Below are positions 1-64,000 of a stretch of DNA of 64,000 nt, piece by piece. The translations under genes and the position numbers were made by a program. Position 1 is the stretch's first letter. The number at the start of each line of letters is the position of its first letter. The DNA is from Gluconobacter wancherniae NBRC 103581 (GTDB lineage: Bacteria; Pseudomonadota; Alphaproteobacteria; Acetobacterales; Acetobacteraceae), in the NCBI RefSeq assembly GCF_007988885.1, contig NZ_BJUZ01000003.1, positions 124,001 to 188,000 on the forward strand, written 5' to 3'. The notes below the pieces were generated by a model, which was not told where the DNA came from, did not search any database, and saw only the letters and a list, made by a program, of their open reading frames with translations.

Positions 1-1
1 T

Positions 2-757
2 GAAGCTGGCATATGGATTTTGCCTGCTCCGCTGATATTCCGGCATTCTCTTGAAGACCCGACCGAGGTTTTTGACACGATGCAGACGCCGGGCGCAAAG
101 ATCCGCCTGGGGGTCGCACATGGCTCTATCAGGGATTTCGGTGCTCAGGGTGATACGAAAAATCAGATCACGCCTGATCGGGCGAAAAGATCAAACCTCG
201 ATTATCTCGCGCTGGGCGACTGGCATGGAATGCTCAGGGTAGATGCCAGGACCTGGTATTCAGGCACACCAGAAACAGACCGTTTTCAACGTGATGCGCC
301 AGGACAGGCTCTGGTTGTTGAACTCAGATCAGGTGATGAGCCTGTTGTGACGCCTATCAGAACCGGGCGCTTCCAGTGGTTGAAGCGTGAGTGCACCATT
401 CATGATCAAGCCTCGTTTGAGGCTGATCTCAGGCAATTGCTTGAGGATATAAATTCGTCCGATACGCTTTTGGATCTGACACTGGATGGTATTGTTAGTC
501 TTGGTGAGCGCGTCTCTATTTTGCGGATGTTGGAAAATGATCTCAGACATCGCCTGCGCTATCTGGAAGTAAATGCTGACAATTTGATCGCGCAGCCAAG
601 TGCAGATGACCTCGATGAGCTGGCGCATGAAGGCATTCTGGGCGCGGCAGCTGCACAGCTCAAAGCCTTGAGCGAGGCTCAAGGTCCGGAAGCCATCACA
701 GCGCGTCGTGCGCTTGAGAGACTGTTTATCGAATATAACCGTGAGGAGCGGACATGA
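2..757 (+). CDS. SbcD/YhaO-like metallophosphoesterase, 5' end outside window
   Basis: The reading frame is open from the first bases of the window, so this is the C-terminal part of a longer protein; a TTG at position 20 is internal and not a credible start. The visible part carries GVAHGS and LALGDWHG, which match the late metal-binding motifs of calcineurin-like phosphoesterases (histidines ligating the di-metal centre), followed by a long helical C-terminal part. In the SbcCD/Mre11-Rad50 class the phosphoesterase is the nuclease that trims DNA ends under control of an ABC-type ATPase. The next gene is such an ATPase and overlaps this one by an ATGA, which supports translational coupling and a two-subunit complex. 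The N-terminal metal motifs cannot be seen, so nuclease activity is inferred from family and context. Confidence 0.85.
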   Translation, partial: EAGIWILPAPLIFRHSLEDPTEVFDTMQTPGAKIRLGVAHGSIRDFGAQGDTKNQITPDRAKRSNLDYLALGDWHGMLRVDARTWYSGTPETDRFQRDAPGQALVVELRSGDEPVVTPIRTGRFQWLKRECTIHDQASFEADLRQLLEDINSSDTLLDLTLDGIVSLGERVSILRMLENDLRHRLRYLEVNADNLIAQPSADDLDELAHEGILGAAAAQLKALSEAQGPEAITARRALERLFIEYNREERT

Positions 758-3414
758 GTTTTGCCATCCGCAAGGTCAGGCTCGAGCAGTTTCGTAAATT
801 CCGGGCACCTTTGACGCTGGATGGTCTGGGCTCAGGCCTCAATATTATTATTGAACCCAACGAAACTGGTAAATCGACTCTTCTGGAAGCGTTGCGGGCA
901 GCATTTTTCGTCCGCCACAATACACGCAACCAACTGGCCCAGTCATTTGCGCCTTATGGTGAGGCTGTTGGCCCGGAAATCACGGTCGCATTCGAAGTTG
1001 ATGGTGATGAGTGGAGCGTTCAGAAGCGCTTTCTCAGAGGTCCGTCGATCGCTGTTACAGGTCCTGCTGGGCGTAGTCAGGGAGATGAGGCTGAGGTCCG
1101 GCTGAATGATCTGTTTGGTGCAGTAAGAGATACCAGCCGGAACGGAGACATCGCGAATTACGGCCCTCTTGGGCTGCTATGGGTTGCACAGACAGAAGCG
1201 CTTGCCGTTTCCGCTCCTGGCCATATCGTCCGTGCGACGGTGACATCTGCGCTTGAGACAGAAGTGGGCTCTATTCTGGGTGGAGAAGCCTACCAGAAAG
1301 TCAGGGACAGAGTGGACATTCAGTATCAGAAATACTGGAGCCCAAGTGGTCAGAAGCGGGAATTGCAGAAAGCTGCACAGGAGCAGAGCGACAGGGCCGC
1401 AGAACATTTACGCGAAGTGAGTGAGCGACTTGTTGTTCTGGAAAGAACATTTTCAGAGCGCGATAATCTCCAGCTTCGCCTGAAAGTTCTCCAGCGTGAA
1501 CTGCAGGATGAGACCGATCAGGTGGAACGGGAAAATCTCCTCCAATCTCTCGAAATTGCACGCGCTGCAGGACAAATTCTAAAGACCCGGCAAGCTGAAC
1601 AGGATACTGCAAAGGCGAAATTGCAAAGCCTGGAAGATCTGAAGGTACGTCATCAGAAAGCTGTTCAGGCGCGTGATAAAGCGACGCTTTCCGTCGACGA
1701 TATTAAAGCTCGGCGCTCCAGAACAACGGAAGCTTTGATTGCCGCCAGAGAAAAATCGATTGAGGCCCGAAACGCTCTGGATCTTGCCAGGAAAACTTGG
1801 CAGGAGGCACGGCACAGGCTTGAAACTGCTCAAACAGCCTTGCTTCAAAATCAAAGACAGGCAGCGATAAAGCTTGCCCGACAACGTTTTGAAGACATGC
1901 TGGTTTTGGAAGAGAAATCTCAGAACGCTACGGCACTTGTAGCATTGAAAATTCCATCTGCTCAGATGGCTGTGCTCGAAGCCTGTGAGCAGGAAAAAAT
2001 GAAAGCGCAGGCTGTCGTAAATGCAGGCGCAACGCGATTGGTTTTTCGAGGAAACGCTGGCGATATTTTACTGGATGGTATGCCAGTTCTTACCGATGAT
2101 CTGGCACTGACACGGGAAACAATACTTCGGTTCGGGAGTGCTGAAGTATTGATCAGCCCGTCCAAAGCGACATTGAGTGCTGATGAGCAATTTTTGATGG
2201 CAACCCGTAAACAGAAGGCATTGCTGGACGAACTTGGGGTAGCAGATATTGATGCTGCACGGGCACGAAATGAGAATGCCCATGAAGCGGCTGCGACATT
2301 GCGGGTTCTGACGGCACAGATGGAGGCTTTAGCGCCTGCAGATGAGCGCATAGACCTTGCAAGTGGAAAAGACGCGCTCCGGTTATTCATATCGACGCTG
2401 GGAAAAAATGAGTCGCTGCCAGTAGTAGAAATTCCTGATATCGCGCTACTGCAACGCGAATGCGAAGAGACCGAAATCGCTGTTTCCAGAGCCGAAGGAG
2501 CGCAGAACAGCGCGATCGAAGTGCAACGCGATCTCGAATTACGGGATACTCCTCTGGCTGTTAGCGAAGCCCAGTCTGTCAGCGAACTCGGTAGCGCCAC
2601 TGCCGAAATTAATAACATTGAGGAGCGCTCCGAATGGAAGGGGCTTGAAGTTAGCCTTGAGCAGGCAAAGCAACAGGCTGTGCACGCCAGTGTTCTGCTG
2701 TCAGATGCGGAGAAAAACGCTTCTGTGTATGATGCCCTTACCATTAATAAAAAAATTGAAACTCTGGATTCACGCAGGAAAACTGCCCTTGATTCCCGAA
2801 ACCAGCTCGAAAAAGAAATAGCTCGCCTAGAAGGCATTATTCAAAGCGAAGGTGGTCTTGGTCTGGCGGATCAGAAAATTGCTGCGGACGAAGAGCTGGC
2901 GCGAGCACGGGCGACACAAACGCGCGTGCAGCAGGATGCAGATACATATAAACTGCTTCGCGAAACTCTGGAAAATGCGCGCCGAGAAACGGCTTCAAAA
3001 TTTGTCAGTCCCGTCACCCGGCGGGCCAAGCGATATATCGATCGGCTACTTCCTGATTGTGATCTGACATTTTCAGATGATCTGGGGCTGACAGGCATTA
3101 AAAGAAACGAAACCGAAGAAATATGTGGAAACCTGTCGCGCGGAACGCAGGAACAACTTGCGGTTCTGACCCGAATTGCGTTTGCGGAGCTTCTACTCGA
3201 GCAGGGAAAGCCCGTTTCTTTGATCCTGGATGATCCTTTTGTTTATTCAGATGATGCTCGTTTGGATACGATGATCGAGATCCTGACAGAGGTTTCTGAA
3301 AAAATGCAGGTGATTGTCCTGACTTGCCGAGATCGGGCGTTTCGTCATCTGACAGATGCCCGGCTCGTTATGTCCGATGAGTTTAATAATGGCCTGATGG
3401 AGCAGAGTATCTAG
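754..3414 (+). CDS. SbcC/YhaN-like ATPase of DNA repair, large coiled-coil protein
   Basis: 886 residues with the Rad50/SbcC plan. The N-terminal Walker A is EPNETGKST at residues 34-42. A long region of roughly residues 200-770 is rich in heptad-like Glu, Lys, Arg, Gln and Ala and should form coiled coils, broken by a less helical stretch around 400-470. The C-terminal half of the ATPase has the ABC signature LSRGTQEQ near 794-801 and a Walker B with ILDDPF near 824-829 followed by SDD. No CxxC zinc hook is visible in the middle, so it resembles the shorter YhaN type rather than classical SbcC. It overlaps the phosphoesterase by four bases. The likely role is ATP-driven control of the partner nuclease in end processing or repair. 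Codon use is more AT-rich than in the rfb genes. Confidence 0.85.
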   Translation: MSFAIRKVRLEQFRKFRAPLTLDGLGSGLNIIIEPNETGKSTLLEALRAAFFVRHNTRNQLAQSFAPYGEAVGPEITVAFEVDGDEWSVQKRFLRGPSIAVTGPAGRSQGDEAEVRLNDLFGAVRDTSRNGDIANYGPLGLLWVAQTEALAVSAPGHIVRATVTSALETEVGSILGGEAYQKVRDRVDIQYQKYWSPSGQKRELQKAAQEQSDRAAEHLREVSERLVVLERTFSERDNLQLRLKVLQRELQDETDQVERENLLQSLEIARAAGQILKTRQAEQDTAKAKLQSLEDLKVRHQKAVQARDKATLSVDDIKARRSRTTEALIAAREKSIEARNALDLARKTWQEARHRLETAQTALLQNQRQAAIKLARQRFEDMLVLEEKSQNATALVALKIPSAQMAVLEACEQEKMKAQAVVNAGATRLVFRGNAGDILLDGMPVLTDDLALTRETILRFGSAEVLISPSKATLSADEQFLMATRKQKALLDELGVADIDAARARNENAHEAAATLRVLTAQMEALAPADERIDLASGKDALRLFISTLGKNESLPVVEIPDIALLQRECEETEIAVSRAEGAQNSAIEVQRDLELRDTPLAVSEAQSVSELGSATAEINNIEERSEWKGLEVSLEQAKQQAVHASVLLSDAEKNASVYDALTINKKIETLDSRRKTALDSRNQLEKEIARLEGIIQSEGGLGLADQKIAADEELARARATQTRVQQDADTYKLLRETLENARRETASKFVSPVTRRAKRYIDRLLPDCDLTFSDDLGLTGIKRNETEEICGNLSRGTQEQLAVLTRIAFAELLLEQGKPVSLILDDPFVYSDDARLDTMIEILTEVSEKMQVIVLTCRDRAFRHLTDARLVMSDEFNNGLMEQSI

Positions 3415-3441
3415 AAATTATTGCATCACCATCAGGCCATT
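3388..3441. terminator. 13-bp perfect hairpin at the convergent end of the SbcC-like gene
   Basis: AATGGCCTGATGG at 3388-3400 is exactly complementary to CCATCAGGCCATT at 3429-3441, with a 28-base loop that contains the stop codon of the ATPase gene. The left arm lies inside the coding sequence. The position between converging genes fits a bidirectional transcription end or a 3' stabilising structure. There is no long T run on either side, so intrinsic termination is not certain. Confidence 0.55.
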
Positions 3442-3458
3442 TAAATTCCAGTCGGTAA

Positions 3459-4145
3459 TTATCCTTTGAAATCCGGTAATTCATTGACTGCCACTACCCG
3501 CCACATCCCATTGATGCGTTCGATAATCGAAATCGAAAGATTTTGGATCGTGAAACGCAAGGCCGTATCCGGGTGGACGCCAAGCGCGTGCGCCAGTGCC
3601 GCGCGGATCGCACCACCGTGACTTACGACGACCATGTCATGACCTTCATTGGCAGTCGCCAGTTCTTCGAGCGCATGAGACACCCGGGCACATACGTCCA
3701 GCATGCTCTCTCCACCTGGCGGAAGCTCACTCGCGCAAAGTGACCAGAAAGGGTGAGGAGGCAATTTCAGGCATGCCGAAAACTGCTCATGTGGCGTTCC
3801 GTGCCAGTCCCCAATTGATTGCTCAACAAAGCGGCCATCTGTTGAAATGTTATCCTGAAAATTCCCCGCCCGGCGAATTTCGGAAGCAGTATCCTTTGCT
3901 CTTTGGAGAGGTGAACTGAACCAGCGTGCGTCCTGCGGCAGGCGTCGCGCCAGCGCGGCGTAGCCTCCCTGTTGTTCTGCCATGGCGTCCCGGCAAAGAG
4001 GCACATCCAGTGCGCCATACATCGTCTTGCGCGCAGAGGCTTCCACCACGGCATGGCGGATTAACCAGAACCGCGTTATGCCTCGGGGAAGTTCGGGCGT
4101 GTCCAGGAAGTGCCCATGCGGGACCGCTTTGTTTTCACTGTTCAT
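3459..4145 (-). CDS. Histidine phosphatase family protein (phosphoglycerate mutase-like)
   Basis: About 228 residues from the ATG at 4145, which reduces overlap with the upstream gene to a few bases; the frame is open further to 4190. The N-terminal catalytic motif is LIRHAVVEA, with the phospho-accepting histidine after the arginine, and the second half has VVSHGGAIRA with the second active-site histidine. This is the plan of the phosphoglycerate mutase/alpha-ribazole phosphatase branch. No cobalamin genes lie nearby, so alpha-ribazole phosphate is not supported as substrate. The start overlaps the end of the PLP protein gene by 11 bases, so the two are probably co-translated and may act on the same metabolite. 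Substrate unknown. Confidence 0.8.
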   Translation of the reverse strand: MNSENKAVPHGHFLDTPELPRGITRFWLIRHAVVEASARKTMYGALDVPLCRDAMAEQQGGYAALARRLPQDARWFSSPLQRAKDTASEIRRAGNFQDNISTDGRFVEQSIGDWHGTPHEQFSACLKLPPHPFWSLCASELPPGGESMLDVCARVSHALEELATANEGHDMVVVSHGGAIRAALAHALGVHPDTALRFTIQNLSISIIERINGMWRVVAVNELPDFKG

Positions 4146-6183
4146 GATAGGGTGCGTACCGGGGGGCGGGATTAACGTCCAGCAGGACATTCCAGTGTTT
4201 TCGGATGAGTTCCAGTTTTAGAAGAACCCGTTGTGCGTCTGTGCATTCCCGCTTGAGCCGACGCGCTTCATCAAGGCCTTCATGCGATGGTTCTCCTGAA
4301 ACCAGGCGCGCTCCGGCGCATAATCTCAAAGCTCCCGCATACCCATCCACGTCCGGGTGTGAAACGGGAACAGGCTGGCCCAGTACGCACATCAACGACG
4401 CTTCGCCTTCCTGTATCCATGGTGAGAGATCTGCATTCAGCCATTTGTGTAAGTGGCGGGCATCTTCCAGATTCAGCGGAGCACCTGGTCGATTTGGGTC
4501 CTGAACGAGGAAGGACAATATGGTTGGCACTGCATCCCAGAAACCATCATCCGGGCGAGCGGGCACTGGTAGCGGCGTTAGTGCGGGGGCATCATCAAGC
4601 ATTTTCCGTGCTTCGGTCATGAAGCAGTTCAATCGCCTGCGAATGATTGCGTCTGGTAGCACAAACAACGCATCCATCTCAGCAATTGCTGCATGCCACC
4701 GAAGTGCCAGCCCAATATTATGGCCTGGTTTGAAAGCCTGATCATCTGCGTGCTCTGGCCATTCATCACGGTGGCTGTAATTTCGCAGACCCTTTGGTAG
4801 TTTGTAATTCCCAATTGTCGCACACATGCTGTCGGGCAGAAGAATGGCTCCGCAAAATGGAGGGCCGGTGAAGAATTTTGAACCCGTCACCATGACCATG
4901 ATGCCGCTCTCAACCCATTCCGTCACTCTGTGTGGACTGAGGCGAGCCTGGCACGCATCCACGACAACGGTAATGTCTGAACCCAAAAGCAGACGCAGTT
5001 CATCTACGAGCGCCATACTCGGTGCGGCGATACCGGTCTTGGACTGGTCCAGACGATGAAGCAGGACATGTCGGCCCGCTGCAAATTCCTGCATTGCCAG
5101 AGATCGGCACTCTGCATCGATGTCTTCAACGGGACGAGCAGTGCCATCCGGATGACGGATGGCAACACCCAGAAGATGCACATCTTCGTCGAAACCTTCG
5201 ATCAGATCGCCTTTCCCGACAGTGCTGGCACAGGCGCTGTCTGTTGCGAAATGCCGTCCTCTGGCGGCAAGCGGAACGCCACTCCCCGTTTCATCGGGGG
5301 CAATCAGAATGTTGCTGATAGGTTTGGTGTTTTGCCCGGCAACGATTGCCAGAACTGCAAGCTCACAATCTGTTCCTGATGCGGAAAGAAGAACAGCGTT
5401 TTCGGATAAACCAAAATGCCGTCCGATCGCTTCACGAGCCGTCCTGACAAGTGCTTCCTGCGCTGTATCCGGGTCGTGGTCTGACAGTAATGTTGCCATC
5501 ATCCTGCGTCGTGCGGATTCTGCGCCCCCAAATCCACGCTCCGAGAGTGATGACGCTGTCGATGACCCAAAAGTGACTGCCCATGGACGCGGCCGGTGGG
5601 AGCAGGAATATCGATTAAGTCCTGTCACAGGATCAACGGACAGGCGAGAATCCCCACCACTGCTCATCAATGTTTCTGCGGGGGCAATAACAGGCCACAG
5701 ACCAGCCAGAACCGGTTGTAAACGTTCGGCATTCTGCGCTGTGAATGTAACTTCTACGGGGAGCAGGCCGGAAAGCTGAGGCCATGTCTGCAGAAGCGTT
5801 GCTGCGTCTGGCGCTGTCGTGGAAAACGAAGTCAGGAAGTCTGGAAGGGGAGGGGCGTCCGTTGTATCCAGGGCATGGAATAACGCCGCAACACGGGCAG
5901 CCGCAAAACTGGCTATTGCAGGGTGTACGCCACTTTCCAGCAGACGCATCAGTTCAATAGCATGACGAAGTATGGTGGGCGCCAGCTCCGGGCGCTCCAT
6001 ACACTGTCTACCCAGTTTAAGAGTGAACTTCATGCCGGGAAGAGGGCGAGTTGCTCCTTCTACCAGGCGGAAGGGGAGCGGAAGGGACATATCGAGCGCT
6101 GGCATAAGCCCGTCAGCGACAACCCTCAGATCAGGTCTTTCAAGCACCCTCGTCAGGGCATCGGTCAAAACATCGGCCAGCAC
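4135..6183 (-). CDS. Large PLP-dependent (class V aminotransferase-like) protein with N-terminal extension, function unknown
   Basis: 682 residues. From about residue 200 onward the protein reads as a fold-type I PLP enzyme: a phosphate-binding loop SASGTD at 267-272, an aspartate pair-like VVVDACQAR around 406-414 (D409 would contact the pyridine nitrogen), and a probable Schiff-base lysine K436 in VTGSKFFTGPPF. About 180-200 residues precede this, without clear motifs and mainly helical, and about 180 follow. Typical class V aminotransferases are near 400 residues, so the size is unusual. It is followed by an overlapping histidine phosphatase gene and diverges from the dTDP-rhamnose operon. 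I do not recognise a named family. Transaminase, desulfurase, lyase and decarboxylase chemistry all remain possible; only the PLP fold is well supported. Confidence 0.7.
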   Translation of the reverse strand: MLADVLTDALTRVLERPDLRVVADGLMPALDMSLPLPFRLVEGATRPLPGMKFTLKLGRQCMERPELAPTILRHAIELMRLLESGVHPAIASFAAARVAALFHALDTTDAPPLPDFLTSFSTTAPDAATLLQTWPQLSGLLPVEVTFTAQNAERLQPVLAGLWPVIAPAETLMSSGGDSRLSVDPVTGLNRYSCSHRPRPWAVTFGSSTASSLSERGFGGAESARRRMMATLLSDHDPDTAQEALVRTAREAIGRHFGLSENAVLLSASGTDCELAVLAIVAGQNTKPISNILIAPDETGSGVPLAARGRHFATDSACASTVGKGDLIEGFDEDVHLLGVAIRHPDGTARPVEDIDAECRSLAMQEFAAGRHVLLHRLDQSKTGIAAPSMALVDELRLLLGSDITVVVDACQARLSPHRVTEWVESGIMVMVTGSKFFTGPPFCGAILLPDSMCATIGNYKLPKGLRNYSHRDEWPEHADDQAFKPGHNIGLALRWHAAIAEMDALFVLPDAIIRRRLNCFMTEARKMLDDAPALTPLPVPARPDDGFWDAVPTILSFLVQDPNRPGAPLNLEDARHLHKWLNADLSPWIQEGEASLMCVLGQPVPVSHPDVDGYAGALRLCAGARLVSGEPSHEGLDEARRLKRECTDAQRVLLKLELIRKHWNVLLDVNPAPRYAPYHEQ

Positions 6184-6375
6184 ACTCTAGTTCCCTGTCC
6201 TTTTCGTGACGAAGACTGGGTAGCCTATCCATGGAAATGGTGCGAGAGGCTTGGACAATCTTCATATGATGAAACCTGTGTTAAAAATTTAGAATGGATT
6301 GCCCATATTTTCTAACGCTGTAAGAATGAAGTGGACAAATCTTCGGGGGTAACCCCGTCCATTATAGGGGTTCAG

Positions 6376-7431
6376 ATGCGTATCTTGCTGACAGGTGGCT
6401 GTGGCTTCATAGGCTCGGCTGTTGTGCGTCATCTTATCAGGAATACAAGTCATAGTGTCATTAACGTGGACTGCATGACTTATGCAGCCTCAGAAGAGAC
6501 CGTGTCTGAAGTTTCTGCGGACCCGCGTTACACGCATGTCCGGGCAAATATTGTCAATGGATCGGAGATGCAGAAGCTTTTTGATGAGCATCGCCCCGAA
6601 GCCGTCATGCATCTGGCAGCAGAAAGCCACGTTGACCGCTCGATTGATGGCCCTGGAATTTTTGTCCAGACCAACGTTGTTGGAACTTACTCCCTGCTTG
6701 AAGCCGCTCGGAAATACTGGAGCGCGCTCCCGGCCGAAGAACAGGCGGCTTTCCGCTTCCATCATATTTCTACAGATGAGGTATTCGGGCACCTTGAGCC
6801 TCAGGATCCTCCCTTCACGGAAACAACGCCATACGATCCGCGCAGCCCGTATTCAGCCTCCAAGGCGGCATCGGATCATCTGGTCCGCGCCTGGTATCAT
6901 ACCTATGGGCTTCCGACTTTCGTAACGAACACCACAAACAATTATGGCGTATGGCACTTCCCGGAGAAGCTCATACCGCTGGTCACGATCAACGCAATCG
7001 AAGGCCGCGAACTTCCCGTATACGGGAAAGGTGAAAACGTCCGTGACTGGCTTTTTGTCGAGGATCACGCTGAGGCACTCGTCCGTGCTGTTGAGATTGG
7101 CAAGCCCGGCGAAACATACGCGATTGGTGCACGCCAGCCGCGCACCAATCTTGATGTGGTCAAGACGATCTGTAAGGTTCTGGATGAGCTTCAGCCTGAT
7201 CCTGCTGGCCCGCGTGAGCGTCTGATCCGCTTTGTGACAGATCGCCCTGGCCATGATTTCCGCTATGAGATCGATCCGACGCACGCGGAAACCGAACTCG
7301 ACTGGAAAGCCAAGAACGACTTCGAAACCGGCATTCGCAAGACCGTTCAGTGGTATCTTGATAACCGCGCATGGTGGGAAGGTATCCGCTCCAAGCGTTA
7401 TACTGGCCAGAGACTGGGAACACGTTCATGA
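6376..7431 (+). CDS. rfbB: dTDP-glucose 4,6-dehydratase
   Basis: About 351 residues from the ATG at 6376, which has AGGGG at 6366-6370 as ribosome binding site; the open frame reaches back to a GTG at 6331 but the Rossmann start [14 protein letters not shown] argues for 6376. This is an extended short-chain dehydrogenase: the GGCGFIG NAD-binding loop is at the N-terminus, STDEVFG supplies the substrate-contacting TDE, and YSASKAASD holds the YxxxK catalytic pair. It converts dTDP-glucose to dTDP-4-keto-6-deoxyglucose, step two of dTDP-L-rhamnose synthesis. It is the first gene of the rfbBACD run and overlaps rfbA by ATGA. Confidence 0.95.
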
Positions 7432-8330
7432 GCACTGTCGAAACAAAGGCCATGAAGGGCATCATTCTTGCCGGTGGGTCGGGCACGCGCCTGTATCCCA
7501 TGACGCTTGCGGCGTCCAAGCAACTGCTGCCTGTCTACGACAAGCCTATGATCTACTACCCGCTCGCCACGCTTATGCTGGCGGGCATCCGGGAAATCAT
7601 GATCATTACCACCCCCCACGACATGGAGCAGTTCCAGCGTCTGCTTGGGGATGGTTCGCAGTTCGGGATAAAGTTCGAATATCGCGTCCAGCCTTCGCCT
7701 GACGGTTTGGCACAGGCCTTCCTGATCGCTGAAGACTGGCTTGAAAACTCTCCCTGCGCGCTGGCGCTTGGCGATAACCTCATTTTCGCAGATCATCTGG
7801 GTGTTCTGCTTCGTGCGGCTTCAAACCGTCCTCAGGGCGCTACGGTGTTTGCATATCAGGTCCGCGACCCCGAGCGTTATGGCGTCGTCACGTTTGATGA
7901 GAGTGGACGTGCTCTTGAAGTGGTTGAAAAGCCAACGGAGCCGAATTCAAACTGGGCGGTCACCGGTCTGTATTTCTATGACAGCCGCGTGGTCGAACTG
8001 GCCAAGAAGGTCAAACCCAGCCCGCGTGGTGAGTTGGAAATCACTGACCTGAACCGCATGTATCTTGAAGAAGGCACTCTGCATGTCGATCGTCTGGGTC
8101 GCGGTTGCGCTTGGCTGGACGCGGGGATGCCAGACAGCCTGATGCAGGCTGGTACGTTCGTGCAGACGATCCAGTCCCGTCAGGGTATGCTTGTCGGCTC
8201 TCCGGCAGAAGTTGCTTTTCGTATGGGCTTCATCACGGCGGATCAGCTCCGTGAGCATGCCAAGATGATGGGCAAGACCGAGCTTGGCCGGATGCTTAAA
8301 GAACTTGCAGACCACGCACACACGGTTTGA
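7428..8330 (+). CDS. rfbA: Glucose-1-phosphate thymidylyltransferase
   Basis: About 300 residues from the ATG at 7428, in an ATGA overlap with rfbB; the frame is open upstream to 7371 but that part lies inside rfbB. The nucleotidyltransferase signature [11 protein letters not shown] is at the N-terminus, and [18 protein letters not shown] and EVVEKP follow in the order of the RmlA family. It makes dTDP-glucose from dTTP and glucose-1-phosphate, the first committed step of dTDP-L-rhamnose synthesis, and is normally feedback-inhibited by dTDP-rhamnose. About 100 bases with a strong hairpin separate it from rfbC. Confidence 0.95.
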
Positions 8331-8374
8331 AGCCGGGCGCACTGGTGCCCACACGCCTGGCAATTGCCAGGGAA

Positions 8375-8411
8375 GCTTTCCAGATCAGGGGCAACCCCTG
8401 GCCTGGAAAGC
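8375..8411 (+). other. Two-tier hairpin between rfbA and rfbC
   Basis: GCTTTCCAG at 8375-8383 pairs with CTGGAAAGC at 8403-8411. Inside it CAGGGG at 8386-8391 pairs with CCCCTG at 8395-8400 around a three-base loop, with AT opposite GC as a small internal loop. No T run follows, so it is not a canonical terminator. In a transcript crossing rfbBACD it could stabilise or process the mRNA, or partially block transcription. Confidence 0.65.
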
Positions 8412-8434
8412 CCTAATTCTGAAAGGTTCTGAGC

Positions 8435-8998
8435 ATGAAGGTCGAACGTCTCGCGATTCCGGACGTCATTCTCGTCACGCCACCACGCTTCAGCGATAAT
8501 CGCGGGTTTTTCTCCGAGACTTACAATGCGACGCGCATGCATGATGCGGGCATCGAACTTCCGTTTGTGCAGGATAACCAGAGCCTTTCCCGCCAGAAGG
8601 GCGTGGTTCGTGGGCTGCATTGCCAGCTGGCACCTTATGAACAGGGCAAGCTTGTCCGTGTAACTCAGGGGGCCATCTGGGACGTGGCCGTTGATGCGCG
8701 CACTGGATCCCCAACTTATGGAAAGTGGGTCGCTGCTGAGCTTTCTGCAGAAAATTGGTCCCAACTCTGGGTACCGCCGGGCTTTCTGCATGGCTTCGTG
8801 ACGCTCGAAGAAGACACTGTCGTGCAGTACAAATGCACGTCTCTGTATGACAAAGCATCCGAGCGCGCGGTAATCTGGAACTGTCCGGAACTGAAGATTG
8901 ACTGGCCTGTTTCCGAAGCTGATGCCGTTCTGTCCGACAAGGACCTGATTGCCCCGCATTTCTCCGAAGCCAAGGGCTGGTTCCCGTACGAAAAGTGA
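8435..8998 (+). CDS. rfbC: dTDP-4-dehydrorhamnose 3,5-epimerase
   Basis: 187 residues, the usual length of RmlC cupin enzymes. VTPPRFSDNRGFFSETYN at the N-terminus, the GVVRGLHCQ segment with the catalytic histidine, and the late VPPGFLHGFVTL are all characteristic. It epimerises dTDP-4-keto-6-deoxyglucose at C3 and C5 to the L-lyxo ketosugar used by RfbD. It starts about 100 bases after rfbA, beyond the hairpin, and touches rfbD. Confidence 0.95.
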   Translation: MKVERLAIPDVILVTPPRFSDNRGFFSETYNATRMHDAGIELPFVQDNQSLSRQKGVVRGLHCQLAPYEQGKLVRVTQGAIWDVAVDARTGSPTYGKWVAAELSAENWSQLWVPPGFLHGFVTLEEDTVVQYKCTSLYDKASERAVIWNCPELKIDWPVSEADAVLSDKDLIAPHFSEAKGWFPYEK

Positions 8999-9006
8999 GC
9001 CCAGAC

Positions 9007-9897
9007 ATGTCCAGCACCGGTCCAGTTCTTGTAACAGGTGGAAGCGGCCAGCTTGCCACGTCTCTTGTTCATCTTGGTGGCACGCGGATTATCCGGATCG
9101 GTCGTCCGGAGTTTGATTTCGACCATCCGGAAACGATCTCTGCAGTTGTTGAGAAATACAGGCCCGCGGTCGTCGTCAATGCGGCTGCATGGACAGCAGT
9201 AGATCTGGCGGAAAATGAGCAGGATGGCGCGGACCGCGCCAATAATTCTGGCCCGGCAGCGTTGGCCGAAGCGACCGCCAAGGCAGGAATTCCGCTTATT
9301 CACGTATCGACCGATTACGTGTTTTCAGGCGATAAGGGAGCCCCTTACACAGAGGCTGACGAGACTACGCCACAAACGGTTTATGGTCGTACGAAAGCCG
9401 AGGGCGAGCTGGCCGTTCTGGCTGCCAATCCGAAGAGCATCGTCCTGCGGACATCATGGGTCTATTCGGCGCACGGCAAGAATTTCGTGAAGACGATGAT
9501 CAATGCGGGCGCGAAGAACCCGGCGCTGAAAGTTGTCGGAGATCAGTATGGAAATCCGACGAGTTCAGATGATCTGGCTGAAGCGATCCTTGCCATTATC
9601 GCCCTGATCGAGCGTGATGGCTGGAAGCAGGAATATGCTGGTATTTACCATGCCAGTGGCACAGGCGAGACAAGTTGGCACGGGCTTGCCGTAGCTGCGC
9701 TTGAAGAAGCGACGAAGCACGGGCAGGCCATGCCGGAAGTGAATGCAATCCGGACGGAAGATTGGCCGACACCGGCCAAGCGTCCGCAGGATTCACGTCT
9801 CGATTGCTCGAAATTGGAGCAGGTTTTTGGTGTTCGTCTGCCACAGTGGCGGGACAGTGTGGCCAAAACCGTGCATAGGCTCTTCCATACGGTCTGA
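9007..9897 (+). CDS. rfbD: dTDP-4-dehydrorhamnose reductase
   Basis: About 296 residues from ATG 9007; a GTG at 8995 that overlaps the rfbC stop as GTGA would add four residues and is an equally possible coupled start. The NAD(P)-binding loop is VTGGSGQLA, NAAAWTAVDLAE and VSTDYVFSGD follow, and YGRTKAEGE holds the YxxxK pair. It reduces dTDP-4-dehydrorhamnose to dTDP-L-rhamnose, the last step. A strong intrinsic terminator lies just behind it, so the rfbBACD transcript should end there. Confidence 0.95.
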   Translation: MSSTGPVLVTGGSGQLATSLVHLGGTRIIRIGRPEFDFDHPETISAVVEKYRPAVVVNAAAWTAVDLAENEQDGADRANNSGPAALAEATAKAGIPLIHVSTDYVFSGDKGAPYTEADETTPQTVYGRTKAEGELAVLAANPKSIVLRTSWVYSAHGKNFVKTMINAGAKNPALKVVGDQYGNPTSSDDLAEAILAIIALIERDGWKQEYAGIYHASGTGETSWHGLAVAALEEATKHGQAMPEVNAIRTEDWPTPAKRPQDSRLDCSKLEQVFGVRLPQWRDSVAKTVHRLFHTV

Positions 9898-9917
9898 GTT
9901 CCTGTTGTCCCTTCTGG

Positions 9918-9947
9918 GGCCGCTCTGGAAACAGAGCGGCCTTTTTT
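9918..9947 (+). terminator. Intrinsic terminator of rfbBACD
   Basis: GGCCGCTCTG at 9918-9927, loop GAAA, and CAGAGCGGCC at 9932-9941 form a perfect 10-bp stem followed by six T at 9942-9947. It lies 20 bases after the rfbD stop. The following glycosyltransferase gene therefore needs its own promoter or read-through. Confidence 0.92.
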
Positions 9948-9977
9948 CTTTCTCATGGATGCTTCATCGTTTCTGAC

Positions 9978-10994
9978 GTGACACAGAATGATCCACTTCT
10001 CCCCGCCCCTTCACCACGCCGCTGGCAGCCTCGCATGATTCATGGGAGCGCGACCCGTCACTCTGAGGCATTGGGGGATCACGTTGCCATTCTGCTTTCA
10101 CTGCACAATGGAGAACGATGGCTGAACAGTCAGCTCGACAGTTTTCTGGCGCAGACACATACGCACTGGACTCTGTACTGGCGGGACGACGACTCTACGG
10201 ATTCAAGTCGCGCTATTATGCTGTCTTTCGCAGCTCATCGCGGAAACGGACGTTGCGTCGAGATTGATGACACATGCGTCAGCCTTGGCGTGCGGGAGTC
10301 TTACGCTCTGTTGGTTGATGCATCACCGTCAGATTCCATGATTGCTTTTTCTGATCAGGATGACGTCTGGCATCCGCAGAAATTGGAATGGGCGCTGGCA
10401 AAGCTGCGCATGGTTCCTGATGGCACGCCTGGGCTTTACTGCGCGCGTCAGTGGCTTACGGATGCGGATCTAAACGTTATCGGGGAATCTGCCAGACTGC
10501 GCCACCAACCAGATTTTGCCTCTGGACTGACACAAAATCTGGCAACCGGCCATACGGTGTTGCTGAACCGGGATGCGGCAAGGTTGCTGCGCGGGTTTCC
10601 GCCTCCAGAAGGTGTTCTGCACGACTGGTGGGCGTATCTGGTCGTTCTTGGAGCAGGTGGGGCATTCCTGTTCGATCAACGTTGCGTCAGTCATTACCGT
10701 CAGCACAGCCGCAATGCTGTTGGCGCGCAGCGTTCGTTCTTTAAACGTGGCGTGAATGCTCTTCGCCGCGGACCGCAGACGTTCATGCGTAGCTTTTATG
10801 CCTGTGTGAACACCCTGCTTTCGCGCCCTGCCACGCTTGCTCCAACTGCGCAGGCATTGCTTGAGGATATAGAGCGCGCCAAGACACGCAGGGAGCGGTT
10901 GAGCCTGCTACGACGCTACCCGGAGCTTCATCGTCAGAACCGCATGGAAACAGCGGTCTTCAGGATATGGTACCTCGCAAGCCTATCGACCTGA
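9978..10994 (+). CDS. Family 2 glycosyltransferase, probably rhamnosyltransferase-like
   Basis: 338 residues from a GTG at 9978; an ATG about 19 codons later is an alternative because the first residues are Pro-rich and unlike the family. The GT-A fold begins at VAILLSLHNGERWLNSQL, continues with RDDDST for nucleotide binding and has SDQDDVWHP as the DxD region. The SDQDDVW form is common in rhamnosyl- and related transferases of O-antigen clusters. Placement directly after the dTDP-rhamnose genes suggests that dTDP-rhamnose is the donor, but donor and acceptor are inferences. The protein has no clear membrane segment. The rfb terminator separates it from rfbD. Confidence 0.82.
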   Translation: MTQNDPLLPAPSPRRWQPRMIHGSATRHSEALGDHVAILLSLHNGERWLNSQLDSFLAQTHTHWTLYWRDDDSTDSSRAIMLSFAAHRGNGRCVEIDDTCVSLGVRESYALLVDASPSDSMIAFSDQDDVWHPQKLEWALAKLRMVPDGTPGLYCARQWLTDADLNVIGESARLRHQPDFASGLTQNLATGHTVLLNRDAARLLRGFPPPEGVLHDWWAYLVVLGAGGAFLFDQRCVSHYRQHSRNAVGAQRSFFKRGVNALRRGPQTFMRSFYACVNTLLSRPATLAPTAQALLEDIERAKTRRERLSLLRRYPELHRQNRMETAVFRIWYLASLST

Positions 10995-11000
10995 TGTGGG

Positions 11001-11447
11001 TCAGGTCGGACCGATGCCAAGAAAAGTACGCATGGCTGCGATGAAAGGACCATCTAAATCCATGCTGAAGGGACGCGCCGTAGCGTAGTCATAGACCGTG
11101 CAGGCTGGTCTGGTGCGGCAGTTTTCCGGCTCATTCAGATATCTTGGAACGAGATGGGTGTGGAGTGATGGCTCCTGATTGGCCCATGTCTCGTAATTGA
11201 TGCGCGCAGCGCCCGTTACGGCAAGGAGGGCGTCGCCCGCTTTTGCCATGTCCTCCAGATATTGGGCCCGTTCGGCGCCTTCGAGGTCGTTGAGGGTCGC
11301 TACAACAGGATCTGCGAGCAACTGGCAATATCCGTGAAGGGGCTGTGTCTCGCCTATCAGGAGCCATCCAGACAGCATTTTGCCGATAACGTATGGGTTG
11401 CTGCCAGCACGGGCGGCAGCAACCTTGCGTTCGATGATGTTGCCCAT
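11001..11447 (-). CDS. HIT-like domain protein (nucleotide hydrolase/transferase family)
   Basis: 148 residues. The histidine triad region reads SLHTHLVPR: the middle and last histidines of the HxHxH motif are present, while the first is serine. The family nucleophile is the middle histidine, so activity is plausible. HIT proteins act on phosphate anhydrides or phosphoramidates of nucleotides such as Ap4A or AMP-lysine. It lies 32 bases downstream of the MFS transporter gene on the same strand, so the two may be co-transcribed, with no obvious functional link. Substrate unknown. Confidence 0.75.
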   Translation of the reverse strand: MGNIIERKVAAARAGSNPYVIGKMLSGWLLIGETQPLHGYCQLLADPVVATLNDLEGAERAQYLEDMAKAGDALLAVTGAARINYETWANQEPSLHTHLVPRYLNEPENCRTRPACTVYDYATARPFSMDLDGPFIAAMRTFLGIGPT

Positions 11448-11478
11448 GAGGCGTCCCCTTCAAAAAAGGAGAAGCGTA

Positions 11479-12963
11479 TCATGCGGCTTCTTCAACGTCC
11501 TCATCATCGTCAGATGCAATCCGGGTATTACCCCGTGTCGGACGGAAACGCTTCTCCAGTAGTGCTACTTCGATATCTTCCAGAGAGGCCCCGGATGTTT
11601 CAGGCACAAAGAAGAACACAAAAATGACCGACGCTAAATTAACACCGGCATAGAACCACATGGTCCAGTTCAGGCCGATGGCTTCGGCCATGGTCAGCGC
11701 TGTGCTCGTGACCAAAAGGTCGGCGCCCCAGAGCGTTGCAGCGTGTAGCGATGTGGCCTGTCCGCGCATGGAGAGCGGAAACATCTCTGCCCCGAGAAGC
11801 CAGCCACAGACCTGAATGCCTCCTGAGTTGAACGCCATGAAGGACAGCAGGAATACGACCACAAGATAGGACCCAGCGCTTCCCGGTGCCGGATGGATCA
11901 TGAACATAATGCCAAGGCACAGCAGCGAAAGTACAGATCCTGGCCCCATGATCAGCATCAGGCGACGACGGCCAATCCGGTCCACGAACATGCAGCCGAG
12001 AAAGGTCATGACGCAATAAACGGCAGCGACGCCCAGCGAGGCGAGAAGTGCGGAAGATGCCCCGAAGCCTGCGTCATTCAGGAAGGTCGGAGCGTAGTAA
12101 ATCATCATTTCCAGGCCGCCACACTGGGTGAAAAACGCTACACCTAGCGCCGCCACGAGTGCCGGGCGTACCCATGGCTGGAACAAGCCACGCCAGCCGC
12201 GGTTATGCTCTTCGACGTTCAGAGCATTTTCGCGAATTGCCTCCACTTCCTTGCGCACGGCTCTTTTGGTCGTGCGGATACGGCCGAGATGAATGATGGC
12301 ATTGCGCATGCCTTCATTTTCAGCAGACCAGCGCGGGCTCTTGGGCATAAAGAACATGGAAATGAAAACAATCGCAGCAGGAATGGCCGCAATTCCGACC
12401 ATCGGTCGCCAACCCCAGCTTTCTCGCTGCGTGAAGCCGATGATGTTCGCAATCAGGATGCCAAGCCCGATCGCCACGTTGAACATCGTGACAAGGCTGC
12501 CACGACGTTCCTGGGGCGCCAGCTCAGAAATATACATCGGCACCACCTGTGTGGAACCACCAACAGCCAGACCAAGAACAAGTCTTGCTACGATCAGGGT
12601 CCAGACATTTGGCGAAAACGCACAGGAGGTCGCTCCTATTACGAAAACAGCGCTGACGACGCACGTGGTTGCGCGGCGACCATACTTCTCGGAGAGGGAC
12701 CCGGCAATGAAAGCGCCGCAAACTGCACCCAGAAGGATTGCCGAGGCAACCATCTCTTTCATTGTCGAATTCAGATGAAAATCATCACCGATCAAAGGGA
12801 GTGTGCCGGATATGATACCGGTATCATATCCATAAAGACCACCGCAGATGGCCGCGACTATGGCAGCCAGAAGCAGGACCAGTTTCGCGTTTGGCGAAAC
12901 CTCGATCTGCATCGGGTCATTATACTCACGTTTTTTTCGAGGCGTTTTCGTATCATTTGACAT
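11479..12963 (-). CDS. Sugar porter family MFS transporter
   Basis: About 494 residues from the ATG at 12963; the frame is open to 13305 but the extra 114 residues have no signal or membrane character. Twelve membrane segments are expected, starting with an Ala/Leu/Ile-rich helix that ends in GGLYGYDTGIISG, the hallmark of sugar/H+ symporters of the XylE/GalP type. The intracellular GRR motif KYGRRATT after helix 2, PMYISELAP, PKSPRW and VPETSGASLEDIE near the end all fit. The sugar is not predictable. The C-terminus is an acidic tail, SDDDEDVEEAA. Confidence 0.88.
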   Translation of the reverse strand: MSNDTKTPRKKREYNDPMQIEVSPNAKLVLLLAAIVAAICGGLYGYDTGIISGTLPLIGDDFHLNSTMKEMVASAILLGAVCGAFIAGSLSEKYGRRATTCVVSAVFVIGATSCAFSPNVWTLIVARLVLGLAVGGSTQVVPMYISELAPQERRGSLVTMFNVAIGLGILIANIIGFTQRESWGWRPMVGIAAIPAAIVFISMFFMPKSPRWSAENEGMRNAIIHLGRIRTTKRAVRKEVEAIRENALNVEEHNRGWRGLFQPWVRPALVAALGVAFFTQCGGLEMMIYYAPTFLNDAGFGASSALLASLGVAAVYCVMTFLGCMFVDRIGRRRLMLIMGPGSVLSLLCLGIMFMIHPAPGSAGSYLVVVFLLSFMAFNSGGIQVCGWLLGAEMFPLSMRGQATSLHAATLWGADLLVTSTALTMAEAIGLNWTMWFYAGVNLASVIFVFFFVPETSGASLEDIEVALLEKRFRPTRGNTRIASDDDEDVEEAA

Positions 12964-13098
12964 AGTGATACTAACATGGCGCAAATCTAAAAGTTCTGTC
13001 AGAAATAATCCATCAGGCGCATAAAATTGATTAAATGGCTTTATTTTCTGCCATATCAGGCTTGAGGACAGGCATTCTGGTTGCCAGAGGGGAAAATC

Positions 13099-13233
13099 AT
13101 GACCGCACAGCCCACAAAAACAAAACCCGATGTGCCCTATATCAGCATGAGGGCGCTGATCATCATGCACATCCTTCTGGGGCTCTTTATTGCGCTCGTA
13201 TACTGGAAGTTGTCCGTACAGACAGATTTCTGA
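13099..13233 (+). CDS. Small single-pass membrane protein, 44 residues, unknown
   Basis: An ATG at 13099 preceded by GAGGGG at 13088-13093 opens a 44-codon frame. The first 18 residues are polar (Lys, Thr, Pro rich), followed by a hydrophobic helix of about 20 residues containing LIIMHILLGLFIALVYW, then a short polar tail ending QTDF. The ribosome binding site and the hydrophobic pattern argue for a real gene. It overlaps the 3' end of znuB on the opposite strand by 47 bases. I do not recognise the family. It could be an accessory to a membrane complex; no partner is indicated. Confidence 0.6.
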   Translation: MTAQPTKTKPDVPYISMRALIIMHILLGLFIALVYWKLSVQTDF

Positions 13234-14026
13234 AGCGAACCCACAGTCCGGCGCCACCATACAAAAGCGCAGCCCCAAGCCCGATCCAAAGCGGTACGGG
13301 GGCATCCGTCTCCCATGAGAGTATCAATCCGCCCCACGACAGGAAAAGTGCAAGCAGCGTCGAAACAGTGACGCCTGCAAGCGGGCCAAGGTTAAGCCGT
13401 AACGCCGTGGCAGGCGGCCCGATCATGAGACTGAAGGCAAGCAGTGCTCCTGCCACTTCCGCGCATGCGGAACATGCCAATGCACAGACCGCCATGAAAC
13501 CAAGCGCAGCAATCTTAACAGGAACGCCCTTCGCTTGAGCGACCTGCGGTGCGAGGCTCGAGAAAAGCAGGGGTCTGCACAACACGCCAAGCCCTGACAG
13601 GCACACAATAGCAACTGCCAGCAGTGAAAAAAGTGTGTTGCGGCCGATGCCGAGTACGTCTCCAAACAGCAGCGTAGTGGCAAGGCTGGATGCACCATTG
13701 GCCATGTGCAGGAACCATGTCCCAAGCCCAAGGCTCGCTGCCAGAACGAGCCCTATCGTTCCGTCTCTCTGAACCGGAGCACCACGGTCTGCTTCATGCT
13801 CGCTCCCGATCGCCAGCCCGGCGGCGAGGCTGAAAGCAATCATGCCTGCAAGCGGCGGAAAGCCAAGCCACACTGCGCCTGCAGCTCCACTGAAGCCGAT
13901 ATGAGACAACGCATGGGCCGCAAATGCCTGTCTGCGCAGCATGAGAAACCAGCCTACAGGCCCCGCGATGACGGAAACAAGGGCGCATCCCGCAAAGGCA
14001 TGCCGCATGAACTCAAATTCGAGCAC
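13187..14026 (-). CDS. znuB: Metal (zinc/manganese) ABC transporter permease
   Basis: About 279 residues from a GTG at 14026, chosen because an AAGGAGG-type site lies six to seven bases before it; the frame is open to 14068. The protein is almost wholly hydrophobic with about eight membrane helices, and HALSHIGFSGAAGAVWLG resembles the conserved SHAxxPG-like region of ZnuB/MntB permeases. It overlaps znuC by 14 bases. With ZnuC and ZnuA it should import a divalent metal from the periplasm; the Zur-like site before znuA points to zinc. Confidence 0.88.
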   Translation of the reverse strand: MLEFEFMRHAFAGCALVSVIAGPVGWFLMLRRQAFAAHALSHIGFSGAAGAVWLGFPPLAGMIAFSLAAGLAIGSEHEADRGAPVQRDGTIGLVLAASLGLGTWFLHMANGASSLATTLLFGDVLGIGRNTLFSLLAVAIVCLSGLGVLCRPLLFSSLAPQVAQAKGVPVKIAALGFMAVCALACSACAEVAGALLAFSLMIGPPATALRLNLGPLAGVTVSTLLALFLSWGGLILSWETDAPVPLWIGLGAALLYGGAGLWVRFRNLSVRTTSSIRAQ

Positions 14027-14681
14027 GCAGATGCCCTCCTTCCAGTAACAGCGTTCGCGATACAACATCCTTCAGGGAAGATGTCTCGTGAGAGGTCATG
14101 AGGACCCCTATGCCCAGATTGCGACTGAGTTCACACAGGAGAGATATGATTTCATTCTGGGCGCCATGGTCCAGTCCAGCCAGCGGCTCGTCCAGAAATA
14201 GCAGTTCAGGCGCACCGATAAGCGCTTGAGCCAGCCCGATACGTTGTCTCTCTCCACCAGACAATGCGCCCAGCGGCCTGTGCGCGAAAACTCTGGCACC
14301 CGTGAGTTTGAGAACACGTTCAGCTTCCCGACGGCGCGCGCGCCAGTGAAATGGCAAGCCCCAGCATGCTCCGCCCACCGCGTTGAGAACATGGCTGAAA
14401 GCAGGAATGGCCAACGCCGCATCCCCAATGGACTGGGGCATGTATCCGACATCCTTGCGGATATCCTCAGGCACTGCGTTTCGAAGGAAAATGCTGCCAT
14501 GAGACGGCTTGTCCAGCCCCAGAAGCGCACGCAGAAGCGTCGTTTTTCCTGTGCCGTTGCGTCCGGAAAGAAGTGTAATGCCGGCCAGGGATGTCTGGAG
14601 TGAAACACCTTTCAGAACAACGGATGAACCGGCAGAAAGTGTCACATTTTCAAGGCGAAGATCAGTGCGCAGGTGCATCAA
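14013..14681 (-). CDS. znuC: Metal ABC transporter ATP-binding protein
   Basis: 222 residues with all ABC ATPase motifs: Walker A GRNGTGKTT at 40-48, signature LSGGERQRIGLAQAL, Walker B LLFLDEPLAGLD and the switch histidine in MTSHE. Length fits the compact metal-uptake ATPases. It overlaps znuA upstream by 20 bases and znuB downstream by 14, so the three subunits are translated as a unit. Confidence 0.9.
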   Translation of the reverse strand: MMHLRTDLRLENVTLSAGSSVVLKGVSLQTSLAGITLLSGRNGTGKTTLLRALLGLDKPSHGSIFLRNAVPEDIRKDVGYMPQSIGDAALAIPAFSHVLNAVGGACWGLPFHWRARRREAERVLKLTGARVFAHRPLGALSGGERQRIGLAQALIGAPELLFLDEPLAGLDHGAQNEIISLLCELSRNLGIGVLMTSHETSSLKDVVSRTLLLEGGHLRARI

Positions 14682-15525
14682 GCACTTTTCCTGCTTCGTT
14701 CAGTATGGAGGAAAGCCATCCCTGCCAGGACAGCCCTGGCGGAAGTGTTTCTCCCACCTGAAGCACCGGAATGCCAGCAGAGCTTGCCTGTTCTGTCAGT
14801 CGGTCGATCTGTGAGGATCGAATGGAAGGATTCAGAACCAGCATGCGCACCTTCCGTTGTTCGAGCGCCTGTTCCAGAACGGCGACATCACGAGGTGACG
14901 GTTCTGTATGCCGCATGACTGCAAAAGCAAAGTCAGGATCAACCACATGCATGCCCGCTTCTTCAAACAGCGGCATGCCGACGGGTTCAGCGGCGGCTAT
15001 CGGGGTATCGGGGTGTTGCACGCTTAGCTGTCTCGCCTGCGCCGTAATTGTGTCGATATGTCCTTCGAAAGTAGCCAGATTTTTTGAAAAATCTGCGATG
15101 TGATCACCATCCTTGTGGATCATGAGATCTGTAAGTGCATGCGCTACCCTGCGTACAGCTTCAGGATCCAGAAAGAGATGGGGATTGTCGCCCGCTTTCC
15201 ACCCTGCTTCGTGAGCAGCGCTCAGGGTTGTGGATGCCGATGAGGACAGAGGAAAAGCCCAGTCGTCATAAGTCGCGCCATTGATAACCGCTATGGATGC
15301 ACCGGAAATGAGGCGCGCCATGGACGGCGTGGGGCTCAACTCGTGAGGGTCGATGCCAGGTGTCGTAATCAGGGCATGCGTCTGGACAAACGTCCCGCCA
15401 ATTTGGGCGGCAATATTACACCACACAGCTTCCACACATACCACGCGCATTGGCTCAGCCTCTGCGGCCGAAACAGATGCGGCAGCCAGCAGAAATGGCA
15501 CGAAAACGCGTAACAGAAAGCGCAT
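14662..15525 (-). CDS. znuA: Periplasmic metal-binding protein of the ABC importer
   Basis: 287 residues with a clear signal peptide ending near SAAEAEP. It belongs to the cluster A-I metal receptors: GIDPHELSPTPS supplies the first ligand histidine, NPHLFLDPEAV the second, and the EPVG segment and PSIRSSQID the remaining polar contacts. The long histidine-rich loop of classical ZnuA is absent; only HEAGWKAGDNPH stands in its place, as in many Mn/Zn-type receptors. It is the first gene of the operon, and the palindrome at 15554-15572 lies about 30 bases before it. Zinc is favoured from the operator, not from the ligand set alone. Confidence 0.88.
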   Translation of the reverse strand: MRFLLRVFVPFLLAAASVSAAEAEPMRVVCVEAVWCNIAAQIGGTFVQTHALITTPGIDPHELSPTPSMARLISGASIAVINGATYDDWAFPLSSSASTTLSAAHEAGWKAGDNPHLFLDPEAVRRVAHALTDLMIHKDGDHIADFSKNLATFEGHIDTITAQARQLSVQHPDTPIAAAEPVGMPLFEEAGMHVVDPDFAFAVMRHTEPSPRDVAVLEQALEQRKVRMLVLNPSIRSSQIDRLTEQASSAGIPVLQVGETLPPGLSWQGWLSSILNEAGKVLDAPAH

Positions 15526-15553
15526 GCAGAAAACCCGGATGGCGACGAAGGGG

Positions 15554-15572
15554 GACGTTATAAGATAACATC
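15554..15572. promoter_or_regulatory. znuA: Candidate Zur operator upstream of znuA
   Basis: GTTAT at 15557-15561 and ATAAC at 15565-15569 are exact inverted repeats around AAG, and the symmetry continues outside with GA/TC. Read on the znuA strand it is GATGTTATCTTATAACGTC, close to the known proteobacterial Zur box built on TGTTATA-n-n-TATAACA. It sits 29-47 bases before the znuA start, where a bound repressor would block transcription. No zur gene is in the window. Confidence 0.75.
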
Positions 15573-15608
15573 TTCCTTCTGGCCACCATCACACTTGCAT
15601 CCCTGCCC

Positions 15609-16034
15609 CTAGCGGATCGGGTGAGTCCCGATATTGGCGACATACATTGATGAAGCGGCTGCAATCACCTTCTGCTGGTATGCCATGTTCAGTAATGGTG
15701 TACGGGAATGGTAATCACCAATCGCCCGGAGCATATTTCCCGCATTGCGGTTCAAAGCTGTACGCAGGATCATTGCAGCCGCTGCAATGTTGAAACATGG
15801 TTCAAGCGTCAGGCGCGCCGCAACCTGTGCGGGCGGGAGATGGGTCATCTTTGCGATGGGCAGAATCCAGCGGGAGTTGATCTGCATCAGACCCATATCA
15901 ACTGAGCCGTCTGTATTGTTGTGAACTGATCCGGTAGCGCCCCCTTCCACTCTCTGGATGGAAGGCAGAACGCGAGGTGGAAGGTGATAATGTAAAGCCG
16001 AGGCCATCATGCAGGCCAGAAGAGTGGCAGACAT
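15609..16034 (-). CDS. Lytic transglycosylase-like protein (VirB1/IagB type)
   Basis: About 141 residues from the ATG at 16034, which gives a short hydrophobic leader (MSATLLACMMASA); the frame is open to 16076. The SLT fold is recognisable from the catalytic glutamate in VEGG, the DMGLMQINSRW motif, and the later AIGDYHSRTP. The size matches the small VirB1/IagB group that cuts peptidoglycan to let secretion or surface machines through the wall. No secretion genes are near, so it may be a general wall enzyme. It ends before the znuA promoter region on the same strand. Confidence 0.8.
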   Translation of the reverse strand: MSATLLACMMASALHYHLPPRVLPSIQRVEGGATGSVHNNTDGSVDMGLMQINSRWILPIAKMTHLPPAQVAARLTLEPCFNIAAAAMILRTALNRNAGNMLRAIGDYHSRTPLLNMAYQQKVIAAASSMYVANIGTHPIR

Positions 16035-16132
16035 CAGGCACGGTCTCCGGGCTGGATCATATCCTGACCCTAGCACTGGAAACGCGGTCCTGCCATCTTC
16101 ATGGCATTCGGGTTACCACACGGAGAAAGTTT

Positions 16133-16612
16133 ATGAGCGAGCACGAAACTGCAGCGACCACGATGCTCGATGCACTCGCCATCCCCTATCGCCTGAGGAT
16201 CTATGACTATGATCCATCGGCTGGGAAACTTGGAATTGCAGCAGCTGCCGCGCTGGGCCTGTCGCCGGATCACGTGCTCAAGACGTTGATGGTCGAAGTG
16301 GACGGCAGGGCTGCGTGCGTTGTTCTTCCAGCAGATCGGGAGCTGGATTTTTCAAAAGTTGCGCGGGCTTTTGGGGGGCGGAAAGCAAAAATGATGTCAC
16401 GTCCTACGGCTGAAGAAAGGACAGGCTATAAAATCGGTGGAGTCAGTCCGTTTGGGCAACGCAGCACGGTGCCAACAGCCTTTGAACACACTGCGATGGA
16501 CGGCCCTCCGGTTGTTATCAATGGGGGTGATCGAGGCGTTTTGATGGAAATAGATCCGCAGGATGCCTTGCTTGCGACGAATGGCGTACCTGCAGATCTT
16601 GTAAGGGAATAA
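16133..16612 (+). CDS. ybaK: YbaK/EbsC-type Cys-tRNA(Pro) deacylase
   Basis: About 159 residues from the ATG at 16133 behind GGAGAAAG. The frame is open upstream to 15977 but that part overlaps the opposite gene and has no domain. The order LGLSPDHVLKTLM, VVLPADRELD, KMMSRPTAEERTGYKIGGVSPFG and VVINGGDRG is typical of the YbaK branch of prolyl-tRNA editing domains, including the conserved lysine of VLKTL. It hydrolyses Cys-tRNA(Pro) made by mischarging and protects translation accuracy. It stands alone. Confidence 0.9.
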   Translation: MSEHETAATTMLDALAIPYRLRIYDYDPSAGKLGIAAAAALGLSPDHVLKTLMVEVDGRAACVVLPADRELDFSKVARAFGGRKAKMMSRPTAEERTGYKIGGVSPFGQRSTVPTAFEHTAMDGPPVVINGGDRGVLMEIDPQDALLATNGVPADLVRE

Positions 16613-17137
16613 ACTGTGACCACACTGCTTCGCGGATAGACAAAATAATTATTGCATCCAGAAGTCTGAAAAATACGAATATCACATTTATTCGTTTCGA
16701 TTAGTGTTTGAATTATAAAGAAAACCAATCGTAATGCAGAATGTACGTCCCGCTGTTCCATGGCCGAAAATGGAATTTGTATTCATGAAATTGGCGACCA
16801 TTTTGCGCCATCATTAAATGTCCCAAGGCTTCTGAAATGTGGAACCTAGCTTACGACACCAGTCACATTTCTACTCAGCTTCCTGCGGAATGAAAGAAAA
16901 TGCTCACTTGCGATCGGGATATCGCCATGATGACGTAGCTAGGATAAATTATGAACCGATTTCATCGGCCTCAATCCGGTAAATCTGTTTGGGAGTTTCG
17001 AACACTGTTTTTGACTGCTTATGGGCGATAATGACGATTTTCTACGTGCTCTCCGCTGTTGGTGTCTGGATTCCGACAGCAGAGGGTTGATTCTCGTCTA
17101 TTCCTGCTCCCGAGACAATTTGCGCTTTGGTGCAAAA
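16613..17137. other. 525-bp gene-free stretch
   Basis: This gap between ybaK and the chemoreceptor gene is clearly more AT-rich than the flanks and has stop codons in all frames at short intervals. I see no ribosome binding site with a convincing frame, no tRNA cloverleaf and no strong terminator. A 27-codon frame at about 16950 lacks any recognisable feature. It may be a decayed insertion boundary, which is an inference from composition only. Confidence 0.5.
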
Positions 17138-18631
17138 TTACTCGGCATAATCAAATTCATGGTGATCTTGGCCATGATGCGCGAATGTATCTTCCTGCCG
17201 ATATTCATGAGCAGGTTTTTGATGATTTCCTTCTGAGGAAGCATCATCCTGAAATGTAAATTGTCTGACGACACGCGCAAGCTCACGGGCTTCACCAGTC
17301 AGGCTCCGACTGGCGGTTGAGGTTTCTTCAACCATTGCAGCATTTCTTTGTGTTGCCTGATCCATTTCGGCAATTGCAGAATTGATTTCTGAAAGGCTTT
17401 GAGCCTGCTCGCTTGTCGCAGACGAAATTCCATCCAGCAGTTTCGTAATGCGAGTGACGTTTGTTGTGATGTTTCCAATAACGCTATCTGTATCGCCAAC
17501 CAGTTTCACACCCTGTGAAACCTGTTCTCCGGCTTGCAATATAAGGCTTTTGATTTCCTTGGCTGAGCGTGCCGAGTTATGAGCGAGCGAGCGGATTTCC
17601 TTGGCCACCACGTCAAAACCTCTGCCCGCCTCTCCTGCTCGTGCTGCTTCCACCCCTGCATTGAGAGCCAGGATATTGGTCTGAAAAGCCATTTCCTCCA
17701 TTACACCCACGATTGCTTCTACGCGCCGCGAAGATGCGCTGATGGCATCCATTGCGTCTCGCGCCGCATGCATGACGGTTGCCGCCGCTTTTGCTTCTTC
17801 GCGCGTTCCAATGGCAGCTTCGCGAGCTTGCGCAGATGCCCGAGCGCTCTCTCGGACGCGCTCGGTTATCGAGTTTACTGATATAGCCGATTGCGCAATG
17901 TTTGCAGCCTGTCGATCCGTTCTTTCTGCGAGGTCTTCTGCTGCTGTCGAAATTTCGGATAAACCGCTATCAATCATGATTGCTCCTGAAGCAATCTGAG
18001 AGATGGAAGTTCTGTAGGTATTAATGAGTTTATTAAAATCCTGACGGAAGTCTTCAAACTTTTCTTGAAATGGCTCTTCAAAACGGAAAGTCAGGTCCCC
18101 TTTTATAACAATACTCATTCCCGCGCATATATTTTCAATAGTTTTGCTCTGAAGGTGTCGTATACGTTCACTTTCCTTAGAAAATATTTCTTGAGCCTCA
18201 ATATTTTTCTTGGCAAGGGCTGCCGCTTCTTCCTGCGCCTTGATCTGTTTTGTGCTGCTATCAATGAATTTATATAATGATCGTGCTAATCGGCCGGAAC
18301 AGTCAGTTCGTTCTCCGTAGGGCACGCTGGAATCAATGTAACCTTCGGCTACACGTTCGGTCATTGAAGTAATTCTCTCAAATGGAACGGCAATAATTCT
18401 AATGGCATAACTTCCTATTATCAATGTAAGGGCTAGTTGCAGAATTACTCCTGCAATTTGAGCAATGATTTGAGCGCCCTCTTGATGGAAGAAGAAATTA
18501 TCACAGATTTGATCGACAGCAAATTGTACTACTGAAATAACAAGAAGCGCTAGGATAATGATCCGCACTTTCTGCCGAATGGGTGCATTATTCTCAAGCC
18601 ACTTCAACATAAAGTCTAACTTCTTCCCCAA
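17138..18631 (-). CDS. Methyl-accepting chemotaxis protein without periplasmic sensor
   Basis: 497 residues. Two membrane segments near residues 25-44 and 57-80 are separated by only about a dozen residues, so there is no periplasmic ligand domain. A HAMP-like segment (PFERITSMTERVAEGY) follows, then helical linker and the signalling hairpin with the conserved FQTNILALNAGVEAARAGEAG tip and VVAKEIRSLA. The tail is His/Glu/Asp rich and lacks a CheR-binding pentapeptide. It should signal to CheA, sensing a cytoplasmic or membrane condition. No che genes are near. Codon use is AT-richer than most of the window, consistent with a transferred segment. Confidence 0.88.
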   Translation of the reverse strand: MGKKLDFMLKWLENNAPIRQKVRIIILALLVISVVQFAVDQICDNFFFHQEGAQIIAQIAGVILQLALTLIIGSYAIRIIAVPFERITSMTERVAEGYIDSSVPYGERTDCSGRLARSLYKFIDSSTKQIKAQEEAAALAKKNIEAQEIFSKESERIRHLQSKTIENICAGMSIVIKGDLTFRFEEPFQEKFEDFRQDFNKLINTYRTSISQIASGAIMIDSGLSEISTAAEDLAERTDRQAANIAQSAISVNSITERVRESARASAQAREAAIGTREEAKAAATVMHAARDAMDAISASSRRVEAIVGVMEEMAFQTNILALNAGVEAARAGEAGRGFDVVAKEIRSLAHNSARSAKEIKSLILQAGEQVSQGVKLVGDTDSVIGNITTNVTRITKLLDGISSATSEQAQSLSEINSAIAEMDQATQRNAAMVEETSTASRSLTGEARELARVVRQFTFQDDASSEGNHQKPAHEYRQEDTFAHHGQDHHEFDYAE

Positions 18632-18768
18632 AAAATGAGAAAATAAATGATTTTCTCTGATCAGCCCAAAAGCGTTTCAATAGCTTTTCTGCCTTTTGCG
18701 CGGATCTGGACACAAAAACGTGAATAGTAAGTGAAGGGCAGGGTGATCGGCCCGTTCAATTGTCTTGC

Positions 18769-18789
18769 ATATACCTAAGGGGGGTATAT
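18769..18789. promoter_or_regulatory. copA: Dyad in the copA promoter, CsoR-like (or MerR-type) operator
   Basis: ATATACC at 18769-18775 and GGTATAT at 18783-18789 are perfect inverted repeats around TAAGGGG. Read in reverse the core is ATACCCCCCTTAGGTAT, which resembles G-tract operators of the CsoR/RcnR (DUF156) metal repressors. A possible -10 (TATATT, 18785-18790) and -35 (TTGTCT, 18760-18765) are 19 bases apart, a spacing also used by MerR-type activators such as CueR. Either copper sensor is possible; none is encoded in the window. Confidence 0.65.
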
Positions 18790-18819
18790 TATGGCCGCCT
18801 ATTCCGGAGGAGCGTTACG

Positions 18820-21198
18820 TTGTCAGAGACTTTCAGTTTTTCGGTAGGTGGGATGACATGTGCAGCCTGCGCAGCCCGTATTGAGAAGGTTTTAAGCCGG
18901 CTACCGGGGACGCAGGCGCGTATCAATTTCGCCAACGAGCGCGCATCTGTAACATTTGATGATTCTGTAACTTCTATAGAAGACGTGATCTCCGCTGTGA
19001 GGCGTTCCGGCTTTACGGTGCAGGAGCAAAGCGTCGATTTACAACTCGCCGGGATGACCTGCGCGTCGTGTGCCTCTCGTATTGAGAAGGTTCTGAATCG
19101 CGTGCCAATGACGCGGGCAAACGTGAATTTTGCTACCGAGCGGGCGCATATTTCTTTTGTTCCGGGCATAGCCGACCCGGCGGAGTTCATTGGCCGTATC
19201 GAAAAGACGGGTTTCGGTGCTTCGATTATTAAAGAGGCACTTAGTAGCGATTCTAGCGAAAACCGTGCCGCGTTATGGCGCAAAGAACGCAATGGCTTTT
19301 TGCTGACGCTTGCACTGTCACTTCCGTTTTTCGCAGAGATGATCGGAATGTTTTCTGGTCATATGGAAATGATGCCGCGGTGGTTGCAATTTGTTTTTGC
19401 AACCCCAGTGCAGTTTTTCTGCGCGCGTCACCTGTATCAACGTGCCTGGAAGGCTGTGCGGACTGGTTCGGCCAATATGGACGTTCTGGTCGTTCTGGGA
19501 ACAAGTATCGCGTATTTCTTTAGTGCCAGTGTTGTCGTTATGGGCCTTCAGCAGCCTGTGTATTTCGAAGCCAGCGCTGCTATCATAACGCTGATATCAC
19601 TTGGAAGATTGATGGAGGCAAAGGCCAGAAGAAAAACAGGAGCTGGGATTGAGCGGCTTTTGAAGCTTCAGCCTCCAGTAGCGCATGTCGAACGTGGCGG
19701 CCAGATTGTTGATCTCGCAACTGAAGAGATCCGGGAAAATGATATTTTCGTCGTTCGACCAGGTGAGAGCATTCCGGTTGATGGCGAAATTGTTGATGGC
19801 GTGTCGGAAATCAACGAGGCGATGCTCACCGGCGAAAGTATCCCCATCCTGAAGCGTCCTTTTGACACGGTTTTCGCGGGGACAATGAATGCCAACGGTG
19901 CCTTGCGCGTTCGGGCGACTGGGGTCGGCGCAAATACAGCACTCGCCCGGATTGTGAAGATGGTGGAGCAGGCGCAGGGTTCCAAGGCGAGTATTCAAAA
20001 GCTTGCTGATCGTGTGGCAGGTATTTTTGTACCCGCTATTATTTTCATTGCGTTTTTTACGTTTGTGGTTGGCTTGAGTGTTACAGGATCGGCAACGTGG
20101 AGCGTTGTTTCGGCGGTTTCTGTGCTTGTTATTGCGTGTCCTTGCTCACTTGGGCTTGCAACGCCAACAGCAATTATGGTGGGAACGGGGCTAGGCGCAA
20201 AATCAGGTATTCTTTTTCGCAATGCGGATGCGTTGGAGCATGCAGAAAAATTAACAACAATTATTCTAGATAAGACCGGAACCCTAACCGAAGGAAAACC
20301 TACAGTAAGTGATGTGCATCCTGAGTCGGGTGTGAGCGAAGAGGAACTTCTTTCAGTCGCTCGCGCGCTGGAGCAGAGCTCCGAACATCCTCTGGCCCGT
20401 GCGATAATGGATTTTACGCATTTTCCTGAGCAGAAGCTTCCGGTCGTAACTGAATTTCAGGCCGTGCCGGGGTTGGGTGTGCGGGGAAAAATTGATGGAG
20501 ATGTTTTTTTCGCGGGGTCCCCAAGGTTTTTAATTCAGTCAGGTATTAAAATTGATGAGCAATTTACAGACAGTTTGGAAGGGGACGAGAAGACTGTCAT
20601 CGTCATTTCCAGTACAGAGCGTATTTTAGGCTATTTAGCTCTTGCAGATAAGCTGCGTCCGGATGCTGCTGATACGGTTAGGGCTTTAAAACAGGCTGGC
20701 ATAAAAGTCGTCATGTTGACGGGTGACAACCATCGCGTAGCTGCGGCTGTTGCCCAAACAGTTGGATTGGAAGATTTTTCCGCAGGTGTGATGCCTGATC
20801 AGAAAGCTGCAACCGTTGAGAAATATCGTGTAGATGGTGGCGTTGTGGGGATGGTGGGAGACGGAATTAACGATGCCCCGGCTCTTGCTGCCGCGAATGT
20901 GGGCTTCGCTATCGGTGCGGGATCGGCTGTCGCTCTTGAAACTGCTGATATTATTTTAATGAACAGCGAACTTTCTGGTGTGCTGGACGCTATTTCGCTC
21001 TCGCGCGCAACGCTCTCAAAAATTAGACAAAATCTTTTCTTCGCGTTTCTTTATAACATTATCGGGATTCCCTTGGCGGCATTTGGAATGTTGAACCCCG
21101 TTTTCGCAGGTGCGGCCATGGCAATGAGCTCCGTTTCTGTCGTAAGTAATTCACTTCTGTTGAACAGATGGCAGCCGAAAAATCGAAATTTTCTATAA
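18820..21198 (+). CDS. copA: Copper-exporting P1B-type ATPase
   Basis: About 792 residues from the TTG at 18820, which has GGAGGAG at 18806-18812; the frame is open to 18760. Two heavy-metal domains carry GMTCAAC (C14, C17) and GMTCASC (C81, C84). The membrane CPC is in VIACPCSLGLATP, the phosphorylated aspartate in DKTGTLTEGKP, the HP motif in SSEHPLARAI, and the hinge in GDGINDAPAL. The last helix has AMSSVSVVSNS, the MxxSS copper site of P1B-1 pumps. It exports Cu(I) from cytoplasm to periplasm. It opens a copper operon with a CsoR-like dyad in its promoter. Confidence 0.95.
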   Translation: MSETFSFSVGGMTCAACAARIEKVLSRLPGTQARINFANERASVTFDDSVTSIEDVISAVRRSGFTVQEQSVDLQLAGMTCASCASRIEKVLNRVPMTRANVNFATERAHISFVPGIADPAEFIGRIEKTGFGASIIKEALSSDSSENRAALWRKERNGFLLTLALSLPFFAEMIGMFSGHMEMMPRWLQFVFATPVQFFCARHLYQRAWKAVRTGSANMDVLVVLGTSIAYFFSASVVVMGLQQPVYFEASAAIITLISLGRLMEAKARRKTGAGIERLLKLQPPVAHVERGGQIVDLATEEIRENDIFVVRPGESIPVDGEIVDGVSEINEAMLTGESIPILKRPFDTVFAGTMNANGALRVRATGVGANTALARIVKMVEQAQGSKASIQKLADRVAGIFVPAIIFIAFFTFVVGLSVTGSATWSVVSAVSVLVIACPCSLGLATPTAIMVGTGLGAKSGILFRNADALEHAEKLTTIILDKTGTLTEGKPTVSDVHPESGVSEEELLSVARALEQSSEHPLARAIMDFTHFPEQKLPVVTEFQAVPGLGVRGKIDGDVFFAGSPRFLIQSGIKIDEQFTDSLEGDEKTVIVISSTERILGYLALADKLRPDAADTVRALKQAGIKVVMLTGDNHRVAAAVAQTVGLEDFSAGVMPDQKAATVEKYRVDGGVVGMVGDGINDAPALAAANVGFAIGAGSAVALETADIILMNSELSGVLDAISLSRATLSKIRQNLFFAFLYNIIGIPLAAFGMLNPVFAGAAMAMSSVSVVSNSLLLNRWQPKNRNFL

Positions 21199-21271
21199 GT
21201 AGACACTGTGAGACGTAGTCGGTTCCAGAAAAGACTTTTTCTCTGTTGTGCAGAAGGGTATTAAGATCAGA

Positions 21272-21637
21272 ATGCTGAGAAAATCCTCCCGCATCTGGAT
21301 AGCTTTTCTGGCCTGCATTTTAATGCAGGTAGCAGTGCTGGCTGGTGTCTCTTCAGCCCATGCTCAGATGCCGCAAGTGACGGTCAGTGCGAAGATCATG
21401 CCCATGGCGGATTGCTGCGTGTCCGCGCAGAAGCAGCCACATACTCCTCATTGTCATCACCATGATCACTGCTGCCATGTGCAAAGCACTTCGTCCGACG
21501 TGGCGCCGACAATATCCATGCGCTGGAATCAGGCACAGCTCTTCGGAATGCTTTCCTATAATATAGTATATTCGCGAAATGTCGTGAGTGTAGACGGTCT
21601 ACCTCCAAGGCGACCGCCAAGGCAGCAGATAGCCTGA
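21272..21637 (+). CDS. Secreted His/Cys-rich small protein of the copper operon
   Basis: About 121 residues from the ATG at 21272; a GTG at 21248 would add eight residues and neither start has an ideal ribosome binding site. A signal peptide ends near SSAHAQ. The mature part holds a metal-binding cluster: DCCVSAQKQPHTPHCHHHDH and then CCH, with five cysteines and eight histidines within about thirty residues. The rest is polar with a Pro/Arg-rich end. The size, leader and cluster recall the DUF2946/CopL-like copper peptides. It lies between copA and pcoA, so a periplasmic copper-binding or delivery role is likely, by inference. Confidence 0.72.
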   Translation: MLRKSSRIWIAFLACILMQVAVLAGVSSAHAQMPQVTVSAKIMPMADCCVSAQKQPHTPHCHHHDHCCHVQSTSSDVAPTISMRWNQAQLFGMLSYNIVYSRNVVSVDGLPPRRPPRQQIA

Positions 21638-21713
21638 GACCCTTCTCAGAAGGGCGCTTGCTGATCAATTCCTTCTGGAAATGAGAACTGCTCCTTAATT
21701 ATCGGAATTTATC

Positions 21714-23483
21714 ATGTCTATTTCGTCCCGCTCTTCGTGCGGTTTGACGAGACGTCGGTTTGTGACGGGGTTGGGCGCGGGGGGTCTGCTTGGCGGGCTC
21801 CCAGCTAACGCTCACGCATTCACTCAGCCTATGGGAAGTCTTCCTGCAACGTCTTCGGCAAATCATAATCTGCGTGTGGGTCGCACGCGCATTGAAATTG
21901 ATGGGAAGTGCCTTGATGCCCCGAGCGTTGGCGGCACAGTGCCTGGACCGATACTGCGTTGGAAACAGGGAGATACGGTCTCCATAAATGTGACCAATGA
22001 TTTGAGTGAATCTACGTCAATCCATTGGCATGGCATTCGTGTGCCCAGCAACATGGATGGTGTGCCTGGCCTGAGTTTTGCAGGTATCGCGCCTGGAGAG
22101 ACGTTTACCTATCGCTTTCGCCTGCATCAAAGCGGGACATATTGGTATCATGGGCATTCCGGAATGCAGGAGGCTCAGGGGTTGTATGGCGCAATTGTCA
22201 TTGATCCCCGCACCCCGGACCCGACTCCCTGTGAACGCGATTACGTGGTCCTACTTTCTGAGTGGACGGATGTTGATCCGATGGACATCCTTAGCAATCT
22301 CAAGATGCAGGATGATTATTATACGTTTCGGCAACGCACGGCGGCATCCTTTCCAAGGGAAGCAAAACAGGCAGGAAGCGGGATAGCTGCGCTCAAGGAT
22401 CGTCTCGCATGGTCAAAAATGCGAATGTCTGCAACGGATATTTCAGACGTCAGCGGGGTAATTTTCAGCTATCTCGTGAATGGTCACGCCCCAGATACGA
22501 ACTGGACGGGGCTGTTCAGGCCAAATGAACGCATCCGTCTGCGTTTCATTAATGCATCTACGATGACTTTTTTTGATATTCGCATTCCCGGGCTGGAAAT
22601 GCAGGTGGTGCAAGCCGATGGAAATGATGTGGAGCCCATATCTGTCGATGAATTTCGCATAGGTGTTGCGGAAACTTATGACGTCATTGTCCAACCAAAA
22701 GACGAGCGCGCATATACTATTTTCGCGCAGAGTGAAGACCGGACCGGCTATGCACGAGGCACTCTAGCGCCACATTCAGGAATGTCTGCCGCGATTCCTC
22801 CTATGGACCCCAGACCCGTTCGCACAATGATTGATATGGGCATGTCACACATGAAGCCCAACGATAGCATGGGCAGCATGAACATGGCTGGAGATATGAG
22901 CGGCATGCAAATGTCGGGCATGTCGATGAAGGGAATGGGCAGTATGAAAATGCCCCCTCTTAAGCGTGATGATCCGGGCCCGCCTCCACTCAACGTCGAA
23001 AACCAGAACGTTGCCATGATGCCGGTTGATCGCACGGGCAGCCCAGGCGATGGTCTTGAAAATACAGGCAGGCGTGTTCTGAATTATCGTCAGTTGCGTG
23101 CAACGCGCCCGGGTGCAGACATGCGGCCACCATCGCATGAAATTATCATGCACCTGACTGGAAATATGGAACGTTATATTTGGGGGTTTAACGGACGCAA
23201 GTTTTCAGAGGCGGGCCCCATACGCCTTAAGCTTGGAGAGCGTGTTCGGTTTATCCTTATAAATGATACGATGATGGAACATCCTATCCATCTTCATGGA
23301 TTGTGGAGTGAACTCGAAAATGGTCAGGGCGCTTATCAACCCTACAAGCACACGATCATTTCCCAGCCTGGGTCAAAACTTAGCTATCTGGTGACAGCAG
23401 ACACACCGGGGATGTGGGCATACCATTGTCATTTAATGTACCATATGGATAGCGGTATGTTTCGAACGATTATCGTATCATGA
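21714..23483 (+). CDS. pcoA: Periplasmic multicopper oxidase, PcoA/CopA type
   Basis: 589 residues with a Tat leader (TRRRFVTGLGAGG). The four copper-binding stretches are HWHGIRVPSNMDG, YWYHGHSG, HPIHLHGLWSE and YHCHLMYHMDSGM, giving the type 1, 2 and 3 sites. Between about residues 370 and 420 a methionine-rich stretch has repeats such as MGSMNM and MSGMSM, typical for copper resistance oxidases that hold Cu(I) and oxidise it to Cu(II). It overlaps pcoB by ATGA. Confidence 0.93.
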   Translation: MSISSRSSCGLTRRRFVTGLGAGGLLGGLPANAHAFTQPMGSLPATSSANHNLRVGRTRIEIDGKCLDAPSVGGTVPGPILRWKQGDTVSINVTNDLSESTSIHWHGIRVPSNMDGVPGLSFAGIAPGETFTYRFRLHQSGTYWYHGHSGMQEAQGLYGAIVIDPRTPDPTPCERDYVVLLSEWTDVDPMDILSNLKMQDDYYTFRQRTAASFPREAKQAGSGIAALKDRLAWSKMRMSATDISDVSGVIFSYLVNGHAPDTNWTGLFRPNERIRLRFINASTMTFFDIRIPGLEMQVVQADGNDVEPISVDEFRIGVAETYDVIVQPKDERAYTIFAQSEDRTGYARGTLAPHSGMSAAIPPMDPRPVRTMIDMGMSHMKPNDSMGSMNMAGDMSGMQMSGMSMKGMGSMKMPPLKRDDPGPPPLNVENQNVAMMPVDRTGSPGDGLENTGRRVLNYRQLRATRPGADMRPPSHEIIMHLTGNMERYIWGFNGRKFSEAGPIRLKLGERVRFILINDTMMEHPIHLHGLWSELENGQGAYQPYKHTIISQPGSKLSYLVTADTPGMWAYHCHLMYHMDSGMFRTIIVS

Positions 23484-24253
23484 AAAGAGCATTATTTTTC
23501 ATGATGCCGCTCTGTTTTCCATTCAGCGTATTCGCTGCGGAAGGGCAGGAAATTCATTATCATGCTGCAGATGCGCCCTCCGAACCAGTTATTTATATTG
23601 GTAATACGGCGCCCATTATGGATCAGGCTACGTATTTTCATGGTATTCTTGATGAATTCGAGGGGAGATATTCTCCTGGAAAATCGGATTTTCGATGGGA
23701 TGGAGAAGCCTGGTACGGCACCGATTATGATCGGGTCTGGATACGCTCCGAGGGCACTGTCTCTGGTGGAAAAATGGGAGATGGACAGCAGGAGCTGCTC
23801 TACAGCCATGCAATATCCACCTATTTTAATTTGCAGGGTGGTGTTCGCGCTGACCTTGACGACGGTCCGGAACGAACATGGGGAGCGTTTGGTATACAGG
23901 GTCTTGCGCTCTACCAGTTTGAACTTCAGGCCACTGGTTATGTCAGCGATCGCGGACGCTTTGCCGGGCGTCTGGAGGGATCATATGATTTTTTGCTGAC
24001 AAACCGACTAATTCTTCAACCGCAGGCGGAACTCAATTTTTATACGAAATCAGATGCAGCCCGACAGGTTGGGTCTGGTCTGTCCGATATCGATGCTGGT
24101 CTGAGGCTTCGTTACGAAATCTGGCGTAAATTCGCGCCTTATGTCGCGGTGACTTATGCGGGTCAAATTGGCCAGGCGCGCCACATTGTTCAGGGACAGG
24201 GCGAACGGAGCGGGAGCACACGCTTCACCTTTGGAATTCGCGGCTGGTTCTGA
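23480..24253 (+). CDS. pcoB: Outer-membrane copper resistance protein B
   Basis: 257 residues with a signal peptide ending near VFAAEG. The mature protein has alternating aromatic beta-strand patterns and ends in a C-terminal phenylalanine (GIRGWF), as outer-membrane barrels do. WDGEAWYGTDYDRVWIRSEG, GGVRADLDDGPERTWGAFG and the final strands are family features. It overlaps pcoA by four bases and works with it in outer-membrane copper tolerance. The Met-rich N-terminal part of some PcoB proteins is absent here, so it is a short version. Confidence 0.92.
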   Translation: MKRALFFMMPLCFPFSVFAAEGQEIHYHAADAPSEPVIYIGNTAPIMDQATYFHGILDEFEGRYSPGKSDFRWDGEAWYGTDYDRVWIRSEGTVSGGKMGDGQQELLYSHAISTYFNLQGGVRADLDDGPERTWGAFGIQGLALYQFELQATGYVSDRGRFAGRLEGSYDFLLTNRLILQPQAELNFYTKSDAARQVGSGLSDIDAGLRLRYEIWRKFAPYVAVTYAGQIGQARHIVQGQGERSGSTRFTFGIRGWF

Positions 24254-24286
24254 AAATTTCTACGTAAAACAAGAAGGATATCATTT

Positions 24287-24577
24287 ATGAGATATTTGAT
24301 CCTGTGCCTTTTTCCTCTGATGTTTGCTGAGGCTTGGGCATCCCCAGTAACTGCATCACCGCATCAGAAAAATAGCTCAGTGCAAGGGGATGCGTCGATG
24401 GCGAAGCTCACAATGACGCAGAAAATGGAACTGTGTGAAAGACTGGATAAGGAGCGGAAAAATGGCAGGTCTCTGCCACCAAGAATGAAGCAGCAGCTTG
24501 CTGAATGCGCGAGCATGAACAGCAGTATGGCCAATATGGCTGCCACTATGCCTCCAGACACTACGTTGGATCGTTAA
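24287..24577 (+). CDS. Small secreted protein at the end of the copper operon, unknown
   Basis: 96 residues. A hydrophobic leader ends near AWASPV. The mature part has a Lys/Glu/Arg helix (TQKMELCERLDKE) with a cysteine, a second cysteine in LAECASM, and a methionine-rich end. GAAGGATATC lies before the ATG. It is 33 bases downstream of pcoB and points the same way, so it should be in the same transcript. A periplasmic Cu(I)-binding role would fit the Met/Cys content but is inference; I do not recognise the family. Confidence 0.65.
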   Translation: MRYLILCLFPLMFAEAWASPVTASPHQKNSSVQGDASMAKLTMTQKMELCERLDKERKNGRSLPPRMKQQLAECASMNSSMANMAATMPPDTTLDR

Positions 24578-24602
24578 GCTCGGCCGTAATAGAGCTTCAT
24601 GT

Positions 24603-24636
24603 CAGTAGCCTTCTCTTCAGATAGGGAAGGCTACTG
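24603..24636. terminator. 11-bp hairpin between converging copper operon and lipoprotein gene
   Basis: CAGTAGCCTTC at 24603-24613 is complementary to GAAGGCTACTG at 24626-24636 around a 12-base loop. It lies between two converging transcripts and is probably used as a bidirectional end, although neither side has a good T run. Confidence 0.6.
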
Positions 24637-24671
24637 AGAAACAAGAAATAGTAAGTTACATATTGTTCTGA

Positions 24672-25589
24672 TTATTTTTTCGGATTCGAAGCTTTGTCTG
24701 GCAACGGCGTATGTTCCCGGCCAGAATAATTGGTGACGATAGTACGCACGCCCCCCGCAGCCTCCTCACTCGCGGCGGCAGCAACTTCGCCCCATTCATG
24801 ATCCAGGGAATGCGCGGCAATGTCGTGAATCTGTGTCGCGGCACCTGCCTCTTTTCCGTCCGCTGCCAGTACGTGCCACACAATTTCAATATGCTGCTGC
24901 GGATGCCCTGTTGTGCCAGCAGGTCCGTTCGTAATCTTCACGGAGGTGCGCACCGTAAAGTCAGCGCCTTTCGGGGTTGTCTGTACGGAATTGGTGTTGT
25001 CAGGCAAGGCGACATAGAAAGCGCGCGCAAGGGAAATATTCCCGTCTCCCGGTGCCCCCGTTACGCCTGCAAAGTAGATGTGTGCGGCGCGATGCATCAG
25101 GCTGTGAGGGTCCTGCTGCATCATATCTGCCTGGATGCCAGTCAGAAGCTGTGCAATCTGGGGACCTTCCTGAACTGCCGCTGCATTCACAGTGGCAGGG
25201 TCGCCTGAACTCCAGAGCGCCATATCAACAGGCTGCCCATCTCCTTCGGCACGGGCTTTCCCGTCTGGCGTCATCACCACGTAGTGCGGGACTACAGACC
25301 CTGACTGTGTTTTGGCCGAAAGTTTCAGCCACCAGTCCCCGGGCTTACGCGGCTGCGCAATAGCGGGAACTGATTCCGCAAGCAGGGCCTGCGCGGTGTC
25401 CTGGGCCCAGAGATGGGTCGCCGCATCCGGCAGCAGGGAGTCGGCTGGTGTCGGAACGGCAAGCCGGGCCGGAGGGAGATTGGCCATGGCCAGATGTCTT
25501 GCCTGTGACCCTGGGTCAGCGAAAGGGTGTGGCATGGAAAAGCAGCCAGCAAGGCAGAGGGGGAGCAGGGCAGGCAGGATACGGCGCAT
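24672..25589 (-). CDS. Lipoprotein of unknown function
   Basis: 305 residues with a lipobox CLAGC, the lipidated cysteine being residue 16. The rest is soluble, Ala/Pro-rich, with stretches such as DWWLKLSAKTQSG and ARAFYVALPDN that look like beta-rich domains, and no catalytic motif I recognise. It lies 87 bases behind a TonB-like gene on the same strand and is probably co-transcribed. The pair may form a trans-envelope system, but a partner receptor is not in the window. Residue two after the cysteine is Ser, so outer-membrane sorting by Lol is expected. Confidence 0.65.
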   Translation of the reverse strand: MRRILPALLPLCLAGCFSMPHPFADPGSQARHLAMANLPPARLAVPTPADSLLPDAATHLWAQDTAQALLAESVPAIAQPRKPGDWWLKLSAKTQSGSVVPHYVVMTPDGKARAEGDGQPVDMALWSSGDPATVNAAAVQEGPQIAQLLTGIQADMMQQDPHSLMHRAAHIYFAGVTGAPGDGNISLARAFYVALPDNTNSVQTTPKGADFTVRTSVKITNGPAGTTGHPQQHIEIVWHVLAADGKEAGAATQIHDIAAHSLDHEWGEVAAAASEEAAGGVRTIVTNYSGREHTPLPDKASNPKK

Positions 25590-25676
25590 CAGAGGTCCGG
25601 GAACTGTGGAGCGGGTCTGCAGAAAGCCGGAACTGTAAGGGAACGGGCCAGTCTTGTCGAAGCCCGCTGCCCCCGC

Positions 25677-26801
25677 TTAGTGGTGGATCAGAATGTAATT
25701 GATCGTCACGTCGATATCGAAGTGGTCACCCTTCATGTCAGGTGGCACGGGTGGAAGATGCGCACCCTGGAACATGCCGGACGTGGCCGCATCCAGCGAG
25801 TAAGAGCCGGACTGTCCCGTCAGACGCACGGACTTCACATGCCCTGAACGATCCAGCACCACATGCACTGAAGAAGGACCATCTTCGCCTGCACGGGCAG
25901 CTTCTTCGGGATAATACATGTGTGACCGGATCCAGCGATCAATCTCTCCACCGTAATCTTCGCTCACACCCTTGACGCTGTTGCGTGTCTGATATGGGGC
26001 GTTGATCGCGCCGTTCATGCTCAGAGGGCCAAGAGACATGTCGATCGGGCCGCCAGATCCGGCAGCGCGTCCTCGACGATGACGATAGGGTGATGGCTGA
26101 TCCCCGAACGACAGATCCATTGGATGCGCAAATGGATTGCTTTTGTCAGAGCGTGCTGCGCGATGGGGGGAGGCATGGCGGTGAGATGCCGTATGCTGTG
26201 ATCGCTGGCTCGGTGCTGCTCCTGGCGTCACTGGGGCAGGTACAGGGTCTGTTTTTGCAAGTTCGCCTGAAGGGTCTTCTGCAACAGGAGGGGTGGATGG
26301 CGTTTCTGGTGTTGGAACAGCAGGGGTGGGTGCTGATTGCTGCTCCTCTGTTTTCTGTTCCTGTTGGTCAGGCGTTTTCTGCTCGGGCGTTGATGTGGAA
26401 GGCGGTGGCGGTGCACCCCCCTCTTCATGGGCGCGAGGGCCCTGCATGCTGCTTTTGGAAGGTGGCGCGTCGAACACCATTTCCACCTGCGGCTGCTCGG
26501 CGCCGGATGGAGATCCATGCGCGCCGTGGTGAGACGCAAGCAGCATCGCCAGAATCGCAATGTGCAAACCGGCCGAGATGACAAACGGAATCGCAGGTCC
26601 GGGCTCGACCACCGTCTGCGGCCGCATCATGGGAGTCAGGACGGGTTTTACCGCCGTCGCTGCTGGAACATAATCTCGCAACCGCCCCCGGCTACCAGCA
26701 GGCGCAGCGCGCGCCACGTCTGGCTCTTTCGGGCGAACAACAAAAAGTCTTGGCTCCAGACGCGCGGCCTTGCCCCCGACAGCAGAGTCGTTGCGCATCA
26801 T
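25677..26801 (-). CDS. TonB-like energy transducer
   Basis: 374 residues. A single membrane segment (FVISAGLHIAILAMLLAS) begins near residue 72, so about 70 residues precede it, longer than the short cytoplasmic start of classical TonB. A Pro/Glu/Gln/Thr-rich spacer of about 130 residues follows, then a basic patch, then the TonB C-terminal fold: IRSHMYYPEEAARAG, VHVVLDRSGHVKSVRLTGQSG and a final strand. The YP and SG positions are conserved in TonB domains. TonB passes proton-motive energy to outer-membrane receptors. No exbBD or receptor is adjacent. Confidence 0.78.
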   Translation of the reverse strand: MMRNDSAVGGKAARLEPRLFVVRPKEPDVARAAPAGSRGRLRDYVPAATAVKPVLTPMMRPQTVVEPGPAIPFVISAGLHIAILAMLLASHHGAHGSPSGAEQPQVEMVFDAPPSKSSMQGPRAHEEGGAPPPPSTSTPEQKTPDQQEQKTEEQQSAPTPAVPTPETPSTPPVAEDPSGELAKTDPVPAPVTPGAAPSQRSQHTASHRHASPHRAARSDKSNPFAHPMDLSFGDQPSPYRHRRGRAAGSGGPIDMSLGPLSMNGAINAPYQTRNSVKGVSEDYGGEIDRWIRSHMYYPEEAARAGEDGPSSVHVVLDRSGHVKSVRLTGQSGSYSLDAATSGMFQGAHLPPVPPDMKGDHFDIDVTINYILIHH

Positions 26802-27000
26802 GGGGTTTTACCCTGGCTGAGGAGGGTACTGTGGTGGCGCGTCATCGCCGGACCATTTGTACCAGGACGGGCCGGGTTGTCATCGGGCGGGCTTGGTATC
26901 CGGGTCTGGGAGTGGACATGTGGTTCCGGTATCATGGCAGCAATGTCCGGATCACGGAAGGCGCAAACCGTAACGGAAGTCACAAAGGGAAACAAACACC

Positions 27001-27651
27001 ATGTCCGCTGATCTTGTTGCCTGTCTTGCAAAGGATTCCGATATTGCGGCGGCAATGGAGCGGATAGGCCCGTGCCGCCTTCGCGGCAATGATGGGCAGG
27101 AGCCTTATGACGCACTTCTACGTGCCATCACAGGGCAGCAGTTGCATGGTGTCGCTGCGCGTAAAATCTTCGGGCGCGTTTGTGCTCTTGGTGAAACTGG
27201 AGAAATTGATGGCCCCCCTCCCACACCGGGGCATCTGCTTTCCCTTTCGGAGGATGTCCTGCGCGGATGCGGTCTTTCTGCAGCTAAACTGACAGCGATG
27301 CGTGGTGTTGCTCAGGCCAGGCTCGACGGTATCGTACCCAGCCGACTGGAAGCTGCAGATCTCAGTGACGAAGAACTGATCGCCCGTCTCATCACACTGC
27401 GTGGAATTGGCCGCTGGACGGTCGAAATGCTTCTGATGTTCACGCTCGACAGGCCGGATGTGATGCCGATAGACGATTTCGGTGTCCGCGCGGGCTGGAA
27501 GCGCATCAAGGGACTGGATGTCGCCCCCACGCCTAAAGTGCTGCGGCTGGCCACGGAATCCTTCTCCCCCTGGCGTTCTGCGCTTGCGTGGTACTGCTGG
27601 AGAGCGTCCGAAGAAGGCAAGAAAGGAGCCCCCAATCCTTTGACGGGTTGA
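27001..27651 (+). CDS. DNA-3-methyladenine glycosylase, AlkA-like
   Basis: 216 residues, the length of the short AlkA type without the N-terminal domain. The helix-hairpin-helix GPD region reads LITLRGIGRWTVEMLLMFTL followed by MPIDDFGVRAGW; the aspartate of PIDDFG is the expected catalytic residue. AITGQQL near residue 45 is also typical. It removes alkylated bases to start base excision repair. The gene stands alone, divergent from tonB. Confidence 0.88.
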   Translation: MSADLVACLAKDSDIAAAMERIGPCRLRGNDGQEPYDALLRAITGQQLHGVAARKIFGRVCALGETGEIDGPPPTPGHLLSLSEDVLRGCGLSAAKLTAMRGVAQARLDGIVPSRLEAADLSDEELIARLITLRGIGRWTVEMLLMFTLDRPDVMPIDDFGVRAGWKRIKGLDVAPTPKVLRLATESFSPWRSALAWYCWRASEEGKKGAPNPLTG

Positions 27652-27855
27652 AGGCTTTTTGGCCCCTGACCCTGTTTCCAGACTCCGATCGGGCCAATAT
27701 ATTGCCAGAAACAGGCAAAACCTGCCTGAAAACCAGCATCAAGCTTGACGTTCAGGGCGACAGTCCGCACATAGCGGGACTGGATTTTTCCGGCCCTGAA
27801 TCCGGGGCCGCTGCTTCACGCAGATGACCACCAAGCACCTGCTTCAAGGATTTAC

Positions 27856-28074
27856 ATGTCAAAAGAAGATCTGATCGAGTTCACCGGCACCGTGATGGAA
27901 CTGCTGCCCAACGCGATGTTCCGCGTGACCCTCGACAATGAGCATACCATTCTGGCTCACACGAGCGGCAAGATGCGCAAGAACCGTATCCGCGTTCTGG
28001 CAGGTGACCGCGTGAACGTTGAGATGACACCATACGACCTTTCCAAGGGCCGCATCACCTTCCGCTTCAAGTAA
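27856..28074 (+). CDS. infA: Translation initiation factor IF-1
   Basis: 72 residues, the exact usual length. [20 protein letters not shown], the [20 protein letters not shown] core of the OB fold and the end [10 protein letters not shown] are near-consensus. IF-1 sits in the ribosomal A site during initiation. It heads an infA-maf-RNase E/G-like-yacG run that is common in Alphaproteobacteria, with 16 bases to maf. Confidence 0.98.
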
Positions 28075-28090
28075 GACGGTCGCTGCCCTG

Positions 28091-28729
28091 ATGGCTTCCG
28101 ACACTGCGCGTACCGGAACGCAGGCGCGTCCTGCCCTAGTGCTGGCTTCGGCTTCCCCACGCCGTCTGGACCTTCTGAGCCAGATTGGAATCGTGCCTGA
28201 CGCAGTCGTCAGCGCGGATGTGGACGAGGAACCGCGCCCGGGTGAAATGCCGCGCCCCCTTTCGGAGCGCCTGGCACGCGCCAAGGCCGATCACGTTGCG
28301 AACTTGCGCGCCGACCCCGCTCTTGTGCTCGGTGCGGATACGGTTGTCGCCGTTGGCCGTCGCATTCTGCCCAAGGCAGAAGACGAAGCGACAGCCCGGC
28401 GTTGCCTGACGCTTCTGTCGGGTCGCCGGCACAAGGTGATCACGACTGTCGTTCTGCGTCCCACCAAAGCGTGGGAAGCTGGTCGTTCGAGCGAGCGTGT
28501 CGTCGAAAGTACTGTGATCTTTGCACGCCTGACCAACGATCATATCGATGCCCTGATCGCACAGGGAGACTGGCGTGGCAAAGCTGGTGGCTATGCCATT
28601 CAGGGGGCTGCTGCCGCGCATATACGTCAGATCGGGGGTAGCTATTCTGCTGTCGTGGGTCTCCCACTCTTTGAGACAGCGCAGCTTCTGCGGGGGCAGA
28701 TCCGTCGTGAGGGAGGCTGGATCGCGTGA
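28091..28729 (+). CDS. maf: Maf nucleoside triphosphate pyrophosphatase
   Basis: 212 residues. The N-terminal LVLASASPRRLDLLSQIGI is the Maf signature, followed by the RARAKA-like LARAKAD, LGADTVV and GRRHKVITTV. Maf proteins hydrolyse non-canonical or specific NTPs to monophosphates and have been tied to septum arrest. GGWRGKAGGYAIQG-like residues (WRGKAGGYAIQG) match the late substrate loop. The 3' end overlaps the next gene by GTGA. Confidence 0.93.
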   Translation: MASDTARTGTQARPALVLASASPRRLDLLSQIGIVPDAVVSADVDEEPRPGEMPRPLSERLARAKADHVANLRADPALVLGADTVVAVGRRILPKAEDEATARRCLTLLSGRRHKVITTVVLRPTKAWEAGRSSERVVESTVIFARLTNDHIDALIAQGDWRGKAGGYAIQGAAAAHIRQIGGSYSAVVGLPLFETAQLLRGQIRREGGWIA

Positions 28730-29769
28730 TTGAAATCCGCGCTGCCTGCTCTCCAGGTGAAGTGCGGATAGTCGTCACCGACCATGACACACTTCTGGAC
28801 GCAGCCATCTGGCGCCCGGGGCTGGCGGATGGACTCGATGACTGGCACGTCGTGCGTGTTCAGGCGCCCGCGCCAGCTCTCGGCGGGGCTTTCGTCACTC
28901 TCGCAGACGGTATAGGCGGTTTTCTCTCCACGCGTGATGCGCTGACGCAAGGTTCTCTTGTTGGCGCCCGTGTCGTCCGAAGTGCGCAAAACGGTAAAGG
29001 TCTTCGCCTGAAGCGTGCCGACATGCCGACAGAGCCTTACACGGCACCGGCCCTTTTGCGTCGAGGTCCTACCCCACTTGAAGAGCTTGCGACACGCTAT
29101 CCAGATGCTGCGATCATCATTGATGACGCCGCAATGGCCGCGCTGCTTCCCGTGTCTTTGCGTCCGCGTCTGCAAAGAAGCCTGCAGGCTTTTGATGCCA
29201 CGTTGGAAGCCGATTTTCAGGGACTCGGCGCATCTGAGGTTGAACTTGGAGCCCTGACGGCCAGTATCTTTCCAACACCCGCACTCGTGGCGATCGACAT
29301 GGACAGCGCCAAAAGTCCCGATTTCAAAACAAACATCGAGAGCTTTCCTGAACTGGCCCGCCAGATCCGCCTGCGTAATCTCTCTGGTACCATCCTTGTG
29401 GACCCAGCGGGCGTTAAAACCCGCAAGCGCCCGGCGCTGGTCAGTTTCCTTCAGCAGGCGTTCATACAGGATCCTTTGCGGACCGAGATTTTGGGGGCTA
29501 CCCCGTCTGGGTTGCTGGAGTTGACGCGCCTGCGCCGCCGCCCTCCGTTGCACGAGCTTCTTTCTTCTGCGCATGGCATTGCCCTTGCTGCCCTGCGCAG
29601 AATTCTTCAGGAAAACAGGAAGGGTGCTACATTAACCGGGTCTATTGCCATCATCCGCGCGCTGGAAGCCGACCCTGTCGCTATGGAAGATTTTGTTTCC
29701 CGTCATGGGCAGCCAGTGGAGCTTATCCTGAATCCTGATGCCCCCCCTGCAAGCTGGAGCCTGTCATGA
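28726..29769 (+). CDS. Ribonuclease E/G-like protein, short form
   Basis: 347 residues, starting at a GTG that overlaps maf. The DNase I-like catalytic part is recognisable: VAIDMDSAKS and TILVDPAGVK contain aspartates in the positions of the two metal-binding aspartates of RNase E, with the conserved TNIES-LARQIRLRNLSG helix between them. The CPxCxG zinc link used for tetramer formation is absent, and the N-terminal S1-like part is divergent. Such short proteins sit between maf and yacG in many Alphaproteobacteria; catalytic status is not established from sequence. It overlaps yacG by ATGA. Confidence 0.82.
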   Translation: MIEIRAACSPGEVRIVVTDHDTLLDAAIWRPGLADGLDDWHVVRVQAPAPALGGAFVTLADGIGGFLSTRDALTQGSLVGARVVRSAQNGKGLRLKRADMPTEPYTAPALLRRGPTPLEELATRYPDAAIIIDDAAMAALLPVSLRPRLQRSLQAFDATLEADFQGLGASEVELGALTASIFPTPALVAIDMDSAKSPDFKTNIESFPELARQIRLRNLSGTILVDPAGVKTRKRPALVSFLQQAFIQDPLRTEILGATPSGLLELTRLRRRPPLHELLSSAHGIALAALRRILQENRKGATLTGSIAIIRALEADPVAMEDFVSRHGQPVELILNPDAPPASWSLS

Positions 29770-29942
29770 GTGGAACATGTCCGATCTGCAAACGCCCTAC
29801 CGAAGAGGCGTTCAGGCCTTTCTGTTCACAGCGCTGCGCGGACGTGGATTTGGGGCGCTGGTTCAACGGTAATTACCGTGTTCCGTCCTTTCGTCAGGAT
29901 AATGACGAAGATATGGAAGAATATCCTGACGGGAAGGGTTGA
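29766..29942 (+). CDS. yacG: DNA gyrase inhibitor/zinc-binding protein YacG
   Basis: 58 residues in an ATGA overlap with the RNase E/G-like gene. The zinc ligands are CPICKRPT and FCSQRCADVDLGRW, exactly as in the YacG family (CxxC...CxxxC), followed by an acidic tail. YacG binds GyrB and inhibits gyrase in E. coli. It closes the infA-maf cluster just before tRNA-Phe. Confidence 0.92.
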   Translation: MSGTCPICKRPTEEAFRPFCSQRCADVDLGRWFNGNYRVPSFRQDNDEDMEEYPDGKG

Positions 29943-30005
29943 TCCCAACCTCCGCATACGCTACACCCCGTTTCCGCAACAGGCGATACGTCCTGTAGCT
30001 TCGGT

Positions 30006-30081
30006 GCCCAAGTAGCTCAGTTGGTAGAGCATGCGACTGAAAATCGCAGTGTCACTGGTTCGATCCCGGTCTTGGGCACCA
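30006..30081 (+). tRNA. tRNA-Phe (GAA), with encoded CCA
   Basis: 76 bases fold as a cloverleaf: acceptor GCCCAAG with CTTGGGC, D arm with AGCTCAGTTGGTAGAGC, anticodon loop CTGAAAA giving GAA, and T arm GGTTCGATCCC. CCA is encoded. It stands 63 bases after yacG. Confidence 0.97.
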
Positions 30082-30189
30082 CTTCAGAATTTTCCCTTTG
30101 AAATTGCTGTTTTGTCAGGCTGCCTTGGGTTTCCAGGTGTGTAGCTTTGATAAAGTTATCTCTTGCTGGAATGAACCTGCCTGATTTTG

Positions 30190-30222
30190 GACAAAGCATT
30201 CTTTCGTAAGGAATGCTTTGTC
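30190..30222. terminator. 12-bp perfect hairpin between tRNA-Phe and the GT61 gene
   Basis: GACAAAGCATTC at 30190-30201 pairs perfectly with GAATGCTTTGTC at 30211-30222 around a nine-base loop. It is located between converging transcripts. Without a T run its terminator role is likely but unproven. Confidence 0.6.
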
Positions 30223-30241
30223 AGATTGGGCGATGGGCCCA

Positions 30242-31264
30242 TCAGGAAAGTGCATATTCAGCAAGCTCGCTGGCAAGCTGTTCAGGATTGCGGATGCGAT
30301 AATTCATATTGAAGCCATTTCCAGCGCCAATATGCTCAAGGCCATTTGCATCATAGAGATATTGAGCATCGTTGTTGTTGGCCATGTCTATCAGGCACTG
30401 GTTCGCCCAAATGTCCGGGCCGTGTGCCAGAGTGATGACGCGTCGCTCTGGAAAGAAAATGCTCGTGTGCAGGGATGCTCCACTAAACCCGATGACTGTC
30501 GGATTTGATGCCCATAGTTTGATCTGATCTCGGAAGCCCATTTCTTCCGGATAGACAATTCCAACGCCCCGTTCACGCAAAGCCGCAGTGAATGCACTTT
30601 CATTATCCACGCGAACATTGCCGTTTCGCAGACGCTCCTTGGACATATAAATTGCTCGGGCAGGAAGTGGTTGGCCGCCTTCAGGAATGATCTGCCTTCC
30701 AATGGCGTGCATCAGGTCTGCGTAAATAGTGTGCACAAGCGAAAGTTCTTCGAACGGAACGCTTGCAACATCTATCCGACGGAAACGGACTGGAGTTGAG
30801 ATTCGCAGGAAGTTTTTCTCGGTAAGGCCAAGAGCAGTCATGATAACTCGAAAGTAATCACGTGCCATCAATTCCTGCACACTCAAATGGCAGCTGAAGA
30901 CAATCCGCAGACGATCGCGCTCATAGGCGGGGAGGGCCCATAACCGGCCCACAGCTCCTACCAGAAAATGCCCATAATGGGGGTCTATATGTCCCATATA
31001 AATATAATCATAATCGTCGCTGAGCGTCGGACAACTGGGCAGTTCCGGGCAGTCAGTAGATCCAAGGGGATTGTGCAGCTTTCCTGAACCGTTGCCCGCA
31101 AAGATCATTGCTTCCGCAACGCTGCGGCCCGAGGGTTCGAACAGTCCCCAGTAAGGGCCGTTTGCAGGGGGAATGAAGATTGCATTCCGGGCCATGCGCC
31201 TGCTGGGAAGATCGTTGATCAGCAGTCTGCGTCCAACAAAACCCGTACATTCTTTCAGACCCAT
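30242..31264 (-). CDS. Glycosyltransferase family 61 (DUF563) protein
   Basis: 340 residues. The DUF563 features are YIYMGHIDPHYGHFLVGAVGRLW in the first third, ARAIYMSKERLRNGN and IVYPEEMGFRDQI in the second, and GFSGASLHTSIFFP near the end. Family 61 enzymes add pentoses or hexoses in surface glycans; donor and acceptor cannot be read from the sequence. There is no membrane helix. It stands alone between tRNA-Phe and prs, divergent from prs. Confidence 0.8.
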   Translation of the reverse strand: MGLKECTGFVGRRLLINDLPSRRMARNAIFIPPANGPYWGLFEPSGRSVAEAMIFAGNGSGKLHNPLGSTDCPELPSCPTLSDDYDYIYMGHIDPHYGHFLVGAVGRLWALPAYERDRLRIVFSCHLSVQELMARDYFRVIMTALGLTEKNFLRISTPVRFRRIDVASVPFEELSLVHTIYADLMHAIGRQIIPEGGQPLPARAIYMSKERLRNGNVRVDNESAFTAALRERGVGIVYPEEMGFRDQIKLWASNPTVIGFSGASLHTSIFFPERRVITLAHGPDIWANQCLIDMANNNDAQYLYDANGLEHIGAGNGFNMNYRIRNPEQLASELAEYALS

Positions 31265-31446
31265 GATCGTCTCTTTCTGGTGGCGTGGATTTTAGCCGCC
31301 TTGGTGCGCACCCGCTGGTACCATGTGTGTTTCGCCTGCATCGCAGGGAGCATCAACCCCGAAGACACTGTAAACGGCGGATGACAGGGTGTGTTCCCCC
31401 TGTTAGAAGGCGCCCATCCTTCTCCGCCAGCGTATGAGTCCGCCCG

Positions 31447-32379
31447 ATGAAGATCGTTGCCTGCAACAGTAACCTGCCCCTTGCTCGCGCGGTCGCGAAC
31501 GAGCTTCGACTGCCTTTATGCAAGACAGTCGTCAAGCGTTTCTCTGACGGCGAAGTGTTCGTTGAAATTCAGGAAAACGTGCGCGGAGAAGACGTATTCG
31601 TCATCCAGAGCACCTGTATGCCGACCAATGATCATCTCATGGAGCTTCTGGTCATGCTCGATGCGCTTCGCCGTGGCTCGGCCAAGCGTGTGACAGCGGT
31701 CATGCCGTATTTTGGCTATGCGCGTCAGGATCGTAAATCTGGCCCACGTACCCCCATCAGCGCCAAGCTGGTGGCAAACCTGCTGACGGAAGCGGGTGCG
31801 AACCGCATCCTGACCATGGATCTGCACGCCATGCAGATTCAGGGTTTCTTTGATATTCCCACGGACAACCTGTACGCGGCACCGCTCTTTGTGCGTGATC
31901 TGAAGACGCGCCTTCCGGACCGGGAACTGATGATTGTTTCTCCGGATGTGGGTGGCGTGGTCCGTGCCCGTCAGCTCGCTCAGCGTCTGAACCTGGATCT
32001 GGCGATCATCGACAAGCGTCGCGAGCGTGCGGGTGTCTCAGAGGTTATGAACGTGATTGGCGATGTCGAAGGCCGGTATTGTGTACTGGTGGATGATATT
32101 ATCGACAGTGGCGGGTCCCTGTGTAATGCCGCAAGTGCTTTGATGAGCCGTGGTGCACAGGGTGTGGAGGCTTATGTCACTCACGGTGTTCTGACTGGCA
32201 ATGCGTGTGAGCGCGTGAAAAACAGTCCTTTGAACATGCTGACCCTGACAGACAGCATCCCAGCCACGGAAGCCCTTCTTGAGGCCCCGAACATCCGGCA
32301 GATCACGACGGCCAACCTTCTGGCGCGCGCCATGAGTGCGGTGGCGGATGAAAGCTCGGTTTCCTCATTGTTTGACTGA
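31447..32379 (+). CDS. prs: Ribose-phosphate pyrophosphokinase
   Basis: 310 residues, the standard length. The early [19 protein letters not shown], the ATP-binding [27 protein letters not shown], and the PRPP-binding [13 protein letters not shown] are all present. It makes PRPP from ribose-5-phosphate and ATP for nucleotide, histidine and tryptophan synthesis. A histidine phosphatase gene follows 25 bases later on the same strand. Confidence 0.97.
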
Positions 32380-32404
32380 TTTCTTACCGATTCAGGAGCG
32401 CATC

Positions 32405-33007
32405 ATGCCGAAGATCATTGCCAAGCCTTACTGGTATCTCCGTCATGGTGAAACGGACTGGAACGCAAGGGGGCTCTCGCAGGGGCGGACGGATATACCG
32501 CTCAACAGCACTGGCCTGGCACAGGCCGCGCGTGCGGGCGCAGCACTGGCGGCATTTTTCCAGAATGGTCATGCGCCGTTTGACCGTATCGTGGCCTCCC
32601 CCCTGACTCGTGCTCTCGTCACGGCAGAGTATGCAAGGGATGCCATTCGCGATGGTGGTGGTCCTGATCTTCCGCTCACGATTGACCCTGAACTGCAGGA
32701 GGTCTGCTTTGGTGTTCAGGAAGGCGAGCCCATGGGCACATGGTATGACCCCTGGATTGAAGATGGCATGACGCCTGAAGGGGCAGAACCCTTTGCCGAG
32801 CTTCGCGCCCGTGCGGTGACTGCGATCAATCGTGAACTGAAGCGCGATGGCGTGCCATTGTTCGTGGCACATGGGGCGCTGTTTCGTGGTCTGCGCTCAG
32901 GAATGGGACTGCCGGTGAATGTCAGGCTGGCCAACGCTACACCGATGCACCTTAAGCCATCACCAGAAGGGTGGGAAATCGAGATTCATAATATTACAGG
33001 CGCCTGA
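32405..33007 (+). CDS. Histidine phosphatase family protein
   Basis: About 200 residues from the ATG at 32405, preceded by AGGAG; the frame is open to 32336 inside prs. YLRHGETDWNARGLSQG holds the catalytic histidine and PLFVAHGALFRGL the second. IVASPLTRAL and the acid/base glutamate region EVCFGVQEGE fit the phosphoglycerate mutase-like fold, but the whole is closer to the broad-specificity phosphatases than to glycolytic mutase. Its place behind prs may mean co-transcription. Substrate unknown. Confidence 0.85.
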   Translation: MPKIIAKPYWYLRHGETDWNARGLSQGRTDIPLNSTGLAQAARAGAALAAFFQNGHAPFDRIVASPLTRALVTAEYARDAIRDGGGPDLPLTIDPELQEVCFGVQEGEPMGTWYDPWIEDGMTPEGAEPFAELRARAVTAINRELKRDGVPLFVAHGALFRGLRSGMGLPVNVRLANATPMHLKPSPEGWEIEIHNITGA

Positions 33008-33132
33008 TATTCTTTCTCGCGGATAATGTACGGGGTTCCGGTGGTATAAATTCATTCTGTTCTGTTCTCCCCTCTTGTGAAGAAGGGGCGGGGCGATTAG
33101 GCCAGAAAGGATTTTCGATTTTTAACCGGAAC

Positions 33133-35079
33133 ATGTCCATGACACGTCTGCGCCTGCTGGTTGCACTGACCGCGTTTACCGGCCTCGTCTCCCCGGCTTT
33201 TGCCCAGCCGCAACCCGAGCCAATGCCTATCCCTCCTTCCGTTCCGGAGCCTCAGGACCACCCGTTTCCGGGGTCACTGAACGTTTCCGTGGACGCAACG
33301 GATACAGCCCATCATATCATGTCGGTGCACGAGATTGTTCCCGTGCCCAAGGACGCGATGGAAAAGGGAGAAATGACACTCCTGTATCCGATGTGGATAC
33401 CCGGTGATCATTCCCCGACTGGCGTCATTGAGCAGTTTGGTGGCCTCAGTGTTCAGTCCGGTGGCAAGAAGATCGCCTGGAAACGGGACTCAGTGAACGT
33501 AGCTGCGTTCCACATTCCGGTTTCCAGTGCCACACCAACGCTTGATCTGCATTTCCAGCTTCTGTCTCCGGTCACACCGGCACAGGGCCGCGTTGTCATG
33601 ACGCCATCCATCGTTAATGTCGAGTGGGATCAGGTAGCACTGTACCCGGCGGGCTATTTCACGCGCGACATCAACGTGAAGCCAAGTGTCCATGTTCCTC
33701 ATGGCTGGCAGATTGGTTCTGCCCTGCGCGCGGGAACCTATGGCGACGAGACACATTTCAATGATGTGCCGTTCAATACGCTTGTGGATTCCCCAATTTA
33801 CGCTGGGCGGTATTTCCGCAAATGGCAATTGAACGCGCCTGGGCAGACGCCTGTTTCACTGGACGTCGTTGCTGACGACCCAGACTCGCTGAACGCAACC
33901 CCGGCTCAGATCGAGGCACATCGCAACCTGGTCCATCAGGCTGTCGCAGTGTTCGGTTCGCAGCATTACGATCATTACGACTTTCTTCTGGCGCTGACGG
34001 AAGAGCTGGGTGGTATCGGGCTGGAACATCATCGCTCGAGCGAAAATAGTGCAGCGCCGGGCTATTTCACTGAATGGGACAAGACTTTCCCCGAGCGCGA
34101 CCTGCTCGCTCACGAATACACCCATTCCTGGAATGGAAAATATCGCCGTCCGGCAGATATGTGGGCACCGAACTTCAATACTCCGCAGCGCGGTTCTCTG
34201 TTGTGGGTCTATGAAGGTCAGACGCAGTACTGGGGCAATGTCCTTGCCGCGCGTTCAGGTCTTGTGACGAAGGAGCAGGGCTTCGAAGCTCTGGCTCTGA
34301 TGGCTGCAACCTACGATAACCAGTCAGGTCGTCTGTGGCGCCCGCTGGAAGACACGACTAACGATCCCGTCATTGCGCAGCGTGCACCGCTCTCATGGCG
34401 CGACTGGCAGCGTTCTGAAGATTATTACGTTGAAGGCCAGCTCATGTGGCTGGATGCGGACACTTTGATCCGCAAGCTTTCCAATGGGCAGCATTCCCTG
34501 GATGACTTCGCCAAGCTGTTCTTTGGCACCAATGACGGTAGCTTCATCACCAGCACCTATCGCTTTGAGGATGTGGTGACGGCGCTGAACACGGTTCAGC
34601 CATATGACTGGGCCAAGTTCCTGCATGATCGTCTGGATGCTGTGCAGCCGCATGCACCGCTCGATGGCCTGCTGAATGGTGGATACAAGCTCGTCTACAC
34701 AGCGCAGCCGACATCCTTCATCAAGGCTATGCAGGCCGCACGTCACACAACGGACCTGACATTCTCTCTCGGTGTTGCCGTCAACGCCCACGGGACGATG
34801 GGGCGTGTTCACTGGATGGGCCCGGCGTTCAAGGCCGGTATCACATCTGGCGAGACAATCCTTGCTGTCAACGACATGGCATTTTCGCCAGAGCGTCTGA
34901 TCCACGCTGTAACGGACGCCCAGAAGGACCCGAAGCAGACGATCCGTCTGATCGTAAAATCCGGCGAGCACGTACAGACCATTACGATCCCGTATCACGA
35001 TGGGCTGCGCTATCCGCATCTTGAGCGTATTGCAGGCACGCCTGATCGTCTGAGTGAGATCTACACCCCCCGTAAGTAA
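33133..35079 (+). CDS. M61 glycyl aminopeptidase-like zinc peptidase with PDZ domain
   Basis: 648 residues with a signal peptide ending near PAFAQP. The N-terminal half is beta-rich. The zinc site HEYTHSWNGK is near residue 327 (HExxH), followed by the third ligand region VYEGQTQYWG. Near the C-terminus GRVHWMGPAFKAGITSGETILAVN forms a PDZ domain, as usual in M61 peptidases. The enzyme should act in the periplasm on short peptides, in line with the glycyl-aminopeptidase activity of the family. It stands alone and is followed by a strong hairpin. Confidence 0.9.
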   Translation: MSMTRLRLLVALTAFTGLVSPAFAQPQPEPMPIPPSVPEPQDHPFPGSLNVSVDATDTAHHIMSVHEIVPVPKDAMEKGEMTLLYPMWIPGDHSPTGVIEQFGGLSVQSGGKKIAWKRDSVNVAAFHIPVSSATPTLDLHFQLLSPVTPAQGRVVMTPSIVNVEWDQVALYPAGYFTRDINVKPSVHVPHGWQIGSALRAGTYGDETHFNDVPFNTLVDSPIYAGRYFRKWQLNAPGQTPVSLDVVADDPDSLNATPAQIEAHRNLVHQAVAVFGSQHYDHYDFLLALTEELGGIGLEHHRSSENSAAPGYFTEWDKTFPERDLLAHEYTHSWNGKYRRPADMWAPNFNTPQRGSLLWVYEGQTQYWGNVLAARSGLVTKEQGFEALALMAATYDNQSGRLWRPLEDTTNDPVIAQRAPLSWRDWQRSEDYYVEGQLMWLDADTLIRKLSNGQHSLDDFAKLFFGTNDGSFITSTYRFEDVVTALNTVQPYDWAKFLHDRLDAVQPHAPLDGLLNGGYKLVYTAQPTSFIKAMQAARHTTDLTFSLGVAVNAHGTMGRVHWMGPAFKAGITSGETILAVNDMAFSPERLIHAVTDAQKDPKQTIRLIVKSGEHVQTITIPYHDGLRYPHLERIAGTPDRLSEIYTPRK

Positions 35080-35088
35080 GGGGGAATT

Positions 35089-35117
35089 CTCAGGGCTGCT
35101 CGTCTGGCAGCCCTGAG
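35089..35117. terminator. 11-bp hairpin terminator between M61 gene and RND operon
   Basis: CTCAGGGCTGC at 35089-35099 and GCAGCCCTGAG at 35107-35117 form a perfect stem with a seven-base loop; ATTATTG follows. The genes on both sides converge, so it can serve both. Confidence 0.8.
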
Positions 35118-35141
35118 ATTATTGCCGTTACCCTGAGGGTG

Positions 35142-36650
35142 TTACCAGGGGACGAGGGACTTGCCGAGCGCCTTCTGGGCGGCCGGTGTCATGCCGATAT
35201 CATTGCGGTTCCACCAGCCGCCGCCAAGCGCCTGAAACAGACCAACACTATCAGAGAACCGCGCTGCCTGTGCCTGAACGTATGATAGTCTGGCCTGCGA
35301 GACGGATTGCTGTGCCTGCAGAAGGGACAGTGTACTGATGTCACCAAGCCGAAGCTGGGCATGGGAGATATTCAGGGTCTTTTCACTGGCCTGCAGGTTA
35401 GTTTCGTTAGCGGCCAGTGTGTCGGCATCAAAGCTGACGGCATGCAGGCTGTCAGCAACGTCCTGAATCGCGCTGAGCACGGTCGCTTTGTACTGGTCAT
35501 TGGCCTGCAGGAGATTGTCGCGTGCGCCGCGCTCGGCATGAAGTAGCGAACCACCCTGGAAAATGGGCTGCATCAGTGTTGCGGCGATTGTCCAGTTTCC
35601 ATAGCCGGGTTTGAAGAAGTCACTCATTGTTCCCACGGCTTGTGCCGGTGTGGCGCTGAGCTGAACATTGGGGAGGCGATTGGCGATTGCGATGCCGATC
35701 TGTGCGCTTGCCGCCTGAATCTGTGCCTGCGCCGCTCTGACGTCCGGGCGCTGGTCCAGCAAGGCGGAGGGCAGAGAGACCGGGAGGCTGCGTGGCAGTG
35801 TGAACTGCTCCAGATGAAACTCAGGCATCGGTGTGTTTGGTGTGACACCGATCAGCGTCGCCATTTGATCTCGGTTCTGTGCCAGAGCCAGGTTCAGGGG
35901 AGGGAGCGTCATTTCAAGCTGCGCGATCGAAGCCTGCTGTGCGGTAACATCATGAAGGGAGATGTTGCCCAGCTTCTGTTCGTTCAGAAGCGTATTCAGA
36001 ACAGTCCTCTGGTCAGAGATCAGGCTTTGTGTCGCTTCGATCTGGGCCCGTATTCCCGCATCCTGAATGGCTGCGTTGACCAGATTGGAGACCATGGTCA
36101 GTGCTGTGGCTTCAAGCTGGAAGCGCTGGATGTCGGCCTGTGCTCCTGCCATCTCGATGGCGCGGCGTGCACCACCCCAGAGATCGGGAACATACCCTAT
36201 GCTCAGCTGGGCAGTGTGTACGTTGTACAGATAGGTGTTGTTGTTCGGGACAGGCGAGTAAACCTGCGATGTTTTGTTACGCGTAGGGTTGAAGGACGCT
36301 GACAGGGTTGGGTAGAGCGCAGCGCCTTCGATGCGGCGTTGCTCCCACGCGGTCTTCAGGCCGTCCTGCATCGCCTTGAGCGATGGGTTGTTCGCGAGCG
36401 ACTGTTCGACGAGCGCATTGAGCTCTGCGTTCTGGAAAACGGTCCACCATTTCCCCGGAATATCAACGCCAGTTTCAAAGCGCTGTGAAACGCCGGCGTT
36501 GCCCGACGAGCCCTTTGTCGGGCTCAGGGCCGCGCGCTGGTAATCTGCATTGGCGGGCATGTCCGGCCGATGAAAATTCGGCCCTACAGCGCACGCGCCG
36601 AGCACTACGGAACTCAAAAGAACAGTGGAATGACGCAGAAGCCGCTTCAT
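35142..36650 (-). CDS. RND outer-membrane factor (TolC/NodT-type lipoprotein)
   Basis: 502 residues with lipobox VLGACAVGPNF; the cysteine would be lipidated. AVGPNFHRPD and WWTVFQNAELNALVEQSLANNPSL are the NodT signature, and two repeated coiled-coil/beta units follow, as in TolC-like channels. It overlaps the RND pump gene by ATGA and forms the outer channel of the tripartite exporter. Confidence 0.93.
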   Translation of the reverse strand: MKRLLRHSTVLLSSVVLGACAVGPNFHRPDMPANADYQRAALSPTKGSSGNAGVSQRFETGVDIPGKWWTVFQNAELNALVEQSLANNPSLKAMQDGLKTAWEQRRIEGAALYPTLSASFNPTRNKTSQVYSPVPNNNTYLYNVHTAQLSIGYVPDLWGGARRAIEMAGAQADIQRFQLEATALTMVSNLVNAAIQDAGIRAQIEATQSLISDQRTVLNTLLNEQKLGNISLHDVTAQQASIAQLEMTLPPLNLALAQNRDQMATLIGVTPNTPMPEFHLEQFTLPRSLPVSLPSALLDQRPDVRAAQAQIQAASAQIGIAIANRLPNVQLSATPAQAVGTMSDFFKPGYGNWTIAATLMQPIFQGGSLLHAERGARDNLLQANDQYKATVLSAIQDVADSLHAVSFDADTLAANETNLQASEKTLNISHAQLRLGDISTLSLLQAQQSVSQARLSYVQAQAARFSDSVGLFQALGGGWWNRNDIGMTPAAQKALGKSLVPW

Positions 36651-39600
36651 GACAGGGCCTCATCTTCCTTGATACGTTTTGGGCGGCGCTTTTCGCGCTT
36701 CTCAACCCACATTTCGAGTTCGCAGAAATAAACAGGAAGGGCAAAGAGCGTTAGCAGGGTGGCAATACCCAGACCGCCAACCACAACGGTTGCAAGGCCA
36801 CGCTGGACGTCAGTACCGATACCCGTTGCCATTGCGGCCGGGAGCATACCTGCGCTTGCGACGGTAGCCGTCATGAGGACAGGACGGAACCGCTCGGCCG
36901 CACCCATGATCGTGGCATCACGGACTGGTAGGCCTTCAGCGCGGTGACGGTTGATGCTTGCGATCATGATGATGCCGTTCTGCACGGCCACCCCGAAGAG
37001 CGCGATGAAGCCCACGGAGGTCGCGATGTTAAGGGTCTCACCCCGCAGGTGCAGCGCGACGAGGCCACCGAGCGTGGCCAGAGGTACGACGCTCAGGATC
37101 AGGAAAGCCTGACGGATGGTGCGGAATTCGGCGAACAAAAGCAGCAGCATGACAGCAAACATCACGCCAAGTGCAAAGATCAGGCGCTTCTGGGCCCGCT
37201 CTTCCTGCTGGAACGTTCCTGCCCATTCGAGGCGATATTTCTGATGATCGTAGTGCACGGAGCTTTCGATCCGCGCCTGCGCATCGGCCAGATATTGTGA
37301 CAGCGGACGGTCGCCATTATCGACGCGAATGGTGATCTGGCGTTTGCTCAGTTCGTGGGAGATGTTGCTCTCACCCATATGCAGCCCGACATGCGCGACC
37401 TGTGACAGCGGAACCTGAAGGCCGTCTGCGTTCAAAAGCGGGATCTGTGCCAGGGTCTGCATGTCCTGAATGTCCTGCTTCCGGATGTGCAGGGTCGCAT
37501 TATAGAAGCGGTCATCTTCATAGACGGTGGTGATGGGTGCATCGCCGATCGCATTCGTCACGAGATCTGAGATGTCAGACACGCTGATGCCATAGCGGGC
37601 AGCTGCCAGCCGATCAGCCGTGATATCGATCTGCGGAATGCGTGGTTCCTGGAAGATGGACGCGCTTGCCGTTCCGGGCACGCGGTGCAGGATATCTACG
37701 ATCTGCTGTCCAATGCGCCGCAGTTCGGAGAAGTCGTTGCCGTAAACGCGCAGGACCAGCGGGCTGTGCGCGCCGCCAACAAGATCGCTCATGTTGTCCT
37801 GGATCGGCTGGCTGATGCTGAAATCAATGCCTGGGATCCGGGACAGACGGGCGCGCAGACGCTGCACGAATTGTGCCTTGTTCTCGCCGCCGGGCCACTG
37901 GTCATAGGGCTTCAGGCCAACGGGCATCTCGATATGAGATGGTGTCCACGGGTCGGTTCCGTCATCCGAGCGGCCAAGCTGTGTGATTGCATAGGATGTT
38001 TCGGGGAACTCGCGTACGGCGCTCCGAAGTTCATCGGCAATTCTTTCTCCCTTATCGAGGGAAATGCCCGTCGGCATCTGGACCTGAAGCCACAGGGCAC
38101 CTTCATCGAGATCCGGAAGAAATTCGCGCCCGATGCTTGCACCAAGAAAAATCACGGCAACCAGTGCCGCTGCTCCGCCAAAATAGGCGATCAGCGGCCG
38201 GTCGATGAAGTGTCCAAGCGCTCTGGTATAATGCCCGTGCAGCCATTCAAGCGGTTTGTTGTGCCAGATGTGACGTGGCTTGCGCAGGGCCAGAAATGTC
38301 AGAGACGGGATCAGCGTAAGAGCACAGACCAGTGCGCCCAGTAGCGCAAAGCTCACGGTATAGGCCATCGGGCGGAATAGCTTGCCTTCGCTGCCTTCGA
38401 AGGCAAAGAGCGGGCTATAGGCCACGATGATGATGAGAGTGGACGAGAAAATCGCCCGGCCTGCACGCTTGGCAACCGTCAGGACGTTCGCGGGAGAGAG
38501 TGGGTCATGCGGATGGTCTTCGCGGATACGCAGGATCGTCTCGGTAATGACGATCGCTCCATCTACGATCACGCCGAAATCGATCGCGCCCAGCGAAAAC
38601 AGGTTCGCCGACATATTGAAAACATGCATCAGCACGAACACTGCAGACAGTGCGAGCGGGATTGTGACGGCCGTTACGATGGCGCTTCGCGGGCTTCCAA
38701 GAAACAGCGTGAGGATGATGACGACGAGGAAGATACCCTCGAACATCGTCTCACCGACCTTGTGGGTTGTTGCCTGCACGAGGTTGTCGCGGTCCATGTA
38801 TGGAACGATGCGGACATGCTGGGCAGCGAGCTGCTTCTGTAGGCTGGCGATTGTTTCGTGCAGCCCTTGCAGGACTACGGAAGGGTTCTCGCCGCTAAGC
38901 ATCGTGACGACGCCTTCGACGGTATCCGGGTTATGGTCCTTGCCGAGGATACCCTCGCGGACCTGATGCCCGAACTGGACGCGTCCCAGATCCTTCACGA
39001 AGACGGGGACGCCGCCGTGATGGGAAACGACGATATTCCCCATGTCCTCCAGGCTGTGGATCATGCCAATGCCGCGGATGACATAGGACTGCTCGCCGCG
39101 GCTCACGCGGCCACCACCTGAATTCACGTTGCTGTTGCGGATGGCAGACAGCACATCTTCGAGGCCGATGCCGTACCGCAGCAGGGCTGTCGGTTCCAGT
39201 TCAAGCTGATATTCGCGCGTGAAGCCGCCGAAATTATCGACGTTCACAACGCCGGGGATATGCTGGATGGCGGGTGTCACAATCCATTTCTGGACGTCTG
39301 ACAGTTCCATCAGGTTCCGGTCGTCGGACTCCAGTGTATAGCGATAGATCTCACCAGCCGGGCCGGAAATGGGGCCAAGCGCAGGTTGTGCGCCATTGGT
39401 CAGGGACAGGCTGGAAAGCTGTGAAAGGACCTGCTGCCGGGCGAGATAGACGTTGGTACCGTCCCGGAAGATCAGCGTGACAAGAGACAGTCCGAAAGTG
39501 CTGGTGGAGCGACTGTCAACGACACCCGGAACACTCGCAAGCTGGCGTTCGACAGGTGTGGTGACCTGCTGTTCCATTTCCTCGGCGGCAAGGCCGGGCA

Positions 39601-39760
39601 TCTGCGTCGTGACCAGAACGCTGACGGCACCAAGATCCGGATAGGCTTCCACGGGAAGCACGCGCCACGCGGCGCCGCCCATAAGCGCCAGCAGAACAGC
39701 AGCAATAAACACGACTTTACGGTGCGAGAAGCACCAGGCGATGAGGCGTTCGATCATCAA
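36647..39760 (-). CDS. Heavy-metal-type RND efflux pump (CzcA family)
   Basis: 1037 residues with 12 membrane helices and two large periplasmic loops. The heavy-metal RND signature in helix 4 is AIDFGVIVDGAIVITE, with D394, D400 and E407 in the positions needed for proton and cation transport; the usual asparagine after the glutamate is threonine here. FSLGAIDFG, PEAYPDLG-like VEAYPDLGAVSV and ATSVGFIALFGVAVQNGI also fit CzcA/CusA relatives. It exports metal ions or related toxic compounds from the periplasm. The exact metal is not predictable. It is 15 bases from the adaptor gene. Confidence 0.9.
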   Translation of the reverse strand: MMIERLIAWCFSHRKVVFIAAVLLALMGGAAWRVLPVEAYPDLGAVSVLVTTQMPGLAAEEMEQQVTTPVERQLASVPGVVDSRSTSTFGLSLVTLIFRDGTNVYLARQQVLSQLSSLSLTNGAQPALGPISGPAGEIYRYTLESDDRNLMELSDVQKWIVTPAIQHIPGVVNVDNFGGFTREYQLELEPTALLRYGIGLEDVLSAIRNSNVNSGGGRVSRGEQSYVIRGIGMIHSLEDMGNIVVSHHGGVPVFVKDLGRVQFGHQVREGILGKDHNPDTVEGVVTMLSGENPSVVLQGLHETIASLQKQLAAQHVRIVPYMDRDNLVQATTHKVGETMFEGIFLVVIILTLFLGSPRSAIVTAVTIPLALSAVFVLMHVFNMSANLFSLGAIDFGVIVDGAIVITETILRIREDHPHDPLSPANVLTVAKRAGRAIFSSTLIIIVAYSPLFAFEGSEGKLFRPMAYTVSFALLGALVCALTLIPSLTFLALRKPRHIWHNKPLEWLHGHYTRALGHFIDRPLIAYFGGAAALVAVIFLGASIGREFLPDLDEGALWLQVQMPTGISLDKGERIADELRSAVREFPETSYAITQLGRSDDGTDPWTPSHIEMPVGLKPYDQWPGGENKAQFVQRLRARLSRIPGIDFSISQPIQDNMSDLVGGAHSPLVLRVYGNDFSELRRIGQQIVDILHRVPGTASASIFQEPRIPQIDITADRLAAARYGISVSDISDLVTNAIGDAPITTVYEDDRFYNATLHIRKQDIQDMQTLAQIPLLNADGLQVPLSQVAHVGLHMGESNISHELSKRQITIRVDNGDRPLSQYLADAQARIESSVHYDHQKYRLEWAGTFQQEERAQKRLIFALGVMFAVMLLLLFAEFRTIRQAFLILSVVPLATLGGLVALHLRGETLNIATSVGFIALFGVAVQNGIIMIASINRHRAEGLPVRDATIMGAAERFRPVLMTATVASAGMLPAAMATGIGTDVQRGLATVVVGGLGIATLLTLFALPVYFCELEMWVEKREKRRPKRIKEDEALS

Positions 39761-39775
39761 GGTTCAGTCGTCCGC

Positions 39776-40912
39776 TCAGTCGTCGTTCAGAAGGATGGCG
39801 CCGCTCGTCACGACCCGGTCATTTGCGGAAACTCCGGAGAGAATGCGCACAGTGTCGCCCTCATCGTAGCTGATTTCAACGTAGTGGCGGCGGAAGGTCC
39901 GGGGACCGGCTTCCACAAAGACGGAGACGCGATCATTGTCCATCAGGAGTGCGCTTTTAGGCACCATGATCTCGCTGTTCTGCGGTACCTTCATGATGGC
40001 GTTTGCGAACATGCCGGGATGCAGGGTGCCATCGGTGTTCGGGCAGACCAGATACGCATTCAGGCGGCGTGTGTCCTGATGCAGTGTCGGGTCATATGTC
40101 GCGAGGGGACCTTCGCAGGTGTGTCCGGGAAGGTCGGTAAAGGTGGCAGTCAGCGTGACGCCTTCGTGGATCTGTGAAACGCGGTTTTCCGGTACGGCCG
40201 CGGCAACCCATACTTCGGAGAGGTCCAGAAGGGTCATCTGTACGGCGGTGGAATCCGTAATATTCTGACCCGGTGACATGGTTGTTGAGGACACTACACC
40301 GTCGATTGGCGAGACAAGTGGAACCTGGCCCTGTGCGGAATAACCCGGACGCGCTCCGAGCACCTGCAGGCGGCGTTGGGTGCGCTCTGCTTCTGCCTGT
40401 GCCTGTGCGAGATCGTTACGGGCGGACTCCATGTCCTTTACTGCGTTGCCGCCAGCGGCCAGGACGCCTTGCGCGCGCGCAAAGGCGCGGTGAGCGAAGT
40501 CGAGGGCAGCGCGGGCGCGGCTATCATCTGCAACGGCCTGATCAAGGTCACTCGCAGCGATGATTGCCAGGATCTGACCCTTGGTGACATGCTGACCCAG
40601 ATGCACGGCAACGCTGATGATGCGGCCTGTGACTGGCGCCAGGACATTTACCTGCCGGTCTGGCTCCGCCATGATCTGTGCGGGCAGCTCGATGCCGTGA
40701 GTGATCGTCTTGGAGATAACGGGGGTGATGATCAGCCGTTTATACAGGGGGCTGCCGTCACGGACGACAATGCTCCCGTTTTCCACGGCATACATCGGCG
40801 GCTCCATAGATGCGGTTTTGACTGCAGGTCCATGGAACCGGAAAGCGATGACAAGAATGATCGCGACGCACAGAAGGCCAATAGCCAGTACGCCGACGCG
40901 TGTAACGCGCAT
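39776..40912 (-). CDS. RND periplasmic adaptor (membrane fusion protein)
   Basis: 378 residues. A single N-terminal membrane segment (VGVLAIGLLCVAIILVIAF) anchors it. The lipoyl half-motifs VLAPVTGRIISVAVHLGQHVTKGQ and PLVSPIDGVVSSTTMSPGQNI flank a helical hairpin, and beta-barrel and membrane-proximal domains follow, as in CzcB/CusB. There is no Met- or His-rich N-terminal metal site visible. It is the first gene of the adaptor-pump-channel operon, with about 280 bases upstream. Confidence 0.9.
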   Translation of the reverse strand: MRVTRVGVLAIGLLCVAIILVIAFRFHGPAVKTASMEPPMYAVENGSIVVRDGSPLYKRLIITPVISKTITHGIELPAQIMAEPDRQVNVLAPVTGRIISVAVHLGQHVTKGQILAIIAASDLDQAVADDSRARAALDFAHRAFARAQGVLAAGGNAVKDMESARNDLAQAQAEAERTQRRLQVLGARPGYSAQGQVPLVSPIDGVVSSTTMSPGQNITDSTAVQMTLLDLSEVWVAAAVPENRVSQIHEGVTLTATFTDLPGHTCEGPLATYDPTLHQDTRRLNAYLVCPNTDGTLHPGMFANAIMKVPQNSEIMVPKSALLMDNDRVSVFVEAGPRTFRRHYVEISYDEGDTVRILSGVSANDRVVTSGAILLNDD

Positions 40913-41128
40913 GCTGCTTGAGAACCCCGTTATGATATTAAAGGCGGCGCCGATCAGGGAGACCGGGCGGAAAAAGATCGGATCGTCACGGAGCCGGACA
41001 ATTCCCTGACAGATGCTACCTGCCGCATCACGAGCGTTCCGCCAAGCGGTTCAAGCCAAAAACGAATATGTTTCTAAAATTTTATGTAACAAATCGCGGA
41101 ACTTTCATCTGCACGTCAGGAAAATGAC

Positions 41129-41167
41129 AAAAAAAAGGCAGTACACCATCGCTGGCGCCTGCCTTTT
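41129..41167 (-). terminator. Intrinsic terminator of ompW
   Basis: On the minus strand AAAAGGCAG pairs with CTGCCTTTT, positions 41159-41167 and 41133-41141, and the transcript would end in an eight-base U run (41136-41129). It lies about 27 bases past the ompW stop. The rest of the 281 bases between ompW and the RND operon is AT-rich and should hold the RND promoter; I see no clear metal operator in it. Confidence 0.85.
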
Positions 41168-41193
41168 CCGGCTCAGGTAAGAGCGTTTTTTTT

Positions 41194-41976
41194 CTAGAAA
41201 CGATACTCGATACCTGCGCCCACGACAGTTGGGTCTAGGGAATCATGTGCGCGGATGAAGGCGCCTGAACCGCGCTCGTTGGCCCAGGCATGCATGCGCA
41301 TGAACATCTGCTTCACGTCGAAGTTGAAGAACCAGTTGCCCACCAGTTGGTAATCGAAGCCCGCATTGACCGATGGGCCACCCGTTACGCCCACGTTCAG
41401 CTTCTGCACCAGACCACCGGCAGGGGATATATTGTGGAAGAAGGCGAGTGTCGCACCGACCCCGACATAGGGGTTGAATGTCTTGTGGGGGCGGAAATGC
41501 CACGCGAATGTCACGGTGGGCGGAAGAGCCCATGCACTACCGACATCGATCTTGCCGAGAGCGGTATCTTCAGCCGCGACTTCATGGCGCGTACTGGCAG
41601 CGATCAGATCTGCGGAGATGTGGTCCGTGAAGAAATATTCGAAGGTCAGCTCTGGCATGACAGAGCGTGTGGTTTTGATGCGGCCGCCAAACGCATTGCC
41701 GTTCAGCCACAGTTTGCTGTCACGATCTTCGGGCATGACGCCGAGGGCCGACAGACGGACGATGAAATCGCCCTTGCCGAGTCCGATCTTGGTGTTGGCA
41801 CAGGTCTGGAAAAGGCCGCAATGCCCCGAGGACACGGGGGCATGAACGTTTTCTGTAGGAACCGGCGCCGCGACGAGCGGAGCCGATACCGTGACCTGAG
41901 CGGGAGAAGTCTGGGCAAAAGCAGGGGCGGCGGCCAGGCCGAGCACCGCAGCTAGCATAAGGGCTGTGGTCTTCAT
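41194..41976 (-). CDS. ompW: OmpW family outer-membrane protein
   Basis: About 260 residues from the ATG at 41976; the frame is open to 42015. A signal peptide ends near PAFAQT. The mature part begins with a Pro/Ala-rich stretch and GHCGLFQTC, then the eight-strand barrel with GDFIVRLSALGVMP, PELTFEYFFTDHISADLIAA, VGVGATLAFFHN and the terminal YRF. OmpW porins pass small hydrophobic molecules and are often induced by oxygen shift. The shared promoter region with the fnr gene has an FNR box, which suggests oxygen control here. Confidence 0.92.
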   Translation of the reverse strand: MKTTALMLAAVLGLAAAPAFAQTSPAQVTVSAPLVAAPVPTENVHAPVSSGHCGLFQTCANTKIGLGKGDFIVRLSALGVMPEDRDSKLWLNGNAFGGRIKTTRSVMPELTFEYFFTDHISADLIAASTRHEVAAEDTALGKIDVGSAWALPPTVTFAWHFRPHKTFNPYVGVGATLAFFHNISPAGGLVQKLNVGVTGGPSVNAGFDYQLVGNWFFNFDVKQMFMRMHAWANERGSGAFIRAHDSLDPTVVGAGIEYRF

Positions 41977-42033
41977 GACGGGTTCCATCAACAATCGTTG
42001 AGTTCTGAAAAGCACCGTGCGACATCAGACACC

Positions 42034-42047
42034 TTGACCTGGATCAA
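42034..42047. promoter_or_regulatory. FNR box between ompW and fnr
   Basis: TTGACCTGGATCAA at 42034-42047 matches the FNR/FixK consensus TTGAT-NNNN-ATCAA with one mismatch. It lies 58 bases before the ompW start and 75 before the fnr-like start, between the divergent genes, and could serve both. An FNR-type regulator is encoded directly beside it, so autoregulation is likely. Confidence 0.82.
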
Positions 42048-42121
42048 GTGTGGCGAATTATGTGCTATAGAGCCCGTGGGTAATCCGAGACCCGAACCTC
42101 GCCCAGAAAAGCAGGATTGTC

Positions 42122-42850
42122 ATGTCATCATTCAGATCTTCCGACGATATGCATGATCGATGTGTCCATTGTATTGGCCGGGTTGATAGTATCTGCAACG
42201 CCATAGAGGATTGTGATCTTGCGGTTCTGGCGAGTGAATCTTCCAAAATGACGGTTTCAGGGGGGCGCTCATTTATTGATGAGGGTTCTCCGGCACATGA
42301 TTTCTTTGTGGTTACAGGCGGTCGGGCCAAATTATTTACACTTCTCCCTGACGGAAGGCGGCAAGTGACCGGCTTCGCGGAGGGAGGAGACTTCCTCGGG
42401 CTTGCAGCGTCTGACAGCTATGCGTTCAGCGCAGAGGCGCTCGGAGGTGTTTCGCTGTGTCGTTTCCCTCACGCAAGTATGCAGCGACTCACGGCGCGCT
42501 TCCCAAATCTGGAACACAGATTGAGGGAGGAGGCGTCGCGCGAGCTTGCGCTGATGCAGGCGCGAATGACGCTTCTGGGGCGCAAGACGGCGCGCGAACG
42601 GCTGGCAACGTTTCTGATTGAACGCTGTCAGGGCCCGCACCGGGCTGCGCCTGTTCTGAAGCAGCCCATTGAAATTGATCTGCCAATGCCACGCACCGAT
42701 ATTGCAGACTATCTGGGGCTCACGATCGAGACAGTAAGCCGCACGTTCAGTCTGTTTCGGCGCGAGAAGCTGATCAGTGTTCGCGGCATTACACATATTA
42801 CTTTGCTTGATCCTGAGCGTATTTCTGCGATTGCGGATGGTATGGAGTGA
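42122..42850 (+). CDS. fnr: FNR-type [4Fe-4S] oxygen-responsive regulator
   Basis: 242 residues. Cysteines C14, C17 and C25 (CxxCx7C) and C113 in SLCRF are positioned like the cluster ligands of FNR/FnrL. The cAMP-binding-like domain spans about 40-150, and the helix-turn-helix reads TDIADYLGLTIETVSRTF, with the E..SR recognition residues for TTGAT half sites. It should act as an oxygen-labile activator or repressor. An FNR-type regulator called GoxR is known from Gluconobacter oxydans, and this may be its equivalent. The FNR box before the gene suggests it controls itself and ompW. Confidence 0.92.
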   Translation: MSSFRSSDDMHDRCVHCIGRVDSICNAIEDCDLAVLASESSKMTVSGGRSFIDEGSPAHDFFVVTGGRAKLFTLLPDGRRQVTGFAEGGDFLGLAASDSYAFSAEALGGVSLCRFPHASMQRLTARFPNLEHRLREEASRELALMQARMTLLGRKTARERLATFLIERCQGPHRAAPVLKQPIEIDLPMPRTDIADYLGLTIETVSRTFSLFRREKLISVRGITHITLLDPERISAIADGME

Positions 42851-42967
42851 AATATCCGTAATGGTGCGGGTAGTCCTTAAGACTATCGGAGCGTAACTGT
42901 TCTGGCGTGCCATGTTCCTGCCACACCTTTCTGGTGGGTTATGGATAAAGCCGTTACAGGAGAAGTC

Positions 42968-43420
42968 ATGATCAATCGTTCCACATTCCGTTCAGTTCTT
43001 TCAGCGGGCCTTATGGTTTCTGCGTTGGTTGTTGCACCAAACGTTCATGCGGCTGACACAACGGGCACGACGTGCCAGAAAAGCACGGGTTCTGACGCTG
43101 TGAGCCGTCTGGCGCAGCGCGAAGACTGCCTCAACAGCCGTGTTCAAAAATACAAACAGAATGCACAGCTTGATCAGCAGGCCCGCGAGAAAAAGATTGC
43201 GGATCTCAAGAACAAGTACACCAACGCTCCGGCGAACGAGCGTGCAAAGCTGGCCAGTCGTATTCAGAACGAGCAGTCCAAGCTGACCTCTGCACGTGAC
43301 ACGCAGGTCAAGCGTTTGCAAAACCTTCAGAATCAGCCGGCTCAGCAGCAGGAGCGCGTTAATGCTCTTGGTAAGAAGGCGCGCTCTGATGTCGGGAATT
43401 TCCTGAACGGCGGTCTCTGA
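42968..43420 (+). CDS. Secreted coiled-coil protein of unknown function
   Basis: About 150 residues from ATG 42968, preceded by AGGAGAAG. The signal peptide ends at NVHAAD. Two cysteines follow in the mature part (TTCQKS and EDCLN), which could form a disulfide. From about residue 50 on there is a Lys/Gln/Arg/Asn-rich helical stretch of about 90 residues with few hydrophobic core residues, ending in NFLNGGL. It resembles small periplasmic proteins of acetic acid bacteria; I do not recognise the family. A strong terminator follows at once. Confidence 0.72.
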   Translation: MINRSTFRSVLSAGLMVSALVVAPNVHAADTTGTTCQKSTGSDAVSRLAQREDCLNSRVQKYKQNAQLDQQAREKKIADLKNKYTNAPANERAKLASRIQNEQSKLTSARDTQVKRLQNLQNQPAQQQERVNALGKKARSDVGNFLNGGL

Positions 43421-43427
43421 AAATACA

Positions 43428-43455
43428 GACCCGGGATGCGTGTCCCGGGTCTTGT
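43428..43455 (+). terminator. Intrinsic terminator after the coiled-coil protein
   Basis: GACCCGGGA at 43428-43436 pairs with TCCCGGGTC at 43443-43451 around TGCGTG, with TTGTTTATT behind. The stem ends only a few bases before the converging photolyase gene stop. Confidence 0.88.
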
Positions 43456-43458
43456 TTA

Positions 43459-44904
43459 TTACAATGCACGGAAGGCGGCCAAAGCCCTTTCACGTCCTTC
43501 CTTGAGGTCAACCAATGGGCGTGGGTATGTTTTCCCCAGCGTGACGCCCGCGCGATCAAGGATGTCTTCTGGGGCGTTCCATGGCTCGAACAGGGCCTTG
43601 CCATCCAGCTTCTTCAGTTCAGGCACCCACTGGCGGATATAGTCTCCGTCCTGATCAAATTTCTGAGCCTGAAGTGTCGGGTTAAAGACCCGGAAGAACG
43701 GTGCGGCCTCAATGCCGGTCCCTGCGACCCATTGCCAGTTCGTTGTGTTGCTGGCCCAGTCTGCGTCCACGAGGGTATCGCGGAACCACTCTTCTCCCCT
43801 GCGCCAGTCAATCAGCAGATGTTTGGTCAGGAAAGAACCTACGATCATGCGGGCTCTGTTGTGCATCCAGCCTGTTTGCCAGAGCTGACGCATTGCTGCG
43901 TCCACGATCGGAACGCCTGTTTGGCCCTGCTGCCATGCTTTCAGGTCAGTGTCGCTGTTACGCCATTTCAGAGCATCGAATTTGGCGCTGAGGTTGCGTG
44001 TCGGCATCTGGGGCATGTGAAAGAGCGAGTATTTTGCAAACTCGCGCCATCCGATTTCCGCAAGGAAAGTCTCGCTGCCTTCGCCATGGCTTCCTTTTGA
44101 GATGATGGTTGCCCAGATCTGGCGGGGAGAAATTTCACCGAAAGCCAGATAGGGAGAAAGCCGCGATGTTCCCTCTCTCGCGACGAGGTTTCTGCCTGTA
44201 GCGTAGTGCGACATGGCATGCGCTACGAAGTCCTGCAGATGTTCCTGCGCTTCTGCCTCGCCGGGTTCCCAGGTCTTTCGCAAGCCTGCGGCCCAGTCCG
44301 GCTTGGTGGGGAGCAGACCTGCTTCGTTAAGGTGGGATTTAGGCAGCAGGGTTTCGGCATTGGGGTGAAAAGTTATGCCCTGCGGGACATCAAGAGGTTC
44401 GGGGACGTCATGTTGTCGGAATGCCTTCCAGAACGAACCGAAGACCCGATAAAACCCTCCTTCCTTGGTTCGGACTGTTTCCGGTGGCAGCAGGGTTGTG
44501 CCGCAGAACTCCCGAACATCTATGCTTTCCGTGCTTAGAGCTTTGGCGATCTGTGCGTCCTGCGCTCGTTCGTTTTCATGAAGGCGGGTGTGCCAGTGGA
44601 TGCTGGCAGCATGGGTGACGCTGGCCAGTGCCATAATCGTGTCTTTTGAGGGGCCTCGCAGTACGAGCAGGGACCCTCCATGCCCAGCCAGATTTTTTTT
44701 GAGATGTGCGAGCGCGCCGTGCAGCCACCAGCGCGATGCACCGCCCAGGGGTCTTAGTGGCGGGGTTTTGTCGTCCAGAACATAGACACAGAGCAGTGGG
44801 CGTCCGGTCTGTGCTGCGTCGTGAAGTGCTGGGTGGTCTGAAAGGCGTAGATCATCACGAAACCAGACAATGGCGGGTCGGGATGTTCTGGATGAAGGCG
44901 GCAT
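43459..44904 (-). CDS. phrB: Deoxyribodipyrimidine photolyase
   Basis: 481 residues. The N-terminal antenna domain starts at PAIVWFRDDLRLSDHPAL. The FAD domain has RLSPYLAFGEISPRQIW, MHNRARMIVGSFLTKHLLIDWR, WASNTTNWQWVAGTGIEAAPFFRVFNP and the W-rich electron path in the class I CPD photolyase order. It repairs UV-made cyclobutane dimers using blue light. Its presence fits a surface- or plant-associated bacterium. The gene stands alone, converging on the coiled-coil protein. Confidence 0.95.
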   Translation of the reverse strand: MPPSSRTSRPAIVWFRDDLRLSDHPALHDAAQTGRPLLCVYVLDDKTPPLRPLGGASRWWLHGALAHLKKNLAGHGGSLLVLRGPSKDTIMALASVTHAASIHWHTRLHENERAQDAQIAKALSTESIDVREFCGTTLLPPETVRTKEGGFYRVFGSFWKAFRQHDVPEPLDVPQGITFHPNAETLLPKSHLNEAGLLPTKPDWAAGLRKTWEPGEAEAQEHLQDFVAHAMSHYATGRNLVAREGTSRLSPYLAFGEISPRQIWATIISKGSHGEGSETFLAEIGWREFAKYSLFHMPQMPTRNLSAKFDALKWRNSDTDLKAWQQGQTGVPIVDAAMRQLWQTGWMHNRARMIVGSFLTKHLLIDWRRGEEWFRDTLVDADWASNTTNWQWVAGTGIEAAPFFRVFNPTLQAQKFDQDGDYIRQWVPELKKLDGKALFEPWNAPEDILDRAGVTLGKTYPRPLVDLKEGRERALAAFRAL

Positions 44905-45032
44905 GAAGTCCTCGCGAATGGCAAACTGTAGAGGAAAGCGTTCGGAACGGCGGATCGTTCGGCCGGTCTCATGACAATCGTTACAAATGGGAAGATGTTT
45001 CGTCTGCGACAGGTTTGAACTTTTACCGTCTT

Positions 45033-45057
45033 AGCGTGTTGTTCGAGGGAACACGCT
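45033..45057 (+). other. Hairpin in the leader of the entericidin-like gene
   Basis: AGCGTGTT at 45033-45040 and AACACGCT at 45050-45057 are complementary, with a nine-base loop; the ribosome binding site AAGGAG starts six bases after it (45063-45068). It may stabilise the mRNA or shape translation. It cannot be a terminator of this gene since it precedes the coding part. Confidence 0.55.
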
Positions 45058-45076
45058 TCATCAAGGAGTTTTCATA

Positions 45077-45268
45077 ATGTCCATCAAGTCCATTGCTCGC
45101 GTCGCTCTTTCTCTGACACTTCTGTCCGGTGCAGCAGTGTCCCTTTCGGCCTGCAACACCATGCGTGGCGCCGGTCAGGACGTGAGCTCGGTCGGTCATG
45201 ACGTTTCGCGCGGCGCGAACAGCGCGCAGGCAGGCATTGAGCGTCACACCACGGCCTCTCCGAACTAA
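45077..45268 (+). CDS. Entericidin A/B family small lipoprotein
   Basis: 63 residues. The lipobox is LSACNTM, with cysteine about residue 26, and the mature part NTMRGAGQDVSSVGHDVS is typical of entericidins. Members in other bacteria are stress-induced antidote/toxin-like membrane lipoproteins. AAGGAG at 45063-45068 is the ribosome binding site. It is alone, with a leader hairpin and a strong terminator behind. Confidence 0.87.
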   Translation: MSIKSIARVALSLTLLSGAAVSLSACNTMRGAGQDVSSVGHDVSRGANSAQAGIERHTTASPN

Positions 45269-45299
45269 GAAGACTTTCTCCCGCTCTGGGAGAGATGGA

Positions 45300-45328
45300 C
45301 CGCCGGCCTTCGGGCCGGCGGTTTTTTT
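45300..45328 (+). terminator. Intrinsic terminator of the entericidin-like gene
   Basis: CCGCCGGCC at 45300-45308, tetraloop TTCG, and GGCCGGCGG at 45313-45321, then seven T. A textbook strong terminator with a UUCG loop. Confidence 0.95.
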
Positions 45329-45418
45329 GTGTCTTCGGGCGGCCTCTGAAAGCTGTGATGAGGAGAGCCCTTGCCATTTCGGGTTTGCTGTCCCCATATG
45401 TCGGGAAGATGAACAGAC

Positions 45419-45570
45419 GTTCTCGGGGCGGGGTGAAACTCCCCACCGGCGGTATTGGCAGGATTCGTTCTGCCTGAGCCCGCGAGCGCCTTCTTTCCTT
45501 CAGGAAGGGAGGGTCTAGCAGATCTGGTGAGACTCCAGAGCCGACGGTCATAGTCCGGATGAGAGAGAAC
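45419..45570 (+). ncRNA. FMN riboswitch (RFN element)
   Basis: The closing stem is GTTCTC at 45419-45424 and GAGAAC at 45565-45570. Inside are the conserved blocks GGGGCGGGGTGAAACTCCCC, ACCGGCGGTA, then AGCCCGCGAGCG, a variable arm, AGCAGATCTGGTGAGACTCC, AGAGCCGACGGTCATAGTCCGGATG. This is a complete FMN aptamer, 88 bases before ribD. Riboflavin synthesis should be shut off when FMN is high. Confidence 0.96.
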
Positions 45571-45593
45571 GCAGCCAGACCCGCCAAGGGTTC

Positions 45594-45623
45594 GGAGACG
45601 TGCGCCCTGCGCATTCAGTCTCC
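45594..45623 (+). promoter_or_regulatory. Hairpin downstream of the FMN aptamer, possible expression platform
   Basis: GGAGAC with GTCTCC and GTGCGC with GCGCAT (one G-U pair) form a 12-bp stem with a CCT loop and a 3-base bulge between 45594 and 45623. There is no U run, so it would act, if at all, by hiding translation signals or by Rho-dependent effects rather than intrinsic termination. Confidence 0.45.
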
Positions 45624-45658
45624 GTTCCTGACGTAGGTGCTGCTGACGTGCGCGCCCT

Positions 45659-46729
45659 GTGAGCGTCCCGAATGATGGGACCTTTGAAGCAGCCTTGTCT
45701 GGACAGACATCATTTTCCGATACGTTGGCTCTGGCGCATATTCGTGCGGGATTTCGTGCAGCTATTGCGCGGGCTGTGGAAACGCTTGGCGCGACGGCTC
45801 CCAATCCTTCTGTGGGTTGTGCGTTGTTGGATGCCGAAGGAAAAATCCTGACTGTCGGTGTCCATCCAGGCGCCGGGCAGCCGCATGCGGAGGCTCAGGC
45901 ACTGGCGCAGGCGCGGGAGGCGGGTGTTCTGGGGCAGGCACGCGTGGCGGTCGTTACGCTTGAGCCCTGCAACCATACCGGCCGGACGCCACCGTGCAGC
46001 GAAGCGCTCCGGAACAGCCCGGTTCAGGAAGTTTGGATTGGGGCTCGTGATCCTAACCCACAGGCTTCCGGTGGCGCTGATCGACTGCGGCAGGCCCCGG
46101 GATCAAAACGGGTGATGCTGCTTTCCGAGCGCGCGGATATGTATGATCTGGCGATGGATTGTGAGGCGTTGCTTGCACCATTTGCGAGCCGGGTTGTGCG
46201 GCATCGACCTTGGCTGAGCGTCAAACAGGCTCTGGATGAACGCGGTTCCATGATCCCTCCTGCAGGCCGCACCACGTTTACTTCCGATGCCTCTTTGGAT
46301 CTTGCCCATCGTCTGCGTCGCGCGACGGATGCGATTGTGACGGGGATCGGGACCGTTCTGGCAGACCGCCCGCGCTTTACGGTGCGTAGGGTTGCTGATC
46401 ATGAGCGGTCCACGCCCCGGGTACTTGCGGTGTGTGACAGGCACGGGCGCCTGCCAGAGGACTGGCGGCGGGACATGAAGCACGCGGGCTTCGAAGTTGT
46501 GATCTGTCCAGAGTTGCTGGCTGTTCCTGCCATGCTGGCAGATCGCGGTGTGAATTGGGCCCTGATCGAAGGTGGTCCAGCGCTTTTGAAAGCAGTTTCG
46601 GAAGCAGACCTTTGGGATGACTGGCTGACCATTCGCAAGGACGGATTGTCAGACCGGATCGAGCTTAAATCGAAGGCGGAAAGTCCGCTGAGACTGTTGA
46701 GGGAAAACGCATGTTCTCTGGCATTATAG
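45659..46729 (+). CDS. ribD: Bifunctional riboflavin deaminase/reductase
   Basis: 356 residues from a GTG at 45659; the frame closes with a stop five codons upstream and no strong ribosome binding site is visible, which fits riboswitch-controlled initiation. The deaminase part has PNPSVGCALLD, HAEAQAL and EPCNHTGRTPPC (the zinc ligands H, C, C). The reductase part has VKQALDERGSM, GIGTVLADRPRFTVR and LIEGGPALL. It catalyses steps two and three of riboflavin synthesis. It overlaps ribE by 19 bases. Confidence 0.94.
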   Translation: MSVPNDGTFEAALSGQTSFSDTLALAHIRAGFRAAIARAVETLGATAPNPSVGCALLDAEGKILTVGVHPGAGQPHAEAQALAQAREAGVLGQARVAVVTLEPCNHTGRTPPCSEALRNSPVQEVWIGARDPNPQASGGADRLRQAPGSKRVMLLSERADMYDLAMDCEALLAPFASRVVRHRPWLSVKQALDERGSMIPPAGRTTFTSDASLDLAHRLRRATDAIVTGIGTVLADRPRFTVRRVADHERSTPRVLAVCDRHGRLPEDWRRDMKHAGFEVVICPELLAVPAMLADRGVNWALIEGGPALLKAVSEADLWDDWLTIRKDGLSDRIELKSKAESPLRLLRENACSLAL

Positions 46730-47349
46730 AGCGTCTGGGCCGTGTTCGCGGGGTTTCCCTCCGGGACAAGGCGATGGACCTGAAGATCGCGACGGGTCTG
46801 AAGGATCTCGAGCTTGGAGAAAGCATCGCGGTCAATGGCGTGTGTCTGACTGTCGGATCGTTTGATCCTGATGGTCTGGCGGACTTTCATCTCAGCGGTG
46901 AGACACTCTCACGGACGGGCTTCTCCCAGCTGCAGGAGGGGGATGTAGTCAATCTCGAGCGGGCTGTTGCGGCCAATACCCGGCTTTCCGGCCATATCGT
47001 GCAGGGACATGTCGATGGCCTTGCGGCTCTTTCCAGCGTTGAGAACGCAGGGGATTCCTATGCCTTGCGTGTGTTCGTACCGGGGGGGCTGCGCCAGTAC
47101 GTGGTGGAGAAGGGTTCTATCACGTTTGATGGCATCAGCCTGACCGTCAATGAACTGCATGAAGACATCGTGCATGGAAATGAAGCGGGGTTTGAGGTCG
47201 GGTTGACGATCATTCCCCATACCTGGTCTCACACTGCGCTTTCCACGCTCAAGCCCGGAGACCGGATCAACGTGGAGGTAGATGTGCTGTCCAAATACGT
47301 CGAGACGCTGCTGCGCTTCTCGCCATCGCTTGGAAGGTCTGCATCATGA
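46711..47349 (+). CDS. ribE: Riboflavin synthase, alpha chain
   Basis: 212 residues built of two similar beta-barrel halves. MFSGIIERLGRV and LELGESIAVNGVCLTV start the first, and HIVQGHVDG with GSITFDGISLTVNEL the second. It joins two lumazine molecules to riboflavin. The start overlaps ribD and the stop overlaps ribBA by ATGA, so the four rib genes are coupled. Confidence 0.96.
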   Translation: MFSGIIERLGRVRGVSLRDKAMDLKIATGLKDLELGESIAVNGVCLTVGSFDPDGLADFHLSGETLSRTGFSQLQEGDVVNLERAVAANTRLSGHIVQGHVDGLAALSSVENAGDSYALRVFVPGGLRQYVVEKGSITFDGISLTVNELHEDIVHGNEAGFEVGLTIIPHTWSHTALSTLKPGDRINVEVDVLSKYVETLLRFSPSLGRSAS

Positions 47350-48593
47350 AGCCCTCGCTGAAAGCTGCCATCGACGCCATTCGTGCGGGCGGCATGGTTA
47401 TCATGGTGGATGATGAAAACCGTGAGAACGAAGGTGATCTGGTGATGGCCGCGCAGTTTGCGACGCCGGAGGCCATCAATTTCATGGTCAGGGAAGCGAG
47501 GGGTTTGGTCTGCCTGCCGCTCGAGACAGAGCAGGCAGACCGCCTTGGGCTTGCGCCCATGGTGGCGAGGAATCGCGACCCGCGTGGCACCGCCTTCACG
47601 ATCTCGATCGAGGCGGCGACGGGTGTGACGACCGGGATCTCTGCGGCAGATCGCGCACGCACGATCGTGGTGGCGGCGAGCCCGGATGCTGTTGCGGAAG
47701 ATCTGGTCTCCCCAGGGCATATCTTTCCGCTCAGGGCCCATCCAGAGGGCGTTGTTGTCCGTAATGGTCATACGGAAGGGTCTGTTGATATTGCGCGGCT
47801 GGCTGGTCTGGTTCCTGCGGGGGTGATCTGTGAGATCATGGCGGATGACGGGAGCATGATGCGCCTGCCTGAGCTTCGCCGCTTTGGCGCGCGTCATGAT
47901 TTGCCGATTGTCAGTATTGCCGATCTGCAGGAGTGGTGCCGTGAGCACGGGCGCACACCTGTATCCGAGCAGATCGTGACGCCCGTTCCCTCTGCGGGGG
48001 AGATGGTTGCAGTGTCAGACCTTCCAAGCCTGTTTGGCGGCCATGACCTGAAAATCCATGCATTTCGCGCCGTGGATGGTGTGGAGCATGTCGCGCTGGT
48101 GAAGGGAGATCCTTCCAAGGGGGTCCCGCTCGTACGTCTGCATTCAGAATGTGTGACGGGTGACGCTCTGGGGTCCCTGCGCTGCGATTGTGGTGCACAG
48201 CTCCGGGAGGCGCTGGAGCGGATTTCGGCAGCGGAATGTGGTGTGCTGGTTTATCTGCGCGGCCATGAGGGGCGTGGGATCGGGCTTGCCAACAAGATTC
48301 GGGCCTATGAACTTCAGGATCAGGGACTGGACACCGTTGAGGCCAACGAGGCGCTCGGTCTGCCAGCGGATGCGCGCGAATGGGGGGCTGCCGCCGACCT
48401 GCTGCGGCATCTGGGCGTTACATCCCTGACATTGCTGACCAACAACCCGGACAAGGAAAGCAGCCTTGTTCTGGAAGGCTTCGACATCCGTTCGCGTGAA
48501 CGGCTTGAGATTGCCGCCAATCCTTTCAATCGGGCCTATCTTGCGACCAAGCGGACGCGGATGGGGCATTTTCTTCAGGAACAGCCAGCATGA
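47346..48593 (+). CDS. ribBA: Bifunctional DHBP synthase/GTP cyclohydrolase II
   Basis: 415 residues. The DHBP synthase half has VDDENRENEGDLVMAAQFAT and GHTEGSVDIARLAGL. The cyclohydrolase half has HSECVTGDALGSLRCDCG with three zinc-binding cysteines, GHEGRGIGLANKIRAYELQDQG, and DAREW with the arginine needed for GTP chemistry, so both halves look active. It supplies both precursors of the pathway. ATGA overlaps at both ends. Confidence 0.96.
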   Translation: MKPSLKAAIDAIRAGGMVIMVDDENRENEGDLVMAAQFATPEAINFMVREARGLVCLPLETEQADRLGLAPMVARNRDPRGTAFTISIEAATGVTTGISAADRARTIVVAASPDAVAEDLVSPGHIFPLRAHPEGVVVRNGHTEGSVDIARLAGLVPAGVICEIMADDGSMMRLPELRRFGARHDLPIVSIADLQEWCREHGRTPVSEQIVTPVPSAGEMVAVSDLPSLFGGHDLKIHAFRAVDGVEHVALVKGDPSKGVPLVRLHSECVTGDALGSLRCDCGAQLREALERISAAECGVLVYLRGHEGRGIGLANKIRAYELQDQGLDTVEANEALGLPADAREWGAAADLLRHLGVTSLTLLTNNPDKESSLVLEGFDIRSRERLEIAANPFNRAYLATKRTRMGHFLQEQPA

Positions 48594-49069
48594 GCAAACA
48601 TATTCCCGTCGCGCCTGATCTGCGCCTCTCTCCTGCACCGAAGCTTGCGATTGTTGTCAGTCGCTTCAACACGGAAATAACGGGTGGCCTGAAGAATGGT
48701 GCGCTTGAATGGCTGGAAGAGCGCAATATCCATGATGTGGATGTCTATGATGCTCCGGGTGCCTTTGAGCTTCCGCTTCTGGCGCAGCGCCTTGCGAAGT
48801 CTGGAAATTATGAGGGTGTGATCTGCCTTGGGTGCGTCATTAAGGGAGACACGGCGCATTTCGAGTTCATTTCGCTGGGCGCGACAATGGGCATCATGCA
48901 GGCTCAGCTCACAACGGAAGTACCGATCGCGTTCGGAATTTTGACGACGTACACCGAAGGACAGGCTATTGCCCGCTCCCGTGCGGATGCTGAAAACAAG
49001 GGCCGCGAGGCTGCTGCGGCATGCGTGGAGAGTGTCGCGTTTTTGCGGAATGTTCCCGCAAAGGCCTGA
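48590..49069 (+). CDS. ribH: 6,7-dimethyl-8-ribityllumazine synthase
   Basis: 159 residues. AIVVSRFNTEITGGL, DAPGAFELPLLAQ, GVIKGDTAHFEFI and PIAFGILTTYTEGQA are all family motifs; the GxVIxGxTxHF region has the catalytic histidine. It condenses the ribityl pyrimidine with the four-carbon unit. It ends the riboswitch-controlled operon. Confidence 0.96.
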   Translation: MSKHIPVAPDLRLSPAPKLAIVVSRFNTEITGGLKNGALEWLEERNIHDVDVYDAPGAFELPLLAQRLAKSGNYEGVICLGCVIKGDTAHFEFISLGATMGIMQAQLTTEVPIAFGILTTYTEGQAIARSRADAENKGREAAAACVESVAFLRNVPAKA

Positions 49070-49082
49070 TGCAAACGATTTG

Positions 49083-49136
49083 GGCGCTCTCTCGAACTGT
49101 GGCTGGATGCTACGGTTATCCGGCGAGAGCGCCTTT
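49083..49136 (+). terminator. Probable terminator of the rib operon
   Basis: GGCGCTCTC at 49083-49091 pairs with GAGAGCGCC at 49125-49133, followed by TTT. The loop is long, about 33 bases, so it is weaker than the other terminators. Confidence 0.55.
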
Positions 49137-49221
49137 GCTGTTCAGGCGCAGGTGGGGCTGGTGATGCCTTCCATGATGGCTATGTACGTGAATGCATCGT
49201 CCTGAAATGACCTTTTATTGC

Positions 49222-50646
49222 TCAGCTCGGCGCAGACGCTGAGATTTTTCCTGCTTTTATGGCTTCCAAGAAAACGCTCCAGTCTGCTTTTGTCTGATCT
49301 GCATACAGCACCGAGAAGCTGGCGATGGCATCTGCGAAAGTGTCGTTTTTGCCAATATATCCGCTGATGACGGCTACATCTCCGGATCTGGCATGGGCGC
49401 GGGCAAGTGTCCGGCCACAGAGTTCAGCGTAATCCGGCAGGCCGTCTTGTGCGACATCCGAGCCGATGGCGGCGAGCCGCGTGTCTTTGAGACGGCGGAC
49501 GTAGAACTGTTTTCCTGCGCCCGAGAGGGGGGGTGCGCTATCTTCGGCTTCGTCGGTGCCGGCAGTATGTGTCCAGCCGAGGAAAGAGTCTGAGGCAGCC
49601 TGCATGATGCGCTGGCCCGTGACGACACGCTCACCTTGGTTATGGAAAATATTCCCTCCTGCGAAAGGTGCAAGGACGGATTCCTGTGCTTCCTTGATCT
49701 GTAGCAGCAGCGTGTCTCCGTCTGGCGTTGCGAAGAGGCCGATGGCGCAGAATGTGCCGACACTTCCAACGCCCACGACTTTGAAGATGATGTCCTGCAG
49801 GTGATAGCGGGAGAGCAGGATGGCACGCTCGGGGGGCTGAGTTGCAACGTAGCGGGCAAACGCGTCACGGATTGTGTTTTCATGTGCGGGCAGGCGCATG
49901 ACCAGCGGTGGACGCTCGCGGAAAGCGGGTGCCTTGTTGTCGTAGGAGACAAGGCCGAAATGCTGCTGAGCGCTTTCCAGTCGCGCATCCAGGCGGCTTC
50001 GGATCTGCTTGCGGACGTGTTTGTCTGAGAAGTTATCGATTGCGGCAGAGAAATCGATCCGGTTTGTCCAGATTTCGAGGGGCGTGAGGGGCTCCAGCCT
50101 TGCCATCTCTGCGGAATAGGACTGCGCCATTGCCACGGCCAGTGCACGGGCCGATTTTTCTGAGGCACCGTTTTCGCGCCCGGCTAGGACCAGTGATGTG
50201 CCGAGCCGCTTGATATCCCATTCAAAAGGTGCGGCGAGAGTCTCGTCGAAGTCATTGATGTCGAAAACGGGTGTGCCTTCGGGCGAGGTATAGCTTCCGA
50301 AATTTGCGAGATGGCAGTCTCCGCAGCTTTGTACGTGCGGGCCTGCACTTTCTGTCGTAGCGAGATCTGCAGCCATGACAATTGCAGCCCCACGCAGGAA
50401 AGCGAAGGGAGAGGGGCTCATGCGTGCATAGCGGACTGGCAGCAGGTCCTGAATGCGGCGTTCACCCTGCTTGATTAGGAGATTGACGGGATCAGGTCTG
50501 TCTTTTGGAGCGTTCCATGAGGCGTGATCTCCACGAGCATTTTTCTTTCTGAGAGACGCACCGAAAGCATGTCGCTCCTGACGGGTCATGGTGTTCGCGC
50601 CAGCTGCAACGGATGTGAGTGCAGGAGAATTCTGTTCTGTGGGCAT
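49222..50646 (-). CDS. DUF2252 family protein
   Basis: 474 residues. The family motifs GDCHLANFGSY and FDINDFDETLAAPFEWDIKRL are clear and recall the catalytic GDxHxxN and IDFD/DFD loops of aminoglycoside-phosphotransferase-like kinases. R-x-x-PFAFLRG near residue 80 is another DUF2252 mark. The function is not established; a small-molecule kinase is an inference from the motifs. It lies downstream of, and on the same strand as, the aminotransferase, about 200 bases away. Confidence 0.82.
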   Translation of the reverse strand: MPTEQNSPALTSVAAGANTMTRQERHAFGASLRKKNARGDHASWNAPKDRPDPVNLLIKQGERRIQDLLPVRYARMSPSPFAFLRGAAIVMAADLATTESAGPHVQSCGDCHLANFGSYTSPEGTPVFDINDFDETLAAPFEWDIKRLGTSLVLAGRENGASEKSARALAVAMAQSYSAEMARLEPLTPLEIWTNRIDFSAAIDNFSDKHVRKQIRSRLDARLESAQQHFGLVSYDNKAPAFRERPPLVMRLPAHENTIRDAFARYVATQPPERAILLSRYHLQDIIFKVVGVGSVGTFCAIGLFATPDGDTLLLQIKEAQESVLAPFAGGNIFHNQGERVVTGQRIMQAASDSFLGWTHTAGTDEAEDSAPPLSGAGKQFYVRRLKDTRLAAIGSDVAQDGLPDYAELCGRTLARAHARSGDVAVISGYIGKNDTFADAIASFSVLYADQTKADWSVFLEAIKAGKISASAPS

Positions 50647-50853
50647 CAGGAGGTGTGCCTTTCAGGAAAATGCTGACTGGAGCGTCTGGTCGGCGATTTT
50701 CAGGGAGTCAATTGCTGTCTGCTGTACCAGATGCCGCCCTGCCATGGATGTCACCAGAGGGGGTATCGACAGGAGTATATGGAAGAGCGCCCCTTCCCAT
50801 ACTGACCAGCGTAGCAGGAAGGAGCAACACTGTGAAATCTTTGTGGGGTGACT

Positions 50854-52002
50854 CTAGCCGGGGCTGGTAGGCTGTTGTTTTGCGAACCATGGGATCATCC
50901 GCTGGATGGCGTCTTCGATACGGTCTGTGGAGACAGCAAAGCTGAAGCGCATGAAGCGGTTGCCATCAAGAGGATCAAAATCCACGCCGGGAGCGGTGGT
51001 CACGCCGGTTTCCAGCAACAGTCTCTTGCAGAATTCGAGGCTATCGTCAGTCAAATGCCCAATATCGGCATAAATGTAGAATGCGCCGTCAGGAGGGGCG
51101 ATGTGGTTAAGGCCCAGCTTTGGCATGGCTGCCAGTAGCAGATCTCGGTTACGGCGATATGTTTCCAGATGGCCGTCCAGTTCGTCCATGCAATCAAAGG
51201 CGGCAAGCCCGGCATGTTGGCTGAGCGCTGCGGGCGTAAGGAACAGGTTTCCCATGCGAGCCCGGGCAGCATCTATTTTTTCCGGGGGAACAACGAGCCA
51301 TCCCAGGCGCCAGGGTGCCATACTGAAATATTTGGAGAAGCTGTTGACGATGAGGGCGCTGGCGTCGAATTCCAGCACGCTGCGTGCTGGCTCACCATAG
51401 CTCAGGCCGTGATAGATTTCGTCTGAGATGACCTGGATGCCACGGGCTTTGCAGATACGGACGATCTCTTCCATTTCAGCGCCGGGCAGGATTGTTCCTG
51501 TGGGATTGGCAGGGCTTGCGATGATGAGACCGTCGGGCGCTGGGTCGAGGGCTGCGATTGCGGGCGCCGTCAACTGATAACGCTCTGCGGCACCACATTC
51601 GATTTCGATGGGCTCCATGTGCAGGGTGCGAAGGGTGTTGCGATAGGCCACATAACCCGGGCGTGCGAGGGCGATCCGGGCGCCGGGCACGAAGCATGTT
51701 GTCAGGGCGAGAACGAGCGCCGGGGAGGCGCCACAAGTCAGGATGATCTGGTCTGCCTCAGGTGAGACGCCATAAGTGTCCTGATAGTGGCGTGCGATCC
51801 GTGCTTTGAGCGGTTGGCTTTCCCAGTAGCCCATTGGGTCAGTTTGCAGGACATGTTGCGCGCGTTCGATGGCGGCCTTTGGTGCCCCGGTCGACGGCTG
51901 ACCGAATTCCATGTGGATGATGCTGCGGCCTTCGGCGGCGAGGCGGTGGGCAAGCGCGCTGATGGTGATGGCATGAAACTGGTCGATGGCCGGGACGGTC
52001 AT
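50854..52002 (-). CDS. PLP-dependent aminotransferase, class I/II
   Basis: 382 residues. HMEFGQPSTGAP, CGASPALVLAL (phosphate loop), IIASPANPTGT, DEIYHGLSYG and the lysine of NSFSKYFSMAPWRLGW are in the order of class I aminotransferases (aspartate/alanine/aromatic-type). It begins 32 bases after the pqqE stop, on the same strand, so it can be transcribed from the pqq promoter. It is not one of the five known pqq genes, and its substrate is unknown. It could process an amino acid or keto acid, with no proven link to PQQ. Confidence 0.88.
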   Translation of the reverse strand: MTVPAIDQFHAITISALAHRLAAEGRSIIHMEFGQPSTGAPKAAIERAQHVLQTDPMGYWESQPLKARIARHYQDTYGVSPEADQIILTCGASPALVLALTTCFVPGARIALARPGYVAYRNTLRTLHMEPIEIECGAAERYQLTAPAIAALDPAPDGLIIASPANPTGTILPGAEMEEIVRICKARGIQVISDEIYHGLSYGEPARSVLEFDASALIVNSFSKYFSMAPWRLGWLVVPPEKIDAARARMGNLFLTPAALSQHAGLAAFDCMDELDGHLETYRRNRDLLLAAMPKLGLNHIAPPDGAFYIYADIGHLTDDSLEFCKRLLLETGVTTAPGVDFDPLDGNRFMRFSFAVSTDRIEDAIQRMIPWFAKQQPTSPG

Positions 52003-52034
52003 GAAAACTTCCGAAAATCGTGGAAAAACGGATA

Positions 52035-53102
52035 TCAGAACCGACGATAGACCAGTTCGGGAGACTCTGCGCGTTCCACCGCTTCGGTTATCCGTTCGTG
52101 GAACGGAGACAGTGAGCAGACCGGATCGACATTGGCAGCATTGCCGGTGAGTGCCAGAGCCTGACAGCGGCAGCCGCCCCAGTCTATTTCCTTGCGGTCG
52201 CAGGAACGACAGGGTTCGGGCATCCAGTCCGTACCACGGAACATCGAGAACAGTTCAGAGTGGTTCCAGATGTCGGCCAGTGGCATGTCGCGCACGTTGG
52301 GGAATGTTACGTTCGGGATGATTTCGGCGGCATGGCAGGGCAGGATGCGGCCAGATGGCGTGACATTCATAAAGCGCTGCCCCCATCCTCCCATGCAGGG
52401 TTTGGGTTGATCTGCATGATAGTCCGGCGTGACGTAATCGATTGCGAGGCCACCTTTGGCGCGCTCGGCCTCTACTGCGCGCGTGCTTTCCTCAAGCTGC
52501 TCCCGGCTGGGCAGGAGGGCATCACGGTTTTTCAGGCCCCAGCCATAATATTGGGTGTGTGCAATTTCGACGCGTCCTGCGCCGAGTTCGCGGGCCAGGG
52601 CAAACATCTGCGGGATACGGGCGACGTTTTCGCGATGGACAACGAAATTCAGCGTCATCGGAATGCCGGACGCTTTGATGAGCTTTGCGGCTTCCAGCTT
52701 TTTGCCCTGAGCGCCCCGTAATCCTCCGATACGTTCAGCGCCCTCTTCCGTGACATCCTGAAAAGAGAGCTGGATATGGTCCAGCCCGGCCTTTTCGAGG
52801 GCATCAAGGTTGGCAGCGTTCATCAGGACGCCGGAAGTAATGAGGTTCGAGTAGAGGTTCAGGTCTCGGGCGAGAGCGACCAGTTCCACGAGATCGGGCC
52901 GCGCCATGGGCTCGCCGCCCGAGAAATGGACCTGCAGCACGCCCATTTCGGCGGCCTGTTCCAGCGTGCTGCGCCAGCCAGCGGTGTCCATTTCCAGCGC
53001 CTTGCGCTCCAGTTCCAGTGGATTGGAGCAATACGGGCATGAAAGCGGGCAGCGATGTGTGAGTTCTGCTAGCAGGCTCATGGGCGGGGCGGGAAGTGTC
53101 AT
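52035..53102 (-). CDS. pqqE: PQQ synthesis radical SAM enzyme
   Basis: 355 residues. The radical SAM motif is CPLSCPYC (C18, C22, C25), followed by [14 protein letters not shown]. The C-terminal SPASM part has [26 protein letters not shown] and a late DPVC, giving ligands for extra iron-sulfur clusters. It makes the carbon-carbon bond between the Glu and Tyr side chains of PqqA, with PqqD as chaperone. It overlaps pqqD by ATGA. Confidence 0.97.
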
Positions 53103-53374
53103 GCGCGCAGAACGCCCTTTTCCGTCAGGTCAGAGAGAAGGGCGTGGACATCCGTGCCGATCACCTCTGGCGGTGCGGAAAACTGCTCCGCAAGCCGCTC
53201 GATGATGGTACCGACAGACGTTTTTCCGTCAATGAGGCGCAGGATGTGGGACGCTGTTTCCTCGGCGATGAACGCCTTTTCAGGCGCCTGGATCAGCCAG
53301 ATATCGCGCACGCGGTCATGCTGGAGGCGATGGCCACGTGTGAAGGAAAGAACGCTCTCATCCGTCACGCTCAT
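53099..53374 (-). CDS. pqqD: PQQ synthesis peptide chaperone PqqD
   Basis: 91 residues, the usual length. [25 protein letters not shown] and [22 protein letters not shown] match the winged-helix RiPP recognition fold. It binds PqqA and delivers it to PqqE. Start and stop both overlap neighbours by ATGA. Confidence 0.95.
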
Positions 53375-54090
53375 GGGATGAAGGCACCGGGGGGGATGTG
53401 GCCTTCGACATAGGCATAATCAAGGGCGTCCAGCATGGACCACAGTACGGAGCATTTGAATTCCAGTGCGCCAAGCACTTCTTTCTGCTGCTCTGGCGTA
53501 CGGGCATGTTCGCGAACATAGGCCAGCGCAAAGTCTGAATCGCGGGGGGCCTGCGTGAGGCGTGGCGTGAAATAAGCCATCGTTTCCTCGGACACGAAAT
53601 CATAATGGCGAAGCATGCCGGAGACGCGTTCGCTGATGATCGTGGGGGAGAAAAGCTCCGTCAGGGAGGAGGCTATGGCCGCCAGAATTGAGCGATCCCG
53701 CACGAATTCGACATAAGCTTCCACGGCGAAGCGCGTGGTGGGTAGAAGACCGTCGGTGCTTTCGACGTATTCCCGATTCAGCCCTAGCCCGTCGGTCAGT
53801 TTTAGCCAGCGTGCGACGCCACCCGTGCCGGGTTCGGTACCGTCATGGTCTTCGATCCGGCGACGCCACTCGCGGCGTAGCTCTGCGGTAGGAAGGCGTG
53901 CGAGGAGGGTCGCATCCTTCGCCGGGATCTTTGCCTGATAATAATAGCGGTTGAGCGCCCATGCCTGAACCTGTGCCTTGTTTAGCTTGCCATCGTGAAG
54001 CTTGCGATGGAACGGGTGTCTGTTGTGGTAGCGTTCGGCGCCGATCTCGCGCAGGCGGGCTTCAAGTTGGTCCGGGGTCAGAAGCGTCAT
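53371..54090 (-). CDS. pqqC: Pyrroloquinoline-quinone synthase
   Basis: About 239 residues from the ATG at 54090 (overlapping pqqB by ATGA); the frame is open to 54135. YHNRHPFHRKLHDGKL, NRYYYQAKIP and HYDFVSEETMAYFTPRLTQAPRDS are near-consensus PqqC segments. It performs the last ring closure and eight-electron oxidation without metal. Confidence 0.97.
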   Translation of the reverse strand: MTLLTPDQLEARLREIGAERYHNRHPFHRKLHDGKLNKAQVQAWALNRYYYQAKIPAKDATLLARLPTAELRREWRRRIEDHDGTEPGTGGVARWLKLTDGLGLNREYVESTDGLLPTTRFAVEAYVEFVRDRSILAAIASSLTELFSPTIISERVSGMLRHYDFVSEETMAYFTPRLTQAPRDSDFALAYVREHARTPEQQKEVLGALEFKCSVLWSMLDALDYAYVEGHIPPGAFIP

Positions 54091-55001
54091 GGGGTCTCCA
54101 GTCTGAAATTCATGCCGTCTTCCGCAACGGTCCATCCCGCGCGTTCGACTGCACTGCGTTCTGGACTGTCCTCAAGCAGAATGGGGTTTGAGTTGTTGAT
54201 ATGAATCAACACTTTGCGTGGTTTTACGCAGGATGTGAATGCTTCAATCGGTCCGCCGGCGTCATTGACGGAAACATGCCCCATGCGCTGGCCCGTTTTC
54301 GGGCTGAGGCCGGCACGGATCATTTCGTCATCGCGCCAGAGTGTGCCATCGAAAAACAGGAGATCGGCGCGGGTTGCCCGCTCCACAAGTTCGGGGGTGA
54401 TGTGGGCGCAGCCGGGCACGAACATCATCACGCGTCTGCCGTCACTGATGGACAGGCCCAGCGTTTCGTCGGGGCGGGAGCCGGATGCTTCTGCGTACAG
54501 TGGCGCTTTACCGGGGACTGCGAATGCGGTGAGCGTCAGGCCGGATGGTGTTCCATCCTTGCAGACCAATGGCGTTGGTGTGTCGAGGATCAGGGGCACG
54601 CGCGGTACGATATTGCGGTCTAAGGCGTCGAATACCGGGTTTGCAGCGAGCTGATCGAGTGTTGAATCGCTTCCCATCAGGGTGAAGGGTTCGCGTTCCC
54701 TAAGCGTCAGGAGGCCTGTGATTGCGTCAATTTCGCCGCAGGTCAGGATCACGCCCTGAATGGGAGTTCCGCGCAGGCTTCCGCGATGCTGAAGGGCTGG
54801 AGTGGAGAGAATCTGCTGTCTGAGATCGGGGGCGGCATTGATGACGAACCAGCGTTCGCCGTCTCCGCTGACAGCGATGGAGGCCTGGGTGCGAGGCTTT
54901 GCACCCTGACCGGAGCGGGCCGTAAGGCAGCCCGGGGCTGCCGAGTTCCATTGGGGAAAACCCCCGCCGGCGGCTGCGCCGAGGACGATAACGTCGATCA
55001 T
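54087..55001 (-). CDS. pqqB: PQQ synthesis protein B (metallo-beta-lactamase fold)
   Basis: 304 residues. VIVLGAAAGGGFPQWNSAAPGC at the N-terminus, FFDGTLWRDDEM, GHVSVND and HINNSNPIL are characteristic. In this family it hydroxylates the tyrosine-derived part of the precursor. It starts 90 bases after pqqA, beyond the terminator-like hairpin. Confidence 0.97.
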   Translation of the reverse strand: MIDVIVLGAAAGGGFPQWNSAAPGCLTARSGQGAKPRTQASIAVSGDGERWFVINAAPDLRQQILSTPALQHRGSLRGTPIQGVILTCGEIDAITGLLTLREREPFTLMGSDSTLDQLAANPVFDALDRNIVPRVPLILDTPTPLVCKDGTPSGLTLTAFAVPGKAPLYAEASGSRPDETLGLSISDGRRVMMFVPGCAHITPELVERATRADLLFFDGTLWRDDEMIRAGLSPKTGQRMGHVSVNDAGGPIEAFTSCVKPRKVLIHINNSNPILLEDSPERSAVERAGWTVAEDGMNFRLETP

Positions 55002-55032
55002 GAGTTCAGGAAAACTGTCTTTTTCAGGGGTA

Positions 55033-55065
55033 CAAAAACAAAACGGCCGCCCCGGGAGGCGGCCG
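55033..55065 (-). terminator. Terminator-like hairpin between pqqA and pqqB
   Basis: On the minus strand CGGCCGCC (55065-55058) pairs with GGCGGCCG (55051-55044) around a six-base loop, followed by TTTTGTTTTTG. It is a strong intrinsic terminator inside the operon. It should let most transcripts end after pqqA and only some read on into pqqB-E, giving the peptide precursor in excess. Confidence 0.85.
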
Positions 55066-55091
55066 CTGCATTCCCGTTAGGGAAAAGCGAA

Positions 55092-55172
55092 TTACTTCTT
55101 TTCGCCGCAGACGTAGGAGTTGATTTCTGCGCCAAGCGGGATTTCGGTGATTTTTGGTGTGTTCCAGGCCAT
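55092..55172 (-). CDS. pqqA: PQQ precursor peptide PqqA
   Basis: 26 residues, too short for normal gene finders. The ATG at 55172 is preceded by GGGAGAAG. The sequence starts MAWNTPKITEIPLG and holds EINSY, the Glu-x3-Tyr pair that becomes PQQ, then VCGEKK. It is the substrate of PqqE/PqqD. Highly conserved length and motif make this secure. Confidence 0.96.
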   Translation of the reverse strand: MAWNTPKITEIPLGAEINSYVCGEKK

Positions 55173-55228
55173 GCTTCTTCTCCCTGATCGGAATCGATGC
55201 CGTGAGCAGTCAGGCCACGGCTTCGTGT

Positions 55229-55244
55229 TCAGTTAGCGAACTGA
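55229..55244. promoter_or_regulatory. Palindrome in the pqqA promoter region
   Basis: TCAGTT at 55229-55234 and AACTGA at 55239-55244 are exact inverted repeats around AGCG, 57-72 bases before pqqA. On the minus strand a weak -35 (TTGAAC) stands just upstream, so the palindrome overlaps the likely -10 zone. It may be an operator; the regulator is unknown. The gap also contains the promoter of the divergent permease gene. Confidence 0.45.
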
Positions 55245-55346
55245 TCGCTCTGGAGTTCAAGGGGTTTTTTGGGCAGAACACGAAACTGTGTCCTTGGCTG
55301 CACTTTTTTGTATGGCTAAACTTTTTCACCGTCGCAGGCAGATTCA

Positions 55347-56609
55347 ATGGCTGGCAGTGCGCCCGATGACCCGCGTGATTCCGCATATTCGGGCCGCTTC
55401 ATGCCGGATATGAACACAGCAAAGCGGGAAAGCGGCCTTGCGGACGATGAGCCGATTCCCGACCCGCGCCTGGATCGTGACATATTGCGTCAACATATGA
55501 ATGTTCGCGATATCTGCGTTTTGATCCTGACGGTTCTGGCTGTTTTCTACTCCCTCTACTTTACATCCGCGATCATCCTGCCGTTCGTATTTGCGCTGGT
55601 TCTGAATCTTTTGATGATCACGCCGATGCGTTTGCTTCATCACAAGCTGCGCCTGCCGCGCCATCTCGCTGCTTTTCTGTTGATCGTGGTGATGTTCGGA
55701 ATTGTTGGAGGCATTGCCACAACGATCTCTGTGCCTGCGGCAGCATGGCTTTCCAAGGCATCCCAGACTCTTCCCGCTCTTCAGAGCAAGCTCGCGGTCC
55801 TGCATGCGCCGATCGATGCAGTTCAGAACTCCTATGCGCGTCTTTCCGCGATGTTCAGCGGGCATCACGTGCATACTTCAACAGCATTGTCCGGGCAGAT
55901 CGGCAGTGATTCTGCCCTGAGCAAGCTTGGGTCCAGCGTTCTGGCCGGGACACGGGAAGTGGTCAGTGGCTTCTTTACGATGCTTCTGATGCTGTTTTTC
56001 CTCATGACGGATGGTGACACCCTTTTGCGGCGTCTGGTCGAGATCATGCCGACTTTTGCCGACAAGCGCCGCATCGTGGAAATGTCCAGCCAGATCGAGC
56101 AGAACGTTTCGCTGTATCTGGTCACGATAACGCTCATGAACCTTCTGGTGGGCCTTGCGAACATGGTTCAGTGCTGGGCGACTGGCATGCCCAATCCCCT
56201 GCTATGGGGCGTGCTGGCCTTTTTGCTGAACTACATTCCGATCATCGGGCCGCTGACGGGTGTGGTTGTGTATTTCATCGTTGGGCTCTTCAGTTTCCCT
56301 TCGCTACTTTATGCGCTTGTGCCGCCATCCATCTATCTGCTGATTCATTTTCTGGAAGGCGAGACCATTACGCCGATGCTGCTCGCCCGTCGGTTTACGC
56401 TCAACCCGGTATTCGTCATGGGGTCGCTGCTGTTTTGGGACTGGATGTGGGGAATTTCAGGGGCGTTCCTGTCTGTGCCGATGCTTGCGGTGTTCAAGAT
56501 CGTCTGTGATCACATCGAAACACTGGCGCCGCTGGGCCATGTGCTGGGTGGCCCACCCAGACGCAGGACGTTGAGCACGATTGCCGTCCAGTTCCAGACG
56601 GACCCGTAA
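55347..56609 (+). CDS. AI-2E family (PerM-type) membrane protein
   Basis: 420 residues with a polar start of about 60, then eight expected membrane helices. ILTVLAVFYSLYFTSAIILPFVFALVLNLL opens the membrane part; VSLYLVTITLMNLLVGLANM, LLNYIPIIGPLTGV and FLEGETITPMLLARRFTLNPV are the family blocks. Members are grouped with AI-2 exporters or Na+/H+ antiporters; the substrate here is unknown. It diverges from pqqA. Confidence 0.86.
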   Translation: MAGSAPDDPRDSAYSGRFMPDMNTAKRESGLADDEPIPDPRLDRDILRQHMNVRDICVLILTVLAVFYSLYFTSAIILPFVFALVLNLLMITPMRLLHHKLRLPRHLAAFLLIVVMFGIVGGIATTISVPAAAWLSKASQTLPALQSKLAVLHAPIDAVQNSYARLSAMFSGHHVHTSTALSGQIGSDSALSKLGSSVLAGTREVVSGFFTMLLMLFFLMTDGDTLLRRLVEIMPTFADKRRIVEMSSQIEQNVSLYLVTITLMNLLVGLANMVQCWATGMPNPLLWGVLAFLLNYIPIIGPLTGVVVYFIVGLFSFPSLLYALVPPSIYLLIHFLEGETITPMLLARRFTLNPVFVMGSLLFWDWMWGISGAFLSVPMLAVFKIVCDHIETLAPLGHVLGGPPRRRTLSTIAVQFQTDP

Positions 56610-56680
56610 GTTCTGGTCAAAACGAACATATCCGGGCTAGATGCGGCTATCAATCAACAGCAAAGCAGGAGCTGCCCACC

Positions 56681-57310
56681 ATGACCCAACAGACCCGACG
56701 TGGTGTTTGTCTGGTGATTTCGGCTCCATCGGGTGCGGGTAAATCGACCATTGCCAATGCGCTGCGTGCGTCTGAGCCCTCGCTGTCTCACTCCATTTCC
56801 GTGACGACGCGTTCCCCTCGGCCGGGGGAAGTGGAAGGGGTGCATTACCATTTCCGGGACATGGAAACATTCCGGGGTATGGCCCAGAATGGTGAGCTTC
56901 TGGAGTGGGCAGAGGTGTTTGGCAGAGGGTATGGAACACCACGGGCGCCCGTGGAAGCCGCGCTTGAAGCCGGGCAGGACATGGTGTTCGACATCGACTG
57001 GCAGGGGCACAGGCTCCTGCGTGAAGCCATGCCTGATGATGTGGTCAGCCTGTTTGTTTTGCCGCCCTCACTGGAGGAGTTGGAGCGCCGTCTTCACAAG
57101 CGGGCTTCTGATGATCCATCCGAAATTGCCAAGCGCATGAAAGCGGCTCTGGACGAGATTTCCCACTGGTCTGAATTTGATCACACGATCATCAACTCGG
57201 ATCTGGACAAGGCCATTTCCCAGGCACGTTCAGTGCTGACGGCGGCAAAGCTTTCTACCCGACGTCAGCGGAATCTTACCCAGATGGTCGCAAGCTTCTC
57301 CCGCGACTGA
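56681..57310 (+). CDS. gmk: Guanylate kinase
   Basis: 209 residues, standard length. The P-loop is APSGAGKST at 15-23, SVTTRSPRPGEVEGVHYHF binds GMP, and DIDWQGHRLL and FVLPPSLEELERRL follow. It phosphorylates GMP to GDP. It converges on the SPFH gene 15 bases away. Confidence 0.97.
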   Translation: MTQQTRRGVCLVISAPSGAGKSTIANALRASEPSLSHSISVTTRSPRPGEVEGVHYHFRDMETFRGMAQNGELLEWAEVFGRGYGTPRAPVEAALEAGQDMVFDIDWQGHRLLREAMPDDVVSLFVLPPSLEELERRLHKRASDDPSEIAKRMKAALDEISHWSEFDHTIINSDLDKAISQARSVLTAAKLSTRRQRNLTQMVASFSRD

Positions 57311-57325
57311 GGCGATCTGTCCCGC

Positions 57326-58249
57326 TTATGAAGCTGGCGGCTGCTCTTCCGCTGGAGGCGTGGTTCGCAGAGCTGCAGCAAAGGCAGTGGCCGTGGCCAT
57401 GCTGTCCGCCATGCTGGTGGGCATGAGGATGGTGGTGCCGCGGTTTTTGTTCATTTCAAAGACGCGGTTGATTTGCAGGATCTGTAGGGCGATTGGCGAA
57501 GCTTCATAGGTCTTGGCGGCCTCGGCCAGTTCGTGCGCGACTTCGCGCTCGGCGCTGGCGAGGGTAACGCGGGCTCCGCGCTCGCGTTCGGCCTGTGCCT
57601 GGCGGCTCATGGCATCCTGAAGACTGTCTGGAAGCTGGACGTCACGTATTTCCACGGATTGGACGGTTACACCCCATTCGCGGGTTTTTACTTCGATCAG
57701 TTCACGAAGCTGATCGTCAATCTTGCGCCGCTCTTCCAGAAGAACGCTCAGGTCTGAACTGCTGACCACTTCACGCAGGGTCGTGAGCGCAACGAGTGAG
57801 ACAGAGTCCTCGAAGTCGTCCAGTTCAGTGATGGCGCGCATGGGATCGTGCACCATCCAGAAAATGACGGCATCAACGTCCACGGGTGTGGTGTCGCGTG
57901 TGAGGGTCTGGCGGGTATGGACGGGCACGGTGCGGATGCGCTGATCCACGACGGCGAAGATCTGATCGAGAAACGGGACAATGAAGAACAGTCCGGGGCC
58001 ACGAATTCCTTGTATTTTGCCTGCCCGCAAAACCACGGCGCGCTGCCAGGAATTGCACATCTTGAGAGATAGAAGCACGCCCGCGGCGATGATCGCAGCA
58101 ATGATGGCGGCAAGCAGGTTCTGCGTCTGTGCCGACAGGGCCCCACCCGCCAAAAGGATGATAGCCGCGATCGACAGCGAGATCGTATTAGCTGGAAGAC
58201 TGGCATTGCGGCGCGCGCGAGGCGCCGGGAAAGTTGGGTATTGGGGCAT
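57326..58249 (-). CDS. SPFH/stomatin-like (slipin) membrane protein
   Basis: 307 residues. Two hydrophobic stretches at about residues 20-60 form a hairpin or two membrane passes. The SPFH domain follows: KIQGIRGPGLFFIVPFLDQI, VDQRIRTVPV, TRDTTPVDVDAVIFWMV, then a coiled coil rich in AQAERERGARVTLASAEREV. Slipins organise membrane microdomains or regulate proteases. It is preceded by a GntR/YtrA-type regulator, three bases away, which probably controls it. Confidence 0.86.
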   Translation of the reverse strand: MPQYPTFPAPRARRNASLPANTISLSIAAIILLAGGALSAQTQNLLAAIIAAIIAAGVLLSLKMCNSWQRAVVLRAGKIQGIRGPGLFFIVPFLDQIFAVVDQRIRTVPVHTRQTLTRDTTPVDVDAVIFWMVHDPMRAITELDDFEDSVSLVALTTLREVVSSSDLSVLLEERRKIDDQLRELIEVKTREWGVTVQSVEIRDVQLPDSLQDAMSRQAQAERERGARVTLASAEREVAHELAEAAKTYEASPIALQILQINRVFEMNKNRGTTILMPTSMADSMATATAFAAALRTTPPAEEQPPAS

Positions 58250-58252
58250 GCT

Positions 58253-58678
58253 TTATCCTTTCCCGGGCCGTATGGCCTCGGTTGCGTGAAGAATGGTCTG
58301 CATGGCGTTTATGATGTCTGCCGGGTCGAGGCCCCGCGCGTGGCTCTGTGCGATGGTGGCGGCTGCAAGATTTTCGGCCGCAGCCCTGCGTTCGGCAGGG
58401 TCAGGCGTGGGAGGGGCGTTACTGACGAAGCTACCGCGTGCTCTGTAGGTTTCGACTGTGCCCAGACGTTCAAGTTCGGCATATGCGCGCTGCACCGTAT
58501 TGAGATCGATGCGGAGGTGAACCGAGAGTGCGCGCATGGTTGGAAGCCGGTCGCCCGGTTTCAGAATTCCAGAGCCGATGGCTGAAAGTAGCCGTTCCCT
58601 GAGTTGAATACGTAAGGGGAGGCCAGCACTTTCGTCCAGCGGAGTCGGGAAAATTAATGTCTCAATGTTGGCAGACAT
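58253..58678 (-). CDS. GntR family regulator, YtrA type
   Basis: About 141 residues from ATG 58678; an upstream ATG at 58702 would add eight. The winged helix has PLRIQLRERLLSAIGSGILKPGDRLPTMRALSVHLRIDLNTVQRAYAEL, and the short C-terminal part of about 50 residues without a large ligand domain marks the YtrA group. These usually repress their own operon with membrane proteins. The next gene, an SPFH protein, is three bases on. Confidence 0.87.
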   Translation of the reverse strand: MSANIETLIFPTPLDESAGLPLRIQLRERLLSAIGSGILKPGDRLPTMRALSVHLRIDLNTVQRAYAELERLGTVETYRARGSFVSNAPPTPDPAERRAAAENLAAATIAQSHARGLDPADIINAMQTILHATEAIRPGKG

Positions 58679-58792
58679 ACATACAAGATGTTCATATTCC
58701 ATATCGGTGCGTCAAGGAATTTTGGCACCTTGGGCGCTTCGTGGTATTTGCTCGCCCTCCCAGTAGGCTGTGGACAGCAAGGATTTACCCCC

Positions 58793-59494
58793 ATGACAGC
58801 GCATCAGGACGGGACAGGCGCATCAGGACGCAGTGGTTCTCCGTTGATTCTCGCCCTGCCCAAAGGCCGCATTCTCAAGGCCCTGCGCCCTGTTTTGTCC
58901 CGGACAGGCATTGAACCTGCCCCGGATTGTCTGGATGAAAGCAGCCGCCGACTGCGCTTTCCGACGTCTGATCCGAATCTTGATGTGGTTCGGGTGCGCT
59001 CGTTCGATGTCGCGACATTTGTCGCTTATGGCGGTGCGCATGTGGGGGTCTGCGGAGCGGATGTGCTCATGGAGTTCGATTATCCGGACATCTATGCCCC
59101 GCTTGATCTCGGGCTGGGTGGCTGCCGGATCTCGGTTGCCCGTCTTGTCAGTGTTGTGGACGATCCTGCGGCTGGACAGTCTCGCCTGCGTGTTGCGACG
59201 AAATATCCGACGATTGCCCGGCGCCATTTTGCATCCCGCGCAATTAATGCCGAGATCGTACATCTGAACGGTGCGATGGAACTGGCACCTGCGCTGGATC
59301 TGGCAAGTGTGATCGTTGATCTTGTGGATACGGGTTCAACCCTGCGGGCGAATGGCCTGCATGAGACCGAGACCATTGCGCATGTCACCAGCCGCCTGAT
59401 TGTCAATCGTGTGGCGCTCAAGACGCGCCCTGAGGAAATCGGCGCCTTGATTGATCGCTTTCGTGCCGCTTTGACTGAAGAGACTCCCGCCTGA
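58793..59494 (+). CDS. hisG: ATP phosphoribosyltransferase, short form
   Basis: About 234 residues from the ATG at 58793; the frame is open upstream to 58688 without domain content. PLILALPKGRILKALRP, VRSFDVATFVAYGGAHVGVCGADVL, RVATKYP and VDLVDTGSTLRANGL are HisG motifs; the C-terminal regulatory domain of the long form is missing, so it is the HisG-S type that needs HisZ, not present in the window. First step of histidine synthesis, using PRPP. Touches hisD by one base. Confidence 0.93.
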   Translation: MTAHQDGTGASGRSGSPLILALPKGRILKALRPVLSRTGIEPAPDCLDESSRRLRFPTSDPNLDVVRVRSFDVATFVAYGGAHVGVCGADVLMEFDYPDIYAPLDLGLGGCRISVARLVSVVDDPAAGQSRLRVATKYPTIARRHFASRAINAEIVHLNGAMELAPALDLASVIVDLVDTGSTLRANGLHETETIAHVTSRLIVNRVALKTRPEEIGALIDRFRAALTEETPA

Positions 59495-60792
59495 TGAAAC
59501 GCCTCGATACGACGTCCGCTACGTTTTCGTCTGATCTGAAGGCGCTTCTGGGAGAGCGCGGGGGGCAGGCGAGTCCTGTGGCTGAGCCTGTACGGGCCAT
59601 TCTGGCAGATGTTCGAAGCCGGGGTGATGTGGCGCTTTGTGAATACACGGCGCGTTTTGACCGTCTGGATGTTCCTGCGGAACAACTGCGTATCAGTGCA
59701 GAGGAAATCGAGCGCGAAGCCGCGCTGGTGCCTGCCGAACTGATGGAGGCTCTCCATGTGGCTGCGCGCCGGATCGAGGCTTTTCATCGCGCGCAGATGC
59801 CAGATGATCTTGATTTCACGGATGCGGAAGGTGTGCGCCTTGGGATGCGTTGGACGGCTCTGGATGCTGTTGGGCTGTATGTTCCCGGCGGCAAGGCAGC
59901 GTATCCGTCTTCCGTGCTGATGAATGCCATTCCCGCGCGGGTCGCAGGCGTGAAGCGTGTGGCGATGTGTGTGCCGAGCCCTGATGGTGTTCTGAATCCG
60001 CTGGTACTGGCTGCAGCCCGCCTTTGTGGTGTGGATGAAGTGTATCGTATTGGTGGCGCGCAGGCCGTAGGGGCCATGGCGTTTGGGACAGATCTGGTTG
60101 CGCCTGTTGATCGGATTGTGGGGCCTGGCAATGCTTTCGTGGCAGAAGCGAAGCGTCAGGTATTCGGGCATGTTGGTATCGACAGCATTGCTGGACCGTC
60201 GGAGGTGGTTGTTGTTGCGGATAACAAGAATGACCCGCGACTGACAGCACTGGATTTGTTGGCTCAGGCCGAACACGACGAACTGGCACAATCCATCCTC
60301 ATCACGACAGACGTTGCATTCGGTGAAGAGGTGGCGAAGGCTGTTGAGGTTGAGTTGGAAACGCTACCTCGTGCGGCGATTGCAGCCAGAAGCTGGGCTG
60401 ATCATGGTGCGGTGATTATCGTGCGCGACTTCGATGAGGCTGCGGAGATCGTCAATGACCTGGCTCCCGAGCATCTCGAAGTCATGCTGGATGAGCCCCG
60501 TGCCTTTAGTGAGAAAATCCGTCATGCCGGCGCGATCTTCATGGGTCGTAACTGCCCGGAGGCAGTGGGGGACTACGTGGGTGGTCCAAACCATGTGCTG
60601 CCGACGAGCCGTACGGCGCGGTTTGCTTCGGGGCTTTCAGTGTTTGACTTCCTCAAGCGCACAACCACCATCGAAGCGGACCAAAGTGCGCTGAAGCTGA
60701 TCGGGCCTGCGGGTGTTGCGCTTGCGCGGGCCGAAGGGCTGGATGCTCATGCTTTGAGTCTCTCTGCCCGACTGGATAAATTCCGCGCTTGA
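59494..60792 (+). CDS. hisD: Histidinol dehydrogenase
   Basis: 432 residues, standard length. GLYVPGGKAAYPSSVLM, GGAQAVGAMAFGT, KIVGPGN-like DRIVGPGNAFVAEAKRQV, GPSEVVVVAD, AEHDE (zinc ligands) and NHVLPTS are all present. It makes histidine from histidinol with two NAD+. The ATG lies in the hisG stop as TGATG, so the pair is coupled. Confidence 0.97.
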   Translation: MKRLDTTSATFSSDLKALLGERGGQASPVAEPVRAILADVRSRGDVALCEYTARFDRLDVPAEQLRISAEEIEREAALVPAELMEALHVAARRIEAFHRAQMPDDLDFTDAEGVRLGMRWTALDAVGLYVPGGKAAYPSSVLMNAIPARVAGVKRVAMCVPSPDGVLNPLVLAAARLCGVDEVYRIGGAQAVGAMAFGTDLVAPVDRIVGPGNAFVAEAKRQVFGHVGIDSIAGPSEVVVVADNKNDPRLTALDLLAQAEHDELAQSILITTDVAFGEEVAKAVEVELETLPRAAIAARSWADHGAVIIVRDFDEAAEIVNDLAPEHLEVMLDEPRAFSEKIRHAGAIFMGRNCPEAVGDYVGGPNHVLPTSRTARFASGLSVFDFLKRTTTIEADQSALKLIGPAGVALARAEGLDAHALSLSARLDKFRA

Positions 60793-60808
60793 AAATCGGT
60801 TCCTGCGC

Positions 60809-61570
60809 TCAGCTTTGCAGGAATGCCATCATCTGATCCGTGAATGCGCGGGGTTGCTCCGCGTGGAGCCAGTGCCCCGCGCCCTCAAGGGTTTCGATGC
60901 GTGCATTCGGGAACAGGGTGAGGATCAGTTCATGATGCTGGGGCTGAACGTAGGTGGAATTTTCTCCACGTAGGAACAGTGTAGGCCCATACCATGGTTC
61001 GACGTGGATATCGGGCCAGCCTTCGAGCTTTTCGATAGCTTCGGAAATCTGTTCGATTCCGATGGCCCAGCCCGGATTTTCTCCAAGCTTTAGATTTTGC
61101 AGCAGTAGTTCGGCGACGCCTTTGCCCTCGACATGGGGCATCAACAGGTCCAGTGCCTGGGCGCGGTTCAGGGTTGCTGGAAACGCAATTGCGCGTAGAC
61201 GCGGGATCATTTTGTTGTGACCCTGATGGGTTTTGACGGGGGCTATGTCTGCCACCATCAGCTTCGATACCCGTTCAGGTGCAACGAGAGCTGTTAGCAT
61301 CGCGACTTTGCCGCCCATCGAATGGCCCACAATATCGGCTTGCCCGATGTTCAGCGCATCCATGGTTTCCAGCACATCCTGAACCATTGCAGGGTAGCTG
61401 ATGGGGGCGTGGGCGCTGTCTCCGTGGGCACGGAGATCAAATGCGAAAGTTCGGAAATGCTCAGCGGCAGCGCGTTGCAGAAAGCCGAGGTTCCGGCCGC
61501 GACCGAACAGACCGTGCAGAAAGATGACGGGTTTTCCGTGCTCTCCCCGTTCGAGGGTGTTCAGTTTCAT
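60809..61570 (-). CDS. Alpha/beta hydrolase (YbfF-like)
   Basis: About 253 residues from the ATG at 61570, behind GGAAGGATC; the frame starts at 61585. HGLFGRGRNLG forms the oxyanion region, GHSMGGKVAML the nucleophile elbow, DIAPVKT and a late GHWLHAEQP the histidine. Lid residues lie in the middle. It is an esterase of unknown natural substrate. It converges on hisD 16 bases away. Confidence 0.88.
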   Translation of the reverse strand: MKLNTLERGEHGKPVIFLHGLFGRGRNLGFLQRAAAEHFRTFAFDLRAHGDSAHAPISYPAMVQDVLETMDALNIGQADIVGHSMGGKVAMLTALVAPERVSKLMVADIAPVKTHQGHNKMIPRLRAIAFPATLNRAQALDLLMPHVEGKGVAELLLQNLKLGENPGWAIGIEQISEAIEKLEGWPDIHVEPWYGPTLFLRGENSTYVQPQHHELILTLFPNARIETLEGAGHWLHAEQPRAFTDQMMAFLQS

Positions 61571-61737
61571 GTGTGATCCTTCCATGACTGCTGTTGATCG
61601 TAGCGCCGCTTGCGGTCAAACAGGAGAACACCTGCCGCTCGGGGACCGCCTTGTCCAGCCATCCTGCCCGATCTGATCTGAGACGTATTCTGTGTCATCA
61701 TGCCCGCCGGTGGTGGCGGCAGCCAGCCCAGGCTCCC

Positions 61738-63471
61738 ATGGCGCTGCGTGCGATGGTGCGCGCGGATGAGATCTGGCTCTCGGTTCTCGCCGCGATGGTT
61801 GGGGCCTTGGGCGGCCTCTGCGTTTTCATCATCACGCGGGTAACGCTTTTTCTGCATGCGGTTCTGTTTGGTCTTCAGAACGGTGGGCGCCTTTCAGGGC
61901 TGTCGCATTTGCCAGCAGTGCGGGTCATTCTGGTTCTGGGACTGGGAGGGCTGGCGCTGGGCCTTTTCAGCATCTTCGTCACCCGCATCATGCCGCGCCG
62001 CCCGGTAGATCCGATTGAGGCGAATGCCCTGCATGGCGGACAGATGTCTGTTCAGGACAGCCTTGTACTTGTCTGCCAGACGTTGATCTCAAACGGTGTG
62101 GGTGCGTCTATTGGGCTGGAAGCCGGGTTTACACAGATTGCCTCGGCTTTTGGTTCGCGGATCGGGAGGGCGTTCCGGGTTCGTCGGGAGGATCTGCGCG
62201 TGCTTGTTGGGGCGGGGGCCAGCGGTGCGATCGGGGCGGCATTTGATGCACCTGTTGCTGGCGCCTTTTATGCGTTCGAACTCGTGATCGGGTCGTATTC
62301 ACTTGTCAGCCTGTCTCCCGTCGCCGTTGCTGCTGTGGCGGGGGTAGGCGTCACGCGGTTTCTGGGAAGCGTTCCGGCGGCCGTCATGATTCCAGATGCA
62401 GGGCATTTGACCTGGCATGGGACAGCTGGTGTGGTGCTGCTCAGTATCCTGTCGGCGTTGACCGCGATTGGTGTGATGTATTGCGTTACCCAGACGGAAG
62501 CGCTTTTCCGCAAGATGCCGGGGCCTGTGTGGCTGCGCCCCGCAGTCGGTGGGTTGATGGTTGGTGGGCTTGCGGCAATTCACCCATCCGTTCTTTCGGC
62601 GGGGCATGAGGCGATGCGCACCGTACTTGCGGGCGGTGTGGTGCCAAAGATGGCGCTTATGCTGCTAATCATGAAAGCACTCGCATCGTGCCTTTCCATC
62701 GGATCAGGCTTCAGGGGAGGGCTGTTTTTTGCCTCTCTATATCTGGGGTCTCTCGCGGGTGTGCTTTATGGCGCAATGCTGGGTCCCCTTGGGCTGGCTC
62801 CTGATTCACCGACGGCCTGCGCGCTCGTGGGTATGAGTGCCATGGCGGTTGCGGTTATCGGCAGCCCCATGACGATGATCTGTTTGATCCTTGAATTGAC
62901 GGGAAGCGTGACGATGAGCGGTGCAGCGCTTGTTGCTGCTGTGCTTTCGCTCCTCACTGTTCGGCGCCTGTTCGGGTACAGCTTTGCGACCTGGCGATTT
63001 CATCTTCGTGGTGAATCCATCCGGTCAGCGGTCGATATTGGCTGGATGCGCTCCCTCAATGTGCGGCGCATGATGCGTGATCAGGTGCGGACGCTGCCAT
63101 CGGATACACCTATAAACCGTGCCCAGACGCTCTTTCCTTTGGGGGCTGCGCAGCGGATTGTTCTGGTAGACCGGGATGGGTGCTATGTGGGAATGGTTCA
63201 GATGGCAGATCTTCATGCTGTGGCACCCTCCACGATGCCGATTGCGACGCTTTCCCATTTTCCGGATGCGATGCTCACACCTCTCATGACTGTAAAGGAC
63301 GCAGCCGAAATGTTTGGCAGGGCAGAAGCGGATGCACTTGTTGTGGTGGAGGATGTTCAGTCCCGGCAGGTTGTAGGGATACTGACTGAGCAGCATACTC
63401 TGCGTCGTTATGCCGAAGAGCTTGAGCGTAGCCGCCGGACGCTTGCCGGAGAGGAGCGTTTCCCGACCTAA
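61738..63471 (+). CDS. ClC-type chloride channel/transporter with CBS pair
   Basis: About 577 residues from ATG 61738; the frame is open to a TTG at 61594 but that part is basic and not conserved. About ten to twelve membrane helices follow. The motif with the gating glutamate is GASIGLEAGFTQ near residues 122-133, where the usual G(K/R)EGP is changed to GLEAG, and GSGFRGGLFFASL replaces GxFxP. Two CBS domains fill the last 110-120 residues (ADLHAV, VVVEDVQSRQVVGILTEQHTL). The glutamate supports transport, but ion selectivity is uncertain. Confidence 0.85.
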   Translation: MALRAMVRADEIWLSVLAAMVGALGGLCVFIITRVTLFLHAVLFGLQNGGRLSGLSHLPAVRVILVLGLGGLALGLFSIFVTRIMPRRPVDPIEANALHGGQMSVQDSLVLVCQTLISNGVGASIGLEAGFTQIASAFGSRIGRAFRVRREDLRVLVGAGASGAIGAAFDAPVAGAFYAFELVIGSYSLVSLSPVAVAAVAGVGVTRFLGSVPAAVMIPDAGHLTWHGTAGVVLLSILSALTAIGVMYCVTQTEALFRKMPGPVWLRPAVGGLMVGGLAAIHPSVLSAGHEAMRTVLAGGVVPKMALMLLIMKALASCLSIGSGFRGGLFFASLYLGSLAGVLYGAMLGPLGLAPDSPTACALVGMSAMAVAVIGSPMTMICLILELTGSVTMSGAALVAAVLSLLTVRRLFGYSFATWRFHLRGESIRSAVDIGWMRSLNVRRMMRDQVRTLPSDTPINRAQTLFPLGAAQRIVLVDRDGCYVGMVQMADLHAVAPSTMPIATLSHFPDAMLTPLMTVKDAAEMFGRAEADALVVVEDVQSRQVVGILTEQHTLRRYAEELERSRRTLAGEERFPT

Positions 63472-63542
63472 AACAGGATTTCCTCTTGGCAGCGCCGGAA
63501 CCAGCCTTCAAAACAGAACCCTGTCCCAATCGGAGAATACTC

Positions 63543-64000
63543 ATGGCTGATACGCCCGACACCCGCCTTGCGGCTCTTGAAATCACGCTCCCCGTGGCTG
63601 CGGCACCCGTAGCCAATTACGTTACGACGGTCCTTACGGGGAACATGCTGGTTGTATCGGGGCAGTTGCCGCTGGTTGATGGCAAGCTGCTGATCACCGG
63701 CAAGCTTGGCGGTGGCGTTTCCAATCAGGCAGGTACGGCATGTGCTCGCGCGTGTCTGATCAATGTCATTGCTCAGGTGAAGGCAGCTCTTGGCGGAGAT
63801 CTTACCCGCGTCAAGCGTGTTGTCCGTCTGGGTGGCTTCATTGCTTGCACGCCGGAATTCACGGAGCATGCGGTTGTAATGAACGGTGCATCGGATCTTG
63901 CTGTAGAAGTATTTGGTGATGCCGGGCGCCATGCCCGTTCGACCATTGGCGTGCCGAGTCTCCCGGCCAATGCACCGGTTGAAGTTGAAGCTCTTTTCGA
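63543..64000 (+). CDS. RidA/YjgF/UK114 family protein, 3' end outside window
   Basis: The ATG at 63543 is preceded by GGAGAATACTC and the frame is open to the window end, about 152 codons. GNMLVVSGQLPLVDGKLLITGKLGG, ARACLINVIAQVKAALGG and RVKRVVRLGGFIACTPEF are RidA-like, and HARSTIGVPSLPANAPVEVEALF is the end of the domain. RidA proteins hydrolyse enamine/imine intermediates or are related to them. The longer N-terminus is of the UK114-like-1 group. The stop is not visible. Confidence 0.88.
   Translation, partial: MADTPDTRLAALEITLPVAAAPVANYVTTVLTGNMLVVSGQLPLVDGKLLITGKLGGGVSNQAGTACARACLINVIAQVKAALGGDLTRVKRVVRLGGFIACTPEFTEHAVVMNGASDLAVEVFGDAGRHARSTIGVPSLPANAPVEVEALF

Follow-up and report, generated by a model that had tools for sequence, protein, structure and literature searches.

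A predicted class V-type PLP enzyme family of Gluconobacter wancherniae and its linkage to a decarboxylase and amide ligases

Sequence comparison predicts that a 682-residue protein encoded in the genome of Gluconobacter wancherniae NBRC 103581 is a PLP enzyme of class V type (fold type I), and Pfam has no model for its family. An amide ligase and a PF00282 decarboxylase accompany this enzyme more lastingly than does the histidine phosphatase encoded beside it. For the PLP enzyme, computation established the fold class, the conservation of the cofactor residues, the linkage of the genes, and co-occurrence with the decarboxylase; we consider it reasonably likely that the enzyme catalyzes one amino-acid step of a pathway with the decarboxylase and an amide-forming ligase. 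The window analyzed is the whole stretch of 64,000 nucleotides (contig NZ_BJUZ01000003.1, positions 124,001 to 188,000); "host genus" and "host family" denote the genus and the taxonomic family (Acetobacteraceae) of the window's genome. The features of the locus, in window coordinates, are as follows.

3459..4145, minus strand: histidine phosphatase branch 1, 228 aa from the ATG at 4145 (PF00300, 1.3e-43)
4135..6183, minus strand: PLP enzyme gene, 682 aa, GTG start, no internal stop
4876..4878, minus strand: Lys436, PLP Schiff base by alignment (62/62 complete rows)
4957..4959, minus strand: Asp409, partner of the PLP pyridine N by alignment (63/63)
5038..5040, minus strand: Lys382, Asn in the SufS/NifS set (Lys in 63/63)
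5287..5289, minus strand: Thr299, His in the SufS/NifS set (Thr 57, Val 3, Ser 3 of 63)
5368..5379, minus strand: SGTD, PLP phosphate loop by alignment (G270 and T271 63/63; D272 56/63)
5665..6183, minus strand: N-terminal extension, about residues 1 to 173 (own profile; conserved in the host family)
6379..7431, plus strand: rmlB/polA, divergent neighbor (TIGR01181, 451 bits; start is an internal ATG, set by eye)
7371..10994, plus strand: rmlA, rmlC, rmlD, and a glycosyltransferase in polBCDE order (TIGR01207, TIGR01221, and TIGR01214 over cut-off; PF00535)

The class V core and the N-terminal extension

The reading frame of the PLP gene is real and open throughout, and the initial annotation was fair in describing the product as nearly 300 residues longer than its usual relatives (SufS of the same genome has 403 aa). 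No Pfam, NCBIfam, or PHROG model matched the protein, and PF00266 matched 0 of 43 family members at E values up to 1. Sequence and profile searches of the PDB gave best E values of 0.28 and 0.76, a search of viral contigs for relatives yielded nothing useful, and the AlphaFold2 single-sequence model had a pLDDT of 38.7. One Microvirga stretch (L002) with 29% identity over query residues 324 to 449 was found among GTDB contigs; it was not confirmed by the PLP-family HMM and is not counted as a member. Of 398 genomes sampled across the phylum, 25 carry the family.

Profile comparison by hhalign of a 43-member family alignment, its rows picked by us from the sequences fetched, with a SufS/NifS-type set gave Prob 95.3 and a P value of 2.3e-8 over 270 columns, which supports the "class V-like" core first proposed from the sequence. 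With a 20-row SufS/NifS-type set that included three repeats of the same genes, the score was 73.9 versus at most 20.9 in shuffles (n = 30), except for one single-column artefact of 128.9. The outcome was the same when the comparison was redone with the 17 distinct rows (74.0 versus at most 24.1 in 30 column-shuffled controls).

The SGTD loop is present as residues 269 to 272, and D409 and K436 sit at the positions originally assigned to them. K436, D409, and Q412 fall on SufS cofactor residues, and the columns aligned to Asp409 and Lys436 hold Asp and Lys, respectively, in 17/17 SufS/NifS-type rows. Loss of either residue was looked for in relatives and was seen in none of the rows counted; the partial sequence L126, at a contig end, was excluded from the K436 count and from the PLP tree. 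Two cofactor-contact positions are changed family-wide. In SufS/NifS enzymes a His lies beside PLP and an Asn is directed to O3'; the corresponding columns each hold that residue in 16 of 17 rows, compared with Thr, Val, or Ser at 299 and Lys at 382 in the family.

A GGDxR motif at about residue 174 marks the start of the family core, and the N-terminal extension, correctly described as large, therefore spans about 173 residues rather than the "about 190" originally estimated. All 24 phosphatase-linked loci scored 146 to 220 bits with the profile of this extension, which had been built from 12 of them. The extension fades in deeper family members; L115 matched (3e-5), as did L114 (0.04) and L110 (0.6) marginally, but no other of the 28 loci outside the host family. 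No relation of the extension to the class V set was found by hhalign, and kinship with the ATP-grasp partner was rejected (hhalign E value, 0.35).

Linkage to a decarboxylase and amide ligases

Outside the host family, one PF00282 decarboxylase subfamily is encoded within 4 kb of the PLP gene and on the same strand in 19 of 28 loci (one of the 28, L119, lies at a contig edge), and an ATP-grasp ligase or nonribosomal peptide synthetase (NRPS) is encoded near it in 25 of 28; the 4-kb distance and the bit-score limits for these counts were chosen by us. The ligases are RimK-like ATP-grasp proteins in 17 loci (the ATP-grasp assignment coming from weak hits), double ATP-grasp ligases in two (L115 scanned; L114 by clustering), D-Ala-D-Ala-ligase-C types in three (L116 and L117 scanned; L053 by clustering), an ATPgrasp_ST ligase in one (L110), and NRPSs in two (L028 scanned; L026 as annotated). 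Since these ligases belong to unlike families, one PLP family partners several ligase families. Decarboxylase and ATP-grasp ligase are fused in one protein in L050, and cassettes occur on either side of a supported deep split in the PLP tree. Three loci of one family (f13) have a ligase and no decarboxylase of the PF00282 subfamily nearby; two of their genomes lack one at an E value of 1e-60, and the third has a weaker match (325 bits). Neither a ligase nor a decarboxylase of these kinds was found near the PLP genes of L024 and L025.

The partner enzyme belongs to the PF00282 group II decarboxylases (solved chain 4obu; aromatic amino-acid and L-2,4-diaminobutyrate types). Three cassette members scanned matched PF00282 at 183 to 224 bits. 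Against the RhbB, PanP, and MfnA models the partner scored far below the equivalog cut-offs. The PLP enzyme itself was rejected as a PF00282 relative (score, 23.4; best of 30 shuffles, 24.6). A cassette of PLP enzyme, decarboxylase, and ligase did not appear in the literature searches made; a survey of ATP-grasp amidoligases reportedly made by Iyer et al. in 2009 may already cover the neighborhood.

The window's genome contains the same decarboxylase subfamily (673 bits; nearest, 4obu), unlinked, on another contig. In the host genus, presence of the PLP gene and of the decarboxylase agrees in 25 of 26 genomes, the decarboxylase being found in 20/20 PLP-bearing genomes and absent from 5 of the 6 others. 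Among 33 other host-family genomes, a decarboxylase of at least 600 bits was found in 20 of 21 with the PLP gene and 2 of 12 without it. We set the 600-bit cut-off, under which G780 (213) and G029 and G035 (277 bits) were scored as lacking the decarboxylase, and the set left out PLP-bearing genomes such as G805, G809, and G843. These counts are not independent: supported branches gave two to three independent pairs, with none in the opposite direction (sign test, P of 0.25 or more). One search for the PLP gene matched 41 of 150 genomes; 40 of the matches lie outside the genus, and the neighborhood was read in 22 of these (G033, G369, and 20 others).

Of the 11 host-genus genomes searched (of 26), 10 gave no RimK-like ATP-grasp protein, the window's genome giving a match over 77 positions at an E value of 1e-3, and only 6 of 21 other PLP-bearing host-family genomes had one at an E value below 1e-40. 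No ligase partner for the genus thus emerged from this search. The decarboxylase gene of the window's genome adjoins cobS/cobT-type genes, an adjacency taken as chance, and a cobalamin link was rejected. The decarboxylase gene is convergent to one conserved neighbor cluster in 25 of 30 loci.

Neighboring genes and alternative readings

The initial annotation had suggested that the PLP enzyme and the phosphatase are partners in a short pathway whose substrate is a phosphorylated amino compound, and it could tie the pair to no named pathway; none turned up in any search made. Counted from its first ATG, the phosphatase frame spans 3459-4190; the reported 11-base overlap of the two genes holds with the second ATG, at 4145, and in some relatives the frame begins at the matching Met (for example, 228 aa in L036). 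Like CobC alpha-ribazole phosphatase and PspA, the protein is a histidine phosphatase of branch 1, but it misses the cut-offs of both: its best NCBIfam match was ribazole_cobC (TIGR03162) at 108.3 bits (equivalog cut-off, 162.9), and the match to the PspA phosphoserine phosphatase model that would suit such a pathway reached 56 bits (cut-off, 350). The two genes lie on the same strand, overlapping or at most 182 bases apart, in 24 of 63 loci, and the expected conservation of the pair held within the host family, in 31 of 42 PLP-bearing genomes with the neighborhood read (21/21 in the first set and 10/21 further), but not outside it (0/28 loci); in the PLP tree, all rows with this adjacency fall in a single clade, where 24 of the 25 rows show it. 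Neither gene was found in one PLP-less congener (G017), as a joint pathway would predict, yet five other PLP-less congeners keep the phosphatase at the same site, beside rmlB. A phosphatase match (E value of 1e-20 or better) occurs in 58 of 62 host-family genomes; the PLP-bearing genomes G802 and G780 (82 to 86% complete) gave none. The phosphatase was therefore rejected as the pathway-defining partner; it is probably a core gene sharing the site and only a local neighbor, and a pathway uniting the two enzymes is unlikely.

A somewhat less doubtful alternative, though still an improbable one, is that the enzyme helps to decorate a surface structure by providing an amino-acid or amine substituent, the structure being either the polABCDE pellicle polysaccharide or flagellin. 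The PLP gene is divergent from rmlB/polA in 21 of 35 host-family loci (three with a small open reading frame between), and pol genes are tied to capsular pellicle polysaccharide in two reports (PMC5553594, PMC5050591). Cassettes lie inside flagellar clusters (FlgK, FlbT, flagellin, or FliD) in L051, L113, and L122 and, by clustering, in L052 and L112. In 20 of the 30 decarboxylase loci compared, the gene preceding that of the decarboxylase belongs to the DUF1217 cluster; DUF1217, a domain with a flagellar tie, was matched in the window's own genome. However, the five congeners retain rml genes and a polE-type gene without the PLP gene (some neighbor-cluster labels in these genomes, parB, gidA, and others, were assigned by eye), and many PLP loci are near neither pol nor flagellar genes. 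A flagellin match was obtained in 69 of the 76 genomes but in none of the PLP-bearing G033, G837, and G798, and flagellar modification was rejected as a general role.

Two readings concern the chemistry of the enzyme. In one, the protein is a cysteine desulfurase or C-S lyase of the ordinary kind that merely carries an extension. This would fit the SufS/NifS-type profile being the only one compared to exceed its controls, the homologous core, and the shared SGT loop and DxxQ motif; R620, in a C-terminal LR motif, also resembles the carboxylate Arg of these enzymes. Cysteine desulfurases have a conserved catalytic Cys in the C-terminal part, for which the 63-row alignment has no conserved counterpart: of the columns with at least 20 Cys from residue 170 on (194, 273, 359, 411, 444, 599, and 622), column 622 is Cys in only 31/63, and the sole near-invariant one, C411 (61/63), lies inside the DACQ motif. 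With both the His and the Asn typical of SufS/NifS enzymes replaced, a family-specific GGDxR...NxY head in addition to the extension, and no NCBIfam model matching six members scanned, this reading is very unlikely. Nearly as improbable is that the enzyme acts as an epimerase or racemase and provides the ligases with D-amino acids. The three D-Ala-D-Ala-ligase-C partners point that way, as do a class IV aminotransferase and S58 peptidase directly upstream in L025 (annotated as D-alanine aminotransferase and D-aminopeptidase), and class V already includes isopenicillin N epimerase. Most partner ligases, however, are RimK-like or NRPS, without known D-specificity, and the two changed PLP contacts alone do not indicate racemization.

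A proposed pathway and its meaning

We infer that the PLP enzyme, decarboxylase, and ligase act in one pathway, in the following order. The two PLP enzymes would make or alter an amino acid or amine, which the ligase would then couple with a carboxylate; the product would be a small amide or resemble a peptide. Similar logic is described for the phosphonoalamide pathway (PnaA/PnaB/PnaC), in which ATP-grasp ligases join an amino acid supplied by a PLP enzyme (PMC11867202), a likeness of the described steps. In contrast to the class V enzyme studied here, PnaA is described as an aspartate-aminotransferase relative, and the accessible part of that account mentions no PF00282 decarboxylase (PMC11867202). 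More tentatively, the family may be a new catalyst with a class V fold and a chemistry not known for class V, with the His beside the cofactor gone and an invariant Lys in place of the O3' Asn, working in a proteobacterial decarboxylase-ligase-PLP pathway that makes an undescribed amide metabolite in several unrelated lineages.

The analysis corrects a tempting pairing of PLP enzyme and phosphatase. Strict conservation and a repeating operon provide a handle for assigning the reaction of the PLP family, and the cassettes are small (three genes, with one fusion of two in L050) and expressible whole, so that their product can be sought directly. The linkage to ligase and decarboxylase suggests that the enzyme serves a small-molecule pathway.

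A putative PLP-dependent protein family with a class V-like core

The 2.78-Mb genome carries, in the window, a gene for a predicted PLP enzyme and an overlapping downstream phosphatase gene:

4135-6183, minus strand: PLP enzyme, ORF of 682 amino acids
Start ATG at 4145: histidine phosphatase (PF00300), overlapping the PLP ORF by 11 bases

The PLP protein had no match in Pfam, NCBIfam, or PHROGs, and PF00266 was matched by none of 43 family members at E values up to 1. Comparison of the 43-row family alignment with SufS/NifS-type sequences by hhalign gave a Prob of 95.3 and a P of 2.3e-8 over 270 columns, which bears out the class V-like core proposed in the initial annotation, and paired K436, D409, and Q412 with the Schiff-base Lys, the Asp, and the Gln of that set. 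The comparison set first comprised 20 rows, including 3 repeats; a rerun with the 17 distinct rows had the same outcome (score, 74.0, versus at most 24.1 in 30 column-shuffled controls), and the 30 shuffled controls of the 20-row run reached at most 20.9, bar one 1-column artifact (128.9). The protein represents a new family of a known superfamily. Kinship with PF00282 was rejected (hhalign score, 23.4, versus 24.6 for its own shuffles), and a single-sequence structure model was worthless.

The proposed catalytic residues are kept in relatives: D409 is invariant across 63 members, as are D178, R180, N190, Y192, T209, A210, G270, T271, G300, K382, Q412, and R414, and K436, R495, and R620 are each kept in 62/62 complete rows. 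Asn and His serve as cofactor-contact residues in class V enzymes. The SufS/NifS set has Asn (16/17) where the PLP family has K382 (63/63), and His (16/17) where the family has T/V/S299 throughout; K382 and T/V/S299 would thus be cofactor-contact positions as placed by the alignment. The dense set of invariant Arg and Lys residues (R180, K382, R414, R495, and R620) hints at a substrate bearing two or more anionic groups. The N-terminal extension is a conserved domain within the window's taxonomic family and fades in deeper members; among 28 members outside it, the extension profile matches only that of locus L115, and those of L114 and L110 marginally.

The PLP gene occurs in 20/26 genomes of the genus, plus G033 (21/60 genomes searched), in 41/150 genomes of the taxonomic family, 6/385 of the class, and 25/398 of the phylum; these samples are not disjoint, and the window's own genome is counted in them. 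A search of 72,556 plasmid records gave 33 with a match, every one rhizobial, and none of the matches covers 80% of the query.

The phosphatase neighbor

The 11-base overlap noted initially holds when the phosphatase is read from ATG 4145. Its nearest NCBIfam model is CobC, with a score under that model's cutoff. The phosphatase gene was present in 21/21 loci of one neighborhood set and directly adjoins the PLP gene in 24/63 loci, all within the window's taxonomic family and forming 24 rows of one 25-row clade in the PLP tree. The gene pair had been read as a short pathway on a phosphorylated amino compound. That meaning is not supported: a phosphatase match (E value of 1e-20 or better) is found in 58 of the 62 genomes searched in the taxonomic family (in G816 as two fragments; absent from G017, G034, G780, and G802), including five PLP-less congeners. 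In those five the phosphatase directly adjoins rmlB without a PLP gene between, and the PLP gene is thus variably present at a site that the phosphatase retains. The sixth PLP-less congener, G017 (assembly of ~180 contigs), lacks both genes and has the decarboxylase discussed below.

NCBIfam models confirmed the adjacent rml genes. In other acetic acid bacteria the rml set corresponds to polABCDE, tied to capsular pellicle polysaccharide in two reports (PMC5553594, PMC5050591). The polABCDE-like gene order suggests that the window's genome, too, belongs to an acetic acid bacterium. At 20-3414 of the window, an 886-amino-acid SMC/AAA-type ATPase (SMC_N just under cutoff, AAA_27) directly follows a 245-amino-acid ORF that is metallophosphoesterase-like by eye and matched nothing in Pfam or NCBIfam; the 886-amino-acid ORF had no cluster partner among the other neighborhoods compared.

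Decarboxylase and amide ligase genes

Outside the taxonomic family, 19 of the 28 loci read carry a PF00282 decarboxylase of one subfamily on the same strand within 4 kb of the PLP gene, and 17 carry a RimK-like ATP-grasp protein, assigned from weak but agreeing matches (NCBIfam rimK_fam, 1.5e-5; Pfam Synapsin_C, 3.4e-4, in 1/2 members scanned; PDB profiles of a RimK-named chain, 9.5e-5, and of D-Ala-D-Ala ligases, 0.002). At L050 the decarboxylase and ATP-grasp form a single protein. In eight further loci the amide-forming enzyme is of another kind:

Double ATP-grasp with acylphosphatase: L115 (scanned), L114 (by clustering)
D-Ala-D-Ala-ligase-C type: L116 and L117 (scanned), L053 (by clustering)
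ATPgrasp_ST: L110
NRPS: L028 (scanned), L026 (as annotated)

No amide-forming enzyme of these kinds was found at L024, L025, or L119, the last lying 112 bases from a contig end. In the unrooted PLP tree, cassettes of decarboxylase, amide ligase, and PLP gene are found on either side of a deep split (SH-aLRT, 96). The decarboxylase and amide ligase are more lasting partners, and a better context, than the phosphatase.

The L115 ligase (4938-7772), 944 amino acids long, combines ATP-grasp stretches with an acylphosphatase domain at its C terminus; its gene sits next to the decarboxylase and PLP genes. On the Sinorhizobium plasmids (L026 and L028) the NRPS and PLP genes share 4 bases, and ParB-N-like, nitroreductase, and PPTase genes then follow; the L028 NRPS has three modules and an N-terminal formyltransferase domain. 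Several decarboxylase/ATP-grasp/PLP cassettes lie inside flagellar gene clusters (L113, 3200-17639; L051; L122) with FlgK, FlbT, flagellin, or FliD genes, and DUF1522 with the L113 flagellin; flagellin had no match in three PLP-bearing genomes. A 258- to 277-amino-acid protein adjoins the PLP gene in flagellar clusters (L113, 10715-11491; also L052 and L112); it matched nothing in Pfam or NCBIfam and, by eye, we take it to be glycosyltransferase-like.

A decarboxylase of this subfamily (673 bits) is also encoded in the window's genome, on contig 1 and unlinked to the PLP gene. Among genomes of the genus, the decarboxylase is present in 20/20 PLP-bearing genomes and absent from 5/6 PLP-less ones (Fisher test, 9e-5, kinship ignored); among 33 other genomes of the taxonomic family it is present in 20/21 PLP-bearing versus 2/12 PLP-less genomes (7e-6, kinship ignored). 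On the phosphatase tree, this co-occurrence amounts to only 2 to 3 independent pairs, none against (p of 0.25 or more). The cassette-type ATP-grasp had no clear match in the 11 genus genomes searched and occurs, away from the PLP gene, in 6/21 other PLP-bearing genomes of the taxonomic family. The window genome's decarboxylase lies between cobT and DUF1217 genes (L156, 9102-13013). Beyond them is a gene for an ATP-grasp protein of the circularly permuted type (PF14403); one 62% identical to it lies near the PLP gene in G832. This ATP-grasp type is common, and we put no weight on it.

A proposed amide-forming pathway

The main argument for an amide ligase pathway is that the same PLP enzyme recurs with unlike ligase families. 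Against it counts one lineage, f13, in which a ligase is present and a decarboxylase of that subfamily is absent nearby. No description of the cassette was found in the literature searched, which covered few subscription journals. Judged by sequence, the PLP enzyme reaction may be a transamination, an elimination, or an epimerization. Most likely, on this testable and unproved proposal, the enzyme would perform one PLP-dependent step on an amino acid and, together with the decarboxylase, would feed an amide ligase.
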